Source: Sutcliffiella horikoshii DSM 8719
GTDB lineage: Bacteria > Bacillota > Bacilli > Bacillales > Bacillaceae_I
Reading direction: 5' to 3'
NCBI GenBank assembly: GCA_001648575.1
Contig: LQXN01000063.1
Location: forward strand, 248,001-312,000
Length of the DNA stretch: 64,000 bases
In this document: piece after piece, positions 1 to 64,000 of the stretch
Layout: each line of letters opens with the position of its first letter
How positions within the stretch are numbered: position 1 is the stretch's first letter
Program-made: the position numbers and the translations under genes
The notes under the pieces: generated by a model
The model's database searches: none
What the model saw: only the letters and a program-made list of their open reading frames with translations
What the model was told of the DNA's origin: nothing

Positions 1-1073
1 ATGCGGATTGCATCTTGTTGGTTTTCTCCAAGGACAGAAAGGTTGATATCTTGCTCCTTGAACTCACCCCAAGATTTTAAAAGCTCAGATGGTTCAACAT
101 TCTCATTTACAGGGTACTCAGAGTTTGCTTCTGCGAACTGACCTTGTGCTTCTTCCCCACTTAAGAATTCAATGAACTTGATGGCATTTTCTTGATTTTT
201 CGCATGCTTTGTCACGCCTGCACCACTGATGTTGATGTGCGTACCAGTTGTTTCTTGGTTCGGGAAGAACACGCCTACGTTCTCAGCTACTTTCTTCTCC
301 TCTTCATCCGCTCCGTTCAACATCACACCGATATAGTAAGTGTTCATGATTGCTACGTCCGCTTCACCTGCTACTACAGCCTTCGCTTGGTCGCGGTCTC
401 CGCCTTCAGGATCACGTGCCATATTATCTGCAATTCCTTGCGCCCACTCTTTCGCTTGGTCCCTGCCCATAATGTCAATGAAAGATGCAAGTAATGACAT
501 GTTGTACATATTTTCAGAAGATCTAACCACTACACGATCTTTCCACTCCGGTTCAGTCAACGCTTCATATGTGGAAAGTTCCTCTGGGCTTACACGCTCT
601 TTATCATAAACGATAACACGTGCACGCTTTGTCAAACCGAACCATTGGTTGTCCACATCGCGTAATTTTTCCGGAATGTTTTCAGCTAAAACATCACTTT
701 CAACAACTTGAAGAAGTTCAGCTTCTTTGGCTTGATGAAGGTTACCGGCGTCAGCTGTGATAAATACATCCGCATTTGTTGCGTCTCCTTCTCTATTCAA
801 ACGTTCCATTAACTCTTCGCCTTTACCTTCAACCACGTTAACTTTAATTCCTGTTTCTTCCTCGAACTTTTTGTAAAGCATTTGATCCGCTTCATAGTGG
901 CGGCTCGTATATACGTTCACTTCCCCGGACTCTTGCTCATTTGTTGCTTCTTCGTTGTTGCCTTCATTGTTCGGAGATGCTGTATTCCCATTATTGTTTG
1001 TGCTGCTTACACAGCCAGTCAACGCTAACATCAATGCTAGCACCAGGCTGAAAATGACATGAAACTTTTTCAC
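1..1073 (-). CDS. Fe(III) ABC transporter substrate-binding lipoprotein (3' end cut)
   Basis: Extracellular iron-binding receptor of an FbpA/FutA-type ABC importer. Translation from GTG at 1073 gives a lipoprotein signal ending in LALTGC, then a Ser/Asn/Glu-rich linker, then the family pattern VNVYTSRHYEADQ, EELMERLNREG, ADVFITADAG and the late GVFFPNQ...GTHINISGAGV segment. GTG is chosen because AGGGAG sits about 10 nt upstream and the next residues are a normal KKFHVIFSL signal start. 357 codons are present and the last residues fall outside the window, so permease and ATPase genes probably follow beyond base 1. Two Fur-like operators overlap the promoter, so iron repression is expected. 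Fe(III) specificity is inferred from family resemblance plus the Fur sites. Confidence 0.9.
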   Translation of the reverse strand, partial: MKKFHVIFSLVLALMLALTGCVSSTNNNGNTASPNNEGNNEEATNEQESGEVNVYTSRHYEADQMLYKKFEEETGIKVNVVEGKGEELMERLNREGDATNADVFITADAGNLHQAKEAELLQVVESDVLAENIPEKLRDVDNQWFGLTKRARVIVYDKERVSPEELSTYEALTEPEWKDRVVVRSSENMYNMSLLASFIDIMGRDQAKEWAQGIADNMARDPEGGDRDQAKAVVAGEADVAIMNTYYIGVMLNGADEEEKKVAENVGVFFPNQETTGTHINISGAGVTKHAKNQENAIKFIEFLSGEEAQGQFAEANSEYPVNENVEPSELLKSWGEFKEQDINLSVLGENQQDAIR

Positions 1074-1111
1074 TCTTGGACACTCCCTATGTATGTAGTT
1101 TTCATTAAAAA

Positions 1112-1154
1112 TGATAATCACTCTCATTTACTATTGTAATGATAATCATTTTCA
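1112..1154. promoter_or_regulatory. two Fur boxes
   Basis: TGATAATCATTTTCA (1140-1154) matches the Bacillus Fur 7-1-7 consensus TGATAATNATTATCA with one mismatch. TGATAATCACTCTCA (1112-1126) matches with two. The first lies between -35 and -10, the second just downstream of -10, the classic arrangement for iron-dependent repression. Confidence 0.85.
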
Positions 1155-1160
1155 AGTCAA
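1133..1160 (-). promoter_or_regulatory. sigma-A promoter of the Fe(III) binding protein gene
   Basis: On the minus strand, TTGACT (1155-1160) and TACAAT (1133-1138) are separated by 16 bp. They lie about 60 bp before the GTG start. A Fur-like operator fills the spacer. Confidence 0.75.
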
Positions 1161-1290
1161 TACTATTTTGACATTTTCCAAAAGAAATTTAATAACTATA
1201 AGAATGTTTCACATGAAACTTTTTCATTCTCCTAACCATAGATGCAAGCAATTACATGCAAGACTGTTGATAAACGATAAATTAGTAAAG

Positions 1291-1436
1291 TTATCTGGTG
1301 GAACGGTTTATCTTCTTTCTAGGCTGTATGCTTATCCGAGGGCGGTCCGTAAGCCTCCTCACTCCGTTTAGGGGTCTTACCTCCCCTTACTAATGCGGGA
1401 GGCTTCGCGCCTTCCACTGTGATCAACTAGGGACTT
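1291..1436. repeat. degenerate dispersed Bacillaceae intergenic repeat, copy 1
   Basis: The gap 1161-1494 has no convincing gene. It holds a GC-rich stretch with the blocks GAGGGCGGTCCGTAAGCCTC, GGGGTCTTACC and GCGGGAGGCTTCGCGCCTTC, then GTGATCAAC. The first block recurs almost exactly near 30575-30595, and related blocks occur at 12291, 30651 and 63771. It resembles a non-coding repeat I recall as common in Bacillus-type genomes (CTTTCCGCGGGC...GCCTCCTC...GCGGGGTCT...CCGCAGGAG). Boundaries are approximate. Confidence 0.6.
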
Positions 1437-1494
1437 TTATGATATTGGAATTTTTCCTACACACGAAATGAAAGAAATCGCATCTTTCTTTCTG

Positions 1495-2895
1495 CTAGTT
1501 CATATCCTTCTCCCACCTTGCATATCCACCAAGCATATTATGGACATCCTTGAAACCATTTGCCTGCAGCAAACTTATGGCTATTGCCGAGCGAACCCCT
1601 GAGCCACACTGAAGGATTAGGGGGCGATCATTAGGCACTTCATCCAATCTATCAGACAAATCGCCAAGCATGATATGCTGGGCCCCTTCAATATGTCCGC
1701 TCTTCCACTCGGAATCATATCTCACATCAACTACCTGTGCACCTTCACTACTGATAAGTTCCTTCACTTCTTTGGGGGTTATGTCATGGTAGGATTCTAG
1801 CTCAGGTGTCATCCGGATTGCCAAATCTACATCCATATACCATTCCAATTTATCTATTCCAATGGATTGAAGGGCCATTTGAATCTCTTCCAGTTTATTG
1901 GGATCAGTTAAAAGGTAAAGCGGACGTTCATAGTCGATGATCCACCCAGCCCAATTAGTGAAGGCCTGATTAAATGGGATATTAATTGTCCCTTCAATAT
2001 GCTCTTTTGAAAAGAGAGCAGCTTCCCTGGTATCTATAACCTGTATCCCTTCTTCAATATACCTGTTCAAACTTGTTATATCATTCATGCGTTTTGGCAT
2101 CTCCAAATCCTCTAAAAAATTCGGACCAACTTTGTTTACGCGCTTCATCACCCCAAAATACTTTGGCGGTTCTGGTTGCCCATCCAATAACTCTTTCGCA
2201 AAGGAATCATAATCCTCATGTTGAAATGCCCAACTTACCTGCTTTTCATAACCGACAGTTGAAGAAGGGATGGCACCCAGGGATTTCCCACATGGGCTCC
2301 CTGCACCATGCCCTGGCCACACTTGTACATAATCGGGGAGGCGTTTGAATTTGCTTAAGGAATTATACATATCTTTTGCACCTTTATCAGCTGTACCTAC
2401 TTTTTGCGCCGACTTATCCAGTAAGTCCGGTCTACCGACATCCCCTACAAAAACAAAGTCACCTGTGAAAATACCAATGGGATGTTCCGCTTTCACTCCT
2501 CCATCCGTCACTAAAAACGAGATGCTCTCAGGTGTATGACCAGGAGTATGCATCACTTGAAATGAAATATTACCAAGCATTATTTCATTGCCGTCCTTCA
2601 CCAGTTGATGAGGAAGATTTCCGATGTTTTCATATTTCCAATCCGCATCTCCTTCATCGGATAGATACATTTTTGCTCCTATCTGTTGGGACAGCTCCCT
2701 TGTTCCTGCAACAAAATCAGCATGAATATGGGTTTCTAATGCTCCCACAATACGGAGACCTTCTTTTGTTGCCGCATTTAAATAAGGCAAGATATTACGG
2801 GCTGGATCAATGATAAATGCCTCTTTTGATGTTTGGCATCCTACCATATAAGAAGCCTGTGCTAAGTTTTCGTCATAAAAATACTTTAGTAACAT
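1495..2895 (-). CDS. CstB-like persulfide dioxygenase-sulfurtransferase (MBL + two rhodanese domains)
   Basis: 466 aa. Residues about 1-250 are a metallo-beta-lactamase fold of the ETHE1/CstB group with metal motif THIHADFVAG, HTPGHTPES, FTGDFVFVGDVGRPDL and VWPGHGAGSPCG. Residues about 265-350 form a rhodanese fold without the active cysteine (LLTDPNK where the loop should be). Residues about 365-466 are a rhodanese with the loop LQCGSGVRS, cysteine present. This order (dioxygenase, pseudo-rhodanese, rhodanese) is that of Staphylococcus aureus CstB, which converts persulfides to thiosulfate. The ATG follows GAGGAGGGG. It appears monocistronic, with no CsoR-like regulator or other sulfur gene nearby. 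The function is from family knowledge and was not tested. Confidence 0.85.
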   Translation of the reverse strand: MLLKYFYDENLAQASYMVGCQTSKEAFIIDPARNILPYLNAATKEGLRIVGALETHIHADFVAGTRELSQQIGAKMYLSDEGDADWKYENIGNLPHQLVKDGNEIMLGNISFQVMHTPGHTPESISFLVTDGGVKAEHPIGIFTGDFVFVGDVGRPDLLDKSAQKVGTADKGAKDMYNSLSKFKRLPDYVQVWPGHGAGSPCGKSLGAIPSSTVGYEKQVSWAFQHEDYDSFAKELLDGQPEPPKYFGVMKRVNKVGPNFLEDLEMPKRMNDITSLNRYIEEGIQVIDTREAALFSKEHIEGTINIPFNQAFTNWAGWIIDYERPLYLLTDPNKLEEIQMALQSIGIDKLEWYMDVDLAIRMTPELESYHDITPKEVKELISSEGAQVVDVRYDSEWKSGHIEGAQHIMLGDLSDRLDEVPNDRPLILQCGSGVRSAIAISLLQANGFKDVHNMLGGYARWEKDMN

Positions 2896-3028
2896 GCTTT
2901 CCCCTCCTCTATCTTCGACCGATTTATTCCTTGCATTCCCTTGGATAGCTTCTCCTTAACCTTTATGAAATATTTTAATGAAACCTCCCCTTTGATCGAA
3001 TCGTATAGTTAGTAGGAGTGTGAATGAT

Positions 3029-3544
3029 ATGTATATAACAATGAATGAACCACGTGAGAAAATTGCAGATCAAGCCGTTCAAGTCTGGCGTATTTCTAAT
3101 ACGATTGGACATGGCATAGCCCTGATCGTTTTAGGAATTCTCCTATATAGCAGTGAGCACTTTAATTGGTACAGTTGGATTCAAATTGCTTTATTCGTAT
3201 TAATTGGTCTGATAGGGCTGTCTTCTATTTTTTCCATTTTCATAGAGCCGGTTTTTTTACAAAAGACATGGCGTTATGAGATCGATGAGGAATTTATTCA
3301 GATGAAAAATGGCAGATGGAATGAAAGTCATACGCTCATACCAATGGAAAAGGTGGAATTTGTGCGTACAGAGCAAGGACCGATCATGAGAAAGTATGGA
3401 CTATACAACCTTATAATTGGTACCACCACTAGTTCTCACACCATTCCCGCCATTCCTGAAAAACAGGCCAAATTGTTAAAAGTAAAAATAGCACAGCTGG
3501 CAAAGGTGAAAGAAAGTGATTTAGCTGAAGGAGAGGAAGGTTGA
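3029..3544 (+). CDS. PH (bPH2) domain membrane protein, YdbS-like
   Basis: 171 aa. Two hydrophobic helices (around residues 25-45 and 50-75) are followed by a bPH2 domain (from WRYEIDEEFIQMKNG to IPEKQAKLLKVKI), the layout of B. subtilis YdbS. AGGAG at 3014-3018 is 10 nt before this ATG; a GTG nine bases earlier would be too close to it. The stop overlaps the next gene's ATG, so the two are one transcript. In B. subtilis, ydbS/ydbT are a linked pair reported to contribute to resistance to amylocyclicin-type bacteriocins; whether that holds here is unknown. Confidence 0.8.
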   Translation: MYITMNEPREKIADQAVQVWRISNTIGHGIALIVLGILLYSSEHFNWYSWIQIALFVLIGLIGLSSIFSIFIEPVFLQKTWRYEIDEEFIQMKNGRWNESHTLIPMEKVEFVRTEQGPIMRKYGLYNLIIGTTTSSHTIPAIPEKQAKLLKVKIAQLAKVKESDLAEGEEG

Positions 3545-5007
3545 TGACTCAGGAGGTGAAAAGATTTCATCCAACGTGGATGATGTTTGAGGTAGTCAAA
3601 CTGATGAAGAATTCCATCGCCATCTTTCTCTTCCTATTTGTATTGAAAATCAACTCTACATCCGACTGGATCCTTTGGGGACGTTATCTGTTCTTTGTTG
3701 GCGTGGGGTGGACGCTGATCATGATTCTATTAAAATGGATCTCCTATCGATACGAAGTGGTCGGGGATTCCATTGTCCTTAAAGAAGGAATTTTTGTAAA
3801 AGAACACAGGACCGTTTCTTTTGATAAGATACAAAATCATCATACAAAGACCACTTTTTTGCATAAATGGTTAGGCTTGACCTCGTTGACACTTGAGACA
3901 GGCACTTCCCTAGAGGAGGCATCCGTTTATTTTCCTGTACTGACAGTGGATGAAAAGGAAAGAATTCTATCTAGGATTGAAAACAAAGGTCTTGAGACAA
4001 TGGTAAACACTCCTATCGAGGTAGGGCAAGCGGGAAGGGAGATTCACTTCCGTTCTAATAAAAGAGATTTAATAAAGGCATCCTTTACTTCCTTAAGTTT
4101 TCTGGCCATTTTCCCCTTGTTATCCACGGTCTATTTCAACCTGGCCGATTTTTTCAATGTAGAAGATACAGCTGAGGGAGCCCTAGATTATATGCTCCTG
4201 CATTGGTGGATGCTGATCATCCTTTTTGTGCTGGCAATGGCCATTTCTGTGGGTATCGGCTATCTGCAAACAACCATCAAGTATGGAAACTATGAAATCA
4301 GTGACGATAAAGAGCGGATTTATATTGAAAAAGGTGTTGGAAGCACGAGCAGCTTTGTCATCCAAAAACAAAAAGTACAAGCTGTTGTAGTGGAGCAATC
4401 GATGATTAAACGTCTTCTTGGTCTCGCCTCTGTAAAGCTGATCAGTATTGGCGCTATGAAAACAGAGGAACAGGAGACAAGTTCCCTCTATCCTTTTATG
4501 CCAAAACAAGAGGCATATCAGCTAATGGAGACCTTGTTGCCACAATATCCAATCCAAGAAAAAATGGACCGATTTCCAATTAAGGTGCTGTGGTACAAAT
4601 TGCTAGTACCTTATTACTTCACTATTACTACAGCCATCGGGCTTTTTATTTTCAAAAGAGAGTGGATCTGGATTGCAGGGATCGTGTTTGCAATTTCATT
4701 GATCACTCGCATATTGGACTATCTTTTTACCAGCTATCTCCGCCAAGAAAACACCGTACAGATTAGAAAAGGCGGTCTTACAAACGAAACATTTATCACC
4801 CATTACCAACGTATTCAACAGGTATCGGTTGAGCATTCCTGGCTTCAAAGGAAATTCGGCATTGCCTCTTTGTACTTTCAAAACCGGGCAAACCCGCTTC
4901 ATATTAGTGAACTTCACGGCGTCTCAAAGGAAGAAGCGAGCGAATTTTTTAATTGGTTCAAAGAGAAGCGCAAGCGGCTTGTACACCGTAATAAAAAGAT
5001 AAGCTAA
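3544..5007 (+). CDS. multi-PH (bPH2) domain membrane protein, YdbT-like
   Basis: 487 aa. It has repeated units of a TM pair followed by a bPH2 domain: SYRYEVVGDSIVLKEGIF..., a second after about residue 250 (YEISDDKERIYIEKGVG) and a third near 390 (RQENTVQIRKGGL). Each contains the motif Q-x-(V/N)-x-V/H...W-L-x-x-x-G (HKWLGL, IKRLLGLASV, HSWLQRKFGIASL). The ATG shares its A with the preceding TGA stop (translational coupling) and GGAGAGGAAGG lies upstream. It is the YdbS partner. It ends at a strong bidirectional terminator. Confidence 0.82.
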   Translation: MTQEVKRFHPTWMMFEVVKLMKNSIAIFLFLFVLKINSTSDWILWGRYLFFVGVGWTLIMILLKWISYRYEVVGDSIVLKEGIFVKEHRTVSFDKIQNHHTKTTFLHKWLGLTSLTLETGTSLEEASVYFPVLTVDEKERILSRIENKGLETMVNTPIEVGQAGREIHFRSNKRDLIKASFTSLSFLAIFPLLSTVYFNLADFFNVEDTAEGALDYMLLHWWMLIILFVLAMAISVGIGYLQTTIKYGNYEISDDKERIYIEKGVGSTSSFVIQKQKVQAVVVEQSMIKRLLGLASVKLISIGAMKTEEQETSSLYPFMPKQEAYQLMETLLPQYPIQEKMDRFPIKVLWYKLLVPYYFTITTAIGLFIFKREWIWIAGIVFAISLITRILDYLFTSYLRQENTVQIRKGGLTNETFITHYQRIQQVSVEHSWLQRKFGIASLYFQNRANPLHISELHGVSKEEASEFFNWFKEKRKRLVHRNKKIS

Positions 5008-5049
5008 AAAAGCAAGGTCCCCTTCAACATTCTGGGACCTTGCTTTTTT
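5006..5049. terminator. bidirectional intrinsic terminator
   Basis: A-rich stem AAAAAAGCAAGGTCCC (5006-5021) pairs with GGGACCTTGCTTTTTT (5034-5049). It serves the ydbT-like gene on + and the TRAP permease gene on -. Confidence 0.93.
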
Positions 5050-5051
5050 TT

Positions 5052-7079
5052 CTATACGGTTACATTAGGTTTCTCTTCTTGCTTCTTTCCTTGGATAAAA
5101 TTAATTGCCATGGTCACACCCACAAGGATGATGCCGTAAATATCTGAGTTGGATTCAGGCAGGATCATCATCAGCGCGCCAGCACCCATCAGGACACGTA
5201 AAATGACGTTCAGTCCTGTTCTGAAATAACCTTCCACTGCTGCACTAAGCGCGATGATCCCGATGATGGCCGTTACGGATATCAGAAGGATTTCCATAAC
5301 CGGAGGCATGGCGAAATCCCTTGCATTTATCGCAACATCTGTCGTATCAATCATTAACATCGCAGGGTTATAGACAAATAGGTATGGAATGATAAATCCG
5401 GCGATGGACAGCTTCAAGGCGTTGAAGCCGGTCCGCATTGGATCGCCACCAGATATCCCCGCCCCTGCAAATGCCGCAAGCGCAACAGGTGGCGTGATAT
5501 TGGCAAAAATGCCGAAATAGAACACGAACATATGCGCAACCAGGATCGGGATCCCGAATTCCGCCAAGGCAGGAGCAGCCATCGTAGCCGTGATGATATA
5601 AGCCGGGATGGATGGCAAGCCCATTCCTAATACCATGGACGCAATCATCGTGAAGAACAGAGTCAGGAACAAGGAATCCGCGCCAAGGCTTGTGATGGAT
5701 GATGTCATCACGTTACCGAAGCTTGTCAGGCTGACCACCCCGATGATGATTCCCACAACCGCACAGGCAACCATGACGGATAGGGACTGTTTCGCACCAC
5801 TTTCAAGTGCGCCAAGGATATCCTTGAAGGACATTCTAGTATTCTTCCTGAATGCCGCCACAACCACCGTCGAAATGATGGTGTAGAATGCAGCATGCGC
5901 AATTGGCAGGTTTTGATAAAGCAATACGACTAAAAAGACTATCGGCAGTAGTAAATGACCGCGCTCTTTCATGATTTCCCTTACTTTCGGCAGATTCGCT
6001 TTCGGGATCCCCTTCAGGTTATCCTTACCGGCGCGGAAATGAACCTGCATGATGACGCCAAGGAAATAGAGGACGGCAGGTATCAAGGCAGCAAGTGCGA
6101 TCGTCCCATAGGCGATGCCCGTTGTTTCCGCCATGATGAAGGCACTGGCCCCCATGATCGGCGGCAGGATTTGTCCACCAACAGAGGCACTGGCTTCAAC
6201 GGCACCGGAAAAATTCCTTGAGTACCCGATTTTTTTCATCAAGGGGATGGTGAATGCTCCTGTACCAACCACATTTGCTACAGCAGCCCCGTTGATACTC
6301 CCCATGAATCCACTTGAGATGACCGCAACTTTTGCTGGTCCCCCTTGCTTATGACCTGCAAGGGCCAAAGCAAGGTCATTGAAGAACTGCCCCATACCGG
6401 AACGTGCCAAGAAGGCGCCGAACAGGATGAACAGGAAAATGAAGTTTACAGAAGCACCGATCGCAGTGGAATATAGCCCTTCTGTTTTCAAAAATAGCTG
6501 GCCAAAAATATCCCCTAAATCATATTGTCGTGTTGCCATCTTTAGTGGCACCCAGTTCATATGGCTGATGAAAGGATAGGCAAGGAAAATAAGCGCAATG
6601 ATAGGCAGAATGATGCCTGTAACACGCCTTGCCGCCTCCAAGACCAGAACGACGGTCATGATTGCAACCATGATATCCAATGTGTTAGGAATCCCTCCAC
6701 GGGAAGTAACAATTTGCGTGTATTCTACAATCAGATAGCCTGCAGACCCGAGGGCCAGGAAAAATAATATCCAATCATACCAAGCTACTTTTTTGCGGTC
6801 CTGCTTTTTCGTAACAGGATACAAAACAAAGATCAAAGCAATCCCCACCGCCACGTGAAGGGCCCTTTGTTGCAGGGCAGGCATTGGGTTAAACGTAATA
6901 TATAAATGAAATAAGGAATATAGAATGGCAATGGCAGAAACCAATAAAACTATTTTCTTGTTAGAAAATTTACGGACCTTGGATTCTGCATCATACTTTT
7001 CCAATACCTCGGCCTTTTTTTCTTCAGAGATCATCTCTGTATCCTTTAATGGATCTGTCACTTTCTGCTTATCCGTCAT
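5052..7079 (-). CDS. TRAP transporter fused permease subunit (DctQM type), module 1
   Basis: 675 aa. This is the integral membrane subunit of a secondary TRAP importer in which the small (DctQ) and large (DctM) subunits are fused. The N-terminus is cytosolic and charged (EKKAEVLEKYDAES), then about 16-18 hydrophobic segments follow. TRAP-M landmarks include GGPAKVAVISSGFMGSINGA, SASVGGQILPPIMGASAF, MVLGMGLPSIPAYIITA and HMFVFYFGIFANITPPVALA. It overlaps the DUF1850 gene by 4 bp. The gene order TAXI receptor, DUF1850, permease repeats at 13.5-17.1 kb. The substrate cannot be read from sequence; TAXI-TRAP systems usually take organic anions such as glutamate or other carboxylates. Confidence 0.9.
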   Translation of the reverse strand: MTDKQKVTDPLKDTEMISEEKKAEVLEKYDAESKVRKFSNKKIVLLVSAIAILYSLFHLYITFNPMPALQQRALHVAVGIALIFVLYPVTKKQDRKKVAWYDWILFFLALGSAGYLIVEYTQIVTSRGGIPNTLDIMVAIMTVVLVLEAARRVTGIILPIIALIFLAYPFISHMNWVPLKMATRQYDLGDIFGQLFLKTEGLYSTAIGASVNFIFLFILFGAFLARSGMGQFFNDLALALAGHKQGGPAKVAVISSGFMGSINGAAVANVVGTGAFTIPLMKKIGYSRNFSGAVEASASVGGQILPPIMGASAFIMAETTGIAYGTIALAALIPAVLYFLGVIMQVHFRAGKDNLKGIPKANLPKVREIMKERGHLLLPIVFLVVLLYQNLPIAHAAFYTIISTVVVAAFRKNTRMSFKDILGALESGAKQSLSVMVACAVVGIIIGVVSLTSFGNVMTSSITSLGADSLFLTLFFTMIASMVLGMGLPSIPAYIITATMAAPALAEFGIPILVAHMFVFYFGIFANITPPVALAAFAGAGISGGDPMRTGFNALKLSIAGFIIPYLFVYNPAMLMIDTTDVAINARDFAMPPVMEILLISVTAIIGIIALSAAVEGYFRTGLNVILRVLMGAGALMMILPESNSDIYGIILVGVTMAINFIQGKKQEEKPNVTV

Positions 7080-7543
7080 AGTATCTCACCTCTTAGGTAC
7101 TCCCACAATGGCAGTTTTTTTATTTCAATTATTACGTTTTCGTACTCTTCCACCATTTCATAAAGGCGGTATTCCTTAGAATCAGTGGTAAGTGTTGTTT
7201 CCACGTTTGTTGACACGATCAAATCGATCGATTCGACTTCCCGGTCTATTTTCATATGGACAAACCCATCATTAGAAGGGATGACTTCCCCATCTGAAGG
7301 CGTCCCCGCACCGAATGTCTTAAACCTGGTTCTCGCAAGGTAAAGACGATTCCCCTCTTTTTCATAGGTTTCCATCCAGGGTTCTTTTTCAACAGAATGG
7401 ATCCAAGAGACTTCAAACGAGTCCTCCTTTATAGAAAAACCCCCGCCTTCATAAGAAACATAAAGAACGGGAACTTTCACGAAAAGGAAAAGAAGGAGCA
7501 CGATCAGAACTGTGCTCCCAAGCAAGAAAACCTTATTGTTCAT
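7076..7543 (-). CDS. DUF1850 domain protein, TRAP accessory
   Basis: 155 aa. One N-terminal membrane anchor is followed by an extracytoplasmic DUF1850-type domain with the signatures FEVSWIHSVEKEPWMETYE, LARTRFKTFGAGTPS and LPLWEYLRG. Genes of this family usually sit between a TAXI receptor and a fused TRAP permease, as here. Overlaps of 11 bp with the receptor gene and 4 bp with the permease gene show tight co-expression. Its biochemical role is unknown. The paralogue at 14561-15088 has the same core (FTHSIHLTDVVEKY, EEFGIGMPSNAEEG). Confidence 0.85.
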   Translation of the reverse strand: MNNKVFLLGSTVLIVLLLFLFVKVPVLYVSYEGGGFSIKEDSFEVSWIHSVEKEPWMETYEKEGNRLYLARTRFKTFGAGTPSDGEVIPSNDGFVHMKIDREVESIDLIVSTNVETTLTTDSKEYRLYEMVEEYENVIIEIKKLPLWEYLRGEIL

Positions 7544-8510
7544 CGTAGAACTTTTGTGCTCCCGGATGGACTGGGGCTACCATGCCCTCTTGTGCGTTCT
7601 CTAAAGAAATTTCCGTTGCAGCCTGATGAGCATTTCCTAATGTATCCAAGCTATCAAAGAACGTTTTCGTCAATGCATATACATCATCTTCACTTAAATC
7701 ACTATTCACAACCAACGCATTCATAATTGCCGCTGTTGGTACTGCCTCTTCATTGTCATACGTGCCTTCAGGAATATCTAACGCTACAAAGTAAGGTTGG
7801 TCTTTAGCAATCTCTTCGATTTTAGCCGGATCCACCGATACAAGCTTCAAATCGATTGTCTTTGCGAGTTCCAATACAGAAGCATTCGGTAATCCACTTG
7901 TCAGAAATGCAGCGTCGATAGATCCAGATCTGAGCCCATCAGCTGCTTCCGCATAGCCCAAATAGTCAACAGTGATGTCATCATAACTAATGTCGTGACC
8001 AGCAAGTAGGTTTCTTGCATTCACTTCTACCCCTGAATTCTGGTCTCCTACTGCAACACGTTTCCCAACCAAGTCCTCAATTGTTTCAATTCCAGACCCT
8101 TCTGTCGTAACAATCTGTACAAAGTTCGGATAAAGCGTTGCAACTTGTGCCACATTTTCTACCTTTTCAGAGAAGTTGCCCGTGCCCTCTACCGCTTCGG
8201 TCAAAACATCACTCATGACAAATGCCATCTGGAGCTTGTCTTCTTTCATCAGATTGATATTCTCCACAGAAGCACCAGTCGCCTGGGACTTGGAATTCAC
8301 ACCATACTCGTCAGAATAGATGTTAGCCAGGGATGAACCGATAATATTGTAAGGGCCAGACGATCCACCCGTCCCGATTGTTACCAATCTACTATCCAGG
8401 CCTTCTCCGTCTCCACCACCAGCACCATCTCCGCCGCCACATGCAACAAGCATAGAACTAATAGCTAAAGCGCTTACAATCGTCGTACCTAATTTCTTGA
8501 ATTTTTTCAT
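7533..8510 (-). CDS. TAXI family TRAP solute-binding lipoprotein, module 1
   Basis: 325 aa. Signal peptide KKFKKLGTTIVSALAIS with lipobox MLVAC. The TAXI signature VTIGTGGSSGPYNIIGSSLA starts the mature domain, followed by GASVENINLM, LYPNFVQIVT, VGKRVAVGDQNSGVE and GSIDAAFLTSGLPNAS. ATG at 8510 is chosen because AGGGGAGGG lies at correct distance and it starts the signal peptide; a longer reading frame upstream lacks both. The gene order shows it delivers substrate to the fused permease downstream. It shares clear similarity with the receptor at 13481-14461, so one module is probably a diverged duplicate. Confidence 0.92.
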   Translation of the reverse strand: MKKFKKLGTTIVSALAISSMLVACGGGDGAGGGDGEGLDSRLVTIGTGGSSGPYNIIGSSLANIYSDEYGVNSKSQATGASVENINLMKEDKLQMAFVMSDVLTEAVEGTGNFSEKVENVAQVATLYPNFVQIVTTEGSGIETIEDLVGKRVAVGDQNSGVEVNARNLLAGHDISYDDITVDYLGYAEAADGLRSGSIDAAFLTSGLPNASVLELAKTIDLKLVSVDPAKIEEIAKDQPYFVALDIPEGTYDNEEAVPTAAIMNALVVNSDLSEDDVYALTKTFFDSLDTLGNAHQAATEISLENAQEGMVAPVHPGAQKFYDEQ

Positions 8511-8563
8511 GATTAACCCTCCCCTTAGTCGTATAAACTCGTTCAAAAAAAGCGTTCGAAAAT

Positions 8564-8592
8564 ATTTTACCAGAATAATAGTTTAACTTCAA
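8564..8592 (-). promoter_or_regulatory. sigma-A promoter of TRAP module 1
   Basis: TTGAAG (8587-8592), 17-bp spacer, TAAAAT (8564-8569) with TGG immediately before (extended -10). The promoter of TRAP module 2 has the same -10 and TG extension. Confidence 0.65.
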
Positions 8593-8630
8593 ATAATATT
8601 CAGTATTTTTTGAAATTTGTTGTTAAAATA

Positions 8631-8670
8631 AAGAGTGTCAGCATTTAAGATTTACCAGCCAGACACTCTT
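8631..8670 (-). terminator. intrinsic terminator after the 139-codon gene
   Basis: AAGAGTGTC (8631-8639) pairs with GACACTCTT (8662-8670); on the minus strand it is followed by a TATTTTAAC tract. Confidence 0.75.
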
Positions 8671-8676
8671 TCACAT

Positions 8677-9093
8677 TTATTTACTATTCAAATACGCAAT
8701 GGCATCTTCGAGATTATCTGTGTAATATTCAGCGTTTTCATAATCATACATGACCTTATGCTCTGCCGCCATGTACTCATCTGGATGAATCGCATTGAAC
8801 AGCCAGTCCCACCATTTTTTCCGTTCCAACTCTTTTATCGCCTGATTCACTTTGTCTTCATGAACTCTGATGGCCACAAAACGAGGGAACGAAGAAGGTT
8901 GCCTTTCCGGGAACTTCCTTTGAAATATTCCCCACTTTTCGTTAAATCGTTCAACCGAGATTTCGCTGACTAAGCCGACAGCTTTTAAGTTACTAAATCG
9001 CTCTTCAAGCTTGTCATATTCTTCGAGAGGTAATTCATCTTCTACCAAAATGGCAACAGCATAATCTTCATATTTCTTTTTCTTTTTAAACAT
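8677..9093 (-). CDS. hypothetical protein, last gene of T7SS module A
   Basis: 138 aa, soluble, charged; family not recognised. It starts FKKKKKYEDYAVAILVEDEL and ends in a Tyr/Asp/Asn-rich tail (YDYENAEYYTDNLEDAIAYL). ATG at 9093 is 6 nt after GGAGG; a TTG two codons earlier is less likely. It lies 39 bp after the EspG-like gene on the same strand and ends at a terminator, so it closes the LXG-associated gene set. A role as immunity or accessory protein is guesswork. Confidence 0.55.
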   Translation of the reverse strand: MFKKKKKYEDYAVAILVEDELPLEEYDKLEERFSNLKAVGLVSEISVERFNEKWGIFQRKFPERQPSSFPRFVAIRVHEDKVNQAIKELERKKWWDWLFNAIHPDEYMAAEHKVMYDYENAEYYTDNLEDAIAYLNSK

Positions 9094-9132
9094 GCACAAC
9101 CTCCACCTTTCAATTTATCCCTTAAATGCCAT

Positions 9133-9921
9133 TTAGGAAGGTTGTTTCACTTTCACCCTTTTGACAACTCCTAGTATCTCTTCCATGAGTTCCTGCCCTG
9201 CTGACTGCTTTGTTTCAAGCATTTCATTTCCGTCTTTTTGCACCATCCTTAATGTCCAGTTGCCGGAAGGAGATGTCAATAGATGCATGCCTTCCACCCT
9301 CCACTGCTCGTTTTCACGGTAGAAAGTCATCAGGCGGTTTGTATGTATTTTTCTTTGAATAGCAATATCAAACTGTTTTATTACGGGGTCTTCTAGTGCC
9401 AGTGCGTGCCTTTCTGCTAGCTCGTCCCTGTTTTCTATTTTCACTGTCCCACAATAGGTGGTATATTCCTTTGGTGTAAGATACAGGCTTTTTTTCTGAC
9501 GGGCAGGAATATTCTCTACGCCCATCAACATCCTTGGGATAATCACTTGATTCCATGTCCAATCAGGGGTCGGATGGTTCTGAAGATCGTACTCCTCTTC
9601 ATTGCGGTTCCTCACATCCACCACCCTGTCTTCACTAAAATAAAACAGGCTTTGATCCGCTTGATCGGTCAAGATTTCCGTGACCATATTGGATCTTGCC
9701 ATCACCCACAGTGTCTGGATGAAATTTTCTTCAAATTGCAATTCACCATCCACCAGATCTACTAAATCCCAACCGTGGAGCTTTGTGAACGTGGCCTCCC
9801 ATTCTTTTTCCATATCCTCCTCACGGTGTGCAAGGAATGGATTGGGAATGCCAACAAGGACTTTTGCGCCGAGCATTTTTGTTAAAAGGTAGAGATCTTT
9901 CATTGTTAGGGTCCAGTTCAT
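9133..9921 (-). CDS. T7SS-associated protein, possibly EspG-like
   Basis: 262 aa, soluble, mixed alpha/beta composition, no signal peptide. The start (LTMKDLYLLTKMLGAKVLVGIPNPF) resembles small cytosolic proteins encoded in Firmicute LXG/type VII clusters (DUF5081/EspG-like, which in mycobacteria act as substrate chaperones), but I cannot confirm the family by eye. It follows a membrane protein gene and a broken LXG gene in one direction. If the LXG partner is really lost, this gene may now be orphaned. Confidence 0.5.
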   Translation of the reverse strand: MNWTLTMKDLYLLTKMLGAKVLVGIPNPFLAHREEDMEKEWEATFTKLHGWDLVDLVDGELQFEENFIQTLWVMARSNMVTEILTDQADQSLFYFSEDRVVDVRNRNEEEYDLQNHPTPDWTWNQVIIPRMLMGVENIPARQKKSLYLTPKEYTTYCGTVKIENRDELAERHALALEDPVIKQFDIAIQRKIHTNRLMTFYRENEQWRVEGMHLLTSPSGNWTLRMVQKDGNEMLETKQSAGQELMEEILGVVKRVKVKQPS

Positions 9922-9940
9922 CTATTACATCTCCATATAC

Positions 9941-10663
9941 TTAAAAATAGTTACTGCCCTTTTCTTTCCTCATTTTTTTCGGGAGTCCAAATTCTGGGTA
10001 AATCGTTTTTACAGATTCATAGTTATTAAGAATATAGAAGTATTTGTGAATAAAAACCGAGAAAAACGCTGTCAGAATAGAAAAGAAAGAAAGAAGTGAA
10101 ATATAAAATAGCATTTTTATAGAATTATCATAAACAAGAGTCAGGAACAGTTGGGAGAGAACATAGCCTATACCAGCTGCACTTAAATAGGGAGTTAAGG
10201 TTTTGTTGTATTCCATTTTCTGTAATTTTGCATATGTACCGCTATAGAGTCCCTTAATATTAATAAGGTTCATTATTAATATTAAAGCTATCATTAATAA
10301 AAGCCCTAAAATAAATGGCACATATCCCTCAACACCTATTATTAGGTAAAGAATTTTTTGAATAGAAAGGAACAGTAAATAGGTATTAATAATTCCATAT
10401 ACCCCAAAGAACAAATAATAAGACCGTTCATATTTATATGGAGCTATTATGTAGAGGCATGCCCAGATGTGTATAAAAATCAAAGGTATCAAGGCAGCCA
10501 TTAGGAATGTTTTATCAAAAGGTTCAGCTAGAATCACAAAAAAACTAATGAAATCAAGAAAAATAAGAAAGAAAACAATAATATTGCTTCGGTTTTCCTT
10601 GGGTGCTTGGAACCGTAAATATGATGCCGTTATTGAATCTATTTCTTTCTTCAAGGGATACAT
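9941..10663 (-). CDS. multi-pass membrane protein of T7SS module A
   Basis: 240 aa with about six hydrophobic segments (near residues 27-47, 53-74, 82-103, 112-135, 165-185, 190-215). The family is not securely recognised; membrane proteins of this size (DUF5079/DUF5080-like) often accompany LXG toxins as immunity proteins. It follows the LXG remnant by about 20 bp. Its AT-rich composition is slightly below that of the TRAP genes next door. Immunity to a membrane-acting toxin would fit, but that is inference. Confidence 0.5.
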   Translation of the reverse strand: MYPLKKEIDSITASYLRFQAPKENRSNIIVFFLIFLDFISFFVILAEPFDKTFLMAALIPLIFIHIWACLYIIAPYKYERSYYLFFGVYGIINTYLLFLSIQKILYLIIGVEGYVPFILGLLLMIALILIMNLINIKGLYSGTYAKLQKMEYNKTLTPYLSAAGIGYVLSQLFLTLVYDNSIKMLFYISLLSFFSILTAFFSVFIHKYFYILNNYESVKTIYPEFGLPKKMRKEKGSNYF

Positions 10664-10685
10664 CCTTTCATATTTTGATGCCTAA

Positions 10686-11028
10686 TTAATCAGATATACT
10701 TTGAACCTTTTGGTTGGTTTCGGCTGCCAGATCCATCACCGTATCCCTTGCCTGGTTCAACCCCTGATCTACATCATGTTGCAGGAAATTTTCTTTTATG
10801 ACGCCGTTTGAGGCCGGCTCTACACCGTTATTGCAAAAAAGGCTGATGGCTGTCCTGATAAAAACCCCGAATGGACTGGCCTGCCTGTCCTTTAAAAGAA
10901 TCATCGAGGGAAGTGAAATTTTTCACCGCAGATTCTAAATGGTTCACTTGCTCCTTGTGCTGTGATAATTTTGTCAGCAATTGGTCCACACCGGATTGTA
11001 AGGTTGATACTTCAAGAGTTTCATCCAT
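10686..11028 (-). pseudogene. truncated LXG-domain (T7SS effector) gene remnant
   Basis: The N-terminal part (LQSGVDQLLTKLSQ...SFKGQAGQSIRGFYQDSH) reads from ATG at 11028 and stops at a TAA near 10828. A second frame continues with GVEPASNGVIKENFLQHDV...NQKVQSISD and stops at 10686. Both halves align with the intact LXG protein at 18411-19844 (DSFSGQGAKAIKSFYASCH; LEPAHNGFIQQSFLENEV). About 25 codons between them are missing together with a frame change. Everything after the first ~130 residues, including any toxin domain, is absent. ATG is preceded by GGAAGGGGAT. So the module keeps its two small partner genes but not a working effector. Confidence 0.75.
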
Positions 11029-11042
11029 CTATCCCCTTCCTG

Positions 11043-11321
11043 CTATCTGATTTGCATATTGGAGGATAGTTGTTGGTCTTTCTCTACCATTTGCCCGACA
11101 GACTGCCTTGTCATCTCTTCATTATGAAGCAAGAGAGCTTTATAGTTTTCTGTCAGCTGCTCCAATGTACGATTTATTTCATTTAACTTGTTGACTACAT
11201 CTAATCGGTTACCGTTTCCTATAGAGGAGGGAAATGAGGAATTAAGAGCTTCTGAGGAGGATTTCATTTGTGTAAGTGCCTGCTCTATCTCACTTTGCTT
11301 AACTTTTATTTCTGTGCTCAT
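11043..11321 (-). CDS. small T7SS-associated alpha-helical protein (DUF5344/SACOL2603 family, YwqI-like)
   Basis: 92 aa, helical, Gln/Ser-rich: STEIKVKQSEIEQALTQMKS, then LNEINRTLEQLTENYKALL. This matches the small WXG100-like partners encoded just before LXG genes (B. subtilis ywqI; type VII effector, SACOL2603 family), which bind the LXG helix for export. ATG follows GGAGG. It lies 18 bp after the DUF5082-like gene and 14 bp before the LXG remnant. Paralogue of 19856-20143. Confidence 0.7.
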   Translation of the reverse strand: MSTEIKVKQSEIEQALTQMKSSSEALNSSFPSSIGNGNRLDVVNKLNEINRTLEQLTENYKALLLHNEEMTRQSVGQMVEKDQQLSSNMQIR

Positions 11322-11339
11322 ATGGAGACCTCCAATGAT

Positions 11340-11705
11340 TTAATTGTATCTTTTCGCAGCACGTTCTTCTGCAAGCTGCAATTCTAATGAAGCTATCGTT
11401 TGTTTTAGTGAGTTGATTTCACGATGGAGTTGTTGGATCTTATTTTCGATACCGGAGAAGATGGCAGTGAACTGATTTTGTTCCATCTCGGAATAATAAT
11501 GAAGCATCCCATTTGTCCTGATATCTTCAAATCTATTGGCAAGTGTCCCCTGCCAGGTGAACGAGGAAAGCTCAGGCCGTGTGACAGAAGCCCTAAAACT
11601 GGCAAACTCCCGCTGTTTGCCCCTTAATTGACTTTGACAGTCCTGAAGCCGCTGGAGCTGCTGCTGCTTTTCCCTGAGCAAAGAATTATAATATGCGATT
11701 GACAA
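11340..11705 (-). CDS. DUF5082-like T7SS partner protein (YwqH-like)
   Basis: About 121 aa, long coiled-coil helices (LLREKQQQLQRLQDCQSQL and SGIENKIQQLHREINSLKQ) around a central PELSSFTWQGTLANRFEDI. This is typical of the first gene of B. subtilis-type LXG modules (ywqH). The reading frame is open up to an ATG at 11741, but no ribosome site precedes that. GAGGTG lies 6 nt before TTG 11705, and the paralogue at 20190-20537 has the matching arrangement (AGGGTGATTAACTTG), so the TTG start is preferred. Confidence 0.65.
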   Translation of the reverse strand: MSIAYYNSLLREKQQQLQRLQDCQSQLRGKQREFASFRASVTRPELSSFTWQGTLANRFEDIRTNGMLHYYSEMEQNQFTAIFSGIENKIQQLHREINSLKQTIASLELQLAEERAAKRYN

Positions 11706-12100
11706 GTTCATCACCTCAAAAGGAATATTGTTTTGTTTCATATGTAAAACAACTGGTATAGTTTATTTTCTCAATACCTTTTACTATAACATGGAAGAAA
11801 AATACCAAAATGATGAAAACTATTTATTTTTCGTGGTGTTGGGATGGGTAATTTATACTATTTTGTGAGAAATGAGCTATTTTGAGTGAAATAAGTCGAT
11901 TTACACCCAAGCAGACGAAAAGTACTACTAGTTAAATAGCACATTTTTTGGAAAGTGAAACCTTAGCTTTAGGATTACGCGGAGAAAATAAGATCTTCAG
12001 TTACCTTTTTACCTATTTGTAGGGGAGATATTGACTTTGTTTTGATAGTCCCTCAACTCTTTGGGATGAAAAATCCCACCGGAAATAGGGGGCCAATGGA

Positions 12101-12215
12101 TATCAGGAATTTTTGTAATTTATCATGAAATATCGTTATTTATCAGGAATTTTTGAGATTTATCATGAAATATCGCTATTTATCCGGAATTTTTGAGATT
12201 TATCCGGAAATCGAC
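12101..12215. repeat. phased tandem array, 40-bp unit (2 x 20 bp)
   Basis: TATCAGGAATTTTTG...ATT and TATCATGAAATATCG...ATT alternate with an exact 20-bp step: TATC occurs at 12101, 12121, 12141, 12161, 12181 and 12201. The 40-bp unit repeats 2.9 times with few changes; the last copy has TATCCGG instead of TATCAGG/TATCATG. It lies in the gap 11742-12343, which otherwise holds no gene. An array with the same TATC spacing lies at 24577-24663. Confidence 0.85.
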
Positions 12216-12290
12216 AAAAAACGCCATGCCTCCCCCCAGCAATTGAGGCTACTGAAAAAATAAATTATTTTTGTGTTCTGTTTTTCAACG

Positions 12291-12345
12291 CTGTTGATTT
12301 CCGCAAACGGCTGCGCTTATCCAGAGGGCGACTTTGAGCCCCCTT
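12291..12345. repeat. dispersed Bacillaceae repeat, copy 2 (5' part)
   Basis: GTTGATTTCCGCAAACGGCT followed by GCGCTTATCCAGAGGGCGAC and TTTGAGCCCCC. The same blocks occur at 30651-30700. It abuts the 3' end of the hydroxyacid dehydrogenase gene. Confidence 0.7.
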
Positions 12346-13285
12346 AATACCCCCGCCCAGGATCTACCGCATTTCGTATCTTCCGCCCGCTCTCCACACA
12401 TTCCAACGTCTCCAAAAAACAAGCTACCGCTTCTTTTGGTGTAGTAATCGCCGAAATATGCGGCGTAATCGTCACGCCTGGCTTACTCCATAACGGACTC
12501 CCAACTGGTAACGGCTCTTCCTCAAATACATCTAGAACCGCCGCTTTCACACTGTCGCTATCCATTGCAGCCAATAAAGCATCATGATCAACAGTACCTC
12601 CTCTTCCTACATTGATGAACACCGCTTGATTCAGCTTTTCAAAAAAGTCAGCATCAAACAAACGCTCCGTCTCCGCAGTGAGTGGCAAAGTATTTATTAT
12701 ATAATCCGCATCACGAAGGCATGTATCATCCAATTCCTCCAAAGGCATCACCTGACGAAAGTGGCTTTTTTTGACTCCACTGCGGGACACCCCGTACACC
12801 TTCACCCCAAAGTAAGCAAGGATACGTGCTACCTCTTGTCCGATCTCCCCTGTCCCAAAAATGACCACTTTCACTTCATTCAAGCCCCGTGGAGCAACCA
12901 TCTTCCATTCTCCACGCCGCTGCTGACCATCGAAAGTATCGTGATGTTGTAAATCTTTTAGCATATAGCTTAGCGTGTACTCCCCGATTTTCTGTCCAAA
13001 TGATGTAATGGTCCTGGTCAGTAAAACATCTTCGGGCCATTTCCCTAGTGCCATGTAACGATCAACCCCGGCGCCAAGTGAATGAATCCACTTAATATTG
13101 CCAAAGTGAAAGTTCTCTGTCGGCTGAAAGGCAACATAAGCATCTGCCCACTCTAAGTCCTCCATGCTAACTGCATTCTCAGGAATAAAGCGCAGACTCT
13201 TTCCTTTCAACGCTTCAGAAGAATCTAACAATGACCCTAACTCTTTTATCAACCTGCCTGTAAAAAGAATATTATTTATTTCCAT
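12344..13285 (-). CDS. D-2-hydroxyacid dehydrogenase (NAD(P)-dependent)
   Basis: 313 aa. It reduces 2-oxoacids or oxidises D-2-hydroxyacids. The NAD-binding fold has IFGTGEIGQEVARIL, the catalytic Arg is in INVGRGGTVD, Glu in DVFEEEPLP and His in TPHISA. The group is closest to GhrA-like/phosphoglycerate-dehydrogenase-like proteins. ATG 13285 is preferred because GGGGAG lies 10 nt upstream. It stands alone on the minus strand, divergent from TRAP module 2. A metabolic link to the carboxylate imported by that TRAP system is possible but unproven. Confidence 0.88.
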   Translation of the reverse strand: MEINNILFTGRLIKELGSLLDSSEALKGKSLRFIPENAVSMEDLEWADAYVAFQPTENFHFGNIKWIHSLGAGVDRYMALGKWPEDVLLTRTITSFGQKIGEYTLSYMLKDLQHHDTFDGQQRRGEWKMVAPRGLNEVKVVIFGTGEIGQEVARILAYFGVKVYGVSRSGVKKSHFRQVMPLEELDDTCLRDADYIINTLPLTAETERLFDADFFEKLNQAVFINVGRGGTVDHDALLAAMDSDSVKAAVLDVFEEEPLPVGSPLWSKPGVTITPHISAITTPKEAVACFLETLECVESGRKIRNAVDPGRGY

Positions 13286-13417
13286 TAAAAGAGCACTCCC
13301 CACTCGTACTTTTTATCTAACCATTATTTTAGCATGGTAGAGTACAAGTGTAATAGCACACAATCCTATTAAAACCGGTGATTACAACAGTTAATCACCT
13401 AAATATTGGGTTAATAT

Positions 13418-13446
13418 TTGATAAATCTCTGTAATAACTGTAAAAT
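13418..13446 (+). promoter_or_regulatory. sigma-A promoter of TRAP module 2
   Basis: TTGATA (13418-13423), 17-bp spacer, TAAAAT (13441-13446) preceded by CTG (extended -10). It lies 35 bp before the receptor ATG. Confidence 0.75.
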
Positions 13447-13480
13447 AAGAGATGTTAAATTAATAATTAGGGGGAGTTTG

Positions 13481-14461
13481 ATGAAAAAGAATAGTTTCTT
13501 AGCCTTATCTATGGTTTTAGTATTATCATTATTCTTGGCTGCATGTGGTGGCGGAGATAATGGTTCCAGCGGGGAAGGCGGCAGTGAAGATCCAAAACTA
13601 ATGAGCATGCTTACAGGTGGAACAAGTGGTACATACTATCCGCTTGGAGGAGCAATGGCAAAAGTAATTACAGATGAAACTGGTGTTCAAACTGATGCCC
13701 TTTCATCCAATGCTTCTGCTGATAATGTAATCGCTCTCGCTGAGGGTGATGCAGAAATAGCTTTCGTACAAACAGATGTTATGGCTAACGCTGTTGAGGG
13801 AACAAATGCATTTGAAGGAAAAGCAGTGGACAATGTATTGGCGCTTGGATCTTTGTATCCTGAAACAATTCAAATTGTTACGCTTGCTAATTCCGGGATT
13901 TCTAGTGTAGAAGATTTAAAAGGTAAAAAAGTTTCTGTAGGTGCTCCTGGTTCTGGTACGTACATCAATGCAGAGCAAATCCTTGAGATCCATGGCATGA
14001 CAATGGATGATATCGATGCTCAAAACCTGGACTTCGGTGAGTCTACTGGTGGAATCCAAGATGGTAACATCGATGCAGCTTTCATCACTTCCGGTACTCC
14101 AACAGGTGCAGTTGACGGTTTATCCGCTACTAACCCTGTAAGCATTGTTCCAATCTCACAAGATAAAGTAGATGAGTTGGTAGAAGCATATCCTTATTAT
14201 GCTGCTGATACAATTCCTGCTGGAACATATGGTATGGATAATGAAGTAAATACGGTAGCGGTTCTTGCGATGTTAGCGGTATCCAAAGATCTTTCTGAAG
14301 ATCTTGTATACAACATCACAAAAGCCATTTATGAAAATACTGATGCAATCTCCCATGCCAAGGGTGAATTCATCACACTTGAAACAGCAGTGGACGGAAT
14401 CGGTATCGACTTCCACCCTGGTGCTGAAAAGTACTTTAAAGAAGAAGGTCTTTTAGATTAA
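13481..14461 (+). CDS. TAXI family TRAP solute-binding lipoprotein, module 2
   Basis: 326 aa. Signal KKNSFLALSMVLVLSLFLAAC with lipobox LAAC, then a Gly/Ser linker, then the TAXI domain: SMLTGGTSGTYYPLGGAMA, NASADNVIALAEG, LYPETIQIVTLANSGI, GKKVSVGAPGSGTYINAEQI, DGNIDAAFITSGTPTGA and the C-terminal HPGAEKYF. ATG 13481 has TAGGGGGAG at correct distance. It is followed by a hairpin and then by DUF1850 and the fused permease, the same order as module 1. The binding-pocket segments differ from module 1, so the substrates may differ. Confidence 0.93.
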   Translation: MKKNSFLALSMVLVLSLFLAACGGGDNGSSGEGGSEDPKLMSMLTGGTSGTYYPLGGAMAKVITDETGVQTDALSSNASADNVIALAEGDAEIAFVQTDVMANAVEGTNAFEGKAVDNVLALGSLYPETIQIVTLANSGISSVEDLKGKKVSVGAPGSGTYINAEQILEIHGMTMDDIDAQNLDFGESTGGIQDGNIDAAFITSGTPTGAVDGLSATNPVSIVPISQDKVDELVEAYPYYAADTIPAGTYGMDNEVNTVAVLAMLAVSKDLSEDLVYNITKAIYENTDAISHAKGEFITLETAVDGIGIDFHPGAEKYFKEEGLLD

Positions 14462-14483
14462 TTAAAAATTAAAGCACCAAATT

Positions 14484-14528
14484 GGCCGACACTTAATTTC
14501 CATTATGCTGTCGGTCCTTCTTTTTTTA
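14484..14528 (+). terminator. hairpin between receptor and DUF1850 gene (partial terminator)
   Basis: GGCCGACA (14484-14491) pairs with TGTCGGTC (14509-14516), then TTCTTTTTTT. Read-through would give the receptor a higher expression than the two membrane genes, a usual feature of binding-protein operons. Confidence 0.7.
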
Positions 14529-14560
14529 GTCGTAAGCTTTTAAAAGCTAGGTGGGTTACC

Positions 14561-15088
14561 ATGAAAAAGAAAGTGATTGTTATTGTTTTATCCTCTACTA
14601 TCTTTTTACTCTTATTGGGGATTTTTTTGATCCCTTTTCGAACCGCGCTAGTTTTCCATGTACAAAACACCAAACAAATACAAGCATTCCTTCCCATAGA
14701 TGAAGAGGACACATTTCAAATCATCTTTACGCACTCCATTCATTTAACGGATGTGGTGGAAAAGTATAAGGTGCGAGATGATCATCACATCGTTCAAACA
14801 GAAATTATTTATGAAGAATTCGGTATTGGCATGCCATCGAATGCGGAAGAGGGAGAAGAATTTGTATATGAAGATGGAAAATATCATATCCGAGATTTAA
14901 ATAACGTATTCTCCTCCATGAATATCCGAAACGGAAAAACCGTTTCCAAGAATCGCCTTGCCTGGGGCGAAAATGGAGAAAAGATGGTATGGTTCAACGA
15001 ATACTTTACTCCAGGAGACTGGTATAATGTAAGAGTAGAAGAGTTGACATTATGGCAGTATATGAAAGGAATGAAAATAAATGAGTGA
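14561..15088 (+). CDS. DUF1850 domain protein, TRAP accessory, module 2
   Basis: 175 aa. N-terminal membrane anchor (VIVIVLSSTIFLLLLGIFLI), then an extracytoplasmic DUF1850-type domain with FTHSIHLTDVVEKY, YEEFGIGMPSNAEEG and LTLWQYMKG. It overlaps the permease start by 8 bp. It is longer than the module 1 homologue by about 20 residues in the middle (after DGKYHIRDLN). Function unknown; it is expected to act with the transporter. Confidence 0.85.
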   Translation: MKKKVIVIVLSSTIFLLLLGIFLIPFRTALVFHVQNTKQIQAFLPIDEEDTFQIIFTHSIHLTDVVEKYKVRDDHHIVQTEIIYEEFGIGMPSNAEEGEEFVYEDGKYHIRDLNNVFSSMNIRNGKTVSKNRLAWGENGEKMVWFNEYFTPGDWYNVRVEELTLWQYMKGMKINE

Positions 15089-17090
15089 TAGAAACGACCA
15101 AAAGGAATTAACGGCCGAAGAACAAGCAAAGCTGCTAGAGAAATACGATCCGGATTCACAGACACGGCATCTTTCGGGTTATGCAGCAAAAGTTGTCTTC
15201 TTTATGTTGATTGCCTTTTCGCTTTTTCAACTATATACAGGTATATTTGGTCAGCTTACCGCTTACTTACAGCGTACAGTTCACTTAGGTTTTGCTTTGA
15301 CTTTGATATTCTTGCTATTTCCAGCCAGAAAAGGCGGAAATAAAACAAAAATCGCTTGGTATGATTATATTTTAGTAGGATTGACCGTTGTTGTATGCGG
15401 ATATTGGCCTGTTTATTATGATACATTAGTACAGCAAATCGGCAGCATCACATCCGCACAGACTGTTATTGGTGGATTGGCCATCCTATTAGTAATTGAA
15501 GCAACAAGGCGGGCCATCGGTCTACCTATTACGATAATCGCAGTTGTATTCATGATTTACGCCCTATTCGGACCTTACATGCCTGGCATGCTCATCCATA
15601 GGGGTCTAAGCTTGACTCAACTGGTTCAATCCATGTTCTTTACCACAGATGGAATCCTTGGTACACCATTACAGGTATCATCCACCTATATTTTCTTATT
15701 CTTATTATTTGGTGCATTTTTGGTTCAGACTGGTGTGGGGAACTATTTCAATGATTTGGCAATTTCACTTGCCGGAAGACGTACTGGTGGACCTGCAAAG
15801 GTTGCTATTTTCTCCAGTGCATTGCAAGGAACAATTTCAGGAAGTTCCGTTGCTAACACAGTTACGACGGGCTCATACACCATCCCTTTGATGAAACGAC
15901 TTGGCTATCACCGTAACTTTGCAGGTGCGGTGGAAGCAGCCTCCTCTACCGGGGGGCAAATCATGCCTCCGATTATGGGTGCAGCTGCCTTTTTGATGAT
16001 TGAGTTTGCTGGAGTCCCTTATTGGGAGATAGCTAAAGCAGCGACAATCCCAGCGATTCTATACTTCTCCGGAATATGGATCATGACTCATCTTGAGGCA
16101 AAAAAGCAAGGGTTACACGGATTACCGAAGGAAGAAATACCAAAGAAGATGGAAGTACTGAAAAGGTTTCACCTCTTACTGCCAATCCTGGTTATTGTTG
16201 TATTATTATTCCAAGGATTCAGTATTGAAAGAACGGCTTTATATGGTATTTTAAGTACTATTATCGTAAGTTTATTCAGAAAAGATACAAGAATCACCCC
16301 TGCAAAATTCATTCTTGCACTGACTAATGGTGCACGCACCGCTCTTGGTGTCGCTGCTGCCACTGCATGTGCGGGAATTATCGTCGGGGTCGTTACTAAA
16401 ACAGGACTTGGACTCAAGCTCGGAAACAGTCTTGTAAGCATCGCTGCTTCCATTACGTCCACACCTACTCTACTGTTATTGCTGACTCTATTCTTCACGA
16501 TGATTGCTTCCATCATCTTAGGGATGGGTTCACCGACGACGGCAAACTATATCATTACGTCTACAATTGCATTACCTGCAATTCTAGCACTTAACAACCA
16601 ATTGGAAGTTGCGATTCCCGTACTTGCTGCACACATGTTCGTGTTCTACTTCGGAATTGTAGCCGATATCACGCCACCTGTAGCCCTTGCCGCCTTTGCT
16701 GCAACCGGGATATCTAAAGGGGAGCCGATACGTACCGGAATAAATGCCTCCAAGCTTGCAATTGCTGCGTTTATCATTCCGTACATGTTTGTGTTCCAAC
16801 CGCAACTGCTGATGATTGATACGACCATTCCGGAAGTTTCCTGGATACTAGTCACTTCTATCATTGGAATGATTTCCATCGGTGCCGGACTTATCGGGTT
16901 CTGGTACAGAAAGCTTCACTGGATCGAGCGAATCATTACGGTTTCTACAGGGTTGCTTCTAATTTATCCTGAATCCAATACAGATATCTTCGGATTCATC
17001 GCCTTTGGTATTATGCTTGCGCTACAGATTTTCTGGAAGCGTGGTAATACTGGAAAAGGTATGAAGGATACTGTTGGTGAAGTAAACTAA
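15081..17090 (+). CDS. TRAP transporter fused permease subunit (DctQM type), module 2
   Basis: 669 aa. Same design as module 1: charged N-terminus (EEQAKLLEKYDPDSQTR), a 4-TM DctQ-like part, then the DctM part with GGPAKVAIFSSALQGTISGS, AASSTGGQIMPPIMGAAAF, SIILGMGSPTTANYIITST and HMFVFYFGIVADITPPVALA. Both modules end with a conserved C-terminal PESN(S/T)DI(Y/F)G motif. It ends at a strong bidirectional terminator. Confidence 0.92.
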   Translation: MSDRNDQKELTAEEQAKLLEKYDPDSQTRHLSGYAAKVVFFMLIAFSLFQLYTGIFGQLTAYLQRTVHLGFALTLIFLLFPARKGGNKTKIAWYDYILVGLTVVVCGYWPVYYDTLVQQIGSITSAQTVIGGLAILLVIEATRRAIGLPITIIAVVFMIYALFGPYMPGMLIHRGLSLTQLVQSMFFTTDGILGTPLQVSSTYIFLFLLFGAFLVQTGVGNYFNDLAISLAGRRTGGPAKVAIFSSALQGTISGSSVANTVTTGSYTIPLMKRLGYHRNFAGAVEAASSTGGQIMPPIMGAAAFLMIEFAGVPYWEIAKAATIPAILYFSGIWIMTHLEAKKQGLHGLPKEEIPKKMEVLKRFHLLLPILVIVVLLFQGFSIERTALYGILSTIIVSLFRKDTRITPAKFILALTNGARTALGVAAATACAGIIVGVVTKTGLGLKLGNSLVSIAASITSTPTLLLLLTLFFTMIASIILGMGSPTTANYIITSTIALPAILALNNQLEVAIPVLAAHMFVFYFGIVADITPPVALAAFAATGISKGEPIRTGINASKLAIAAFIIPYMFVFQPQLLMIDTTIPEVSWILVTSIIGMISIGAGLIGFWYRKLHWIERIITVSTGLLLIYPESNTDIFGFIAFGIMLALQIFWKRGNTGKGMKDTVGEVN

Positions 17091-17111
17091 TCCTTTCACC
17101 AAGATAATAAA

Positions 17112-17157
17112 AATAAGAAAACCTGCCTCCGATTTTCGGATGGCAGGTTTTCTTATT
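17112..17157. terminator. bidirectional intrinsic terminator
   Basis: AATAAGAAAACCTGCC (17112-17127) pairs with GGCAGGTTTTCTTATT (17142-17157); the inner TCCGA/TCGGA extends the stem. It lies between convergent TRAP module 2 and T7SS module B. Confidence 0.92.
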
Positions 17158-17716
17158 GAAATCCATTTGGTTCATAGTCGATATTGTAGTCTTCTGTCAA
17201 AGCTTTCATATCCGCATGATACGCACCTATCTGATCCCTATACTCCAACAATTTTTCGTTTGCTTGATTCATGATTTCTGCATCCTGCTCCTCAAGCGCT
17301 TGCTTTTGAAGCACTAGAGCATCGTAAAATGTATTGGAAGCATTTTTTATTTGCTCGAGCATCGGTTCAAGCTCAGGGAAGGGTGCTTCTAGCTTTTCTG
17401 TTTCCTCCAAAGCCTTTTCATAGGCAGGGATGGTAGTGGTAGTTAGCTCTTCATACATCAATTCATCATTTATGTAGTTTTCTCCTGACACGGAATCAAA
17501 AGACTGGAATGCCTCCATTTCAAAACTTGATACATTTGCTATATCCTCATTAATAAATTCTAATAATGAGGATTGCTTTTCATCTTCTGATAATCTATTT
17601 TCATTATCAGATGAACTTGTTTCTTCCCCTTCATTACTTGAGGCTTTCATCTCATAATTGCAACCTGTTAATACAAGGCAACAGATAGCCAACAGGGTAA
17701 ACGTTAAATTTTTCAA
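17153..17716 (-). CDS. putative lipoprotein closing T7SS module B
   Basis: 187 aa. Signal KNLTFTLLAICCLVLTGC with lipobox LTGC, a Ser/Glu-rich linker, then an acidic all-helical domain (ANVSSFEMEAFQSFDS ... EALEETEKLEAPFPELEPML ... YHADMKALTEDYNIDYE). Family not recognised. TTG 17716 is 9 nt after AAAGGG and starts a normal signal peptide; an ATG at 17725 directly abuts that site. It follows the small membrane protein gene with almost no gap, so it belongs to the LXG module. Surface proteins here may protect against the effector or help its passage; this is inference. Confidence 0.55.
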   Translation of the reverse strand: MKNLTFTLLAICCLVLTGCNYEMKASSNEGEETSSSDNENRLSEDEKQSSLLEFINEDIANVSSFEMEAFQSFDSVSGENYINDELMYEELTTTTIPAYEKALEETEKLEAPFPELEPMLEQIKNASNTFYDALVLQKQALEEQDAEIMNQANEKLLEYRDQIGAYHADMKALTEDYNIDYEPNGFQ

Positions 17717-17738
17717 AATCCCCATCCCTTTCGTACCA

Positions 17739-18071
17739 TTATTCAATCAAATTTGGATCATTTTTTATAAAAGCATCCCTTCTCTTCAAATACCTGTTCT
17801 CCTGTACTCTTCTCGTGATTAACATCATGGGAAGTGTGATAACCAAGGCGAGAACTCCTTCCCATGAGATGACGAATGCTAATATGATATATACGATGGA
17901 ACCCAGGAAAAAGAGGGAATAAACCGCCATGAGCATAATATTAAAATATAGCAGCTGATTGATTCTTCTTTTTTCTTCTTTTTGTCCCGTTTCCGATTTC
18001 CGTGAAGAGAGGTAGTTCATTTCTTTGATGGAAATTTCATATGGTCGTATAAACCATTTAATCAGACCCAT
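17739..18071 (-). CDS. small two-TM membrane protein of T7SS module B
   Basis: 110 aa. An amphipathic start (GLIKWFIRPYEISIKEMNYL), a basic stretch (KEEKRRINQ), two hydrophobic segments (about 42-68 and 70-88), then RRVQENRYLKRRDAFIKND. Family not recognised. It lies 2 bp after the DUF4176 gene. As a membrane protein next to an LXG gene it is a candidate immunity protein, on position only. Confidence 0.5.
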   Translation of the reverse strand: MGLIKWFIRPYEISIKEMNYLSSRKSETGQKEEKRRINQLLYFNIMLMAVYSLFFLGSIVYIILAFVISWEGVLALVITLPMMLITRRVQENRYLKRRDAFIKNDPNLIE

Positions 18072-18073
18072 TA

Positions 18074-18379
18074 TTACTCCCCATCACTTAATGAACGGAT
18101 TTTTTCCCTCATCAGCTTTTCCCCTTCTGAGACAAATCCATGGAACAAGACCTGATGAACTTGGGAATGGTGAAAAAACACGTTCGTTTCATCTGATAAG
18201 TGTCCTTGGGGATATGGACATGCTACATAGTCCCAAATGACCTCCTTATCCCCCTGTTGCTGCATTCTGCCATAGATCATCAATGCCTGTGGAATCTCTT
18301 CTAGCATGACGACCGTTCCTATAGGCAATAGGTCCGTCCCTTTGTCTATTTTAACTGAGTTGATGTTCGATTGATCCAT
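18074..18379 (-). CDS. DUF4176 protein, T7SS-associated
   Basis: 101 aa, soluble. The core LLPIGTVVMLEEIPQALMIYGR, WDYVACPYPQGHL, VFFHHSQVHQVLFHGFVSEGE matches the DUF4176 pattern (PIGSVV.L......MI.GR..Y.Y.G.PYPEG......FNH..I..V...G). DUF4176 genes are regularly found beside LXG effectors in Firmicutes. It follows the LXG gene by about 30 bp. Role unknown; chaperone, immunity or regulatory roles are all possible. Confidence 0.7.
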   Translation of the reverse strand: MDQSNINSVKIDKGTDLLPIGTVVMLEEIPQALMIYGRMQQQGDKEVIWDYVACPYPQGHLSDETNVFFHHSQVHQVLFHGFVSEGEKLMREKIRSLSDGE

Positions 18380-18410
18380 ATCTTAATCCTCCACTCCTTT
18401 TTGTATGCTT

Positions 18411-19844
18411 CTAATTATCCTTTTCAAAGCTTATTCCCAATTTAACCCCTAATAAAGCACGTAGGTCGATGACAGTCTCTTTTCCTATCTTTGCTTCGCC
18501 GCCAAACCCAAAGACTGAACCTCCCACTGTCCCTTTAACGTTATAGTCTGTGAAGGGAATTGGAAGGATTCCATTAACCTCCCCTTCGACCACTGAAGCT
18601 TTGAGTGCTATTCCAATTGAGTTATTATCCACACCTGCATAAGCTTTACCATTTACGATATTTGCTTGTGCTCCTCCGCCTGCTCCAGCAACCACAGGTA
18701 CTTCCTCATCAAATTCTGCTTTTCCGGATATGTGATAAACCGTCCCATCCGCCTTTAAAAGAGGGAAAATATTCTCTCCCCCAATACTTGCCTGAACAGA
18801 TGTCTTTCCTATATCTTGAGAAGCGGAACTATCTATTAAGTCGGTATCATGTTCCACACCTGCATGAATTCCAGTGAACGTGCTCTTACCGCCAAATTGG
18901 CCGTCCCCGTCTCCATAGCCGCTCCAATCATTCTCCATTCTTCCAGCGCCTGCTCGAAAAGTAAAGCCATTCATTTCAACGGAATCACCAGCGTAGAATT
19001 CACTTTCCGCCTCAGCAGGTTTTGAATTTGTTTGATTAATAGTTTCTGAGTTTCCTCCAACTGTCGGACAACTTCCAAAATCAATTCCCATCCAACCGTA
19101 AACATCCTGCCTATTGTAGAACTGCAGATAATCTTGGTCACCCACATGAAACAAGTAGTTACTGGTGGTGCCTTGCGCACCCGAATTGGAGGAAATATTG
19201 GTGAGTTTGGGTAGATTAGTGAGCTGTCTAGTTGAAAAATTACGAATGGAAAGGTCTCCTCCTGCCAGTCGGTTGGTCATTTCCCCCACATAATTATGTA
19301 ATCCTTTTAATGGTCCGCCGAGAGTTTCCAAGGAGGACGATTGCCGATTATCGAATTCCTCCATTTTTAAAGTTGTGTTTTCAACCTGTTGTTCTGCCCT
19401 TTGAATATGCATGATGTGTTCCGAATCGGTTAACAGTGATATTGGTACAATGTCTTGAATAGACCTTATTGCCCTATTGGCCTCATTCGTGATATCTTTT
19501 GTGAACTGTTCGGTTTTGCGTAAACCTTTCTTTACTTCATTTTCCAAAAAAGACTGCTGGATAAACCCATTATGGGCAGGTTCCAATGCTTGAAGTTGAT
19601 TGGAGCATTCATTTATTATTTGCTTATATTGATTCAAGTTCTGTTTTAAGTGTAACAGAAAGGGCAAATGACAGCTTGCGTAAAAAGACTTAATTGCCTT
19701 TGCCCCTTGGCCGGAAAAACTATCTGCTTGAATAAAGGAGGAGATGGATTTTTCAATCAGACTAATTTCCTCTTCCTTGGACTGGATGCTCTCGGTGAGT
19801 TTATTTAGGCATACCTGCAATTCCGAAACGTCTAACACTTTCAT
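18411..19844 (-). CDS. LXG-domain T7SS effector with glycine-rich C-terminus
   Basis: 477 aa. Residues about 1-220 are an LXG domain: long amphipathic helices, with SFSGQGAKAIKSFYASCHLPFL and LEPAHNGFIQQSFLENEV as landmarks. Residues about 275-477 are Gly/Ala-rich with alternating polar/hydrophobic residues (AGAGGGAQANIVNGKAYAG, GGSVFGFGGEAKIG) and the fragments HAGVEHDTDLIDSSASQDIGK and ILPIPFTDYNVKG. No nuclease, ADP-ribosyltransferase, NADase or lipase motif is visible. Related domains occur at the C-terminus of other Bacillus LXG proteins; a membrane-acting role like glycine-zipper LXG toxins is possible but not shown. ATG follows GGGGGTAGAAGG. Confidence 0.75.
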   Translation of the reverse strand: MKVLDVSELQVCLNKLTESIQSKEEEISLIEKSISSFIQADSFSGQGAKAIKSFYASCHLPFLLHLKQNLNQYKQIINECSNQLQALEPAHNGFIQQSFLENEVKKGLRKTEQFTKDITNEANRAIRSIQDIVPISLLTDSEHIMHIQRAEQQVENTTLKMEEFDNRQSSSLETLGGPLKGLHNYVGEMTNRLAGGDLSIRNFSTRQLTNLPKLTNISSNSGAQGTTSNYLFHVGDQDYLQFYNRQDVYGWMGIDFGSCPTVGGNSETINQTNSKPAEAESEFYAGDSVEMNGFTFRAGAGRMENDWSGYGDGDGQFGGKSTFTGIHAGVEHDTDLIDSSASQDIGKTSVQASIGGENIFPLLKADGTVYHISGKAEFDEEVPVVAGAGGGAQANIVNGKAYAGVDNNSIGIALKASVVEGEVNGILPIPFTDYNVKGTVGGSVFGFGGEAKIGKETVIDLRALLGVKLGISFEKDN

Positions 19845-19855
19845 CCTTCTACCCC

Positions 19856-20143
19856 CTATTCCTTCAGTTGCCGTATAGAAGTTGATAGGCCGGTATCAGT
19901 TTCTCTCAAACTCTTTACGGATTCTCTCGTAATCACATGATTTTTCATCAAAAGCAATTTATATGAAGACATCACCTGTTCTAAAAGCCTGTTGTTTTCT
20001 TGCAGATAGTGAATCAGCTCCATTTGGTTATTTGCCAATTGCTTTACATTTAATTTAGGATCAAACATATCAGCCTTGGACTCCATTGCCGAAAGTATGC
20101 TTTCTATCCCCCCGTATTCAACTTTTATCTCATTCACGTACAT
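19856..20143 (-). CDS. small T7SS-associated helical protein (DUF5344/SACOL2603-like)
   Basis: 95 aa, helical. NEIKVEYGGIESILSAMESK aligns with the paralogue start TEIKVKQSEIEQALTQMKS; LLEQVMSSYKLLLMKNHVITRESV aligns with LEQLTENYKALLLHNEEMTRQSV. The expected role is to pair with the LXG domain of the gene 12 bp downstream for export. The start could also be GTG at 20137, since AAGGG directly abuts the ATG. Confidence 0.7.
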   Translation of the reverse strand: MYVNEIKVEYGGIESILSAMESKADMFDPKLNVKQLANNQMELIHYLQENNRLLEQVMSSYKLLLMKNHVITRESVKSLRETDTGLSTSIRQLKE

Positions 20144-20189
20144 CCCTTCCCTTCGAAAAAATACGAGTGTAAAATGTAACTTTTCTTTT

Positions 20190-20537
20190 CTACTTAAGTA
20201 ATTCTTCTCTAAGCGTAGATACTTTGTCCTGATAGCGGGATATCTCTTGTTGTAATTGATGGATAGCGCGTTGGATGGAGTCTAAGGAAGATGAAATCTG
20301 ATCATGGGAAATGTCTCTGAAGGAGCGTAGAACTTCTTCCCTTATCTGAAGAAAATCTTGACCTGCTCTGCCCTGCCAAGTATATGGCGTCAACTCCGGT
20401 AAAGTAACCGATGGCAAAAAACCTAGCATTTCTACCTCATATTGATTGAGTTGCCTTTGAACCTGCTGCAATCGTCTTACTTGTTCTTTTAACATGTAGA
20501 CTTTGGAAGAATAGTAATGAAGTGTGTACACATCCAA
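20190..20537 (-). CDS. DUF5082-like T7SS partner protein (YwqH-like), module B
   Basis: About 115 aa. Two coiled-coil helices (KVYMLKEQVRRLQQVQRQL; SSLDSIQRAIHQLQQEISRY) flank PELTPYTWQGRAGQDFLQI, the same core as the 11340-11705 protein. An in-frame ATG at 20579 exists, but TTG 20537 has AGGGTG 6 nt upstream, matching the paralogue. First gene of module B. Confidence 0.65.
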   Translation of the reverse strand: MDVYTLHYYSSKVYMLKEQVRRLQQVQRQLNQYEVEMLGFLPSVTLPELTPYTWQGRAGQDFLQIREEVLRSFRDISHDQISSSLDSIQRAIHQLQQEISRYQDKVSTLREELLK

Positions 20538-20670
20538 GTTAATCACCCTATTTTTTAATTCCGTTTCTTTCCATTTCATACCCCCGTTCGCTCGAAAAAT
20601 AACCTTTTAAAGGGAAATATTCCAAACAATTTTACTAATACTCCCCCTTGCTATTTAACTAGTATAAAAA

Positions 20671-20700
20671 AAAGCACTAGGTTATATTCCCTAGTGCTTT
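20671..20700 (-). terminator. intrinsic terminator after pxpC
   Basis: AAAGCACTAGG (20671-20681) pairs with CCTAGTGCTTT (20690-20700); on the minus strand the stem runs into a T8 tract. Confidence 0.9.
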
Positions 20701-20714
20701 AAAGGTAGTGATAT

Positions 20715-21662
20715 TTATCGGGTTACTTTCTCGAGTACACTGAAAAACTTGGCTCGTTTTTGGTATAAAGTTTGCGCTTCTTCTATGGTTACTTCGCGGA
20801 AGCGGATCTGAGTGCCTGGCTGAGCCTGTGCTAAAAGCGGAATATCATAGGATATGACCGTGGCAATCCTTGTATATCCACCAGTCGTTTGTCGATCTGC
20901 CATTAAAAGAATCGGACTTCCATCTGCAGGCACTTGAATTCCACCTAAAGGAATCGCTTCTGAAATGATATCCGCAGAAGTTTTATGGTCGATTTTCGGT
21001 CCTTTTAACCTATATCCCATGCGATCGGATTGAGGGGTAACTTCGTATTTAGACTCTAATAACGTTTTCACAGATGATTCTTGAAAGGCTTCAAGATGTG
21101 GTCCGAGACATACCCGGATTTCCATCTCTTTCTTATATGATGGAATTTCATCCGGGTGGATGGATCGGCCAGAAAGTGCCTCATTGGAAGGGGCTCCGTA
21201 TAAGACATCATCCTTTTCCAATGCCCTGCCTTGGAATCCACCAATTTGTGCTTTCAAATAAGTCGATTTACTTCCCATTACTACTGGAACATCGTATCCA
21301 CCATCTACACAAATATATGAACGGGCTCCTTCCACCGGTCTTCCAAACTCAAGTAATTCGCCTTTTTTCACCTTAAAACTTTTCCACATCGGTGCTTTCT
21401 TGCCATTCACTTTCGGGGATAGATTACCTCCGCAAATGGCAACCACCATGTCATCTAGGGCTTTTAATTCCGGACCCATGATGGTGACTTCCAGTGCGGC
21501 TTCCCCCTTTTCGTTTCCAACCAATAAATTGCCTATTTGGAGGGCATATGAATCCATTGCACCAGCGACCACCATCCCGAACTCTTGATAGCCTGTTCGG
21601 CCCAAATCCTGGACAGTCGTAAGGAGGCCTGGTTTCATTACTTGGAAAAGCGGACTGCTCAT
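20715..21662 (-). CDS. pxpC: 5-oxoprolinase subunit C (carboxyltransferase-like, KipA family)
   Basis: 315 aa. Typical start FQVMKPGLLTTVQDLGRTGYQ, then GVVAGAMDS-like VVAGAMDSYALQIGN, ICGGNLSPKVNG, YICVDGGYDVPVVMGSKSTYL, PQSDRMGYRLKGP and the C-terminal GGYTRIATVISYD. With PxpA and PxpB it hydrolyses 5-oxoproline (pyroglutamate) to glutamate with ATP. It overlaps pxpA by 4 bp. Last gene of the operon. Confidence 0.95.
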   Translation of the reverse strand: MSSPLFQVMKPGLLTTVQDLGRTGYQEFGMVVAGAMDSYALQIGNLLVGNEKGEAALEVTIMGPELKALDDMVVAICGGNLSPKVNGKKAPMWKSFKVKKGELLEFGRPVEGARSYICVDGGYDVPVVMGSKSTYLKAQIGGFQGRALEKDDVLYGAPSNEALSGRSIHPDEIPSYKKEMEIRVCLGPHLEAFQESSVKTLLESKYEVTPQSDRMGYRLKGPKIDHKTSADIISEAIPLGGIQVPADGSPILLMADRQTTGGYTRIATVISYDIPLLAQAQPGTQIRFREVTIEEAQTLYQKRAKFFSVLEKVTR

Positions 21663-22432
21663 GAATGATTCACCGCCCCAAAAGCTTGAATTGCTACTTG
21701 GTTTTCTTCAAGATTCGTCCTTAGTTTTCGCACAAATTCAAGCGCTTCCGGTTCATCTCCGTGCACACAGATAGTATCCGCTTGAATGGAAATGTCCTGC
21801 CCGTCTACTGCAGTCACTTTTCCTTCCGTCACCATCCTCAGCACGCGCTCTACCGCAAGATCTGCATCGTGTATCATCGCATTGGCATGGGATCTTGGAG
21901 TGAGTGTGCCATCAGGCTGATAGGTCCTGTCTGCAAATACTTCCTGCGCCACTTCCAACCCGACTTTTTCTCCTGCCCGGACCAGCTCACTTCCAGCCAG
22001 GCCGAATAAAATCAATTTCGAATCAACGGAGTGGATAGCCTCTGCAATGGCCGTGGCCACCTCTTCATTTTTGGATGCCAAATTGTACAGGGCTCCGTGG
22101 GGCTTCACATGATGAACGTGTTTCCCATAAACGGTTGCAGCTGCCTGTATCGCACCGATTTGATAGACTACTAGGTTGAAAATCTCCTTTTTGCTCAATA
22201 GCATATCGCGTCTGCCAAAGCCTTGCAAATCGGGGAATCCAGGGTGGGCTCCAATGGAGACTCCAAGGTCTGCAGCTGTCTTGACAGTTTCCATCAGGAC
22301 ATTATAGTCCCCTGCATGAAAACCGCAGGCAATGTTTGCAGACGAAATATACTTAAGTACTTCCTGGTCATTTCCGATGGTATACGCACCATAGCTTTCG
22401 CCCAAATCACTGTTCAAATCAATGGTCTTCAT
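21659..22432 (-). CDS. pxpA: 5-oxoprolinase subunit A (LamB/YcsF family)
   Basis: 257 aa, normal family length. Signatures IDLNSDLGESYG, SSANIACGFHAGD, GAHPGFPDLQGFGRR, VKPHGALYN, EVFADRTYQPDGTLTPR and ICVHGDEPEAL are all intact. Cytosolic catalytic component of the 5-oxoprolinase. It overlaps pxpB by 14 bp and pxpC by 4 bp. Confidence 0.96.
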   Translation of the reverse strand: MKTIDLNSDLGESYGAYTIGNDQEVLKYISSANIACGFHAGDYNVLMETVKTAADLGVSIGAHPGFPDLQGFGRRDMLLSKKEIFNLVVYQIGAIQAAATVYGKHVHHVKPHGALYNLASKNEEVATAIAEAIHSVDSKLILFGLAGSELVRAGEKVGLEVAQEVFADRTYQPDGTLTPRSHANAMIHDADLAVERVLRMVTEGKVTAVDGQDISIQADTICVHGDEPEALEFVRKLRTNLEENQVAIQAFGAVNHS

Positions 22433-23165
22433 TTTGTCCTCCCCCTTTTTGATAGCTTTTCACCTTATATTCACCAAGCTTTATGGCCTCTTCTATCTCT
22501 TCGAATTCTTTTTGACCAACAGGAACGAAGCGGATGTATGCACCGGCAGATAAAAGGACCGGTTCCTCCCTATCAGGGTCATATAGCTTTACAGGGGTTT
22601 TCCCAATGATCTGCCAGCCACCTGGAGTTTCTAATGGATATACGCCTGTTTGCTCACCCGCTATTCCTACAGATCCAGCTTCAATTTTTGCCCTCGGATT
22701 TTCTCTCCTTGGTGTGGCAATCTTTTTTGGCATACCACCTAAGTATGGAAAGCCGGGTACAAATCCCATCATGTAAATAAGATAGGCCTGTTCTGAATGA
22801 GTGGCTATGACTTCCTCGTCAGTCAATTTATTGTAGCTTGCCACTTCCGACAAGTCCGGCCCCACTTCTCCGCCATACAGGACCGGGATTTCATAAACGG
22901 CAGAGTTGGCCAAATCTTCTCCACTCTGCAATTGCTCCTTTATTTCCTCGAGCTTCTTGCACAAATCCTTATAGACGATTTTATCGGGAGAGTAAAAAAT
23001 AGAAAGTGTCGTATACGCAGGCACCCACTCTGTGATGCCTTCTAAATCATGCTTCCTAAGGTAGGCCGCAAAAAGTCTTATCTCCTGATTCGTTTTTTCT
23101 GAGATGTCGGACCCAAATAGAACCTGTATACCTGTATCTCCCAATGGGTGAAATTCAATTTTCAA
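22419..23165 (-). CDS. pxpB: 5-oxoprolinase subunit B (KipI family)
   Basis: 248 aa. Contains IEFHPLGDTGIQVLFG, WVPAYTTLSIFY, IPVLYGGEVGPDLSEVA, YMMGFVPGFPYLGGMP, GSVGIAGEQTGVYPLETPGGW. In B. subtilis the homologue KipI also inhibits the sporulation kinase KinA; whether that holds here is unknown. TTG at 23165 is chosen: AGGAGG lies 9 nt upstream, while the longer frame starts inside that ribosome site. Confidence 0.93.
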   Translation of the reverse strand: MKIEFHPLGDTGIQVLFGSDISEKTNQEIRLFAAYLRKHDLEGITEWVPAYTTLSIFYSPDKIVYKDLCKKLEEIKEQLQSGEDLANSAVYEIPVLYGGEVGPDLSEVASYNKLTDEEVIATHSEQAYLIYMMGFVPGFPYLGGMPKKIATPRRENPRAKIEAGSVGIAGEQTGVYPLETPGGWQIIGKTPVKLYDPDREEPVLLSAGAYIRFVPVGQKEFEEIEEAIKLGEYKVKSYQKGGGQNEDH

Positions 23166-23196
23166 TATGGCTCCCCTCCTCAAGTCCTTGTCTATT

Positions 23197-24426
23197 TTAT
23201 GAGAACAATTTCGGCACCTGGGTGATCAATGTGACTGCGGCCAAGTAAGCTGTTGCGATAAACACAATCGCTCCAAAGATCGTCAACCATAAAGGATGTT
23301 TGTAATCCCCTACAATCTCTTTTTTATATGCCGCGATCAACAACGTTCCAAGCGCGACAGGTAAAATAAGACCGTTAAATGCACCGGCCAAGATCAGTAA
23401 TAGAACCGGCTCGCCGATGAATGAAAAAATAATCGTGGAAACGACAATGAACCCAATGATGACCTTTGAGTTATTCTGGTCAATCTTTTTAGACAATGTT
23501 CGTAAAAAAGAAACGGAAGTATATGCTGCCCCGACAACAGAGGTAATCCCCGCTGCCCAGAGTACAAGGCCAAACATTTTATAACCAACCATCCCCGCTG
23601 CCTCCATAAACACGGATGCCGGTGGATTTTTAGGATCTAATGTAAACCCTGTGGCAACCACTCCAAGCACGGCAAGGAACAAGAAGATCCGCATGATGGA
23701 AGCGATGACAATTCCGGATACCGAACTCTTCGTCACTTGGTGCAGGTTTTCCTTTCCGCTGATTCCTGCATCCAATAGCCTGTGTCCACCAGCGAAGGTA
23801 ATATAGCCGCCGACTGTTCCACCTACAAGGGTGATGATTGCAAAGACATCGATTGTTTCCGGAGCAAATGTCCGGAAAACTGCTTCCCCAACAGGAGGGT
23901 TACTTTGGAATGCCACATAAAGTGTGAGCAATACCATCATCAAGCCCAAATAACGAGCTATCTTATCCATTGCCACCCCAGCCTCTTTGGAGAGGAAAAT
24001 CCCTATGGCGATGGCAGCCGTGATGATGGCACCGATACGGACATCAATACCGAAAATCACATTCATTCCAAGGCCTGCTCCACCTATGTTTCCAACATTG
24101 AAGGCGAGTCCACCCAAAGCAACGGCGAAAGCCAAGAAATACCCAAGTCCCGGTAAGACCATGTTGGCGATATCCTGTCCTCTTTTTTTGGAAACTGCAA
24201 TAATCCTCCAAACATTTACCTGTACCCCAATATCCAAAATAATCGACATTAAAATGACAAAACCGAAGCTTGCCAAAAGCTGTTCAGTGAATACAGCCGT
24301 TTGTGTCAAGAAACCAGGTCCGATGGCAGATGCCCCCATCAGGAAAGCCGCACCAAGCAAAACACTCCAATTGCTTTTCGTAGGCTTCTGAGGATCATCG
24401 TATGTATTCTTCTTTTTCGAAGACAT
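23197..24426 (-). CDS. NRAMP-family transporter (YcsG-like)
   Basis: 409 aa, about 11 TM segments. NRAMP-like pattern with ASAIGPGFLTQTAVFT in TM1 and GHRLLDAGISGKENLHQV mid-protein. The metal-binding DPGN motif of true NRAMP Mn/Fe carriers is replaced by GPGF, so divalent metal transport is doubtful. It sits upstream of pxpB with a 31-bp gap, as ycsG does in B. subtilis, and may import the 5-oxoproline-related substrate. ATG follows AGGGGGG. Confidence 0.8.
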   Translation of the reverse strand: MSSKKKNTYDDPQKPTKSNWSVLLGAAFLMGASAIGPGFLTQTAVFTEQLLASFGFVILMSIILDIGVQVNVWRIIAVSKKRGQDIANMVLPGLGYFLAFAVALGGLAFNVGNIGGAGLGMNVIFGIDVRIGAIITAAIAIGIFLSKEAGVAMDKIARYLGLMMVLLTLYVAFQSNPPVGEAVFRTFAPETIDVFAIITLVGGTVGGYITFAGGHRLLDAGISGKENLHQVTKSSVSGIVIASIMRIFLFLAVLGVVATGFTLDPKNPPASVFMEAAGMVGYKMFGLVLWAAGITSVVGAAYTSVSFLRTLSKKIDQNNSKVIIGFIVVSTIIFSFIGEPVLLLILAGAFNGLILPVALGTLLIAAYKKEIVGDYKHPLWLTIFGAIVFIATAYLAAVTLITQVPKLFS

Positions 24427-24523
24427 GTGGAACCCCCCTTTGATAGTATGATTTTAAAAATTTGAACTATTATTCCAATATACTAACCCTACCACAAAAC
24501 TCATGGAGAGAAAAATTGAACAA

Positions 24524-24553
24524 CAAAACCACCTGCAAAGTGAGGTGGTTTTG
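24524..24553 (-). terminator. hairpin terminator downstream of degV-family gene
   Basis: CAAAACCACCT (24524-24534) pairs with AGGTGGTTTTG (24543-24553). It is followed on the minus strand by TTGTTCAATTTTTC. Confidence 0.6.
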
Positions 24554-24576
24554 TATTTTTGGGTTGGAATAGCATA

Positions 24577-24670
24577 AATCCATCCTTATTTTATTTTATC
24601 CCTTGTAAGGATCCATTTATCCATTTTAAAAGTGATTTATCCATCGTTAAGAACACTTTATCCATTTAAG
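24577..24670. repeat. phased TATCC array, 20-21 bp step
   Basis: (T)ATCC occurs at about 24577, 24597, 24618, 24638 and 24659. The middle units read ATTTATCCATTTTAAAAGTG / ATTTATCCATCGTTAAGAAC / ACTTTATCCATTTAAGG. It lies between the degV-family gene and the ycsG-like promoter region. It is similar in spacing and core to the array at 12101-12215 but otherwise diverged. Confidence 0.7.
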
Positions 24671-24695
24671 GAGTTTCCCTTAAAAAAGCAGGTTA

Positions 24696-25562
24696 TTATC
24701 TTTTCTCAACAAAGAACATGGAAAGTGCGCCAAGTCCAACATGTGTCCCAACAGAAACACCCATCTGCATGATGTGGATGTCACCTGTGAAATCTGTTTC
24801 CTTTTCTATCTTTATCTTCAGATTTTCGGCAATCTTGATATCCGAAGTATAACCGATAATGATAAAGTCCGTCACCGATTTATCATTCCTCTTAATGAAC
24901 TCTTCCACATAATGCTTAAGGACGCGCTTTAGGCCTCTCTCTTTGGCAACAATGGCCCCTTTGCCATTTTTCATGGTCATAATCGGCTTAAGCATCAGAA
25001 GCTTTCCAAGGAATGCACTGGCATTTGACAGCCTTCCGCTTTTGATTAAGTGGTCCAGGTCATCTACGCTAAGAAAGTGTTTCACATTCGTTTTATAAAT
25101 TTCATTAAAATCGATCAACTCTTGGAAGGTAGCGCCTTTCTCCCTCATCACGGCACTCTTCAACAAAAGCCAGCCACTTCCATGGCTCATACATTTGGAA
25201 TCAACCACATGGATCTTCACCGGTGAATCAGGATTCTCCTCAAAGAAATATCCTTTCGCAAGTTCAGCTGATTGATGGGATCCGCTTGTCCCACTCGACA
25301 TGCAAATGCAAAGGATCTCCTTGTAACCGCTCTCAATAGCCTCTTTAATAATGGTCAGATACTCTACTGGACTGGGCATCCCGGTGGTTGGAAACTCCGA
25401 AAGAGCCTCCATCATCCCGTAAAACTCATCCGGTTCTATGTCCACTCTATCTTTATAGGTCTTCCCCTCAATATTAATGCTCAATGGTGCCAAGCTGATA
25501 TCATACATCTCCAGCACGTCGTTTGATAAATCACAAGTTGAATCTGCCATTAATTTAATCAT
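24696..25562 (-). CDS. DegV family fatty-acid-binding protein
   Basis: 288 aa, usual family length. KLMADSTCDLSNDVLEMYDI at the start, TTGMPSPVEYL, CMSSGTSGSHQSAELA (lipid headgroup-binding Ser/Thr), VVDSKCMSHGSGWLL and a C-terminal QMGVSVGTHVGLGALSMFF. In Firmicutes such proteins (FakB) hand fatty acids to the kinase FakA for phosphorylation. No fakA is nearby. ATG follows GGAGG. Monocistronic. Confidence 0.93.
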   Translation of the reverse strand: MIKLMADSTCDLSNDVLEMYDISLAPLSINIEGKTYKDRVDIEPDEFYGMMEALSEFPTTGMPSPVEYLTIIKEAIESGYKEILCICMSSGTSGSHQSAELAKGYFFEENPDSPVKIHVVDSKCMSHGSGWLLLKSAVMREKGATFQELIDFNEIYKTNVKHFLSVDDLDHLIKSGRLSNASAFLGKLLMLKPIMTMKNGKGAIVAKERGLKRVLKHYVEEFIKRNDKSVTDFIIIGYTSDIKIAENLKIKIEKETDFTGDIHIMQMGVSVGTHVGLGALSMFFVEKR

Positions 25563-25688
25563 TAATTTCCTCCATAAAAAAACATACTGCCTTTATCTTA
25601 ACTGAAAGGGCTTTAATAGACTATTCTTTTTAATAAATAGTTGGAGGGTAAAAAAGGAAAAGAGGGAGACAATACAATCCCCCTCAAA

Positions 25689-26456
25689 TCAATTTACTTC
25701 CTTATTTGATTTCACTAGAACATAGGCAGTGATCCAAGATGTGATCGGTATCACAATAGCTATTCCTGTCCCTGCACAAAGTATGGTGATCATCTCTGCA
25801 CTGAAAACCTTGGAATTGATGATTTGGCCCACAGAATAGGAAAGCTCCTTAAACCAGATAAGCAACGCCAGATAGCCCCCAAAAAATGCAAAAAATATGG
25901 TGTTGGCACTTGTTCCGAGAATATCCCTTCCAATGCCCATCCCAGACAAAAACAATTCTTTACGGCTAATTGTCGGATTGTGGTGATGAATTTCCCGCAT
26001 AGGGGAGGTGATAGATATGGCTATATCCAAGATAGCTCCGATTGTACTCATAATAATGACAGAAGCGCCTATTTTGACAAAATCCACTCCCAGATACATA
26101 GAATACATGCCAAGCTCTTCTATTTCTTCTTCACTAAATCCTTGTATCATCGAGCGCTTTGTAATAAATAAAATAAAGAGCAGCATGATGACGATCGTGA
26201 TAATGGTTGAGATAAATGCAATCGTTGTTTTTTCATTCCATTCATTTATATAAAACAGACTTACACAGCTGATAATCATGCAAGCAATTAGGGTCAATAC
26301 AATGGGATTGGCATTGGGGTCTGTCATAAACAAAATGGTCATAAAGAGCACACCAAAATTAACGAAGAGCGCAATGAAAGAGCGCACTCCTTTTCTCCCG
26401 CCGACAAGTACCATCAAAATGAATAATATTGCTGCAAGCATTACTAATACATTCAT
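25689..26456 (-). CDS. YibE/F family membrane protein (second of pair)
   Basis: 255 aa with about seven TM segments. The family motifs GGRKGVRSFIALFVNFGVLF, GAILDIAISITSPMREIH and LFLSGMGIGRDILGTSANTI are clear. YibE/F proteins are multi-pass membrane proteins of unknown function. The ATG overlaps the preceding stop by 4 bp. Confidence 0.85.
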   Translation of the reverse strand: MNVLVMLAAILFILMVLVGGRKGVRSFIALFVNFGVLFMTILFMTDPNANPIVLTLIACMIISCVSLFYINEWNEKTTIAFISTIITIVIMLLFILFITKRSMIQGFSEEEIEELGMYSMYLGVDFVKIGASVIIMSTIGAILDIAISITSPMREIHHHNPTISRKELFLSGMGIGRDILGTSANTIFFAFFGGYLALLIWFKELSYSVGQIINSKVFSAEMITILCAGTGIAIVIPITSWITAYVLVKSNKEVN

Positions 26457-27574
26457 GCCCTTGCCCTCTTCCGGTTAACAAAAAATATCGACACATATAA
26501 ACCGATCGGTATTGTCAATACAATTCCTATCCCGCCTGCCAAAGCCCTGGCAAGTTCCAATGAAAGGTTAAGGGAAAGAGTGTAGCCGAAAGGAGAAGCG
26601 TTCATGATATATAAGAGAAGGATGGGGATAGAGCCGCTCACATAAGCGAAGAACAAAATGTTAGTCATGGTTCCCATAATATCCTTTCCTATATCCATCC
26701 CTGATTCAAGAAGGGCTTTGACTGTTATGTCAGGTTTCTTTTCATATAAGCCAAAGATAGAAGAGGACATGGTGATGGCTATATCCATTACCGCTCCTAA
26801 CGACCCCACCAATATCCCAGCCATGAACACCACTTCGGGAGGCCGAGTTAAAAACTGCATATCCTCGTATCTTAATCCACTACCAGAAGTCGCCCCGATG
26901 ACCAGGTAGGTGATGAGCATTAAAGCCAAGGTACCCATCAGTGTGGCTATCACAGCTGCATAAGACTTTTCATTCCTTCCATTTACAAGCAGAAGGGAGA
27001 TGACCGTAAATAAAATGGCACTGATTCCACATACCAACACCAGGCTTAAATTGAAGGATTTCATATAAACATTCAAAGAATACGATAAAAGGGATGCGTT
27101 GATGAGAAGGCTGACAATAGAATAAAACCCCTGTCTCTTCCCTACCAAAATTAAAACCAAGACAAAAAACCAAGCTGCTAAAAGTAGATACTTATCGCGC
27201 TTAACATCTTCTATCGTTCCCCTCAACGTAGTATCCTCTGCTGAGGAGGATTGAAAGGAGACAAACAGTTCGTTTCCAACACGATATTCCTGATCGTACG
27301 CTCCGGAATTTGAATACTCATTAATCAAAGAAATGTGATTGCCTTTTTCTTTTCCATTTTTTAATACTGCAATGATTTGCTGTCTGAACAGGACATCTTC
27401 ATTATTATGCATATCAACCAACTCTGATTGATCCTCAAGCGTCGTTTCTATAACTTTTGCAATCGGGCGATCATAAAAGGAATGGTTGTTTTGGACAAAT
27501 AGGTAGGAGGAGAACAGGCATGTTGCCAAAATAGTGTAGAGAAAAATATTTTTTTGTATCTTAGATTTGAACAT
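26453..27574 (-). CDS. YibE/F family membrane protein with extracytoplasmic N-domain
   Basis: 373 aa. N-terminal TM (IFLYTILATCLFSSYLFV), an extracytoplasmic stretch of about 110 residues with an OB-like pattern, then TM segments with VGKRQGFYSIVSLLINASLL, GSLGAVMDIAITMSSSIFGL and LESGMDIGKDIMGTMTNILF. ATG 27574 has GAGG 6 nt upstream; the frame extends further but without a ribosome site. Co-transcribed with the next gene; the two C-terminal halves are paralogous. Confidence 0.85.
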   Translation of the reverse strand: MFKSKIQKNIFLYTILATCLFSSYLFVQNNHSFYDRPIAKVIETTLEDQSELVDMHNNEDVLFRQQIIAVLKNGKEKGNHISLINEYSNSGAYDQEYRVGNELFVSFQSSSAEDTTLRGTIEDVKRDKYLLLAAWFFVLVLILVGKRQGFYSIVSLLINASLLSYSLNVYMKSFNLSLVLVCGISAILFTVISLLLVNGRNEKSYAAVIATLMGTLALMLITYLVIGATSGSGLRYEDMQFLTRPPEVVFMAGILVGSLGAVMDIAITMSSSIFGLYEKKPDITVKALLESGMDIGKDIMGTMTNILFFAYVSGSIPILLLYIMNASPFGYTLSLNLSLELARALAGGIGIVLTIPIGLYVSIFFVNRKRARA

Positions 27575-27737
27575 GTCCAACCTCATTTCCCATCTGAACA
27601 CAATAGATATTATAAACGTGACCCAGAGATATTTAACCTATATAAGTGATCGAATCAAAGCTCATCTTCGCCTATAATATCTATTTTTCCGCTTTCTTTC
27701 AACCAAGTGATGAAATCTCCCGCTTTTTCTTGAGTGT

Positions 27738-28604
27738 TTATTGAGAAGACGGACCATATCTTCCCCTACGGTAATCTTCAAACGCCTCCTCAATTTCCCC
27801 CTCCGTATTCATCACAAACGGACCTCTTGCAACAACTGGCTCTCCAATTGGTTTACCAGTGTAAATAAGAACCCTGGAGCGCTCCTGAGACGTAATCTCC
27901 AGCACATCCGTCTTGTCTTCCTCCGCACTCTCATCGTAAGACAGAAGCCCCGCCTCTGTTTTACCCAATGTCACCGATCCGGCTTCCTCACTGCCAAAAG
28001 TCATCTCACCTTGCAGCATATATACATGACCATTTTGATTCGCAGGCAGTTCAAGAGAATATCGCTCCCCTGCACGCAAGTAGATTTCAAACATATTGAT
28101 AGGGACCAATGAATCCATCGGGCCAGTCACTCCCTCTGCACTTCCCGAATAGACACGCAAGGATCCACCTGCCAATTCCACCACAGGTGCATCTTCCAAA
28201 AGTACATTCTGATAAGAGGATTTCGTTTGTTTTAAGCTTTTCGGCAAATTCAGCCAGAGCTGCAACGTGTGGATGACATCCTCATCGACTGCTTCCTCGG
28301 CATGCCGGGCACCGCTTCCGGCATTCATGTATTGAACATCCCCAGCATGCAAGACAGAATGCCCGCCCTGGTTATCTGTATGCTCTAGCCTGCCATCGAT
28401 CACATAGGTGATGGTTTGAAAACCTCTGTGAGGGTGATCAGAAAAAGTTCCCCGTTTGAACCAATCATCCGCCATCAGGATGAACGGGTCATATTCGGAC
28501 ATACGGTCTGGAGGCAATACCCAACCTTGCTGGACATGGGGATAGCCTGGATTTTTATACTGCACCTTCCAATGATCCCTGATTACTCGATTAGCTTTTT
28601 TCAT
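27738..28604 (-). CDS. pirin family protein (cupin)
   Basis: 288 aa. The pirin N-domain has PFILMADDWFKRGTFSDHPHRGFQTITYV with the metal ligands in HPHRGFQ and DNQGGHSVLHAGDVQYMNAGSGARHAEE. A second cupin follows (from about residue 175). Bacterial pirins such as YhhW act as quercetinases or redox-sensitive regulators; the role here is unknown. ATG follows AAGGAGG. Immediately after the stop, another frame reads on for about 27 residues (see findings). Confidence 0.93.
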   Translation of the reverse strand: MKKANRVIRDHWKVQYKNPGYPHVQQGWVLPPDRMSEYDPFILMADDWFKRGTFSDHPHRGFQTITYVIDGRLEHTDNQGGHSVLHAGDVQYMNAGSGARHAEEAVDEDVIHTLQLWLNLPKSLKQTKSSYQNVLLEDAPVVELAGGSLRVYSGSAEGVTGPMDSLVPINMFEIYLRAGERYSLELPANQNGHVYMLQGEMTFGSEEAGSVTLGKTEAGLLSYDESAEEDKTDVLEITSQERSRVLIYTGKPIGEPVVARGPFVMNTEGEIEEAFEDYRRGRYGPSSQ

Positions 28605-28691
28605 AAAAAAACCTCCTTAAAAATCTTTGATATTACTTTCAGCATACAGAAGTTGGAATCCCCAACTCAAGTTTCCGGCTCTAAAAGCAAA

Positions 28692-28725
28692 AAAACCTTC
28701 AATCCAAAGGGGGATCAAAGGTTTT
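28692..28725 (-). terminator. intrinsic terminator after mqo
   Basis: AAAACCTTcaATCC (28692-28705) pairs with GGATcaAAGGTTTT (28712-28725); on the minus strand a T7 tract follows. Confidence 0.85.
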
Positions 28726-28735
28726 GCCGTTTATT

Positions 28736-30250
28736 TTAATTTTGAAAGGAAAGCGCCTTCTGATCCTCACTAAGAAAGAGGGTTTTGGCAGTTGATGAGA
28801 AAAGCTCATCAAACAGCGCAGGATTATCTACTAAAGATATGCCATAGCTAGGGATCATTTCTTGAATCTTCTCTTTCCATTCAAACATATGCTCCGGGAA
28901 GCATTTTTCAAAGACTTCCAGCATGACGTGAACAGCCGTGGAAGCACCCGGAGAAGCACCTAGCAATGCTGCAATCGAGCCGTCGGATGCACTGACAACT
29001 TCGGTCCCAAATTGAAGGGTCCCTTTGCCGCCAGCTTCTGTATCCTTGATGACTTGAACACGTTGACCTGCAACGACAATCTCCCAATCTTCACTTTTAG
29101 CGTTCGGGATAAACTCACGCAGTTCATCGATGCGCTTTTCATTGGATAATAGCACCTGCTGAATCAAATATTTGGTCAGTGACATTTCCTTGAATCCAGC
29201 TGATAGCATCGTCATCACATTATATGGCTTCACAGAGCCGATTAAGTCGAGATTGGAACCTGTTTTCAAAAACTTTGGTGAAAAGCCTGCAAATGGGCCG
29301 AACAACAGACTTTTCTTGTTGTTGATATATCTTGTATCAAGATGTGGTACAGACATCGGTGGCGCTCCAACCTTTGCCTTCCCGTATACTTTAGCATGAT
29401 GCTTTTCCACCACTTCAGGATTATTACATACCAAGAACAAGCCACTTACCGGGAAACCGCCAATATTCTTCGATTCTGGAATTCCGGTTTTCTGCAATAG
29501 GGGCAAGCTTCCGCCTCCGCCTCCGATAAAGACGAACTTTGCATAATGATAGTCGACTTTTCCGGTTTTGACATCACGGATCTTCAATTCCCATGAGCCG
29601 TCGCTCGCACGCTTGAGGTTCTCCACGCTGTGCTCATAGTGGACCTCCACATTGCTTTTTTCCAAGTGATCAAACAACATGCGGGTCAACGCACCAAAAT
29701 TGACATCTGTGCCAGAGTCGATCTTCGTTGCCGCAATCGGCTCCTTCGTGGTGCGTCCCTCCATCATAAGCGGCATCCATTCCTTCAGCTTCTCAGGATC
29801 CTCAGAGTATTCCATTCCTTGAAAAAGCGGATTCGCTGATAGCGCTTCCATCCGTTCTTTCAAAAATGTGACATTTGCTGCCCCTTCCACAAAGCTGATA
29901 TGTGGTATTGGCATGATGAAGTCCTGAGGGTTGCTGATCAGATTGCGTTTTATGAGATAGGACCAGTACTGCCTGGATAGTTGGAACTGTTCGTTTACTT
30001 TTACCGCCTTGCTGATATCCATGGAGCCGTCCGCTTTCACGGAGGTATAGTTAAGTTCGCAAAGTGCCGCATGTCCCGTACCTGCATTATTCCATTCGTT
30101 CGAGCTTTCTTCCCCGGCGCTTGCCAGTTTCTCGAACACTTTAATCTCCCAATCCGGCGCTACTTCTTTCAATAACGATCCAAGCGTCGCACTCATAACA
30201 CCGGCACCAATTAAGATAACGTCTGTTTTTTTCTGCATGTTGCTCATCAT
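28736..30250 (-). CDS. mqo: malate:quinone oxidoreductase
   Basis: 504 aa. FAD-dependent, membrane-associated oxidation of malate to oxaloacetate with electrons to quinone. The dinucleotide fold [20 protein letters not shown] is at the start; [55 protein letters not shown] and [14 protein letters not shown] are standard Mqo segments. ATG 30250 is chosen because TTAGGGG lies 7 nt upstream; the frame is open a further 23 codons with no ribosome site. Confidence 0.96.
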
Positions 30251-30463
30251 TACACATCCCCTAAGTTTATAAAAAAGAGCAGGCATACTTGCTTTTAGCA
30301 AGATACCCCCTATAAACACACTTGTGCATCTTAATTTATATCATATCATATTCTACTAGATTTTTTCATAAGAGTATCATTCTATTATCTGACTATTATA
30401 AACTATTTTGAGCACTTAAAAAAGTGTGAAGTCTTTCCACTGGGTGTGTTTAGGCAAAGAAAA

Positions 30464-30490
30464 AACCTTAACCTACAGGGGGTTAAGGTT
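30464..30490 (-). terminator. terminator-like hairpin left of the repeat block
   Basis: AACCTTAACC (30464-30473) pairs with GGTTAAGGTT (30481-30490), T-run on the minus strand. Almost a copy of the hairpin at 30866-30893; no minus-strand gene ends directly before it. Confidence 0.65.
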
Positions 30491-30539
30491 CCAGACTGTT
30501 GACAAACTCTACTTTAGTTAGAGTATCTGCCGGGACAGT

Positions 30540-30833
30540 TGATCTTCGTTGCAGGAGCTTCGCTTTCCGCGGGCGGTCCGTAAGCCTCTTCACTTAGTTG
30601 AAGTCCACTGAAAAAGTACATGAGTATAGTAATCTGTTTAAATACCGCTTTTGATTTCCGCAACCGGCTTCGCTTATCCAGAGGGCGACCTTGAGCCTCC
30701 TCGGGCTACGCCCTGCGGGGTCTCAAGAATGTCGCTATCCCCCCGCAGGACAAGGAAGGCTGCGACAGCGATACATCGCACGCAGAAAATGCTTGCATTT
30801 TCAAGGAGTCTTCGCCTATTGCTCCAATCAACA
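30540..30833. repeat. dispersed Bacillaceae repeats, two adjoining copies
   Basis: A partial copy (30540-30605) has GCTTTCCGCGGGCGGTCCGT and AAGCCTCTTCACTTAG. A nearly full copy (30651-30833) reads TTGATTTCCGCAACCGGCTT, CGCTTATCCAGAGGGCGACC, GAGCCTCC, TGCGGGGTCTC, CCCCCGCAGGA, then GAAAATGCTTGCATTTTCAA and GGAGTCTTCGCC, ending in CAATCAACAG. The gap 30251-30913 contains this block and the two hairpins and no gene. Confidence 0.7.
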
Positions 30834-30865
30834 GCTAGAAATCATATTATCGAAAAGTTAACTGA

Positions 30866-30893
30866 AAACCTTACCCCACAGGGGTTAAGGTTT
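30866..30893 (-). terminator. intrinsic terminator after metQ (cluster 1)
   Basis: AAACCTTACCCC (30866-30877) pairs with GGGGTTAAGGTTT (30881-30893, one bulged base); on the minus strand TTTT follows. Confidence 0.8.
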
Positions 30894-30913
30894 GTAACTT
30901 TATTTATGCCAAA

Positions 30914-31747
30914 TCAAAAAGCCGGGATTGCGGTTTCATCATAGTTTTCTTCCAGGAATTCGCGTACTTCTTTGCTTGTCATGGCTTCAGCAAGCTTTTT
31001 GATAGCTTCTGAGTCCTTATTGTCTTCGCGAGCAACAAGGGTGATGGCAAAATCATTATCTGTTCCTTCTGTAAGGAGTGCATCGCTTTTTGGTGTCAAT
31101 CCAAGTGGAGCTGCATAGGCAGGCGTCATGACCACCGCATCTGCGTCATCATACATTCTAGCAAGCATCAATAGGTCTACTTCCTCAAACTTAAAGTTTT
31201 TAGGGTTTTCCACGATATCTGCTTGAGTATAGTATGGACCTGTTTTTTCTTTCAACGTGATGACCTCGTGTTGTGCAAGAAGTGCCAATGAACGGTCGAT
31301 ATTTGAAACGTCGTTGGCAATGGCAACTACAGCGCCTTCTGGCAGTTCTTCCATGTCATTGTAGTCTTTTGCATATACGCCATAGTTTGCATAATAGATT
31401 GGTGTGATACCAACCAACTCGGCGTCGTTACTTCGGTTGAATTCCTCCATGTAAGGAACATGCTGGAAGAAGTTTGCGTCCACTTCCTCATTTGCAAGTG
31501 CACTGTTCGGTTGCACATTATCGCCTAACACAACCACTTCTAAATCAATGCCTTCCTCGGCAAGCTTCGGTTCCACAAGCTCCAAGATTTCGGTCATTGG
31601 CGGGATCAGGGAAGCCACTTTCAATGTCACTTGTTCATTTTCTGCGTTCTGGCCACTATCCCCAGTCTGTTCATTCCCTTGGTTATTTTGCGCGCAGCCT
31701 GCTAGCATTGTGATAGCTAGCGTAAATATTAATATTAATTTTTTCAT
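30914..31747 (-). CDS. metQ: MetQ/NlpA family ABC substrate-binding lipoprotein, cluster 1
   Basis: 277 aa. Signal KKLILIFTLAITMLAGC with lipobox LAGC; mature domain with LKVASLIPPMTEILELVEPKL, ALANEEVDANFFQHVPYMEEF, GVYAKDYNDMEELPEGAVVAIAND, SNIDRSLALLAQHEVITLK. Receptor of a methionine-type importer. It diverges clearly from the MetQ at 48761-49573, so the ligand may differ (methionine, a methionine derivative or a dipeptide). ATG follows AGGAGG. Confidence 0.9.
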   Translation of the reverse strand: MKKLILIFTLAITMLAGCAQNNQGNEQTGDSGQNAENEQVTLKVASLIPPMTEILELVEPKLAEEGIDLEVVVLGDNVQPNSALANEEVDANFFQHVPYMEEFNRSNDAELVGITPIYYANYGVYAKDYNDMEELPEGAVVAIANDVSNIDRSLALLAQHEVITLKEKTGPYYTQADIVENPKNFKFEEVDLLMLARMYDDADAVVMTPAYAAPLGLTPKSDALLTEGTDNDFAITLVAREDNKDSEAIKKLAEAMTSKEVREFLEENYDETAIPAF

Positions 31748-31805
31748 TTAAAAGTTCCTCCTGTTGCAGTTATGTTCTTGGGGCTGTAATCAATCTTTGT
31801 TATAG

Positions 31806-32468
31806 CTATCTTTTATCAATCAGTCTGGACACGGTCATGCCGGTAAATTGTATCGCTTGTACCAGTATGACCATTATGATGATCATATACATCATCAATT
31901 CGGTTTCAAATCGTTGGTAGCCGTAGCGGATGGCGAAATCCCCGATTCCTCCCCCTCCTACCACGCCCATGATGGTGGAGTAGGAAATGAAGCTGATGAT
32001 CGAAGTCGTCAAACCAAGTACAAGGCCGGATCTGGCTTCTACGTACAAGAATTTAAAAACCACTTCCCTTACAGATGCACCCATGGACACTGCTGCCTCC
32101 AATACTCCTTTAGGCACATCCAATAACGATTGCTCGACAAGGCGCGAGTAATGCGCGATGGCGATGATCGCAAGCGGCACAGTTGCTGCTGCAGTTCCAA
32201 TTGCTGTACCAATGATCCAGCGAGTAAACGGAATCAGAAATACAACCAAAAGTAAAAAAGGGAAGGACCGTGTGATGTTCACCAAAAGGTTGAGCGTGGA
32301 AAAGGCGAGTTGGTTGGATAACAAGTTCCCTTTTCTGCATAGGAAAAGGAGTGTCCCTACCGGAAGCCCCACCAAAATTGCAGCGAGAATAGATACGCCG
32401 ACCATGATGAAGGTTTCCCCGATGGACCTCCATATTTCCGCTTCATATTGCATAAGTATTTCAGGCAC
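31806..32468 (-). CDS. metI: MetI-type ABC transporter permease, cluster 1
   Basis: 220 aa, five TM segments. Permease loop GVLEAAVSMGASVREVVFKF (EAA motif) and TRSFPFLLLVVFLIPFTRW are family hallmarks. It overlaps metN by 8 bp; GTG at 32468 is taken as start (an in-frame ATG lies 5 codons later). Works with MetN and MetQ. Confidence 0.92.
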   Translation of the reverse strand: MPEILMQYEAEIWRSIGETFIMVGVSILAAILVGLPVGTLLFLCRKGNLLSNQLAFSTLNLLVNITRSFPFLLLVVFLIPFTRWIIGTAIGTAAATVPLAIIAIAHYSRLVEQSLLDVPKGVLEAAVSMGASVREVVFKFLYVEARSGLVLGLTTSIISFISYSTIMGVVGGGGIGDFAIRYGYQRFETELMMYMIIIMVILVQAIQFTGMTVSRLIDKR

Positions 32469-33210
32469 GGTCCTCGCCAGCCTCCTTCACCAGCTGCTCC
32501 ACAAAGTATTGAGGATTGCTGTCTATCTGTTTTACACCCTGAGGTTTTGTCCGAACCGTCTCATATACTTCCCCATTTGCCATGACAGTTACGTGATGGC
32601 AGATGCTTTTGATGACTTCCATCTCATGACTCACTACGACAATGGTGACACCTAGGCTTTTATTCACGTTCTCGAGTACACGCAGGACCTCAGCGGTTGT
32701 GTTGGGATCAAGCGAAGAGGTTGGCTCATCGCACAATAGAACCTCAGGATTATTCGCCAAGGCCCTCGCAATGGCCACACGTTGCTTTTGTCCACCGCTG
32801 AGCTGGGCAGGATACTTTTCTGCAAAACCTTCCATGCCAACAAATTGAAGGCATTCCATTACCCGTGTGCGGCGCTTCTTCCACGGAAAACCTGACAACT
32901 CCAAGGATACAGCAATATTCTCATATACCGTTTTGTTCGAGACCAGGTTGAAATGTTGAAAAATCATCCCTATGGACTTGCGTGCCTGTCTAAGCTTTGA
33001 ACCGGCCAATTTTGTCAGGTCCTGACCATTCATTTGCACCTGACCGGAGTCCGGGACCTCCAGAAGGTTCATCAGCCTCAGCAAGGTGGACTTGCCGGCA
33101 CCGCTTGCTCCGATGATTCCATGGATTTCCCCTTTATGTATATTCAAAGACACAGACTTTACCGCTTGATAACCTTCGAAGTCCTTATTGACTTGATGTA
33201 AATTAATCAT
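32461..33210 (-). CDS. metN: MetN-type ABC transporter ATPase without NIL domain, cluster 1
   Basis: 249 aa. Walker A GASGAGKST, Q-loop IFQHFNL, signature LSGGQKQRVAIARAL, Walker B EVLLCDEPTSSLD, H-loop VVSHE. It stops at about residue 249, so the C-terminal NIL (methionine-sensing) domain present in the 338-aa MetN at 47694-48710 is missing; feedback inhibition by cytosolic methionine is not expected. ATG follows AGGAAGGGG. No S-box is visible upstream (33211-33414). Confidence 0.9.
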   Translation of the reverse strand: MINLHQVNKDFEGYQAVKSVSLNIHKGEIHGIIGASGAGKSTLLRLMNLLEVPDSGQVQMNGQDLTKLAGSKLRQARKSIGMIFQHFNLVSNKTVYENIAVSLELSGFPWKKRRTRVMECLQFVGMEGFAEKYPAQLSGGQKQRVAIARALANNPEVLLCDEPTSSLDPNTTAEVLRVLENVNKSLGVTIVVVSHEMEVIKSICHHVTVMANGEVYETVRTKPQGVKQIDSNPQYFVEQLVKEAGEDRA

Positions 33211-33368
33211 AAAAAAACCCCTTCCTATTACATTGAAAGGTGATTACAACGTTCCTAATTATAGCGTAAGAGAGATGGGCTTGTCACTTTGGCGATATCC
33301 ATGGAGGTTCTTATATAAATGCTACTTTCGACTTTTGAGGAAAGAACCGCAAAGCTCAATAGAAAAGA

Positions 33369-33405
33369 CGGTACTGTTGGACTTAGTCTCAAGCCGACAG
33401 TACCG
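33369..33405 (-). terminator. intrinsic terminator after YiaA/B gene
   Basis: CGGTACTGT (33369-33377) pairs with ACAGTACCG (33397-33405); TCTTTTCTATT follows on the minus strand. Confidence 0.75.
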
Positions 33406-33414
33406 CCTTTTCTC

Positions 33415-33882
33415 TCAATCTCTTTCTCTGGCATTTTGGGTGTCACGAATATTCTTCTGAATCGTGATCGCCGCAAACAAACTAAGGACAAATGACATGC
33501 CATAAAATCCTTTTTCACTTAGAATAATACTTCCTGCATTATATAGCCCGATTGCCATTAAAGAGATGGCGACCACCACGGCAAACCAGCTGAGGCCGTA
33601 GTAGATTCCTGATACCGGTATATCTTCCTCTCTGTCCCTTACCGCTTTTTGCAGGGATACGGCTGCATACAGTCCGAATACCAACACAGCAAAATAATAC
33701 CCCTTTTCATTCAATTCCATTGCAGCATTGAACAGGCCGATCAGATAGGCGGAAACACCTACAACAAGAGCTGCCCAGCTTGCCCCTTTAAATGCAGCAG
33801 TCGGCTCCCCCTCTTTTCGTTCCACCTTCATCTTTGGCTTATCTTCACTTTTAAATAACGGGTTTTCATTTAAATCAGCCAT
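33415..33882 (-). CDS. YiaA/YiaB-type two-helix repeat membrane protein
   Basis: 155 aa. Four TM helices arranged as two repeats: AAFKGASWAALVVGVSAYLIGLFNA / EKGYYFAVLVFGLYAAVSLQKAVRD and YGLSWFAVVVAISLMAIGLYNA / EKGFYGMSFVLSLFAAITIQKNIRD. This is the YiaAB two-helix domain. Function unknown. ATG follows AAAGGGGAG. Confidence 0.88.
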   Translation of the reverse strand: MADLNENPLFKSEDKPKMKVERKEGEPTAAFKGASWAALVVGVSAYLIGLFNAAMELNEKGYYFAVLVFGLYAAVSLQKAVRDREEDIPVSGIYYGLSWFAVVVAISLMAIGLYNAGSIILSEKGFYGMSFVLSLFAAITIQKNIRDTQNARERD

Positions 33883-34090
33883 TACACACTCCCCTTTGCT
33901 GTTATGTATATGGTTTATTATAACAATTTTTTACAGAGTTTGGCCTGATGGTGAAAATTTATTTTTCCCTCAAGCTTTTGTAAAGTTAAGTGATGCTGAT
34001 TATAAGACACTGCTGCTCTCCGGATATTGTTCTATTGAAATGCAGATTACCTAAAGGAGAACCTATTGGGTTATCTTTTTCCACATAAAA

Positions 34091-34122
34091 AAGCACAAAT
34101 CCAAACTCATTGGAAAGTGCTT
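34091..34122 (-). terminator. intrinsic terminator after the 34.1-34.7 kb gene
   Basis: AAGCAC..TCCAA (34091-34104) pairs with TTGGA..GTGCTT (34110-34122); T6 follows on the minus strand. Confidence 0.75.
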
Positions 34123-34676
34123 CATTTTTTCATTTTCTTAATTAACTTAGTAAACCAATACGTCGGATAAACAACGGCAAGGTCAAGGAGGAAAATATGA
34201 AATTGGTTCATCCCTTTTCTCATTTCCACTAACCCCAAATATTCTTCGATCGTTGCAAAGCCAAAGGCGAATACTGCACTAAGCAGCAATGCATAAAGAT
34301 AAAAATTCTTTTTGTGATTGGTGCAATACTGGTACACAAGCAAATAGCCTACCGGTAAAGCAGAAGCTGTCATACTGAGGGCAGCAGGGAATAATGGCGT
34401 CAGAAAGTAAGTATGGATGAAAAGGTTGTATTTCGCTAGACCGATATCGATGTAAGTCCATACGATATGTACGGTATAACCGAAAAAGAAAATCTCAAAT
34501 ATTCTTTTCCGGTCCACAACAAAGTACACTAAAACCAATGGTACCAACATAACGGCCAATACAAGCCAAAATTGCCAATCCCCAAAACTTGAATAGTTTT
34601 CCCAATATGTATTCATCAACCGACGGAGCTCATCATTAATTTGAAAAACCTTATTCCAATGCTCTGAATATCCCAA
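34122..34676 (-). CDS. multi-pass membrane protein (possibly CBO0543 family)
   Basis: 184 aa with five TM segments. Landmarks FWLVLAVMLVPLVLVYFVVDRKR, GYTVHIVWTYIDIGLAKYNL and ATIEEYLGL. The pattern resembles the CBO0543 family of Firmicute membrane proteins of unknown function; the assignment is tentative. TTG start at 34676 has GGAGG 7 nt upstream. Monocistronic. Confidence 0.65.
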   Translation of the reverse strand: MGYSEHWNKVFQINDELRRLMNTYWENYSSFGDWQFWLVLAVMLVPLVLVYFVVDRKRIFEIFFFGYTVHIVWTYIDIGLAKYNLFIHTYFLTPLFPAALSMTASALPVGYLLVYQYCTNHKKNFYLYALLLSAVFAFGFATIEEYLGLVEMRKGMNQFHIFLLDLAVVYPTYWFTKLIKKMKK

Positions 34677-34753
34677 TGAAAAACCTCCAAACCCGTATCT
34701 TCATATTCAGTAGCTTCCTACTAAATCCAATGAAATATACAAGATTTCGGAGC

Positions 34754-35647
34754 TTATAGGGTTAATTCCTGCTGGCCTTCTCCAACAGATCGTTTCGGCG
34801 CAAATACCAATAGGGCTATTCCGACCATCAGGAGCAGCATCCCGATCCATGCCGTTAGATTTAAGACTTCACCTAAAAGGAAAAACCCAAATAAAGCCGC
34901 AGTTAGGGGCTCTGCCAAAGCAAGGGTAACCGCAGTGGAAGAAGATACATAAGTCAGGCCTTTTGCAAAAAGGATGTAAGCTATCCCTGTTGTCATAATT
35001 CCGAGATAAAGGCTGATGCTCCATCCTCGCGCATCTGAAAGCCAAGTCATGTCAAAGATAAACAAGAACGGCGCTAAACAAACAGCACTAAGCGTGAATA
35101 CCACCGCAACGACAGAGAGGGACGGGTGTTTACCAACCAAGTCCCGACTGACTATTGCATAGACCGCAAACGACAATCCAGCACCCAATGCCATGAGGAT
35201 TCCAACTGGATCGACCACGACTGATTCCTTATTAAGAAAAAGCATGAGGCAGCCTGAAATGGATAAAAATGTCGAACCCCACCAAATGTTGCTTGGTCTC
35301 CTTTTAAGGAAAACCCATTCCAGGAATCCCGATATTATCGGAGCACTCCCGATTGCCACTACGGTCCCAATGGCCACCCCTGTGATGGTAACAGCAGAGA
35401 AAAACAGCGGTTGAAACAACGCCATGCTTACAGCCGCTAAAACCGTTGCCTTTACTGGCCAGCCTTTTATGTTTAAACCACCTGTGAAAAAAACGAGCAC
35501 CAGTAAAAACAGGCCACCAACCGCCAAGCGGGCTGCTCCAATGGCGACCGGATGAGCTGCTTCAGGTGCAAAGGTCTGGGCTGTACCGGTGGTTCCCCAG
35601 AGTACAGCTGCAAATATGATTAATAAAGGAGCTATTTTCACGTTCAA
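34754..35647 (-). CDS. EamA (DMT) family transporter
   Basis: 297 aa, ten TM helices in two EamA repeats: LLIIFAAVLWGTTGTAQ at the start and LMALGAGLSFAVYAIVSRDLV mid-protein; conserved SSSTAVTLALAEPLTAALFG in the second repeat. Likely exporter of amino acids or other small metabolites; substrate unknown. TTG start 8 nt after GAGGTG. A second EamA gene lies frameshifted at 51441-52297. Confidence 0.9.
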   Translation of the reverse strand: MNVKIAPLLIIFAAVLWGTTGTAQTFAPEAAHPVAIGAARLAVGGLFLLVLVFFTGGLNIKGWPVKATVLAAVSMALFQPLFFSAVTITGVAIGTVVAIGSAPIISGFLEWVFLKRRPSNIWWGSTFLSISGCLMLFLNKESVVVDPVGILMALGAGLSFAVYAIVSRDLVGKHPSLSVVAVVFTLSAVCLAPFLFIFDMTWLSDARGWSISLYLGIMTTGIAYILFAKGLTYVSSSTAVTLALAEPLTAALFGFFLLGEVLNLTAWIGMLLLMVGIALLVFAPKRSVGEGQQELTL

Positions 35648-35690
35648 CTGTCTCTCACCTCAAAAAATACAATTCATTTTATGCCTTTGA

Positions 35691-35972
35691 TCACTTATCC
35701 AATAGCTTATGTTTCTCTTTTAACGAAAAAGGAGCCATCTTTACCATTCGTTCCAGCACAAATGTCACAATCACCACATCATCCAACAGACCGAAAAACA
35801 AAAGGTAATCCGGAATCAAGTCAAAAGGGAATACCACGTATGCAGCAAGGAGCAACACTCCTGCCACTTTCTTCATCCCTGATACTTCCCTTGAACGAAA
35901 ATAATCTATTAAAAAAGGAATGAATCGCCAGAAGGTAAAGACAAACTTTAGACGTCTGAGGATTTTAATCAT
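35691..35972 (-). CDS. DUF1232 (YkvA-like) small membrane protein
   Basis: 93 aa. One hydrophobic helix plus the DUF1232 motif VVFPFDLIPDYLLFFGLLDDVVIV. Function unknown. ATG follows GGAGAG. It ends about 40 bp before the start of the EamA gene on the same strand, so the two may be co-transcribed. Confidence 0.9.
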   Translation of the reverse strand: MIKILRRLKFVFTFWRFIPFLIDYFRSREVSGMKKVAGVLLLAAYVVFPFDLIPDYLLFFGLLDDVVIVTFVLERMVKMAPFSLKEKHKLLDK

Positions 35973-36064
35973 ATCTCTCCAACTTTCTCCTATAGTTACA
36001 CCTTATTATAGCTGGATTGTATGCAAATGAATACGTGTAAGGAGTACTACTCTTCATACGAAAA

Positions 36065-36096
36065 AAGCATAAGTACGTATACCTGTACCTATGCTT
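36065..36096 (-). terminator. intrinsic terminator after aldo/keto reductase gene
   Basis: AAGCATAagTAC (36065-36076) pairs with GTAccTATGCTT (36085-36096); T6 on the minus strand. Confidence 0.8.
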
Positions 36097-36149
36097 ATTC
36101 TCTTCTATTTAGTTCCAATTCACGGAAACTTTTGTGTGTGATTTTCTAA

Positions 36150-37160
36150 TTAAACATGTCCATCTATTGGCAATGGGGCGTTCTCGGCTATTAGTTTTTG
36201 CTCGAGCATTTCCTGCCAAAAAGATGCTGGTATCACTTCTTTTAATGCAGCCTGGTCCTCTGCAATCCGCTCTGGACGACTTGCTCCCGGAATTACGGCT
36301 CCTATTGCTGGATTAGCAAGGATGAATTGAAGGGCAGCAGCTTTGATGCTGATACCATGGCGTTGTGCAATGTCCTTCATTTTTTGTACTTTTTCTATAA
36401 TTTCAGAGCTCGCTTCTTGGTACTCGTAATGTGAACCACCGACCAACACACCTGAACTGTAAGGTCCCCCGGCAATAATTTTCACACCTTGTTCAGCAGC
36501 TGCCGGCATTAGCCTTTGTAAGGAACGTTCATGATCCAATAGGGTATATTGCCCTGCAAGAAGGCTTACGTCCGGTTTATTTTCCTCTAATTCTAGGGCC
36601 ATTTCAATTGGTTCTGCCCTATTGACCCCAAGCCCCCAGGATTTAATTACACCCTCATCCCGTAATTGGGATAGAACGCGAAATGCACCTGTGCGTGCAC
36701 TTTCAAACTTGGCCAGCCATTCATCGCCATAGAAATCTTGGGCGATATCATGGACAAAGACCATATCCAAGCGATCTGTTTTTAATCGTTTCAGGCTATC
36801 TTCAATGGAGCGTAAGGTTGCATCGGCACTGTAATCGTTGATAACTTTATTGTCACGGCCATGTTCAAAAAGACCGCCTTTTTCACCTAACTCACGGTCT
36901 GATGGATTCTCTTTTGCATCAAGGATTATTCGTCCCACTTTGGAACTTAACACATATTCATCTCGATTATGCTTTGCTAACACTTCTCCCAGACGCAGTT
37001 CTGCAAGACCTGCACCATAAAATGGAGCCGTATCAAAATAGCGGATGCCATTATTCCATGCAGTCTCAACGGTTGAAATTGCTTCTTCTTCAGGAATGTC
37101 ACGGAACATATTACCAAGTGGAGCCGTTCCAAACCCTATCTTACCTTTTAATTCATTCAC
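36150..37160 (-). CDS. aldo/keto reductase (pyridoxal/L-fucose dehydrogenase-like group)
   Basis: 336 aa. AKR tetrad: Asp and Tyr in YFDTAPFYGAG, Lys in VLSSKVGR, His in MVFVHDI. The start GFGTAPLGNMFRDIPEEEA and the segment LLAGQYTLLDH resemble the AKR group with pyridoxal 4-dehydrogenase and D-threo-aldose/L-fucose dehydrogenases. Substrate not determinable. GTG start 7 nt after GGAGG. Confidence 0.85.
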   Translation of the reverse strand: MNELKGKIGFGTAPLGNMFRDIPEEEAISTVETAWNNGIRYFDTAPFYGAGLAELRLGEVLAKHNRDEYVLSSKVGRIILDAKENPSDRELGEKGGLFEHGRDNKVINDYSADATLRSIEDSLKRLKTDRLDMVFVHDIAQDFYGDEWLAKFESARTGAFRVLSQLRDEGVIKSWGLGVNRAEPIEMALELEENKPDVSLLAGQYTLLDHERSLQRLMPAAAEQGVKIIAGGPYSSGVLVGGSHYEYQEASSEIIEKVQKMKDIAQRHGISIKAAALQFILANPAIGAVIPGASRPERIAEDQAALKEVIPASFWQEMLEQKLIAENAPLPIDGHV

Positions 37161-37279
37161 ATTACATCCTCCTTCTCACTTTTCCTCATTAAGTGGAAAT
37201 ATTGTTTAAAGGATTATATCCACCTAACTCCTACAAATGACATTTCCCTTTAGGTTAAATACTAAACAGGAGTGATTAA

Positions 37280-37306
37280 ATGACTGTCAATGTGGGAAAT
37301 GGGTAA
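37280..37306 (+). CDS. 8-codon leader mini-ORF (MTVNVGNG)
   Basis: ATG at 37280 is preceded by AGGAGTGATTAA, and the reading frame ends at TAA 37304-37306. The next gene is preceded by the same sequence (AAGGAGTGATTAA), so a ribosome-site duplication created a short upstream ORF. It may be translated and coupled to the gene below; no regulatory codons are obvious. Confidence 0.3.
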   Translation: MTVNVGNG

Positions 37307-37325
37307 AAAGGAGTGATTAATATTG

Positions 37326-37514
37326 ATGAAGAAAATACTAACTTCCAAGTGGTGCCTCAGCGGGTATGCTTTTTTGATTTTCATAGGCAGTGTAATTGGT
37401 AACTTAATTGTAAAACCCAGTGCCAGTTATATTGTAGGAGCATTGATCGGGTCCATACTGCTTGTGCTTGTCAACGTTTCTTATGTTTTTTATAAAAACC
37501 CGGCCGAAAAATAA
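37326..37514 (+). CDS. small two-TM membrane protein
   Basis: 62 aa with two hydrophobic helices (CLSGYAFLIFIGSVIGNLIV; ASYIVGALIGSILLVLVNVSYVFY). Family not recognised. AAGGAG (37308-37313) precedes TTG 37323 by 9 nt and ATG 37326 by 12 nt; either may be the start. Confidence 0.55.
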   Translation: MKKILTSKWCLSGYAFLIFIGSVIGNLIVKPSASYIVGALIGSILLVLVNVSYVFYKNPAEK

Positions 37515-37549
37515 AATGCCCTCAAAATAAGGACATTTACAACTTCTTT

Positions 37550-38380
37550 CTATATTTTGTTCAAGTTTTCCAACTCCGTAAGAGTCGTTTTAAATTTGGC
37601 TTCTGTTTCAACGATTGACTCTTGTAAAATGGTTGTAATCTGGTTCACTCGTTTTGTTTCCTGCCTGATATTCTCTACATTTTCGTTCACTTGGCTGATG
37701 GATTGTGACACATTAGCAGCTAGTTTGCGGACTTCATCTGCGACCACACTGAACCCTCTGCCATGCTCACCGGCGCGGGCGGCTTCAATTGCAGCATTCA
37801 AGGCCAGTATATTCGTTTGGGAAGATATATTCTTTATCAGCTTGGAAACGTCACTTATCAAATCGGTCTGGGTCGTTAATGCTTGAAGTGCTTCCATTTT
37901 CTCTTTGGAGTTTTCTGTAACAATATCAACCAACTCCACCGGAATGTTTTTTAACTGAGACATAGTCTTTAAAGTATTGTTTTCACGTTCCGTTATGTCC
38001 GTCGCTATTTTCAGCACAGCATGTACTTTTCCCTCGTCATTGATAATAGGAATGTAGGTCGCTTCTAGCCAAAGGGTATTTCCTCGTTTCCCTATTCTTT
38101 CAATCTTTTCTTGAAACTTAACACCTTTTCCGAGATTTTCCCATAACTCCTCATATTCCCGGCTGCTACTATATTCATTTGTGCAAAATCTTCTATGGGA
38201 CATGCCTTTCAACTCATGAGCAGAATACCCCAATGCCTTAGCAAAATGGTCATTTACCCAGATGACCTCTTTGTTCATATTGAATTCTATCATTGCTAGA
38301 TTTCTTTCAAGTGCGGATAAAACCAGTTGTTCTTCTAATATTTGCGTGCTTACATTCCCATTCGCTCTGTTTAATAACAT
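37550..38380 (-). CDS. soluble PAS-domain methyl-accepting chemotaxis-type protein
   Basis: 276 aa, no TM segment. PAS domain at about 25-140 ([28 protein letters not shown] ... [11 protein letters not shown]), then an MCP signalling hairpin ([36 protein letters not shown]). It is shorter than typical transducers, with one PAS and a compact signalling domain. It could sense redox or small ligands in the cytosol and signal to CheA. ATG 38380 follows AGAGGGG by 7 nt. Confidence 0.9.
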
Positions 38381-38564
38381 TATAGAACCCCTCTGCAATC
38401 ATTCTGTTAATACGTTTATACTATTTGTTTCAACAAATTTTAACAAGATTGTATGCTTAGCAAATGTGCTGAGGAAAGATAAATAACTCAAGTCTCACAT
38501 ACCAAAAAATTACAAAGCTTTGGAAATACTGTGACTTCGAAAATATCGATAGCAATAAAAAAAC

Positions 38565-38588
38565 GGACAGGAATTTCAATACCCGTCC
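38565..38588 (-). terminator. intrinsic terminator after MCP gene
   Basis: GGACAGG (38565-38571) pairs with CCCGTCC (38582-38588, one G-U pair); T7 on the minus strand. Confidence 0.7.
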
Positions 38589-38598
38589 ACTCTTCTTG

Positions 38599-40296
38599 TT
38601 ATAGTTTAAATTTACTAATGAGCTCATTTAGTTTTTCTGCCTCGCTTGCGAGGTGATCGGCGCTGCCGGCCACTTCTTCCATGGAGCTGCTTGTTTGTTG
38701 AATGGATGCAGCGGTTTGTTCAATGCCCGCTGCTGATTCCTCTGAGACTGCAGCAATATCTTCAATGGATTGATTGACTTCAAATGTACTTGTGGTAATG
38801 CCAGACAGATTTTGTGAAATTTGCTTAATATGATCACCCATTTCTGAAACGGCGCCATTAATAATGGCAAACTTCTCACCTGTCACTTTGATTTGTGAGG
38901 TTCCCTTTTGTACTTCTTGATAGCCAAACTCGAGTGAAGTAGTGACCTCATGTGTTTCTTTTAAAATACTGGTCACAATGCTTGTAATGCTTTTGACAGA
39001 TTGGGAAACTTCCTCTGCAAGCTTTCTCACCTCATCTGCCACAACCGCAAATCCTCTACCGTGCTCTCCTGCACGCGCAGCTTCAATTGCTGCATTCAAG
39101 GCCAATAAGTTTGTTTGATCAGCTACATCTTTAATTACGGCAATGAGGTGAGATATTTCTTTCGAACGTTCGTTTAGTCCATTTACTTTCCCAACGGCAT
39201 TTTGAATAATTTCATCAATCAATGTCATTTGTTCAACAGAGGAATTCATAAAATTCGCTCCCTCATCAGATAGAGAAAGTATATGATGGGAAGATTTGGA
39301 GATTTGCTCCCCTTTTGTATTTGCTTCTTTCACTTCACTTGAAAAAGTGTCCATAGTAGTCGCAAGTGATGTGGCAGTATTAGCCTGTGACTCAGAACCG
39401 GATGCCAACTGTTCCATCGTGGAGGCAACTTGGAGACTGCCATCCTTCACTTCGTTTGCGGCTTGTGTCAGTTCTTCACTCTGACTATTCACTGTTTGTG
39501 ATACCGTATTAATCTCATTCAGGAGTTCCTTGATATTATCGTTCATCAAGTTTGTATCCCTTACAAGCTGACCTATTTCGTCTCGTGAATTTGTTTCAAT
39601 TGGTGGTTGACTCAGGTCACCATTCGCAATCAAATTCATGCGTTCCATTACTTTTTTTACTGGCTTGGTTATAATTCTGGCAGTATACGTTGCAATCACT
39701 CCGGCTAAAATCAAGACAATCACAGAAACAATGATTCCGGTTTGAGCAGTGAATTGCCCATAAGCGATGATTAGCTCTCCAGCACCTTGAATCTCTTCCT
39801 CTCTTTCCATCGTTAGCGCTTCATAGTCAGACATGATTCCCCTTGCTAAGGGTTGCACTTTCGTTACAATGGTTTGAATCGCTTCATCCCGGTTTCCATT
39901 ATCATATTGGACAAAAACCTCTTCCCTCACAATTCTCTCAAACTCGTTTGTGCTATTAACCAATTCCTTCGCTTTATCTGACGTGCTTAAAGATGCTATC
40001 TGCTCTTCATAAAACGTACTTTTTTCCGAATAACGTTCGAAATCTTCCTTATAACTGGAATCTCCTATTAATACATAACCTCTAGTTAAAGCAATCCTCT
40101 GTGAAATATTAAATGCCATTTGTTCATTGGCAATTAATAGAGGTAACTGTCTATTAATCATTTCATTTGTGTCATCATTGATATTTTTTATGGAGAAGCC
40201 ATTAATACCCGCCATAATCAATGTCAAAAACGTCACAAAGGCAAATCCAACCAATATTTTCAATCTAATACTCTTAAAGTTAAAAAAACTTTTCAT
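38599..40296 (-). CDS. methyl-accepting chemotaxis protein (4HB, HAMP, MCP signal)
   Basis: 565 aa. TM1 at 11-31, extracellular four-helix-bundle sensor with [23 protein letters not shown]2 at about 185-210 ([25 protein letters not shown]), HAMP, then the long signalling hairpin with the conserved tip [37 protein letters not shown]. Membrane receptor for an unknown ligand. ATG follows GAGGTTGAGG. No chemotaxis genes are near. Confidence 0.94.
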
Positions 40297-40747
40297 TCCT
40301 CAACCTCACCCGTTCCATATAGTTTGGAAAACACATCTGATGTTTATCATTTAATATTACTGAATATTACAAAAATTATAACCCTGCTTCCCTTTACTCA
40401 TTTTTTATAGAACTTCATTACATTGAGTACTCTTCTTGTATATCGATTAGTTCTCCATTAGATTTAGTCATTAATATAAAGAATGCCGGAGATGCTCCTT
40501 GTGAAGGTTGAAATGCCTTTCTTCGGACATAAGATGTGCTGGAAAATATTGAGTGATGTACAAAAATAAAATTATCCTACCAAAAAAGACAGCCAAAACA
40601 GTTGATTAACAAATGGGCAAAGGGTTGAAAAGTCTAGTAAATTCGTGAAAAAAAGTCAATCGTAAAAATAATTTTCACCATCCCTTCCAATAAATGATAA
40701 GATATTTCCAAAAGGTACAAAATATTAAAGGAGCAATTTTACACAAC
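40297..40747. other. intergenic region with a short decayed coding stretch
   Basis: No complete gene. On the minus strand, about 50 codons ending at TAA 40418-40420 read smoothly (SSTSYVRRKAFQPSQGASP ... NGELIDIQEEYSM) but lack a start codon with a ribosome site, and an in-frame TAG lies just upstream. This may be a gene remnant. The right side must hold the promoter for the MHYT gene; none is certain. Confidence 0.35.
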
Positions 40748-43174
40748 ATGGAAGTTATATCAAGTTCATATCATTTACCACTTGTTCTACTCTCGATTTT
40801 CATTGCGATCATCGCCTCCTATGCAGCACTAGATCTAGGGATCCAAGTCCGCAAGGCAAAATCATATGCAAAAGCCGCTTGGGGAAGTGCAGGTGCATTA
40901 GCAATGGGAATGGGAATCTGGGCCATGCATTTTGTGGCTATGCTCGCATTTCACCTGAATATCCCCGTCCAATATGATTATCATGTGGTTATTTTTTCTA
41001 TCTTACCTGCCATTATTTCTTCTGGCATCGCATTATTTATCATCAGTAAAGCAGAATTGAAAACCCTTCATGTGTTTCTTGGCGGCTTCTTTATGGCCAC
41101 AGGAATTGTATCCATGCATTATATTGGAATGGAAGCCATGATTATGGAGGCAGCGGTCGTTTATGACCCAATACTTTATGCACTCTCCATCCTCATAGCA
41201 TTCATCGCATCGGTAGTTGCTATATATTTAATCTCATTCGTCAGTAAAAACTATCAATCTAAAAAGATATGGTGGAGAAAATTCATCAGCTCCCTTATTA
41301 TGGGTGCTGCCATTGCGGGAATGCATTACACGGGGATGGCTGGCGCAAGTTATGAAGCACACCACCATCACATGGACGGTTTAGACCCAATCAACAATAC
41401 ATACTTGGCATATGTAATAGGTTTAGTCATTCTCATCTTACTGGGATTTGTATTTATAAGTGTTCTGATCGATCGACGCTTTGAAAAACAATCGATTATT
41501 TCGGAGAGGAGATTTTTATCCGTTATTGAATCTGCGAACGACGCAATCATTTTATCCGACAGCTCCGGGACAATCATCTCTTGGAATAAAGGGGCTGGGA
41601 CTATTTTTGGATATGAGAAAGAAGAAATAGTTGGAAAGAATCTTAAGACCATCATTCCGAAAAGATGCCTTCAATTTCATGAACAAGAGATGGATCTTTA
41701 TCTATCTACGGAAGAAACAAGTGTGATCGGAAAAACGGTTGAACTAGAAGCAGAAAAAAAGGATGGCAGTGAAATCCCGATTGAATTATCTTTAGCTGCC
41801 TGGAAGGAAGAAGATAGTATATTCTTCAGCAATATTATCCGGGATATCACCGAAAGAAAAAGAAATGAGAAAAAAATTAATCAAATGGTGTACCTGGACC
41901 CGCTAACAGGGCTTCCAAACCGCCTTCTGTTAAACGACCGCCTCTCTTTGGCAATGGACCAAGCCGCTCAAAATAAACATTCACTAAGCATCATGTTCAT
42001 TGATCTAGATCGCTTTAAATATATTAATGACACACTTGGGCACGCTGTAGGGGACCAGCTATTAATAGAAGTCGCCAAACGCATTCAGTCTCTTTTAGGA
42101 AAGCATGATACCTTATCCAGGCAAGGCGGGGATGAGTTTATTGTATTGCTTCCGCAAACCAATGCCGTCGAGGTGACAAAGCGTGCCAAGGCGATTGTAG
42201 ACGCCCTCAATCAATCATTGATTGTAGAAGACCAAGAACTATACATTACCCCTTCCATAGGTATTTCCATGTACCCCACAGATGGAAAGGATATCGATAC
42301 GCTGATAAAAAATGCAGACACTGCCATGTACCAAGTAAAAGAGCGCGGCAAAAATAATTTTCAATTCTATACTCTAAAAATGAACGAAGCCGTTTCCAGG
42401 AGAATGATGGTGGAAGTTGGATTACGCAAAGCACTAGAACGCAATGAATTTACGATTGCCTACCAGCCGCAAATCGAGGTGAACTCCAATAAAATCATCG
42501 GTGCAGAGGCCCTGCTTCGCTGGAACCATCCTGAGTGGGGGAACATTTCACCGGCAGAATTCATTCCCATCGCAGAAGAAACCGGTTTGATTCTACAAAT
42601 CGGAGAATGGGTCCTTAAAGAGGCCTGCCTACAAAATAAAGAATGGCAGGACCAAGGCTATAAACCACTGCGGGTGGCAGTAAATATATCTTCCCGTCAG
42701 TTCCAGCAAAGTGACTTGCTAGACCGGATAAAAAACATTTTAAAAGAAACCCGTCTGGCAGCCCACTATCTTGAACTGGAACTTACAGAAAGCATCATTC
42801 AAGACTCCAAACACGCAGTAGGAAAAATGCAACAACTAAAAGATATGGGGATTCATCTATCCATCGATGACTTTGGGACAGGGTACTCTTCCCTAAACTA
42901 TCTAAAGACATTCCCGATCCATACCCTGAAAATCGACCAAAGCTTTACAAGAAACATCTATGCAGACCCAAAGGATGCTTCCCTGGTCGAAACCATCATC
43001 ACAATGGCACATAACTTGAACTTAAAGGTTATCGCAGAGGGAGTCGAAACAGAAGAACAGCTTCAGTTCCTGCAACAAAAGCATTGTAATGAGGCACAAG
43101 GATATTACTTCAGCCGACCGATTTCAGCGGAGGATTTGAGCGGGATGTTGGAGGGGAATTTAGTCAAAAATTGA
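40748..43174 (+). CDS. MHYT-PAS-GGDEF-EAL cyclic-di-GMP enzyme (DgcW/YkoW-like)
   Basis: 808 aa. Seven-TM MHYT sensor (three motifs: MHFVAML, MHYIGMEAM, MHYTGMAGA), PAS at about 265-380, GGDEF domain with intact RQGGDEF, EAL domain with GAEALLRW, LELTESI, DDFGTGYSSL, LKIDQSF and EGVETEEQ. Both catalytic sites look intact; no RxxD inhibitory site is seen just before GGDEF. Same layout as B. subtilis YkoW/DgcW. The MHYT domain is thought to bind a metal and sense diatomic gases. ATG 40748 matches the usual MHYT start; GGAG is 14 nt away, and a longer frame starts at 40694. Confidence 0.93.
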   Translation: MEVISSSYHLPLVLLSIFIAIIASYAALDLGIQVRKAKSYAKAAWGSAGALAMGMGIWAMHFVAMLAFHLNIPVQYDYHVVIFSILPAIISSGIALFIISKAELKTLHVFLGGFFMATGIVSMHYIGMEAMIMEAAVVYDPILYALSILIAFIASVVAIYLISFVSKNYQSKKIWWRKFISSLIMGAAIAGMHYTGMAGASYEAHHHHMDGLDPINNTYLAYVIGLVILILLGFVFISVLIDRRFEKQSIISERRFLSVIESANDAIILSDSSGTIISWNKGAGTIFGYEKEEIVGKNLKTIIPKRCLQFHEQEMDLYLSTEETSVIGKTVELEAEKKDGSEIPIELSLAAWKEEDSIFFSNIIRDITERKRNEKKINQMVYLDPLTGLPNRLLLNDRLSLAMDQAAQNKHSLSIMFIDLDRFKYINDTLGHAVGDQLLIEVAKRIQSLLGKHDTLSRQGGDEFIVLLPQTNAVEVTKRAKAIVDALNQSLIVEDQELYITPSIGISMYPTDGKDIDTLIKNADTAMYQVKERGKNNFQFYTLKMNEAVSRRMMVEVGLRKALERNEFTIAYQPQIEVNSNKIIGAEALLRWNHPEWGNISPAEFIPIAEETGLILQIGEWVLKEACLQNKEWQDQGYKPLRVAVNISSRQFQQSDLLDRIKNILKETRLAAHYLELELTESIIQDSKHAVGKMQQLKDMGIHLSIDDFGTGYSSLNYLKTFPIHTLKIDQSFTRNIYADPKDASLVETIITMAHNLNLKVIAEGVETEEQLQFLQQKHCNEAQGYYFSRPISAEDLSGMLEGNLVKN

Positions 43175-43195
43175 CCAATGATGAAGCTATGATTA

Positions 43196-43228
43196 AAACC
43201 AGCGGGGATGTATAATCTCCGCTGGTTT
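43196..43228. terminator. bidirectional hairpin between convergent genes
   Basis: AAACCAGCGGGGAT (43196-43209) pairs with ATCTCCGCTGGTTT (43215-43228). Confidence 0.8.
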
Positions 43229-43793
43229 AAGTATTTAAATGGTAGGTTAACTGTACTACGCCAGAGGAAAACGTTTTTGTATGAACCAATTTTAAGTTTA
43301 ATCTTTTTTTGATATCGACAAACAATGGTTTGCCTTCTCCTAAAACAACAGGATGGACAGATAATCTGAATTCATCAACGAGTCCTAGGTGTATAAAAGT
43401 TGTAATCAGACTTGCTCCGCCGTAGAGCCAAATGTCTTTACCCGGCCTGTCCTTCAACTTCATTACTTCTTCCTCGATATTTTCATTGATAAATATCACC
43501 TTATTACCTATTCCTTTTTGTGTCTTGGAAAACACAAATTTCTCTTTATTATGGACCAAATCCCACATTTCTTTGTCCATTTCCGAATCTTTTGGTTCAG
43601 GGACAAATTGACCCCATAAGTCGAAACTTTTCCTTCCATAGAGAATCGTATCAACTTCATTTAAAAATTTGGTGAATTCCATCTCAGGATCCATAATACA
43701 CCAATCTACTTCTCCATTTATACCTTCAATAAAACCATCCAAAGTAACTGCCAAATCCAAAATGATTCTTCTTTTCCTATTGTTATTAGTCAT
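43227..43793 (-). CDS. dihydrofolate reductase family protein (RibD C-terminal type)
   Basis: 188 aa. LDLAVTLDGFIEGINGEVDW, TILYGRKSFDLWG, KDIWLYGGASLITTFIHLGLVDEFRL and HPVVLGEGKPLF are typical of the YyaP/YwjB group of NADPH-dependent reductases. Not the housekeeping DHFR. Substrate unknown. ATG follows GAGG. Confidence 0.92.
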   Translation of the reverse strand: MTNNNRKRRIILDLAVTLDGFIEGINGEVDWCIMDPEMEFTKFLNEVDTILYGRKSFDLWGQFVPEPKDSEMDKEMWDLVHNKEKFVFSKTQKGIGNKVIFINENIEEEVMKLKDRPGKDIWLYGGASLITTFIHLGLVDEFRLSVHPVVLGEGKPLFVDIKKRLNLKLVHTKTFSSGVVQLTYHLNT

Positions 43794-43877
43794 TCTTTTT
43801 CCTCATTTTCTCAAAATTTATTGGATAAAAAGTCAGCAATTGAATCCGCCTATAAAGCTTGATGAATAACCCGTCCC

Positions 43878-44354
43878 CTAACCTTTTTTATATTTTTTTA
43901 TTATCTCCTCTGGGATATGGCAATAATCCTCAGGACATCTAGTTAACCTATCCTGATGTTCTTCGGCGCTTCTCACGTAGGTGATAAGAGGCAATACCTC
44001 AACGACTATGCGGTCAGAATCATTTCTTTTACTAATAAAATCCTTCGCCTCTTCCAAATGATGAGGGTTTTCACTATAAACTCCAGTCCTGTATTTTTCC
44101 CCAACATCCGCTCCTTGTTGATTCAAACTATATGGATCTATTATTTCAAAGTAATATTCCATTAATCTCGTTACCGTTACAACTTCCGGATCATATTCAG
44201 TCTTTACGCACTCCGCATAACCATCATAGTCACCATCAAGCGTGTGACTTGTGCCATTCGCCCTTCCCGCTTCTGTGAATATAACCCCTGGCAATGTTTT
44301 AATAAATGCCTGTACACCCCAAAGACATCCGCCGGCAAAATACACTACTTCCAT
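43878..44354 (-). CDS. msrA: peptide-methionine (S)-S-oxide reductase
   Basis: 158 aa. It repairs methionine-S-sulfoxide. The catalytic Cys lies in AGGCLWGVQAF, where the usual motif is GCFWG, so Phe is replaced by Leu beside the active site. Other MsrA landmarks are YCHIPEE-like DYCHIPEEI, DPYSLNQQGADVGEKYRTGVY and EEHQDRLTRCPE. ATG 44354 follows GGAG by 7 nt; a longer frame to 44399 has no ribosome site. Confidence 0.9.
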   Translation of the reverse strand: MEVVYFAGGCLWGVQAFIKTLPGVIFTEAGRANGTSHTLDGDYDGYAECVKTEYDPEVVTVTRLMEYYFEIIDPYSLNQQGADVGEKYRTGVYSENPHHLEEAKDFISKRNDSDRIVVEVLPLITYVRSAEEHQDRLTRCPEDYCHIPEEIIKKYKKG

Positions 44355-44461
44355 TTGGGCACTCCTTTCGGTTTGAAGGGACAATCCTTCACCCTTCACA
44401 TCTTCTACTAGACGATAGATTCTACCTCGTTTTACATAGAATAAGTTGTTCTGTCAGACTT

Positions 44462-45178
44462 TTATACCAAACTCTCTAGCAATAAGTAAATTCCTGTAAA
44501 TATTAAGATTATATATGTAAATATACGGAAAACCCTTTGGTTAATCCATTTAAAGAGTAGTTGTCCTAAGTACAACCCTAAAAGTACTAATGGCAAGCCC
44601 CATAAACTTGATATCCAGATTGTCTTGTTTGTTCCCACAAAAATCGTTTGAATGACTAAGCTAACCAAGTATATAAAAAGAAAAAACGCGAGTGTAGTAC
44701 TTCTTAATTTTTCTTTATTGGTGTTTGTCCCTGAAAAGTATAATAATAACGGCGGACCAGGCATTCCTATACTTGTTGTGAATAAACCTGAGATACCACC
44801 TACAAGTAAATCTCTCTTTTTATTTTGTTTAATACGAAAATTAAGGACGAGCAGTACTGTAAGTAATAAGATAATAAGGCTTACTGCTAACTTCAACCTA
44901 TCTATATCGATCATCATAAAGATTGTTATTCCAACGGGCAGCCCCATAACACTTCCTGCCACAAATCTCCCAAGGATTCCATGATCAATATCCTTCCTGA
45001 TTTTCATTATTAGCGCAATAGATATTACTAAAGACAAAATTAAGTTTATTTGAATGGCTTCACTTGGTTTAAAGAGTAAAAGAAGAAACGGAGTAGCCAA
45101 AATCGAAAAACCAAAACCTGTACTCGTTTGAAGTACAGAGGCGATTAGGATGACTATAATAAATGCTATTATCCCCAC
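44462..45178 (-). CDS. TSUP family (TauE/SafE) transporter
   Basis: 238 aa, about eight TM segments. TSUP family signs: LQTSTGFGFSILATPFLLL, GILGRFVAGSVMGLPVGITIF, GGISGLFTTSIGMPGPPLLLYF and the C-terminal half-repeat. Members export or import sulfite, sulfonates or other organic anions; substrate unknown. GTG start follows TAGGTG. Confidence 0.9.
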   Translation of the reverse strand: MGIIAFIIVILIASVLQTSTGFGFSILATPFLLLLFKPSEAIQINLILSLVISIALIMKIRKDIDHGILGRFVAGSVMGLPVGITIFMMIDIDRLKLAVSLIILLLTVLLVLNFRIKQNKKRDLLVGGISGLFTTSIGMPGPPLLLYFSGTNTNKEKLRSTTLAFFLFIYLVSLVIQTIFVGTNKTIWISSLWGLPLVLLGLYLGQLLFKWINQRVFRIFTYIILIFTGIYLLLESLV

Positions 45179-45431
45179 AATACACCTACTTTCCCCAGAA
45201 CAAAAATAAAGATACCGTTAATAAACTGTATCTGCAATACCACTATTTTAACATTTCATTATTTCAAGGACACTTCTTTATGAGCAATATATGCATACTC
45301 CTGTCTAAGCCCGAATCTAATGATGGCGATAAATACCCTTTTTTCAAAAATGATAATCCATGCCCTGTCAAACTCTCTCCCACTGCATATCATATCTATG
45401 AATCTATGAAAATAATAAGGAGGTTAAAAAG

Positions 45432-45785
45432 ATGGATGATAATATCCTAAAGTCTATCAGAAATGGCTTAGGGAATATCTGCAATATCCCTCACATTGGC
45501 ACACATTTGATTACTGTCGTCGATGCAGAAGGCAGAAGTAGAACATCCCTAGCAAGTGAAGAGATTTTAAGACCAGGCGAGATTGGTGTTGTGTTTTGCT
45601 TGCCTATTCTGGGGGCTCCAACGAGAAGATTGCCAGACGTCAACTTAAGAGGAGATCAATATGTTAGAATCTTATGCGGTCTAACCACACTTGATGTATT
45701 TTGCGAAAGTAGAGTAAGTGGCCCTCCAGCACAAACAATATCGATGAGAACAGGGGAATTTGTCGTCGTTACATGTGATCGATGA
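45432..45785 (+). CDS. hypothetical protein, 117 aa
   Basis: Soluble, no signal, family not recognised. The C-terminal half (GEIGVVFCLPILGAPTRRLPDV ... MRTGEFVVVTCDR) is rich in beta-prone residues and has four cysteines. It has a perfect AAGGAGG 7 nt before the ATG and its own terminator, so it is likely expressed. Confidence 0.6.
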   Translation: MDDNILKSIRNGLGNICNIPHIGTHLITVVDAEGRSRTSLASEEILRPGEIGVVFCLPILGAPTRRLPDVNLRGDQYVRILCGLTTLDVFCESRVSGPPAQTISMRTGEFVVVTCDR

Positions 45786-45810
45786 TTTTTTCTAAGTTCT
45801 GAAAATCACA

Positions 45811-45855
45811 AAAAGGGACGGTTCTGCTGCTTTGGTAGCAAAAACCGTCCCTTTT
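45811..45855 (+). terminator. intrinsic terminator after the 117-aa gene
   Basis: AAAAGGGACGGTT (45811-45823) pairs with AACCGTCCCTTTT (45843-45855); the loop contains TGCT/AGCA. The A/T-flanked palindrome works in both directions. Confidence 0.88.
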
Positions 45856-45862
45856 CAGCTTT

Positions 45863-45925
45863 TTTCTTTTTCAACTCTGCTTCACACTTATAATGGTTAT
45901 GGTAACCTCCAAGCTGAGTTAAATA
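45863..45925. repeat. remnant of an EamA gene 3' end
   Basis: CTTTTTCAACTCTGCTTCAC ACTTA and ACCTCCAAGCTGAGTT match the 3' end of the frameshifted EamA gene at 51437-51512, with about 16 bases missing in between. A short duplicated fragment, not coding. Confidence 0.7.
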
Positions 45926-45930
45926 TAATT

Positions 45931-47022
45931 TTATATCCTCACTAATAAATCACGATTTAATTCAGATACAGCATTCACTCCCGCTGTGGCCATCGTTGCA
46001 TCAAGGTCATAAATGAAGTTATCCAGTACTGTTTTTACTCCTTCTTCGCCATCGATGGCAAGGCCATACACATACGGCCTTCCCAAAAGAACAGCATCTG
46101 CCCCGAGTGCCATGGCTTTCACCACATCGGCGCCTTTTCGGATACCACTATCAAAAAGGACGGGAATGCGCCCTCCCACTTCATCGACAATCGCAGGTAA
46201 GGCTGCAATGGAGGAGATGCATCCATCAAGCTGCCTTCCTCCGTGGTTGGAGACAATCAGCCCGTCGACTTCATACTCCATAGCCTTTTTGGCATCTGCT
46301 GGATGCAGGATTCCTTTTAGAAGAATCGGAAGGGTAGTTGCCTTACGCAAGGTGGCGATGTCCTCCCATGTGAAACCAGGTGCAAAAAGGTTTTTCACTT
46401 GTTCTTCGATAGCCCTTTGGAAATCTTGGCTTGGCGGACAAGCAAATTTGTTTTGGAAAACAGGGTCCGAAAAATAATTACCAGAAGCCGATCCTAGTCT
46501 GAATGGGGCATATTGATTGGTCAGATCTGCTGCTCTAAAACCTAGAGCCGGCATATCCACTGTAAGGACGATTGCTCCATATCCTGCCTGCTCCGCCCTT
46601 TTAATAAAGCTCATCGTGATTTCCCAGTCACAGCTGCAATATAGCTGAAACCATCTATCCCCTGCCTCCGCTGCAATCTCTTCCATGGAAAAAGAAGTGA
46701 CGGTGCTTGCAATGATGGGGATCCCTACTTGCTTGGCTGCGCGGGAAACTGCAAGTTCCGCTTCTGGATGAACAATGCCCAGATTACCGATTGGAGCTAA
46801 AAGACAAGGTGTTTTGTAGGTTTTACCAAAAAGGGAGATGGATAGGTCCCGCTTGGAGACATCCTGTAGAAATCTTGGCCTGATTTTCCACTTCCGAAGG
46901 TCTCCCACATTATCCTGCATGGTTTCCTCATCCCCTGATCCACTTCTTATGTATGTGAATGGATGTGGGCCCAAGATACTCTCTGCCTTTTTTTCGAGGT
47001 CTTCAAAATGATAAACATTCAT
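45931..47022 (-). CDS. FMN-dependent alpha-hydroxyacid oxidase/dehydrogenase
   Basis: 363 aa. Member of the glycolate/lactate oxidase family. Catalytic residues in family order: Tyr in FTYIRSGSGDEE, FQLYCS, Asp in VLTVDMPALGFR, Lys in ILLKGILHP, His and Arg in VSNHGGRQLDG, and the phosphate-binding DSGIRKGADVVKAMALGADAV. It is the last gene of the SAM-I riboswitch operon: metI ends 10 bp before its ATG. Its substrate is therefore likely linked to methionine; 2-hydroxy-4-methylthiobutanoate is a candidate (inference). Two in-frame GTGs precede ATG 47022. Confidence 0.88.
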   Translation of the reverse strand: MNVYHFEDLEKKAESILGPHPFTYIRSGSGDEETMQDNVGDLRKWKIRPRFLQDVSKRDLSISLFGKTYKTPCLLAPIGNLGIVHPEAELAVSRAAKQVGIPIIASTVTSFSMEEIAAEAGDRWFQLYCSCDWEITMSFIKRAEQAGYGAIVLTVDMPALGFRAADLTNQYAPFRLGSASGNYFSDPVFQNKFACPPSQDFQRAIEEQVKNLFAPGFTWEDIATLRKATTLPILLKGILHPADAKKAMEYEVDGLIVSNHGGRQLDGCISSIAALPAIVDEVGGRIPVLFDSGIRKGADVVKAMALGADAVLLGRPYVYGLAIDGEEGVKTVLDNFIYDLDATMATAGVNAVSELNRDLLVRI

Positions 47023-47031
47023 CACACACAC

Positions 47032-47697
47032 CTAATCTTTCTTAAGCTTTGATGCTATCGTATTTCCAAGTGACTGAAGCCCTTGAACGAGGATGATCAG
47101 TAAAATAACCGTCACATACATAACATCCACTTCATAGCGGAGGTGCCCGTATCTATAAGCTAAATCACCCAATCCACCAGCACCAACAAGGCCAGCCATC
47201 GCAGTGGCGCCAATCAATCCAATCGTTGCGATCGTCAAGCCTAAGACGATGGAGGATCTTGCTTCCCTGATCATGACATTCCAAATGATGTCCTTTGTCT
47301 TGATACCCATCGCTTCATATGCCTCTAAGACACCTTTATCCACATCTAATATGGAGGATTCCATCAGCCTTGCAATGTAAGGAGCCGTATATACAACAAG
47401 CGGTACAATCACGCCCTGTACACCGATCGACGTACCAACAAGGAACTTTGTGAACGGCAGAATGAAGAACAACAAGATGATAAATGGAATAGAGCGGATG
47501 ATATTGATGATGGTGTTCAAGATACCATGTAGATATTTATTTTCAAGGCTTTTCCCCGGTCGTGTCAAAACAAGGAAAACACCAAGGGGCAAGCCGATCA
47601 CAATGGAAATGGATAAAGAAATGGATACCATCTGAAAGGTTTGGATGATTGCCTTCCAAATATCCATCCCCCACGTATCAAAGAATTCGATAATCAT
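47032..47697 (-). CDS. metI: MetI methionine ABC permease, cluster 2
   Basis: 221 aa, five TM segments. EAA loop GVLEAYEAMGIKTKDIIWNV and IIRSIPFIILLFFILPFTKF. It overlaps metN by 4 bp. GGAGG lies before the ATG. SAM-riboswitch operon. Confidence 0.95.
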   Translation of the reverse strand: MIIEFFDTWGMDIWKAIIQTFQMVSISLSISIVIGLPLGVFLVLTRPGKSLENKYLHGILNTIINIIRSIPFIILLFFILPFTKFLVGTSIGVQGVIVPLVVYTAPYIARLMESSILDVDKGVLEAYEAMGIKTKDIIWNVMIREARSSIVLGLTIATIGLIGATAMAGLVGAGGLGDLAYRYGHLRYEVDVMYVTVILLIILVQGLQSLGNTIASKLKKD

Positions 47698-48710
47698 CCT
47701 GCCACCTCCTCAATGATGATCCCTTGGTCTTTCAGATATTGAATGGATTTATCTGTCTCTTCCACCGGACCCCTTAAGTGCACGAGCAGGCTTCCAAAAG
47801 GTGTTCCTTTTAGCTGCGTGATATTCCCGGAAAGGATATTTGGGTACACATTAAATTTTTTGCTGATGGTCGCGAGTGCGGGATCATTGGAAGAGGATCC
47901 TATATACTTGAAAGACACAATTTTCCCCGTGCCTCGAAGAGATTGGAAAACCTCTTCTGTCAGCTGATGGTTAAACAGACTATTGACGAATTTTTTTGTG
48001 GTTTGTTCCTTTGGATGGGTAAAAATATCCACGGTTTTTCCCTGTTCAATAATTTTCCCATTTTCCATGACCGCCACCCTATCGCAGATTCGTTGGATAA
48101 CGTGCATCTCATGTGTGATGAGCAGAATGGTGATTCCTAGCTCCTCATTGATTTTTAATAATAGCTCTAAAATGGACTCTGTTGTATCAGGATCAAGGGC
48201 ACTTGTCGCCTCATCACTTAGTAAAATTTCTGGTTCATGTGATAAAGCACAGGCAATCGCCACCCTCTGCTTTTGCCCTCCTGAAAGCTGACCGGGAAAG
48301 GCATCCGTCTTATCCTTCAGCCCAACAATAGACAAATACTTCGTTACCCTTTCATCAATTTGGGACTTGGGCAAGCCTGTTAAACGAAGGGGGATGGCGA
48401 TGTTATCGTAAACAGTCGCTGTTTTTAATAGGTTAAAGCCTTGAAAAATCATGCCAATTTTTCTTCGGGCAAGTAGCAGCTTCTGCGAAGATAAGGAGGT
48501 AAGATCAGTTCCGTCGACCAAGACCTTCCCATTAGAAGGCCTCTCAAGGAGATTCACACACCGGATCAAGGTGCTTTTCCCAGCACCGCTATACCCGATC
48601 ACGCCATAAATCTCTCCTTTTTGAACCTCCAAGGAAACATCTCGCAATGCTTCTACCTTCCCTTTTTTTGTTGTAAAAGTCTTTTCTAAGTGGACTAGAT
48701 TAATCATCAT
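47694..48710 (-). CDS. metN: MetN methionine ABC ATPase with NIL domain, cluster 2
   Basis: 338 aa. Walker A GYSGAGKST, Q-loop IFQGFNL, signature LSGGQKQRVAIACAL, Walker B EILLSDEATSALD, H-loop LITHE. Residues about 260-338 are the NIL regulatory domain (GKIVSFKYIGSSSNDPALATIS ... ITQLKGTPFGSLLVHLRGP), which binds methionine and inhibits transport. ATG follows AGGAGG. Compare the short MetN at 32461-33210. Confidence 0.96.
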   Translation of the reverse strand: MMINLVHLEKTFTTKKGKVEALRDVSLEVQKGEIYGVIGYSGAGKSTLIRCVNLLERPSNGKVLVDGTDLTSLSSQKLLLARRKIGMIFQGFNLLKTATVYDNIAIPLRLTGLPKSQIDERVTKYLSIVGLKDKTDAFPGQLSGGQKQRVAIACALSHEPEILLSDEATSALDPDTTESILELLLKINEELGITILLITHEMHVIQRICDRVAVMENGKIIEQGKTVDIFTHPKEQTTKKFVNSLFNHQLTEEVFQSLRGTGKIVSFKYIGSSSNDPALATISKKFNVYPNILSGNITQLKGTPFGSLLVHLRGPVEETDKSIQYLKDQGIIIEEVAG

Positions 48711-48760
48711 GTTCCTCCTACTCTAAGAAGTAAGAGCCGCTATAGTAAGCAGCTCTTTTT

Positions 48761-49573
48761 TTACCAAGATGCCACAACAGAGCCTTCGAACGTTTCTTCA
48801 ATAAATTGCTTCACTTCGTCTGAATGGTAAGCCTTGATCAGTTTGTCTAAAACCGGATCATCTTTGTTTTCGGTACGAACAGCGAGCAAGTTCACCCAAG
48901 GAGAATCGCTTGGCTCCATGAAGATGGAATCCTCGGTTGGAACAAGACCATGTTCCACTGCAAAGTTTGTGTTGATGGCGGCTGCGGCCAACTCATCTAG
49001 CTGACGGGGGATTTGAGCTGCCTCAAGCTCCACGAATTCCAGATTTAATTCGTTCTCCTCCACATCCTTTACTGTAGCTTTAACCCCTGCGCCTTCTTTA
49101 AGCTTGATTAATCCCGCTTGTTCAAAAAGGATAAGTGCACGCGCCCCATTTGTCGGATCATTTGGAAGCCCTACTTTATCTCCATCCTTTAATTCGCTTA
49201 CGTCGGTAATGGAATCGGAGTACATTCCCATTGGAAAGTTGACGGTATTGGCTATTTCCACAAGATCTAAGCCCCGGTCCTCTTTAAATTGATCAAGATA
49301 TGGTTTGTGCTGAAAGCTATTTACGTCCAATTCTCTTTCTGCAAGAGCCACATTTGGCATCACATATTCATTGAACACGACAATGTCAATCTCCAGGCCA
49401 TCTTTTTCTGCTACTTCCTTCACTTTCTCTAAAACCTGTTCATGCGGGCCTGCTGTCACTCCTATTTTCAAGCGATCCTCACTTAACGCCTGCCCTTCCC
49501 CTTGCTCTCCACCACAAGCGGTGACTACCAATAATAAAAGAATACTCATGCATAATACTGCGAATTTTTTCAT
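48761..49573 (-). CDS. metQ: MetQ methionine-binding lipoprotein, cluster 2
   Basis: 270 aa. Signal KKFAVLCMSILLLLVVTAC with lipobox VTAC. Landmarks LKIGVTAGPHEQVLEKVKEVA, ELDVNSFQHKPYLDQFKEDRG, FPMGMYSDSITDVSELKDG, GLPNDPTNGARALILFEQAGLIKLK. The gene's ATG overlaps the upstream stop by 4 bp. A hairpin (AAGAGCTGC/GCGGCTCTT, 48730-48757) without U-tract follows and may stabilise the mRNA. Confidence 0.95.
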   Translation of the reverse strand: MKKFAVLCMSILLLLVVTACGGEQGEGQALSEDRLKIGVTAGPHEQVLEKVKEVAEKDGLEIDIVVFNEYVMPNVALAERELDVNSFQHKPYLDQFKEDRGLDLVEIANTVNFPMGMYSDSITDVSELKDGDKVGLPNDPTNGARALILFEQAGLIKLKEGAGVKATVKDVEENELNLEFVELEAAQIPRQLDELAAAAINTNFAVEHGLVPTEDSIFMEPSDSPWVNLLAVRTENKDDPVLDKLIKAYHSDEVKQFIEETFEGSVVASW

Positions 49574-50674
49574 GCTTCTCTCTCTCCTTTTTGTAATGTT
49601 TCTAGTTTTGTAATGGCAGCAACAATATCCTGCTGCGTAAATTTATTTTTCATGAAATGGATGGATTCGTGAGGCAAAAGCGCCTTTTCAGCGATTAGAT
49701 GTATATCTTCCCGCCCCTGAATATGTAGTTCCCTACAAGAGGATGGCAATCCTATTTGCCTATAGAATGGGAGGAGCGATCTAATTTCTTCCTCGTTCCC
49801 CTCCAGTGCAAGTTGTACGAGTATCCCATATGCCACCTTTTCTCCATGAAGCAGCTCCTTTGTGCCAGGTAGATGGGTTAGTGCATTATGGATCGAATGC
49901 GCTCCAGCCACTCGTCCATACTCATCCCCAAAGCCACCTACCATTCCCCCCAGCAAAATATTCGCCTCGATAATGGTGAGGACAGAAGTGGAAAGATTAC
50001 CTTCCTCGCAATCTATCAACGCCTGATTGCTCTCCTCTATTAATCGATTTCTACTTAATTTTGCCGCATGCAGCGCTACCTCCACAGGCAACGGGATGTA
50101 ATCCCAACCCATGCACAATGGCATTCGCCTCATACCATTTGGCAAGCGTATCCCCAATCCCAGCTTTCAAATATCTTAACGGTGCTTCTAGAATCACCCT
50201 TGGTTCTATTAGGACCATATAGGTACTGCGGGGAAAGACAGTGTAGGTTTGGAAACGTCCCTCGTCATCATAAATGACGCTTAACGGTGTCCAAGCCGCA
50301 CAAGTAGAGGCAAGTGTCGGTATGAGGATGACGTCCTTTTTAGCCTCATGCCCTGCAGCCTTTGCAAGATCCAGGACCTTTCCTCCTCCTATTCCAACGA
50401 CAGCATCGACGTGTAAGGATTCTGTCAGCTCTTTACATCTTTTTATTTCAGATTCGGAACAGACGCCAGAGTAAGCAGCATATGTCGTACTAACTTCCGG
50501 AAGGTCCGGCCAATACGGTTGTATAGCCTGGAAGGACTTCTCTCCATGAATGATCAGCAAGGAATCAATATCCCTTTCCTTTAAAAGCGAAGACAATTCC
50601 TGCAGTATATTCTCCTGGCATTTATAAAAGCTTGGTGCTCCTTGAATTCGAATCGAAATGTTCCTCACCCCCAT
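49570..50674 (-). pseudogene. iron-containing alcohol/glycerol dehydrogenase-family gene, frameshifted
   Basis: Two frames together give a whole family member. N-part (50674 to about 50100): VVGIGGGKVLDLAKAAGHEA (NAD-binding), PTLASTCAAWTPLSVIYD, LKAGIGDTLAKWYEANAIV (metal-binding Asp). C-part (about 50130-49570): IPLPVEVALHAAKLSRN, AGAHSIHNALTH and LLHGEKVAYGI with the two metal-binding His. The frame changes within G-runs (GCATGGGTTGGGATT). All catalytic residues are kept, so this may be a recent frameshift or a sequencing slip. First gene after the SAM-I riboswitch. The start at 50674 has no clear ribosome site and is uncertain. Confidence 0.8.
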
Positions 50675-50692
50675 ATTGTCTTGGGAGGCAAA

Positions 50693-50866
50693 ATAAAAAA
50701 GCCTCCCTAAAAGAAGAGAGGCTTACGTATTAAAAATACTCGGTCCTCTCTCATCTTCCAAAACACTTCACGTGTCTTGCTGGAATTAGCACCTTTCCTT
50801 ACGAAACATAAGAATGGTTGCCGGGCATCATAGGGCCAGTCCCTCCGCCTCTCTTGATAAGAGAAT
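50693..50866 (-). ncRNA. SAM-I (S-box) riboswitch with terminator
   Basis: On the minus strand the S-box core is complete. P1 strand CTCTTATC (50856-50863) pairs with GATGAGAG further down; between them are AGAGAGGCGGAGGGACTGG, the conserved GATGCCCGGCAACC, and GGTGCTAATTCCA. The terminator AAGCCTCTCT/GGGAGGCTTTTTT lies at 50693-50724, and AGAGAGG of the P1 3' strand can form the alternative anti-terminator. High SAM should stop transcription of the downstream metQNI operon. Confidence 0.97.
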
Positions 50867-50905
50867 TTGCATATTAAATTAGTAAAATTCTAAAATTTAA
50901 TTGTA

Positions 50906-50934
50906 AGTATAATCTGTATTTTTAATGCTGTCAA
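50906..50934 (-). promoter_or_regulatory. consensus sigma-A promoter of the SAM-I operon
   Basis: TTGACA (50929-50934), 17-bp spacer, TATACT (50906-50911), about 40 bp before the aptamer. Confidence 0.92.
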
Positions 50935-50979
50935 GGGGTAAAGCAACAAAGAATCAGGAGACTAAAAGCTTGGTATTAT

Positions 50980-51356
50980 TTAAAATTATTTACCCGCCAT
51001 TCTGAAATTAATAAAAATGTTAGCTTATCGGTGAGCCACATACTGTTACGAAAATAGGACAATCAGAAATATGGATGGTATTTTTTAAAGGCTCTTTTCT
51101 AAAAGATTGTTGCTATTACTAGTAAAAAGTCGGCTTTTGGACTTTTTACCAAGAAAAATCGGCCTTTGGATTTTTCACCGTGTATCTACTTTCAAAATGT
51201 CATGCAGTCTCTCCAAATAACCTGGAAAAGAGCACGACAGCAACAATTATTACGGTTGTTAAAAAAATACGAAATAGCAACAAAGTTTACGAAAACAGCC
51301 TCTTTAAAAGATACAGAAGATAATACTCATGCATTTATGAGTGAGGTACAGGTCTA
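50980..51356 (+). pseudogene. duplicated VOC (glyoxalase-like) gene fragment broken by a MITE-like element
   Basis: 51021-51089 and 51301-51356 match the 3' part of the intact VOC gene at 52620-52997 (for example GGATGGTATTTTTTAAA and ATACAGAAGATAATACTCAT identical), and weaker similarity extends left to about 50980. The match continues past the stop (AATTGAAG...GACTATGCTTTAG), so a segment including the downstream region was duplicated. The coding part is broken at 51090 by a 211-bp insertion. Confidence 0.75.
51090..51300. mobile_element. 211-bp MITE-like element with ~28-bp inverted ends
   Basis: Left end GGCTCTTTTCTAAAAGATTG TTGCTATT; right end, read on the opposite strand, GGCTGTTTTCGTAAACTTTG TTGCTATT: 23 of 28 positions agree. 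Flanks TTTTTAAA (51082-51089) and TCTTTAAA (51301-51308) look like an 8-bp target duplication with one change. The insertion point is defined by the uninterrupted VOC gene at 52951. Internal stem-loops GTAAAAAGTC/GACTTTTTAC and GAAAAATC/GATTTTTC. No transposase. The GGCTCTTTTC terminus and 8-bp duplication would fit an ISL3-type parent (from memory of that family). Confidence 0.75.
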
Positions 51357-51383
51357 AAAAATCAAATTGAAGGACGGGAAATA

Positions 51384-51426
51384 GACCCGACTATGCTTTA
51401 GTGTATAGACGGGTCGAGGAACCTGT
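51384..51426. repeat. palindromic GGGACAGGTT-type repeat
   Basis: GACCCGaCTAT (51384-51394) pairs with ATAGaCGGGTC (51405-51415), then GAGGAACCTGTCCC. Similar CCTGTCCC/GGGACAGG palindromes lie at 54544-54601, and a degenerate piece (GAACAGGTTCCTCGACGC) follows the intact VOC gene. It may act as terminator for the EamA gene. Confidence 0.5.
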
Positions 51427-51440
51427 CCCTTTGATTCTTT

Positions 51441-52297
51441 TCAACTCTGCTTCACACTTAATATGGTCACTGTCACCAAGATGATGGCCATACCTCCAAG
51501 CTGAGTTGCTGTAAGCAGTTCACTCAGCACAATAAATCCAAAAAGGGATGCGGTGACCGGTTCCACCATTGCAATAATGGAAGCTGAAGTCGGTGAGGTT
51601 CGTTTCAAACCAACTACATACAAGAAGAATGACAAGCCTCCTCCGAATACCCCTAAAAGTATCATCCATAATAAGTCAGGTGAGTAAAAGACGGAAACTG
51701 CTTCACTGTGATCAGTGAAAAACAGCGTTATAATAGTAAAGGCAAGAAATGCAATCGTTAAAACCCCTTGCGGCTGCCCGTGGCGGGATGCATATTTAAA
51801 ACCAAAAATAAATAATGAATACGATAACCCCGCTCCTAACCCAGTAACAAGCCCAAGCATCGTGATGCTGTCGGAGCCAATGCTGTAAACCTCTGTCAGC
51901 AATACCACTCCCCCATCACAAAACCAATAGCCAACCATTTAAATAATGATGCCCTTTCAAGCTGAAATATGAACGAGATAAGCAGAACAAAAATAGGTGC
52001 TGTATACATCAATGTCGCCGCTACGGCAATACTTGCCTCAGAGATACTGATAAAGTAAAATATAAAATTCCCCGCCACTCCGATCCCAGCAACAATAGAC
52101 CACAACAACAACTGCTTATTCCACCGTGTCGGCTTGAACAAGAACCAAATAAGAATACATAATAAACCTACTGTTCCCCTATAAAAGGAAATGACCAGGG
52201 GGTCCCAACCTTTATCCATTAAAAAGCCGCCCAGTCCACCGGAAATGCCCCATAATATTGCTGCAAAAATTACTAATCCTACCCCACCTGCACGCAT
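51441..52297 (-). pseudogene. EamA (DMT) family transporter gene, frameshifted
   Basis: N-part from 52297 (GLVIFAAILWGISGGLGGFL ... LFKWLAIGFVMG) and C-part to 51441 (GGVVLLTEVYSIG ... YVVGLKRTSPTSASIIAMVEPVTASLFGF) form one ten-TM EamA protein of about 286 aa. The frame breaks at about 51910 in ATGGGGGAGTGG: one more G in the G5 run restores MGGVVLLTE. Both halves are otherwise well preserved, so the break is recent or an error. GTAACAAT precedes the start; no strong ribosome site. Confidence 0.82.
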
Positions 52298-52619
52298 ATT
52301 GTTACCTCCACATATTCAAAGCTGTAAAGATAACCATACCTCTAAGTAGAGGTTTTATAACTTGTTTTTGTGAGCTGGTTATACGGAAGGTCGTTTCACC
52401 CTTGCAGTTTAGGGATAGTTAAAATTTTCAACTTCAATATATTGATTTAAAGTGTAGGATAGATAACACTCAATGCCTTACTACAATAACTTGAATATTT
52501 TACATATTTCTGAACTATTCTACCGCTATTTTTCCAGTAAATGATAAAATATAACAAAACAACCCTTTTATATAGGGGGAACCTGATAAAATTGAGAGGT
52601 ATTGAGAGGAGAAAATTTT
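52298..52619. other. intergenic region without a recognisable gene
   Basis: AT-rich divergent region between the EamA and VOC genes. A short palindrome CCTCTAAGTAGAGG lies near 52340. Promoters must be present, but I see no convincing -35/-10 pair. Confidence 0.5.
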
Positions 52620-52997
52620 ATGGAATATAAATTGATTAATCACATTGGACAAATTGGGGTACCTGTTAAAGACTTAAATAGAGCATTAGATTTTTATAAA
52701 GAGAAATTAGGTCTCTCCTTATTATTTAACACGGATAGTATGGCTTTCTTTGACTGTAATGGGTTGCGGCTGATGTTATCCCTGCCTGAAAAAGATGAAT
52801 TCGCCCATTCGAGTTCAGTTATTTATTTTCAAGTAACAAATATTAAAGATACTTATGAGCGCTTACTTAATAAAGAAGTTACCTTTATCGATGAACCACA
52901 TGTTGTAACGAAAATGGGACAAACAGAAACATGGATGGTATTTTTTAAAGATACAGAAGATAATACTCATGCATTTATGAGTGAGGTACAGGTTTAA
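52620..52997 (+). CDS. VOC (glyoxalase/bleomycin-resistance) family protein
   Basis: 125 aa, one VOC domain of two beta-alpha-beta-beta-beta modules: IGQIGVPVKDLNRALDFYKEKLGL, MAFFDCNGLRLMLSLPE, SSVIYFQVTNIKDTYERLLNK, ETWMVFFKDTEDNTHAFMSE. Metal-ligand-like residues are E and H in the last strand (FKDTEDNTHAFM). Enzymatic role unknown. ATG 52620 follows AGGAG by 8 nt. Its 3' part is duplicated upstream as a broken copy. Confidence 0.9.
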   Translation: MEYKLINHIGQIGVPVKDLNRALDFYKEKLGLSLLFNTDSMAFFDCNGLRLMLSLPEKDEFAHSSSVIYFQVTNIKDTYERLLNKEVTFIDEPHVVTKMGQTETWMVFFKDTEDNTHAFMSEVQV

Positions 52998-53112
52998 GAA
53001 CATCCAATTGAAGAACAGGTTCCTCGACGCAACTATGCTTTACTCTTGTTCAATAAAATATAAATGTGTAGCAAATACTAAATGTATCTTATTTTTTGTT
53101 GGAGTGATTTGA

Positions 53113-53721
53113 ATGTTACATAAAATAAAAAATCCGATACATTTTTTCTTCTTGTTTGTGGTTATTCTTGTTCTTATTTGGTCCTTAATTAAACCTGAAG
53201 AAGGTTATATGGTTTTGTTGGTGGAGGTTTTACCTTCAGTATTAGTCTTAATATTTTTTATATCGACATACAATCGGTTTCGTCTTACCACTGTTTCCTA
53301 TTTCATCATTACCCTTCTAGTCATTTTAACGTTTATCGGAGGGCATTTTTCTTATTCCAAAGTCCCTCTCTTTTCATGGATTAAAGATTATTTTGATTTA
53401 CAAAGAAACCACTATGATCGGTTCGGTCATTTTCTCAAGGGGTCAATTGTGTTAGTTATAATAGAGATATTATTAAGAAAAACAGCTTTATCGAAAAGTA
53501 AAACCACAAATTTCATTGCTTTATGTATAACATTAGCAATCGGGGCTCTCTACGAAATAATTGAGTGGGCAAGTGCAAAAATAGGGAATGAAGGAAAAGT
53601 CACAAAAGATTTTTTAGGTATGCAAGGAGATATATGGGACGCCCAGTGGGATATGGCACTTTTATTAGGAGGTTCCATTCTTTCGCTGTTTTTCACAAAG
53701 ATTCTTTATAAAGAATTATAA
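53113..53721 (+). CDS. DUF2238 (YjdF) family membrane protein
   Basis: 202 aa, about six TM segments. Family motifs RNHYDRFGHFLKG, GALYEIIEWASAKIG and FLGMQGDIWDAQWDM are all present. Function unknown. ATG follows TTGGAGTG. Confidence 0.9.
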   Translation: MLHKIKNPIHFFFLFVVILVLIWSLIKPEEGYMVLLVEVLPSVLVLIFFISTYNRFRLTTVSYFIITLLVILTFIGGHFSYSKVPLFSWIKDYFDLQRNHYDRFGHFLKGSIVLVIIEILLRKTALSKSKTTNFIALCITLAIGALYEIIEWASAKIGNEGKVTKDFLGMQGDIWDAQWDMALLLGGSILSLFFTKILYKEL

Positions 53722-53997
53722 AAATTTCTAATGGGATTTAACGACCAACTAATTTAAAGTCACTATTTCGATAAAATTCAGGTCGTCACTTTGACTTGAT
53801 TTCCAGTGGATTAGCTTGTTAGCATATGGCATAATTACTCCCTTATGGGATTTTCCGCCTTCATGAACTTTTCCGCTTCACTCAGCGGAAAGCCTTTGTA
53901 AATATGAAGATCACTAAATCTCCCTCTCGAGAAATCACCTCAGTATAAAAATTAATCCCCTATGTACAAATGAAATACTGCTTACCTCCATTGCTTT

Positions 53998-54426
53998 TCA
54001 TAATAAATCAGTTTCCCATAACCCAAGCTGGCCTTTTGCTGGTATGCGTTCATTCAAGATTTTCATGTCTTGAACCACCCAGGCATATCCTCCCACATTA
54101 AAGTCACCCAAAAAATAATCATTTCCTGATACGATTTGTCCATCTTCCAGGACTGCTGATGTCTGATTTTCCTCAGTTATCTTCAGACAATTTTCAAGCC
54201 GGCAGACAGCAATGATCATACCCGTTGGAAGGGTCTCTTCTGTATATCCATGCTTACTAAGCAGCGAACGGATAGCCACATGCTTGCAGACAGCCTTATC
54301 TATTTTTTTACTTGTATGAATGGCCAACGGTCCTCGATAATTTGTTTTCCATGACCTTGTTTCAAATTCATTCTCTCGAAGTACAAAAAGACTTGCCCAA
54401 GGCTGAATCATAGATAATACCTTCAT
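53998..54426 (-). CDS. ASCH domain protein
   Basis: 142 aa. The start KVLSMIQPWASLFVLRENEFETRSW, then YRGPLAIHTSKKID, GMIIAVCRLENC and NVGGYAWVVQDMKIL follow the ASCH pattern (beta-barrel related to PUA, proposed RNA binding; some members are amidohydrolases). The reading frame extends 60 codons further upstream, but the domain starts exactly at ATG 54426, so the extension is not used. Confidence 0.85.
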   Translation of the reverse strand: MKVLSMIQPWASLFVLRENEFETRSWKTNYRGPLAIHTSKKIDKAVCKHVAIRSLLSKHGYTEETLPTGMIIAVCRLENCLKITEENQTSAVLEDGQIVSGNDYFLGDFNVGGYAWVVQDMKILNERIPAKGQLGLWETDLL

Positions 54427-54625
54427 TCTAGCGGCCACCAATCTATAAAGTTTCGTTTGTCTTATCGTGTCCGTAGAGAAGAATATTATTTGCAAAACTG
54501 TTTGATATTGAATTCGGAAACCAAGTTCAATGAATAGGTTGGAGGGACAGGCAGCTACCCATCTGTGCTTTAAAGAACGAACGGGTCGTTTCACCTGTCC
54601 CCTCAACCATTATTCCATTTGTTTC

Positions 54626-55285
54626 CTATTCCCTTTCCCAAATCAACGTCATTGATTCGAGAAGTTCTTCCCATGTTTGCGCTTTTTCTTTCGTTACTTT
54701 ATCAAGATCAAAATACCCATAGTAAATGGCATCAACAGTATCACTATTCACTAATTGTAATGGTTCAGATCCAATTCTTTTGTCCTCTAGTAAAAAGTTG
54801 CTGGTAGGTGAATGGGCGATTGTTTCATCATAATATACCAGGCTGATTTTTTTTTGTTCTCCATCTATTTCAACTTCTATAGGATGTGTCATATATGTTC
54901 CCGCATGGCTTTCTCCAAAATAATTTAAAACAAGCATACCGTCTGCCGTTTCTTCCATTTGAAATAAATCTGTTGTATAGGGAATTGGCTTTGCGTAATA
55001 AAAAATAAATGAAAATACTGCAAACCCTAATAAGATGGTGGTTAAAACAGACCCCAATATAAGTACCCATTTTTTGCGATTCCATCGTTTATTAAGCTTG
55101 CTGAACAAAGTTGCTTTATTTTCAATTGGTACATAAAGTGTTTCCTTCATTTGTTCATATTCATTTCTACAAATTTCACATGTTAATAAATGTTCCTTAA
55201 CTAATGATTTAGTATCATCACTTACTACCCCATCTATATAAAGTGGTAATAGATCTTGAATTACCGAACATTTAATTTCCTTCAT
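54626..55285 (-). CDS. anti-sigma factor with zinc finger (zf-HC2 type)
   Basis: 219 aa. The cytosolic N-domain has the ZAS motif (C in IKCSVIQDLLPLY, then EHLLTCEIC), one TM helix at about 73-95 (WVLILGSVLTTILLGFAVFSFIFYY) and an extracytoplasmic domain. It overlaps the sigma gene by 14 bp and should hold the sigma factor at the membrane until a cell-envelope signal releases it. The extracytoplasmic domain (YYDETIAHSPTSNFLLEDKRIG) is not recognised. Confidence 0.88.
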   Translation of the reverse strand: MKEIKCSVIQDLLPLYIDGVVSDDTKSLVKEHLLTCEICRNEYEQMKETLYVPIENKATLFSKLNKRWNRKKWVLILGSVLTTILLGFAVFSFIFYYAKPIPYTTDLFQMEETADGMLVLNYFGESHAGTYMTHPIEVEIDGEQKKISLVYYDETIAHSPTSNFLLEDKRIGSEPLQLVNSDTVDAIYYGYFDLDKVTKEKAQTWEELLESMTLIWERE

Positions 55286-55763
55286 CTTTTTTCGCCTCCA
55301 TATAAGCCATTATTTTCTTTTTCGCACGATAATACGTCACCCTAGCCCAACTATCACTTTTTCCGAATAGATGCCCAATTGTCTCAAAAGAAAGCTCACC
55401 GAATGTTCGAAGGGAGAAAACTTCTTTATATGGCTCTTCCATTGCGTGTAAAAATTGATGTATCTCAAGTGCACGGTCCTCATTCATCAAATAATCTACA
55501 AGTTGGACATCTTTTTGCACATGATTTTCTTCCATACTTATCTCGCGTTGCTGCATTTGGTATTTTGTAAAATATGTATTCTTAGCAATAGTGAAAAGCC
55601 ATGCCCTTACATCTTTTTTGCCATCAAACTGATGAAATGATTTTAGTGCCTTAAAAAATGCTTCTTGTGTAATTTCTTCTGCAATATCCTTATCAGATAC
55701 TAGCGATTTTGTATAAAAGTAAACATCCTTAAAATAAGCTTTATAAATTTCCTCAAAGTTCAC
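55272..55763 (-). CDS. ECF-type RNA polymerase sigma factor
   Basis: 163 aa. Region 2: FEEIYKAYFKDVYFYTKSLVSDKDIAEEITQEAFFKALKS with DVRAWLFTIAKNTYFTKYQ. Region 4: EEPYKEVFSLRTFGELSFETIGHLFGKSDSWARVTYYRAKKKI. Small ECF factor paired with the anti-sigma gene. GTG start follows GGAGGGGAG. Regulon not known; no clear autoregulated promoter could be assigned. Confidence 0.93.
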   Translation of the reverse strand: MNFEEIYKAYFKDVYFYTKSLVSDKDIAEEITQEAFFKALKSFHQFDGKKDVRAWLFTIAKNTYFTKYQMQQREISMEENHVQKDVQLVDYLMNEDRALEIHQFLHAMEEPYKEVFSLRTFGELSFETIGHLFGKSDSWARVTYYRAKKKIMAYMEAKKDEGN

Positions 55764-55913
55764 TAACTCCCCTCCTTCACTTAAATAACTAACGAAATAA
55801 TAAAACGTTACAAGTTTTTCAAAAAAAAATAGACATATTCATTTTACCTGAATATGCCTACGTAATAACTGCAGATTTATTTTGTATTTAACGTTGTGGT
55901 ATAGTACGTGGTT

Positions 55914-56393
55914 TTACTTGTGGTACGGTTCTCCCCGATTTATCCGAAACCCCCGATAAACCTGCTCCAACAATATCAACTTCATCAACTGATGGGGGAA
56001 TGTCATTTTCGAAAACGATAACGTATCATTCGCTCTCTTCATCACCGCATCGCTCAATCCAAGGGATCCACCGATCACAAACGCCACCTTGCTCTTCCCG
56101 TAAGTAGCGAGCTTGTCCATTTCTTTCGCCAGCTCCTCAGAAGAACGCTGCTTCCCTTCAATCGCCAAGGCAATCACATGGGTATCATCGGAAATTTTCC
56201 CTAGGATCCGTTCTCCTTCTTTGTTTTTCACTTGTTCCATTTCAGCAAGGCTTAATTGCTCTGGTGCTTTTTCATCTGGAAGCTCAATGATATCTATTTT
56301 TGCGTAGGCGCTCAATCGCTTTAAATACTCATTTATTCCTTGCTTCAGATACTTTTCTTTTAATTTTCCTATTGTGATTATTGAGATATTCAC
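55914..56393 (-). CDS. rlmH: 23S rRNA (pseudouridine1915-N3)-methyltransferase
   Basis: 159 aa, exact family length. [97 protein letters not shown]-fold knot. The gene is yydA in B. subtilis. GTG start 9 nt after AAGGTGG. Confidence 0.97.
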
Positions 56394-56417
56394 ATGTCAT
56401 ACCACCTTGCAAACAGT

Positions 56418-56460
56418 TTATCCACAGAAGTTATCCACATATCAACAATTTCTATCCACA
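56418..56460 (+). promoter_or_regulatory. DnaA boxes upstream of rlmH
   Basis: TTATCCACA at 56418-56426 and 56431-56439 (both perfect), and CTATCCACA at 56452-56460 (one mismatch). They lie between rlmH and yyzF. Confidence 0.9.
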
Positions 56461-56475
56461 TTTAGTGGGCGAATA

Positions 56476-56631
56476 TTAGTTCCCCACAATATATATAGCA
56501 GCTTCTTTACAAAATTCACAGGCTGTTGATAACTTTTCTTCTTCCGTTAACATCTCTAGAATTGGTGCTTCCTCGTGCTCATCTATGTACATTTCCATTG
56601 CTAATTCAATATGCTCTAAACAGCATTTCAA
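56476..56631 (-). CDS. CxxH/CxxC protein (YyzF-like)
   Basis: 51 aa. Metal-binding-type motifs CCLEHIELAMEMYIDEHEEAP and ACEFCKEAAIYIV match the small CxxH/CxxC family next to rlmH in Bacilli. TTG 56631 (TTGAAATGCTGT) is proposed as start: AAAGGA lies 11 nt upstream and the product has the usual size. The frame remains open to an ATG at 56724, but that ATG lies in the loop of the htrC terminator. Function unknown. Confidence 0.75.
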   Translation of the reverse strand: MKCCLEHIELAMEMYIDEHEEAPILEMLTEEEKLSTACEFCKEAAIYIVGN

Positions 56632-56632
56632 T

Positions 56633-56689
56633 TTATCCACAATCCTTTCCAATCCTTCTTTAACTTCACTAGAATACCATTTATCCACA
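56633..56689 (+). promoter_or_regulatory. DnaA boxes upstream of yyzF
   Basis: Perfect TTATCCACA at 56633-56641 and 56681-56689. With the boxes before rlmH this makes four perfect and one near-perfect site within about 270 bp. The first overlaps the region directly before the proposed yyzF start. Confidence 0.9.
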
Positions 56690-56701
56690 TGTGTGGAAAC
56701 A

Positions 56702-56736
56702 AAAAGGGGAGAGATTTCTTCCATCTCTCCCCTTTT
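56702..56736 (-). terminator. intrinsic terminator after htrC
   Basis: AAAAGGGGAGAGAT (56702-56715) pairs with ATCTCTCCCCTTTT (56723-56736); T5 on the minus strand. Confidence 0.92.
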
Positions 56737-56740
56737 CTTA

Positions 56741-57994
56741 TTATTCGCCGGTCGTATCTTCCGTTAAATTCACGGTCGTTGAGTTCTGATCCTTGCCTCG
56801 ATAAAAAGTAACCGTCATATCATCGCCGACCTGTTTTTCATTGTAAAGATGCTTGCGCAATTCAATGACATCCCTGATCTGGTCACCATCAAGGTCCACG
56901 ATTACATCGTACTCTTGCAATCCAGCTTTTGCTGCCGGTGAACCAGGTGCCACTCCTGTGATGTATACTCCCGCCCTCACGTCTTTCGGAAGCTTCAATG
57001 TCTGTTGCCAGTGATAGCTGGATACATCAGACAAGGAGCCAATGCTGACACCGAAGTATGGACGTTTTACCTGGCCGTATTGTTCCAGATCATGGATGAT
57101 CGGAATCGCTGAATTGACCGGAATGGCCAAACCGATTCCTTCCACTGCGGACTGGGCAATTTTCATCGAGTTGATGCCGATGACTTTTCCCTGGATATTG
57201 ATCAATGCCCCTCCGCTGTTACCAGGATTGATGGCCGCGTCTGTCTGCATGACATCTGCATGCCAGTCAGGTGTGCCATCCCTGTTCACATCAACCGGAA
57301 TGCTTCGGTCTGTCCCCGAGATGATTCCTTGTGTCACTGAACCGGAGAATTGCAGGCCGAGGGGGTTTCCGATGGCGATGACGGGCTCGCCTGTGCGGAC
57401 GGTGTCAGAGTTTCCGAAGTCCGCCACCTTTGTCACCATTTCATCTGTCATGGATAATACAGCAAGGTCTGTAAGCGGATCTTCACCAAGCACTTCTGCC
57501 GGCACCCTTGTTCCGTCAATCAGGCTGAGTTCCACCTGGGTTGCCCCCTCGATTACATGATAGTTCGTCACCACATATGCTTTGCCGTTTTCTTTTTTAT
57601 AGATGACGCCAGAGCCTGTGCCCGCTTCGCCTTCTTCATCTGTTTCTGCTTCCGTATCGTTCCAGAAGGAGGCGTTTTGCAGGTTGATGACCCCCACCAC
57701 TGCTTCTGCGACATTATCGACCGCTTCGGTGACGCCTGATGTGACATTAACCGAGACGTTGCGGATTTCCGCTGCGGTCCCGCCTGATTCAGGCTGGTTT
57801 GGCAGCTGCTCGCGCTGCTCCACTGCTGGCCTTTCACTGCGATCTGGCATAACTCTTCCTGTCAGTCCCGGAAAGGCTACAACCAGCAATAGAACACCAA
57901 GTGATAATGCAACGATTCCAGGGAGAAAATACTTTCCTCTGTTTCCTTTTTGTTTAGAGTGTTCGGATGGATCTTGTTTGTCGTAATATCCCAT
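56741..57994 (-). CDS. htrC: HtrA-like serine protease HtrC/YyxA
   Basis: 417 aa. Membrane-anchored quality-control protease. Charged cytosolic N-terminus, TM at about 21-43, trypsin-like domain with His in VVTNYHVIEGA, Asp in DPLTDLAVLSM, Ser in NPGNSGGALIN; PDZ domain from about 320 (PYFGVSIGSLSDVSSYHW ... GLQEYDVIVDLDGDQIRD). ATG 57994 follows AAGGAAGG; earlier in-frame codons lack a site. Last gene of the wal operon here. Confidence 0.95.
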   Translation of the reverse strand: MGYYDKQDPSEHSKQKGNRGKYFLPGIVALSLGVLLLVVAFPGLTGRVMPDRSERPAVEQREQLPNQPESGGTAAEIRNVSVNVTSGVTEAVDNVAEAVVGVINLQNASFWNDTEAETDEEGEAGTGSGVIYKKENGKAYVVTNYHVIEGATQVELSLIDGTRVPAEVLGEDPLTDLAVLSMTDEMVTKVADFGNSDTVRTGEPVIAIGNPLGLQFSGSVTQGIISGTDRSIPVDVNRDGTPDWHADVMQTDAAINPGNSGGALINIQGKVIGINSMKIAQSAVEGIGLAIPVNSAIPIIHDLEQYGQVKRPYFGVSIGSLSDVSSYHWQQTLKLPKDVRAGVYITGVAPGSPAAKAGLQEYDVIVDLDGDQIRDVIELRKHLYNEKQVGDDMTVTFYRGKDQNSTTVNLTEDTTGE

Positions 57995-58086
57995 GTTGTC
58001 CTTCCTTTCTTTCACATCGCAACCAACAATTTGTCGCCGCTTCGTGTAAAAAAGGGCAAAAAGAAGGCGCTTTAAGCCTAAGATTT

Positions 58087-58881
58087 TTACACGAAAGCCA
58101 GCTGAGTTGGTTTGTTAGGGTCTGTATCATACAATTCCACCTGTTCGCCCACAATGATTCCTCGTGTGGCAAGTGTTTGCTCGACAGACATCCTCGCTAG
58201 ATCTTTCATGTTATTATCTTTACTTAAATGCGCCAAATAAATACGCTTCGTTTTGTCTCCCATGACATCTGCCATGGCAAGGGCCGCATCCTCATTGGAT
58301 ACGTGGCCGACATCGCTAAGGATGCGGCGTTTGATGCTCCATGGATAGTGTCCCATCTGCAACATCTGCACGTCATGATTGCTTTCAAAGACATAGGCGT
58401 CTGCATCGGTAATGATGCCTTTCATCCTGTCGCTGACATACCCTGTGTCGGTGATGACTACGACTTTCTTGTCCCCATCATGGAAGGAATAGAACATCGG
58501 CTCGGCTGCGTCGTGGGACACACCGAACGACTGGACATCAAGTCCCCCGAATGTTTTCACCTGTTCTATTTCAAAGGTGAATTTTTGCTCGGTCGGGATG
58601 AGGCCAACCAGGCCGTCCATGGCTTTCCATGTCTTTTCGTTGGCATAGATCGGGAGCTTGTACTTTCTCGCAAGTACGCCAAGCCCCTTAATGTGATCGC
58701 TATGCTCATGTGTTACCAAAATTCCGGATAGGTCTTCTATTTTTTTGCCTATCCCGTTAAATAGTTCTTGCATTTTTTTGCCGCTCAAACCAGCATCGAT
58801 TAGTAAAGAATGCTCCTCTGTTGCGACATAAATAGCATTTCCTGTGCTGCCGCTTGCAAGCACACTAAAATGCAGGCTCAT
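58087..58881 (-). CDS. walJ: MBL-fold protein WalJ (YycJ)
   Basis: 264 aa. Metallo-beta-lactamase fold: [25 protein letters not shown], metal motif [44 protein letters not shown]. Linked to coordination of cell-wall metabolism and replication in B. subtilis; proposed exonuclease-type activity. It lies 6 bp after walI. Confidence 0.97.
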
Positions 58882-58887
58882 GTCACT

Positions 58888-59682
58888 TCACTCCAATGTT
58901 CGATTGTCTTTTTTAATGATGGACCCTTCAAAAGCGTTCACGAAGTAGTCCTGATCTTCATCGATCACGATATGCCAGGTCGGTATCAATACATGCGAGT
59001 TCGTATTATCCAGCAATGTGTAATACCCCAGCTCCATATGGCCAACATGACTTCTCGGTCTAAGATCGCCGCTGTTGTACAGGTTCTCCAGTGCATTGAA
59101 AACCGAGATGACATCCTGTTCCACATCCATTTCCTGAAGATCGGTGATATACGTTTGCACATAGGAGATGATTTGATTCAGCTCATTTAACTGAACCATT
59201 ACCATCCCGCTTGAGTTGCTGTATATATGCTTTCCGTCATACTGCTGGAAAAAATACAAGGTATTGGTGACCTGATTATATCCCCAGAACTTATACTGGT
59301 CAGCAAAAAGGATCTGATCTTGGAAAACGGTATTCAATCTTGAGGTCATGCTGGTTTCCGGAAGGGCAATCGGTTCTTTCCACACCGCATTGATTGTCGT
59401 TTCGTCAACACGTCTCACTTCCTGCCCCTTATCCTCCATCAACTTCTCTAAGTCATCATCTGTGAACACATAGCTGCTTCCGCTTATATAGCTTTCTTTT
59501 GGAGGTGCTTTTGGTAGGTCTGCATAGGTGATTTCATCCACTTCAAACTTTTCCTCTGTGGAGGCTTCCGCAAGCAGTTCCAATTGGCTTTGTTCTCTCT
59601 TCTCAAGTATTTGTACACCAAGATAGATATTCAGGACAAGGAACGTCAGGATGAAGATTGTTTTTGTTTTTCTCCAATCCAT
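58888..59682 (-). CDS. walI: WalRK regulator WalI (YycI)
   Basis: 264 aa. N-terminal TM (KTKTIFILTFLVLNIYLGVQIL), then an extracytoplasmic YycI domain (DYFVNAFEGSIIKKDNRTLE at the end). With WalH it inhibits the sensor kinase WalK through its TM helix. ATG 59682 follows GGAGGAATGTAGG. Adjacent to walH (1 bp gap). Confidence 0.95.
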   Translation of the reverse strand: MDWRKTKTIFILTFLVLNIYLGVQILEKREQSQLELLAEASTEEKFEVDEITYADLPKAPPKESYISGSSYVFTDDDLEKLMEDKGQEVRRVDETTINAVWKEPIALPETSMTSRLNTVFQDQILFADQYKFWGYNQVTNTLYFFQQYDGKHIYSNSSGMVMVQLNELNQIISYVQTYITDLQEMDVEQDVISVFNALENLYNSGDLRPRSHVGHMELGYYTLLDNTNSHVLIPTWHIVIDEDQDYFVNAFEGSIIKKDNRTLE

Positions 59683-59683
59683 C

Positions 59684-61024
59684 CTACATTCCTCCTTCCA
59701 AATCATCATTTTCTGCAAAGGTCATTTTGGTCCAAGTGGTATTGCCTTCTTGATAGACCCAAATCGGGTCAATCGTGATAATTCCTGCATGCCCCTGTTC
59801 CCTCTTTAATTCGTAAGCAATCTTAATATCTGTCACTGCACTCAGGTCCACATTCATTTTCTCTAGCTGCCTGGTTACTTCTTTTCCAGATGGAAGCTGC
59901 TTTTGCGTGGGGCCGGGCACGATGATGCCGAACTCGAAAGTAGGACGGACATACTCACGCAATTCGTTAGTCCTCCAAGATTGGGCAATTTCCGTTATGG
60001 CATTGCCGTTAAAGTTAAAGACTGGATGGTCTCCCACAAACATACGAAAAGAAACGGTGTCCTCCAAGGTACTTCTGTTCCACTTCTCCAGTTTGAAATT
60101 CTCTACTGGCCCTGTCCATCCGCTATGATTATTCACAAACTCTATTCCTTGCTCTATAACATTGAAGTCCAAAGTATTTCCTTGTCCGGTGTTCCCGGGG
60201 TTTACATATTGAAGTTTGTAGTCGTGATTGGTCACCCTCATCAGCCTGGAATCATCCCGATACACTTCTGCATCGAGCGTCATATCTTTTGTAACAATAC
60301 TCGGATCGCTAAAAAGTGCATCCTTGAAGTCTTCTGGATTCAACTGGTCGGTGAAATATTTATAGGTGCGAATCTGCTCCTCTTTCCTATCTAGGGCAGG
60401 GAAGAACACATATCTGTCATTCTCAGCTTTTAAAGAAAGGTAACGCGGATTAGTTCTGGCTGTTTGGTAAAAACTACGCTCCAGTTGATTGAATGAAAGG
60501 TTGCTTACCCTTGCCGAATAAACTTCCTTCTCTTCATAATTGACCAAAAAGATGGTTTGCTCACTACCCTCAGATATGACGTTAAAATCAATCAGTATCC
60601 TGTTGATAAAAATATTATCAGGGATTTCATTATCCAAGCTTGTCAGATACCGGAACGTCTGTAATGGAATATCATCAGGGAAAACCACTTCCATTTTTCT
60701 ATTGCCATGCATGAAAGAAGTAAATTCGCCGTTTTCGATATCATCGACCCGTTCAATGTCAAAAAGGCTCCAGTTTTTGAACTCATTCAGGAAACGGTCC
60801 GTATCCACATTTCCATGATGTTCATCCTCAAAGTGAAAAAGCATATGGCTCGGTTTAACTATTTGGTTGATTTCCCTTTTTTCCCGGATTTCCACATCAC
60901 TGATTACCCGATCACTGTTGATGTATTCATAATCAGGCTGATATGTCCACAGATTCCATGTAAGAACGAGGCTCAATAGCACTAGAAAGGTTAAAATTAA
61001 TGATTTGATAGTTTCATAACTCAT
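59684..61024 (-). CDS. walH: WalRK regulator WalH (YycH)
   Basis: 446 aa. TM near the N-terminus (SLILTFLVLLSLVLTWNLW), then a large extracytoplasmic YycH domain. Overlaps walK by 4 bp (ATGA). Acts with WalI on WalK. Confidence 0.95.
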   Translation of the reverse strand: MSYETIKSLILTFLVLLSLVLTWNLWTYQPDYEYINSDRVISDVEIREKREINQIVKPSHMLFHFEDEHHGNVDTDRFLNEFKNWSLFDIERVDDIENGEFTSFMHGNRKMEVVFPDDIPLQTFRYLTSLDNEIPDNIFINRILIDFNVISEGSEQTIFLVNYEEKEVYSARVSNLSFNQLERSFYQTARTNPRYLSLKAENDRYVFFPALDRKEEQIRTYKYFTDQLNPEDFKDALFSDPSIVTKDMTLDAEVYRDDSRLMRVTNHDYKLQYVNPGNTGQGNTLDFNVIEQGIEFVNNHSGWTGPVENFKLEKWNRSTLEDTVSFRMFVGDHPVFNFNGNAITEIAQSWRTNELREYVRPTFEFGIIVPGPTQKQLPSGKEVTRQLEKMNVDLSAVTDIKIAYELKREQGHAGIITIDPIWVYQEGNTTWTKMTFAENDDLEGGM

Positions 61025-62856
61025 GCCCAGTCATCCTCTTGTTCTTCTTGGGAGATAGGAAGTGTGAAGAAAATGGTCGTGCCTTTCCCTTCTTCACTTG
61101 AAGCCCATATATCGCCATCGTGGGCCTGGATCATTTCTTTGGCAATCGCCAACCCTAACCCTGTGCCCCCAAGCATTCTTGTTCTTGCTTTATCCACTCG
61201 GTAGAAACGCTCAAAGATTTTATTCATATCACTCTTTGGTATTCCCACTCCTTGATCACTGATGCTCACCAAAATCTGATTGGCTGCTTCCTCAATATCG
61301 ACTGTGAAGACGATGGTACCGCCCTCAGGGGAATATTTCATGGCATTGGAAATGATGTTATCCAGCACCTGTGTGATTTTATCCGTATCAATCGAAACCA
61401 AAACCTCTTGGCTAGGAATGTTCCGGATAAAAGAAACCTTCTGTGATTTGGATAGTTCAAATCGGTCGATGATTCGATTAAAGAAATCCCCAAAGTCTAT
61501 TTGTTTTTTATAAAAATAATAATCTCTGGAATCCATTTTGGAAAGCTGTAATAAATCATTTACAAGTCGTATCATTCTTTCCGTCTCGGTTTGGGTGACA
61601 TCCAAGAACCTAGGGGCAATTTCGTCATCCTTCCAGGCTCCTTCGGCCAATGCTTCTAAGTAACTTCGCATCGTCGTCAGTGGCGTTCTTAGTTCATGCG
61701 ATACATTCGCCACGAACTCCCGACGCTCCTGATCAATTTTTTCCTGTTCGGTGATATCGTGCAATACGGTTATCAAACCATTAATGAACCCTGTCTCTTT
61801 TTGAATGACAGAGTTGCTTGCACGAAGTATAAACGGTTTTTTTTCTGTACTGAAATCAAGAATTAAAGATTCCTGTTCAGAAATCAAAAGGTCGAATGTG
61901 TGGGTTTCCTCAATCCCCAGCACTTCAATGATCGATTTATTTAAAACTGTTTCACGTGGAACATTCAACATCCCTAAGGCAGGTTCATTAATGAGGATGA
62001 CCCTTCCTTTTCTATCAGTGGCAATCACACCATCTGTCATATGAGATAAAACAGAGCTCAGCTTTCTACGTTCACCTTCGGTAGTCGCTTGAGCTTCCTG
62101 AAGCCTTTTCGTCAAATTGTTAAAGGAGAGCGCCAACTGACCAATTTCATCATTTCCGTAAATATTAACCTTACGAGAAAAGTTCCCTCTCGCCATTTCC
62201 AAGGCCTGTTTTCTCATATCGGACATCGGTCTTGTAATGGTCTGGGCAAGAATCACTCCTAGTACCGCGGTAACCGCCATGGCAATGATCGTCCCTGTAG
62301 CAAAAATCCCATTGATCTGCCTCATCTGCGTATATAGCTTCTCCATGGAAGCCTCTACGTAGATCGCACCGATAATCTCTTGGTTATTGGATTTGACAGG
62401 GGCGGCTATTTGCCTTATCCGGTTCAGGGTCTGACGATCTATCGCATCCTTTGGAGTTGACTTTCCAGTGACCAAAGCCCTCTTTACGAGAAGCTCTGTC
62501 GTCCTTTTTCCGACACTTGTTTGATTGTATGGATTAGAAGTCCCCAAGACCCTGCTGTTTGCATTCATCACTCGGATCTCATCAATGTCTTCCATCGTTA
62601 CATCCTGCAGAACGGCACGGATATCCTCCTCAATGGTGGGAGACGTATCATCCCGCTGCTTCTTTATTTCTTGTTCTATGCTGTATGCCAATAGATTGAT
62701 ACGCTCATTCAGAGAGCCATTAAAATTTTCAATTAGTTGATTCTCTAATTTACTGACAAAATAAACCCCGATGATCTGCATGGCAACCAAAATCAGCAAT
62801 ACATATATCACCACAAATTTAAGATGAATGGATCGAAAAAAACCTACCTTTTTCAT
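61021..62856 (-). CDS. walK: sensor histidine kinase WalK (YycG)
   Basis: 611 aa, the same length as the B. subtilis protein as I recall it. TM1 (about 9-32), extracytoplasmic PDC-like sensor, TM2 (about 184-204), HAMP, PAS (RKGRVILINEPALGMLNVPRE), HisKA with the phospho-acceptor in VSHELRTPLTTMRSYLEALAEG, HATPase with NIISNAMKYSPEGG, VGIPKSDMNKIFERFYRVD, GGTGLGLAIAKE. Essential cell-wall homeostasis kinase. ATG 62856 follows AGGA by 9 nt, 5 bp after walR. Confidence 0.97.
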   Translation of the reverse strand: MKKVGFFRSIHLKFVVIYVLLILVAMQIIGVYFVSKLENQLIENFNGSLNERINLLAYSIEQEIKKQRDDTSPTIEEDIRAVLQDVTMEDIDEIRVMNANSRVLGTSNPYNQTSVGKRTTELLVKRALVTGKSTPKDAIDRQTLNRIRQIAAPVKSNNQEIIGAIYVEASMEKLYTQMRQINGIFATGTIIAMAVTAVLGVILAQTITRPMSDMRKQALEMARGNFSRKVNIYGNDEIGQLALSFNNLTKRLQEAQATTEGERRKLSSVLSHMTDGVIATDRKGRVILINEPALGMLNVPRETVLNKSIIEVLGIEETHTFDLLISEQESLILDFSTEKKPFILRASNSVIQKETGFINGLITVLHDITEQEKIDQERREFVANVSHELRTPLTTMRSYLEALAEGAWKDDEIAPRFLDVTQTETERMIRLVNDLLQLSKMDSRDYYFYKKQIDFGDFFNRIIDRFELSKSQKVSFIRNIPSQEVLVSIDTDKITQVLDNIISNAMKYSPEGGTIVFTVDIEEAANQILVSISDQGVGIPKSDMNKIFERFYRVDKARTRMLGGTGLGLAIAKEMIQAHDGDIWASSEEGKGTTIFFTLPISQEEQEDDWA

Positions 62857-62861
62857 GTATA

Positions 62862-63563
62862 TTATTCCTGCTCGGTTTGTCGCAGGTAATAGCCAACTCC
62901 TCTTCTTGTAACTATCCATGTTGGATGACTCGGATTATCCTCGATTTTTTCACGCAGGCGACGTACCGTCACATCCACGGTCCTCACATCTCCATAGTAA
63001 TCATAACCCCAAACAGTCTGCAGGAGATGCTCACGCGTCATCACTTGGCCAATATGCTTGGCTAGATAGTGTAGCAATTCAAACTCACGGTGAGTCAGTT
63101 CAATCATGTCTCCTCGTTTAGTCACCATATATGCATCAGGATGGATGACAAGGGAACCAATTGTAATCTCCGTCGGTTCCTCCGTATCGGCTGCCTTCTG
63201 CTGATGGCGGCGCAGGTTGGCCTTCACTCGGGCAATCAACTCACGAGTGCTGAAAGGCTTTGTAACATAATCATCTGCACCTAGCTCAAGGCCTAACACT
63301 TTATCGATTTCTGAATCCTTGGCTGTCAGCATGATGATCGGCATTTCATATTTTTTACGGACTTCCCTGCACACTTCCATGCCATCTCTTTGCGGCAGCA
63401 TGATATCCAAAAGAATCAAATCTGGACGTACTTCCTCAACCTTATTGACCGCTTCTTCGCCATCATAGGCACAGTACACTTCATAACCTTCTTTTTGCAG
63501 GTTGAATTTCAATATATCAGCAATCGGTTTCTCGTCGTCTACCACTAATATTTTCTTTTCCAT
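62862..63563 (-). CDS. walR: response regulator WalR (YycF)
   Basis: 233 aa. OmpR/PhoB type. Receiver with acidic pair VVDDEKPI, phospho-Asp in [10 protein letters not shown], Thr/Ser in [10 protein letters not shown], Lys in DDYVTKPFS; winged-helix C-domain ([51 protein letters not shown]). First gene of the wal operon. ATG 63563 follows GGAG by 10 nt. Confidence 0.98.
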
Positions 63564-63882
63564 CTGATTTTCGCTCCTTCTCAACTACTATCTATTTATA
63601 TCATTCAGTATTTATGAAAGCATTATACTATTTACTTTACCATGTAGAGCTTTGTAAAGCATCTATTAAGAGAAAGCTTCATTAACTCCTGTAGATAATC
63701 CGTTGCAGGTGTTCGCTTAAGCTGAAATTCCTTACAAAGCTTGAGTCTACTTAATAATTACAATATTGTAGTTAATTTCCGCAAACGGCTCTGCATACTG
63801 TAAGTTTCTAACAAGAGATAGACTAGACAAAACATAAAAACCTCTAGCTAACCGACAAGTTGCTAGAGGCTGATGTATGTGT
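63564..63882. other. intergenic region before walR with a repeat fragment
   Basis: No gene. It must carry the wal promoter (a TATAAT occurs on the minus strand near 63622-63627 but without a good -35). A short piece of the dispersed repeat (TTAATTTCCGCAAACGGCT, about 63772-63790) lies in the middle. Confidence 0.5.
63841..63869 (-). terminator. intrinsic terminator after the M23 peptidase gene
   Basis: CCTCTAGC (63841-63848) pairs with GCTAGAGG (63862-63869); TTTTTATGTTTTG follows on the minus strand. Confidence 0.88.
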
Positions 63883-64000
63883 TTAGTTGTTTAGATAATT
63901 CAAAGGATCTTTGAGTTGACCGTCTTGGTGTACTTCAAAGTGTAAGTGGACTCCTGTAGACTGACCAGTTGTTCCCATCACACCGATACTTGCTCCGCGT
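63883..64000 (-). CDS. M23 family metallopeptidase (5' part cut off)
   Basis: Only the last 38 codons are present: RGASIGVMGTTGQSTGVHLHFEV followed by HQDGQLKDPLNYLNN and stop. GxTGxSTGxHLHFE is the C-terminal Zn-binding motif of LytM/M23 endopeptidases, which cut peptidoglycan cross-bridges. Its position before walR fits a cell-wall role. Confidence 0.9.
   Translation of the reverse strand, partial: RGASIGVMGTTGQSTGVHLHFEVHQDGQLKDPLNYLNN

Follow-up and report, generated by a model that had tools for sequence, protein, structure and literature searches.

In Escherichia coli, the gene hcxA (ybdH), whose product the MetJ regulon paper describes as functionally uncharacterised, is repressed by MetJ and co-occurs with salvage genes (PMC3228920). 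Animals convert both enantiomers of hydroxy-methionine (2-hydroxy-4-methylthiobutanoate, HMTB), a feed additive, using two enzymes, an L-2-hydroxy acid oxidase for L-HMTB and a D-2-hydroxyacid dehydrogenase for D-HMTB, whose reactions meet at 2-oxo-4-methylthiobutanoate (KMTB) (PMC8941097). Two further papers report HMTB as an intermediate of DMSP synthesis (PMC11306096) and alpha-hydroxy methionine as able to sustain E. coli methionine auxotrophs (PMC3274233). Bacterial genes for the conversion of HMTB to methionine were not among the matches listed from the open-licence literature, a mention in the 2004 methionine-regulon paper (Rodionov et al.) being possible. A literature search for the combination of a SAM riboswitch, an alcohol dehydrogenase and metNIQ found nothing, and such genes were not seen in the available part of an RNA-regulon paper (PMC3766115).

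Here we analysed a 64-kb stretch of Sutcliffiella horikoshii DSM 8719 (GCA_001648575.1, a 67-contig draft; contig LQXN01000063.1, positions 248,001-312,000), hereafter the window. On one strand it carries, in order, a promoter, a SAM-I riboswitch, a terminator and genes for an iron-type alcohol dehydrogenase (Fe-ADH), MetQ, MetN, MetI and an FMN-dependent hydroxyacid oxidase:

50906..50934, minus strand: sigma-70-type promoter, TTGACA-17-TATACT, 11 of 12 consensus matches, directly before the riboswitch
50748..50863, minus strand: SAM-I (S-box) riboswitch aptamer, RF00162, 90.2 bits, E 3.6e-20
50699..50724, minus strand: intrinsic terminator of the riboswitch expression platform, 10-pair stem followed by a T run
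50051..50674, minus strand: N-terminal ORF of the HcxA-like Fe-ADH, ahead of the frameshift; PF00465, 85.6 bits; best model NF007880, 156.9 bits
49570..50157, minus strand: C-terminal ORF of the HcxA-like Fe-ADH, past the frameshift; NF007880, 149.3 bits; no Pfam family
48761..49573, minus strand: metQ, substrate-binding lipoprotein; PF03180; TIGR00363 above its cut-off
48732..48757, minus strand: hairpin between metQ and metN, by folding
47694..48710, minus strand: metN, ATPase with NIL domain; PF00005, PF09383
47032..47697, minus strand: metI, permease; PF00528; PRK10782, 193.5 bits (cut-off 212)
45931..47031, minus strand: FMN-dependent alpha-hydroxyacid oxidase; PF01070, E 4.5e-122; GTG start, alternative ATG at 47022
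about 45811..45857, no strand assigned: long hairpin with a small bulge, 3' of the oxidase gene, by folding; absent from the terminator-scan list

In line with the preliminary description, a promoter and a complete S-box precede the gene set, and the genes overlap or lie no more than about 50 bp apart (4-bp overlaps of the Fe-ADH gene with metQ and of metN with metI, a 50-bp gap between metQ and metN, and 0 bp between metI and the oxidase gene). Promoter-like sites were not enriched in the region (5 observed versus 13.1 in shuffles), and the promoter consensus by itself is weak. The RF00162 match covers positions 1-108 of the 108-position model, exceeds the gathering score of 44.4 and is the sole gathering-level Rfam match in the window; with model R1, trained on nine S-boxes of the same genome including this one, it scored 105.8 bits. 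A terminator scan of the region found no terminator-like site on the operon strand at the gene junctions, and weak ones inside metI (47141-47126) and inside the oxidase gene (46179-46160), with seven sites in total versus 5.7 by chance. The hairpin at 45811-45857 is the likely end of the operon. The hairpin in the metQ-metN gap also folds, with differing letters, in seven relatives with gaps of 54-72 bases (L034, L038-L041, L043 and L046), and it is absent from L100, L101, L104 and L121, where the gap spans 4-24 bases.

The preliminary description had placed an iron-ADH-family gene at the head of the operon; such a gene is present, but it is not a single open frame in this assembly, which had been missed. 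It consists of two overlapping ORFs and contains one extra G compared with the intact gene of relative G007, and in seven relatives of the same family it is intact as one long frame of 365-393 amino acids. The extra G is either a sequencing error in the draft or a real mutation. A programmed frameshift is not favoured, as the relatives' frame is open and the window differs by one extra G; the EamA gene next to the operon is split as well.

By model scores and in the tree, this enzyme lies closer to HcxA than to GldA. The intact orthologue P0001 scored 315.3 bits with NF007880/PRK10586, an equivalog model that we take to stand for YbdH/HcxA; because the cut-off of 429 was not reached, we call the enzyme HcxA-like and not HcxA. 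With the GldA model NF006941, P0001 likewise fell below the cut-off (277.7 versus 336 bits). Each of the 47 clustered homologues, like the two ORFs of the window Fe-ADH, scored higher with E. coli HcxA, to which the 47 are 34-42% identical, than with GldA. In a quick tree with GldA set as outgroup, HcxA grouped with 67 of the rows at an SH-aLRT support of 93 including HcxA and 81 without it; the same tree gave the Fe-ADH clade 87% SH-aLRT support, with HcxA on a long branch and its placement unsure. The earlier assignment to a GldA/ADH family is refined in that the protein is HcxA-like rather than GldA-like, and a glycerol dehydrogenase function is disfavoured by scores and tree. Among enzymes with solved structures GldA is the closest kind, although it lies outside the Fe-ADH clade.

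Comparison across genomes revealed that in many Bacilli a methionine importer and one or two hydroxy-acid-converting enzymes lie together behind a methionine-supply switch, the genes, riboswitches, neighbours and their recurrence being read directly from the assemblies. Among 18 genomes of the family, window-type MetQ (at least 71% identity) and Fe-ADH (at least 47%) co-occurred in the same eight and adjoined each other. Genes of metNIQ lay within five genes of 43 of 55 sampled Fe-ADH-clade genes, ten of whose loci had been chosen for closeness of both enzyme matches, compared with 0/32 other Fe-ADHs, and an S-box headed the Fe-ADH gene or its operon in 40/55 versus 2/32. Loci fetched later gave a similar picture: metNIQ was near in 18 and an S-box present in 15 of 20 loci, and in 14 and 11, respectively, of 16 further loci, 14 of which had scores similar to those of the first sample yet were absent from it (pooled, 32/36 and 26/36). 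Several gene orders are represented, and the MetNIQ sets come from two or more lineages. A search of genome contigs for the oxidase returned five loci, of which L033 (Sutcliffiella rhizosphaerae) holds the whole operon and L034 (Aquibacillus) a metQNI-oxidase set. The cluster is therefore not confined to the Sutcliffiella strain. One alternative is hitch-hiking, with both enzymes carried into a methionine operon to which they bear no functional relation. The location of the operon, a rearranged site that keeps a remnant of the adjacent EamA gene beyond the operon, would fit this, but recurrence in many families, MetNIQ lineages and gene orders, with none of the 32 controls showing it, makes this explanation highly improbable; short of a sampling artefact, chance clustering is rejected by the control comparison. 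A search of a plasmid collection at megablast sensitivity gave no match, and a plasmid origin was set aside.

The Fe-ADH is also linked to S-boxes and to MtnE- and MtnU-like genes where metNIQ is not near. An MtnE-like transaminase gene lay within five genes in 11/55 members of the clade and in 0/32 controls, and L107 combines S-box, PRK08068 transaminase, Fe-ADH, metQ, metN, metI and oxidase contiguously. Twelve of the 55 loci lack nearby metNIQ; five of these have the transaminase near (L114, L117, L135, L137 and L139), and the other seven have neither, one of them, L122, being S-box-headed. An S-box stands directly ahead of the Fe-ADH gene without metNIQ in L114, L122, L135, L137, L139 and L207. 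In nine Bacilli loci (L108, L114, L117, L127, L135, L137, L139, L207 and L214) a divergent transaminase gene directly precedes the Fe-ADH gene or lies one small ORF away, resembling E. coli, where hcxA adjoins and diverges from the methionine transaminase gene ybdL. In contrast to the Bacilli loci, hcxA-ybdL is controlled by the MetJ protein and not by an S-box, and neither metNIQ nor an FMN oxidase is among the neighbours shown.

This gene company suggests that the enzymes return the hydroxy form of methionine to methionine, and we favour, with reasonable though not high confidence, the reading that the operon is a SAM-repressed salvage module for HMTB. At low SAM, the riboswitch would allow transcription to proceed into the genes, and MetNIQ would import methionine and perhaps HMTB as well. 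Most likely, by analogy with animals, both enzymes would yield KMTB, the FMN oxidase from L-HMTB and the HcxA-like Fe-ADH probably from D-HMTB; MtnE would then transaminate KMTB to methionine, and an MtnU-type amidase would draw the transamination step forward. We infer the substrate, its stereochemistry, the direction of the reactions, HMTB import and the roles of MtnE and MtnU from the genes' neighbours. The broken Fe-ADH frame of this assembly and the oxidase gene split in G005 speak against the salvage reading. The conversion of a hydroxy-methionine by the oxidase had been proposed at the outset; the recurrence and the links to MtnE, MtnU and S-boxes give it strong contextual support, the enzyme activities themselves being predicted. 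The Fe-ADH, for which a related hydroxy compound had been suggested, is more likely to use the opposite enantiomer of HMTB. The animal route differs in involving organelles and in having no operon or importer linkage. The window oxidase is related in sequence to hydroxyacid oxidase 1; the animal enzyme specific for the D form belongs to a different kind.

The reverse direction has to be weighed, in which the Fe-ADH would reduce excess or leaked KMTB (or 2-oxobutanoate) to the hydroxy acid as a transaminase-tied overflow or detoxifying reductase, the oxidase, where present, reclaiming the product. Its adjacency to MtnE- and MtnU-like genes would fit, and published work describes E. coli YbdH as a hydroxycarboxylate dehydrogenase (PMC11481890) and an MTOB reductase that makes MTHB in DMSP makers (PMC11306096). 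We nevertheless regard this direction as unlikely, because SAM riboswitch control and importer linkage fit a role in supplying methionine better than one in removing its precursor. As to the compound, Fe-ADHs have a broad substrate range, GldA is the nearest structurally solved kind, and the cluster of L161 also includes LuxS and a protein with a GAF domain, all of which would accommodate salvage of some other hydroxy or keto derivative of methionine, for instance 2-hydroxybutanoate/2-oxobutanoate, an alcohol or aldehyde bearing a methylthio group, or hydroxylated or oxidised methionine. However, the adjoining transaminase is of the type that sits between mtnK/mtnA and mtnW/mtnX in the window genome, which has mtnK, mtnA, mtnW, mtnX and a PRK08068 transaminase, and this points to KMTB and leaves another compound quite unlikely. 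The methionine salvage pathway ends in KMTB and its transamination. The mtnK/A/W/X/E/U genes share S-box control in the same genome with the HMTB module favoured here, but their pathway starts from methylthioribose and not from a hydroxy acid.

The importer is complete, with NIL-domain ATPase, permease and NlpA lipoprotein. Its NCBIfam scores passed the cut-off for TIGR00363 (252 versus 228.85 bits) and missed it for MetN (401.9 versus 499.7), MetI and PRK11063 (267.4 versus 374). The genome carries another S-box metN-I-Q set, C63, which shares the SAM-I riboswitch, metN, metI and metQ, but has no oxidoreductases among the genes listed, and its MetQ is 39% identical to that of the window. In the 2025 MetNI-Q paper, a term search turned up nothing on the hydroxy analogue as a MetQ ligand.

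The oxidase contains the whole PF01070 domain (407.9 bits, positions 3-349 of 350), and the catalytic residues Y27, Y131, D159, R166, K239 and H263 are kept in 19/19 aligned operon oxidases; the alignment left out the split oxidase of G005 and later-found oxidases. Several observations would agree with a passenger lactate 2-monooxygenase-like or lactate/glycolate oxidase, the Fe-ADH alone belonging to methionine metabolism. The oxidase is optional, being found in 17/55 Fe-ADH stretches; oxidases outside such operons keep the same residues except for one F at position 131; and, among solved sequences other than tandem constructs, the closest is lactate 2-monooxygenase 6dvh (288.5 bits, versus 257.1 for hydroxyacid oxidase 1), with which the window oxidase has the NYxxDPVFQxKF stretch in common, the insertion that follows being shorter. 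On the other hand, despite the shared FMN_dh domain, the window oxidase stays under the NCBIfam cut-offs of the matched lactate oxidase/dehydrogenase models (L-lactate oxidase TIGR02708, 218.3 versus 645.5 bits) and lies in a methionine operon, and L034 and L046 link the oxidase to metQNI behind an S-box even without an adjacent Fe-ADH. The operon oxidases may also form one clade (p-AU 0.406). Comparing them with 16 non-operon rows, minus the far outgroups L036 and L037, gave no clean specificity positions at a 75/75% threshold; a second, looser look revealed V at position 111 in 19/19 operon oxidases versus 2/14 others. Taken together, we consider a passenger oxidase doubtful, though deserving some weight, and retain its assignment to L-HMTB.

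Extending the HMTB reading beyond this operon, the HcxA-like Fe-ADH could be the missing D-HMTB dehydrogenase of Bacilli and E. coli, with the FMN oxidase serving L-HMTB and some MetNIQ lineages importing HMTB, a widespread unassigned pathway to which we give slightly less than an even chance. The comparison names candidate genes from two phyla, whose two SAM-sensing regulators are unrelated to each other, and offers a reason for the methionine control of E. coli ybdH (hcxA). If true, bacteria could live on HMTB leaked by microbes, from DMSP synthesis or in feed.

The operon runs on the minus strand, with promoter, S-box (SAM-I riboswitch) and gene set all present as given in the preliminary description:

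50934-50906, minus strand: promoter, heading the operon
50863-50748, minus strand: SAM-I aptamer, between promoter and terminator
50724-50699, minus strand: terminator, 3' of the aptamer and before the Fe-ADH gene
ending at 45931, minus strand: genes for an iron-dependent alcohol dehydrogenase-family protein (Fe-ADH), MetQ, MetN, MetI and an FMN-dependent hydroxyacid oxidase, in this order

A long hairpin lies 3' of the oxidase gene, beyond the last gene of the operon. That description overlooked a break in the Fe-ADH gene: compared with the related genome G007 it has one additional G, which leaves two ORFs that overlap; seven family genomes carry a single long frame. A frameshift likewise divides the EamA-type transporter gene adjoining the promoter (51441-52297, minus strand), giving ORFs at 51441-51938 and 51896-52297; in G007 this gene is unbroken (305 aa). 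Assembly errors may be the source of both nearby broken frames; the window lies on contig C66 of a 67-contig assembly (G000). A stop within the Fe-ADH gene was reported in three later-batch loci (G106, G315, G335). A copy of the EamA 3' end lies on the far side of the operon (45859-45920 versus 51429-51507; 80% over 49 nt plus 16 identical nt). In the relative G005 the genes run small ORF, EamA, 207-aa gene, operon, so either the operon or EamA was relocated. A hairpin in the metQ-metN gap (48732-48757, minus strand) recurs in shape, with different letters, in seven related operons whose gap is about as long, and is absent from four operons with short gaps; it may raise the metQ transcript over metNI. 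Elsewhere in the window lie a peptide-methionine (S)-S-oxide reductase gene beyond the operon's end (43878-44399, minus strand; PRK05528 above cut-off) and a third set of NlpA-lipoprotein, permease and ATPase genes (30914-33210, minus strand), whose MetQ-like protein is 32% identical to that of the operon.

Restriction of the cluster to this strain, which would have refuted the original proposal, was not found: the cluster recurs across the sampled genomes. Window-type MetQ (71-100% identity) and Fe-ADH (47% or more) occur adjacently in the same 8 of 18 family genomes, with one further genome (G016) showing an Fe-ADH match of only 23%. The oxidase adjoins this cluster in seven of the eight (the G005 copy is split), while G002 has no oxidase at the operon and a homologue elsewhere. 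Oxidase homologues were detected in 83 of 348 genomes of the order (E <= 1e-60), and Fe-ADH homologues, counting GldA types, in at least 129 of 397 (E <= 1e-45). Fe-ADH loci were sampled in four batches: 47 strong loci, ten of them chosen for a nearby oxidase match; 40 weaker loci serving as mid-tier and controls; 20 loci, of which 11 (out of 12 such matches) belong to the class but to other orders, and 9 to the order itself; and 16 leftover loci, including the twelfth class match. Together these cover, among the matches listed, Fe-ADH matches down to about 295 bits.

A quick tree was built from 87 loci plus E. coli HcxA, i.e. the Fe-ADH YbdH, and E. coli GldA as outgroup, 89 rows in all. It grouped 55 Fe-ADHs in one clade (SH-aLRT 87, not starred) and placed HcxA, whose branch is long, with the larger set of 67 around that clade (93). 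Within five genes, metQ or metI was present for 43 of 55 clade members versus 0 of 32 others, and a same-strand S-box headed the Fe-ADH gene or its operon in 40/55 versus 2/32. An MtnE-like transaminase (over 450 bits) lay within the same distance in 11/55 compared with 0/32 controls, and in 4 of the 16 loci of the last batch. Among the loci of the two later batches, which lie outside the tree, metNIQ neighbours were found in 18 of 20 and 14 of 16, and an S-box at the head in 15 and 11, respectively. As to the exceptions, L180 and L186 had neither; L184, L187, L214 and L215 had no S-box; in L191 and L204-L206 it was on the opposite strand; and L207 and L214 carried a transaminase and an amidase-like gene in place of metNIQ. 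The evidence well supports a conserved SAM-controlled association of HcxA-like Fe-ADHs with metNIQ, extending partly to MtnE and the FMN oxidase, and we have little doubt of it.

The Fe-ADH-linked MetNIQ sets fall into at least two clearly different groups, with MetI 74-97% or 42-52% identical to that of the window, and gene order varies: Fe-ADH may come first or last, or may be accompanied by an amidase-like gene and a transaminase gene transcribed divergently. In six loci (L114, L122, L135, L137, L139, L207) an S-box lies immediately 5' of the Fe-ADH gene with no metNIQ nearby, and its control is therefore not mere hitch-hiking on the importer. Locus L107 combines S-box, PRK08068 transaminase, Fe-ADH, metQ, metN, metI and oxidase in a single run, which would place the whole proposed route within one operon. 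In L161, genes for a GAF-domain protein, a transaminase and a short-chain dehydrogenase (domains confirmed) precede Fe-ADH and metNIQ, with LuxS after. The S-box-associated clusters span 3463-10644 in L161 and 2817-9747 in L165, which looks alike by eye and has its S-box between Fe-ADH and metN; their GAF-domain protein resembles free methionine sulfoxide reductase. In L142 (2443-9840, minus strand), an S-box is followed by genes named by eye as an LLM monooxygenase, an ATP-grasp-like protein, another Fe-ADH, another aminotransferase and an SsuABC-like transporter, and in L044 (10039-11211, genome G017) a gene resembling a transposase, by eye of the IS256 type, lies between metQ and metN.

The oxidase has a full-length FMN_dh domain in which the usual residues for catalysis are present; it belongs to a family acting on L-2-hydroxy acids and passed no cut-off of the NCBIfam lactate oxidase and dehydrogenase models. 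Of the solved sequences other than tandem constructs, lactate 2-monooxygenase comes nearest at 288.5 bits, and a lactate oxidase construct in tandem scored 378.4 bits over two copies, 186 each. A single clade of the 19 operon oxidases was neither rejected (p-AU 0.406) nor demonstrated. Position 111, which we take to be the site of the substrate-facing Trp108 of spinach glycolate oxidase, is Val in 19/19 operon oxidases versus 2/14 others. A specificity scan of operon versus other oxidases at 75/75% gave no clean difference, so that a different substrate is unproved by sequence alone. The Fe-ADH retains the motifs GIGD, GAHSIHN and HGEK, which align with the metal site of GldA and which we assume to function there.

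Hydroxy-methionine (2-hydroxy-4-methylthiobutanoate, HMTB) is the most economical reading of the module's compound, and we consider it rather probable. The idea, proposed from the sequence at hand, was a good one; the breadth of the operon family was not visible from one sequence. The MetJ regulon paper reports that ybdH, a putative alcohol dehydrogenase, occurs together with genes of methionine salvage and has metboxes in common with them, and terms it a protein of unknown function (PMC3228920); elsewhere the E. coli homologue is described as a hydroxycarboxylate dehydrogenase (PMC11481890). Other papers describe a separate enzyme for each HMTB enantiomer in animals (PMC8941097), use of alpha-hydroxy methionine and its keto analogue by E. 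coli auxotrophs (PMC3274233), and MTHB as a DMSP intermediate and also a substrate in methionine salvage (PMC11306096). Among the papers listed in searches of mainly open-licence literature, none named bacterial genes for oxidising HMTB.

The genome carries 11 S-boxes including that of the window, and family models assigned downstream genes to eight of the other ten, whose targets are:

mtnK and mtnA
mtnW and mtnX
metK
O-acetylhomoserine sulfhydrylase (two S-boxes)
a methionine-biosynthesis PLP enzyme (PRK08247)
cysH
an LLM monooxygenase (best match SfnG, below cut-off)
an ABC set lacking a named family at the threshold used
an ordinary metN-metI-metQ set, its genes named by sequence reading

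The unnamed ABC set looks, in our reading, like a methylthioribose importer. Between mtnK/mtnA and mtnW sit a transaminase (PRK08068) and a nitrilase-like protein, the latter passing no NCBIfam model at 1e-60; by position we take the two to be MtnE and MtnU. At C66:168805, an S-box precedes a monooxygenase and ATP-grasp-like pair similar to that of L142.
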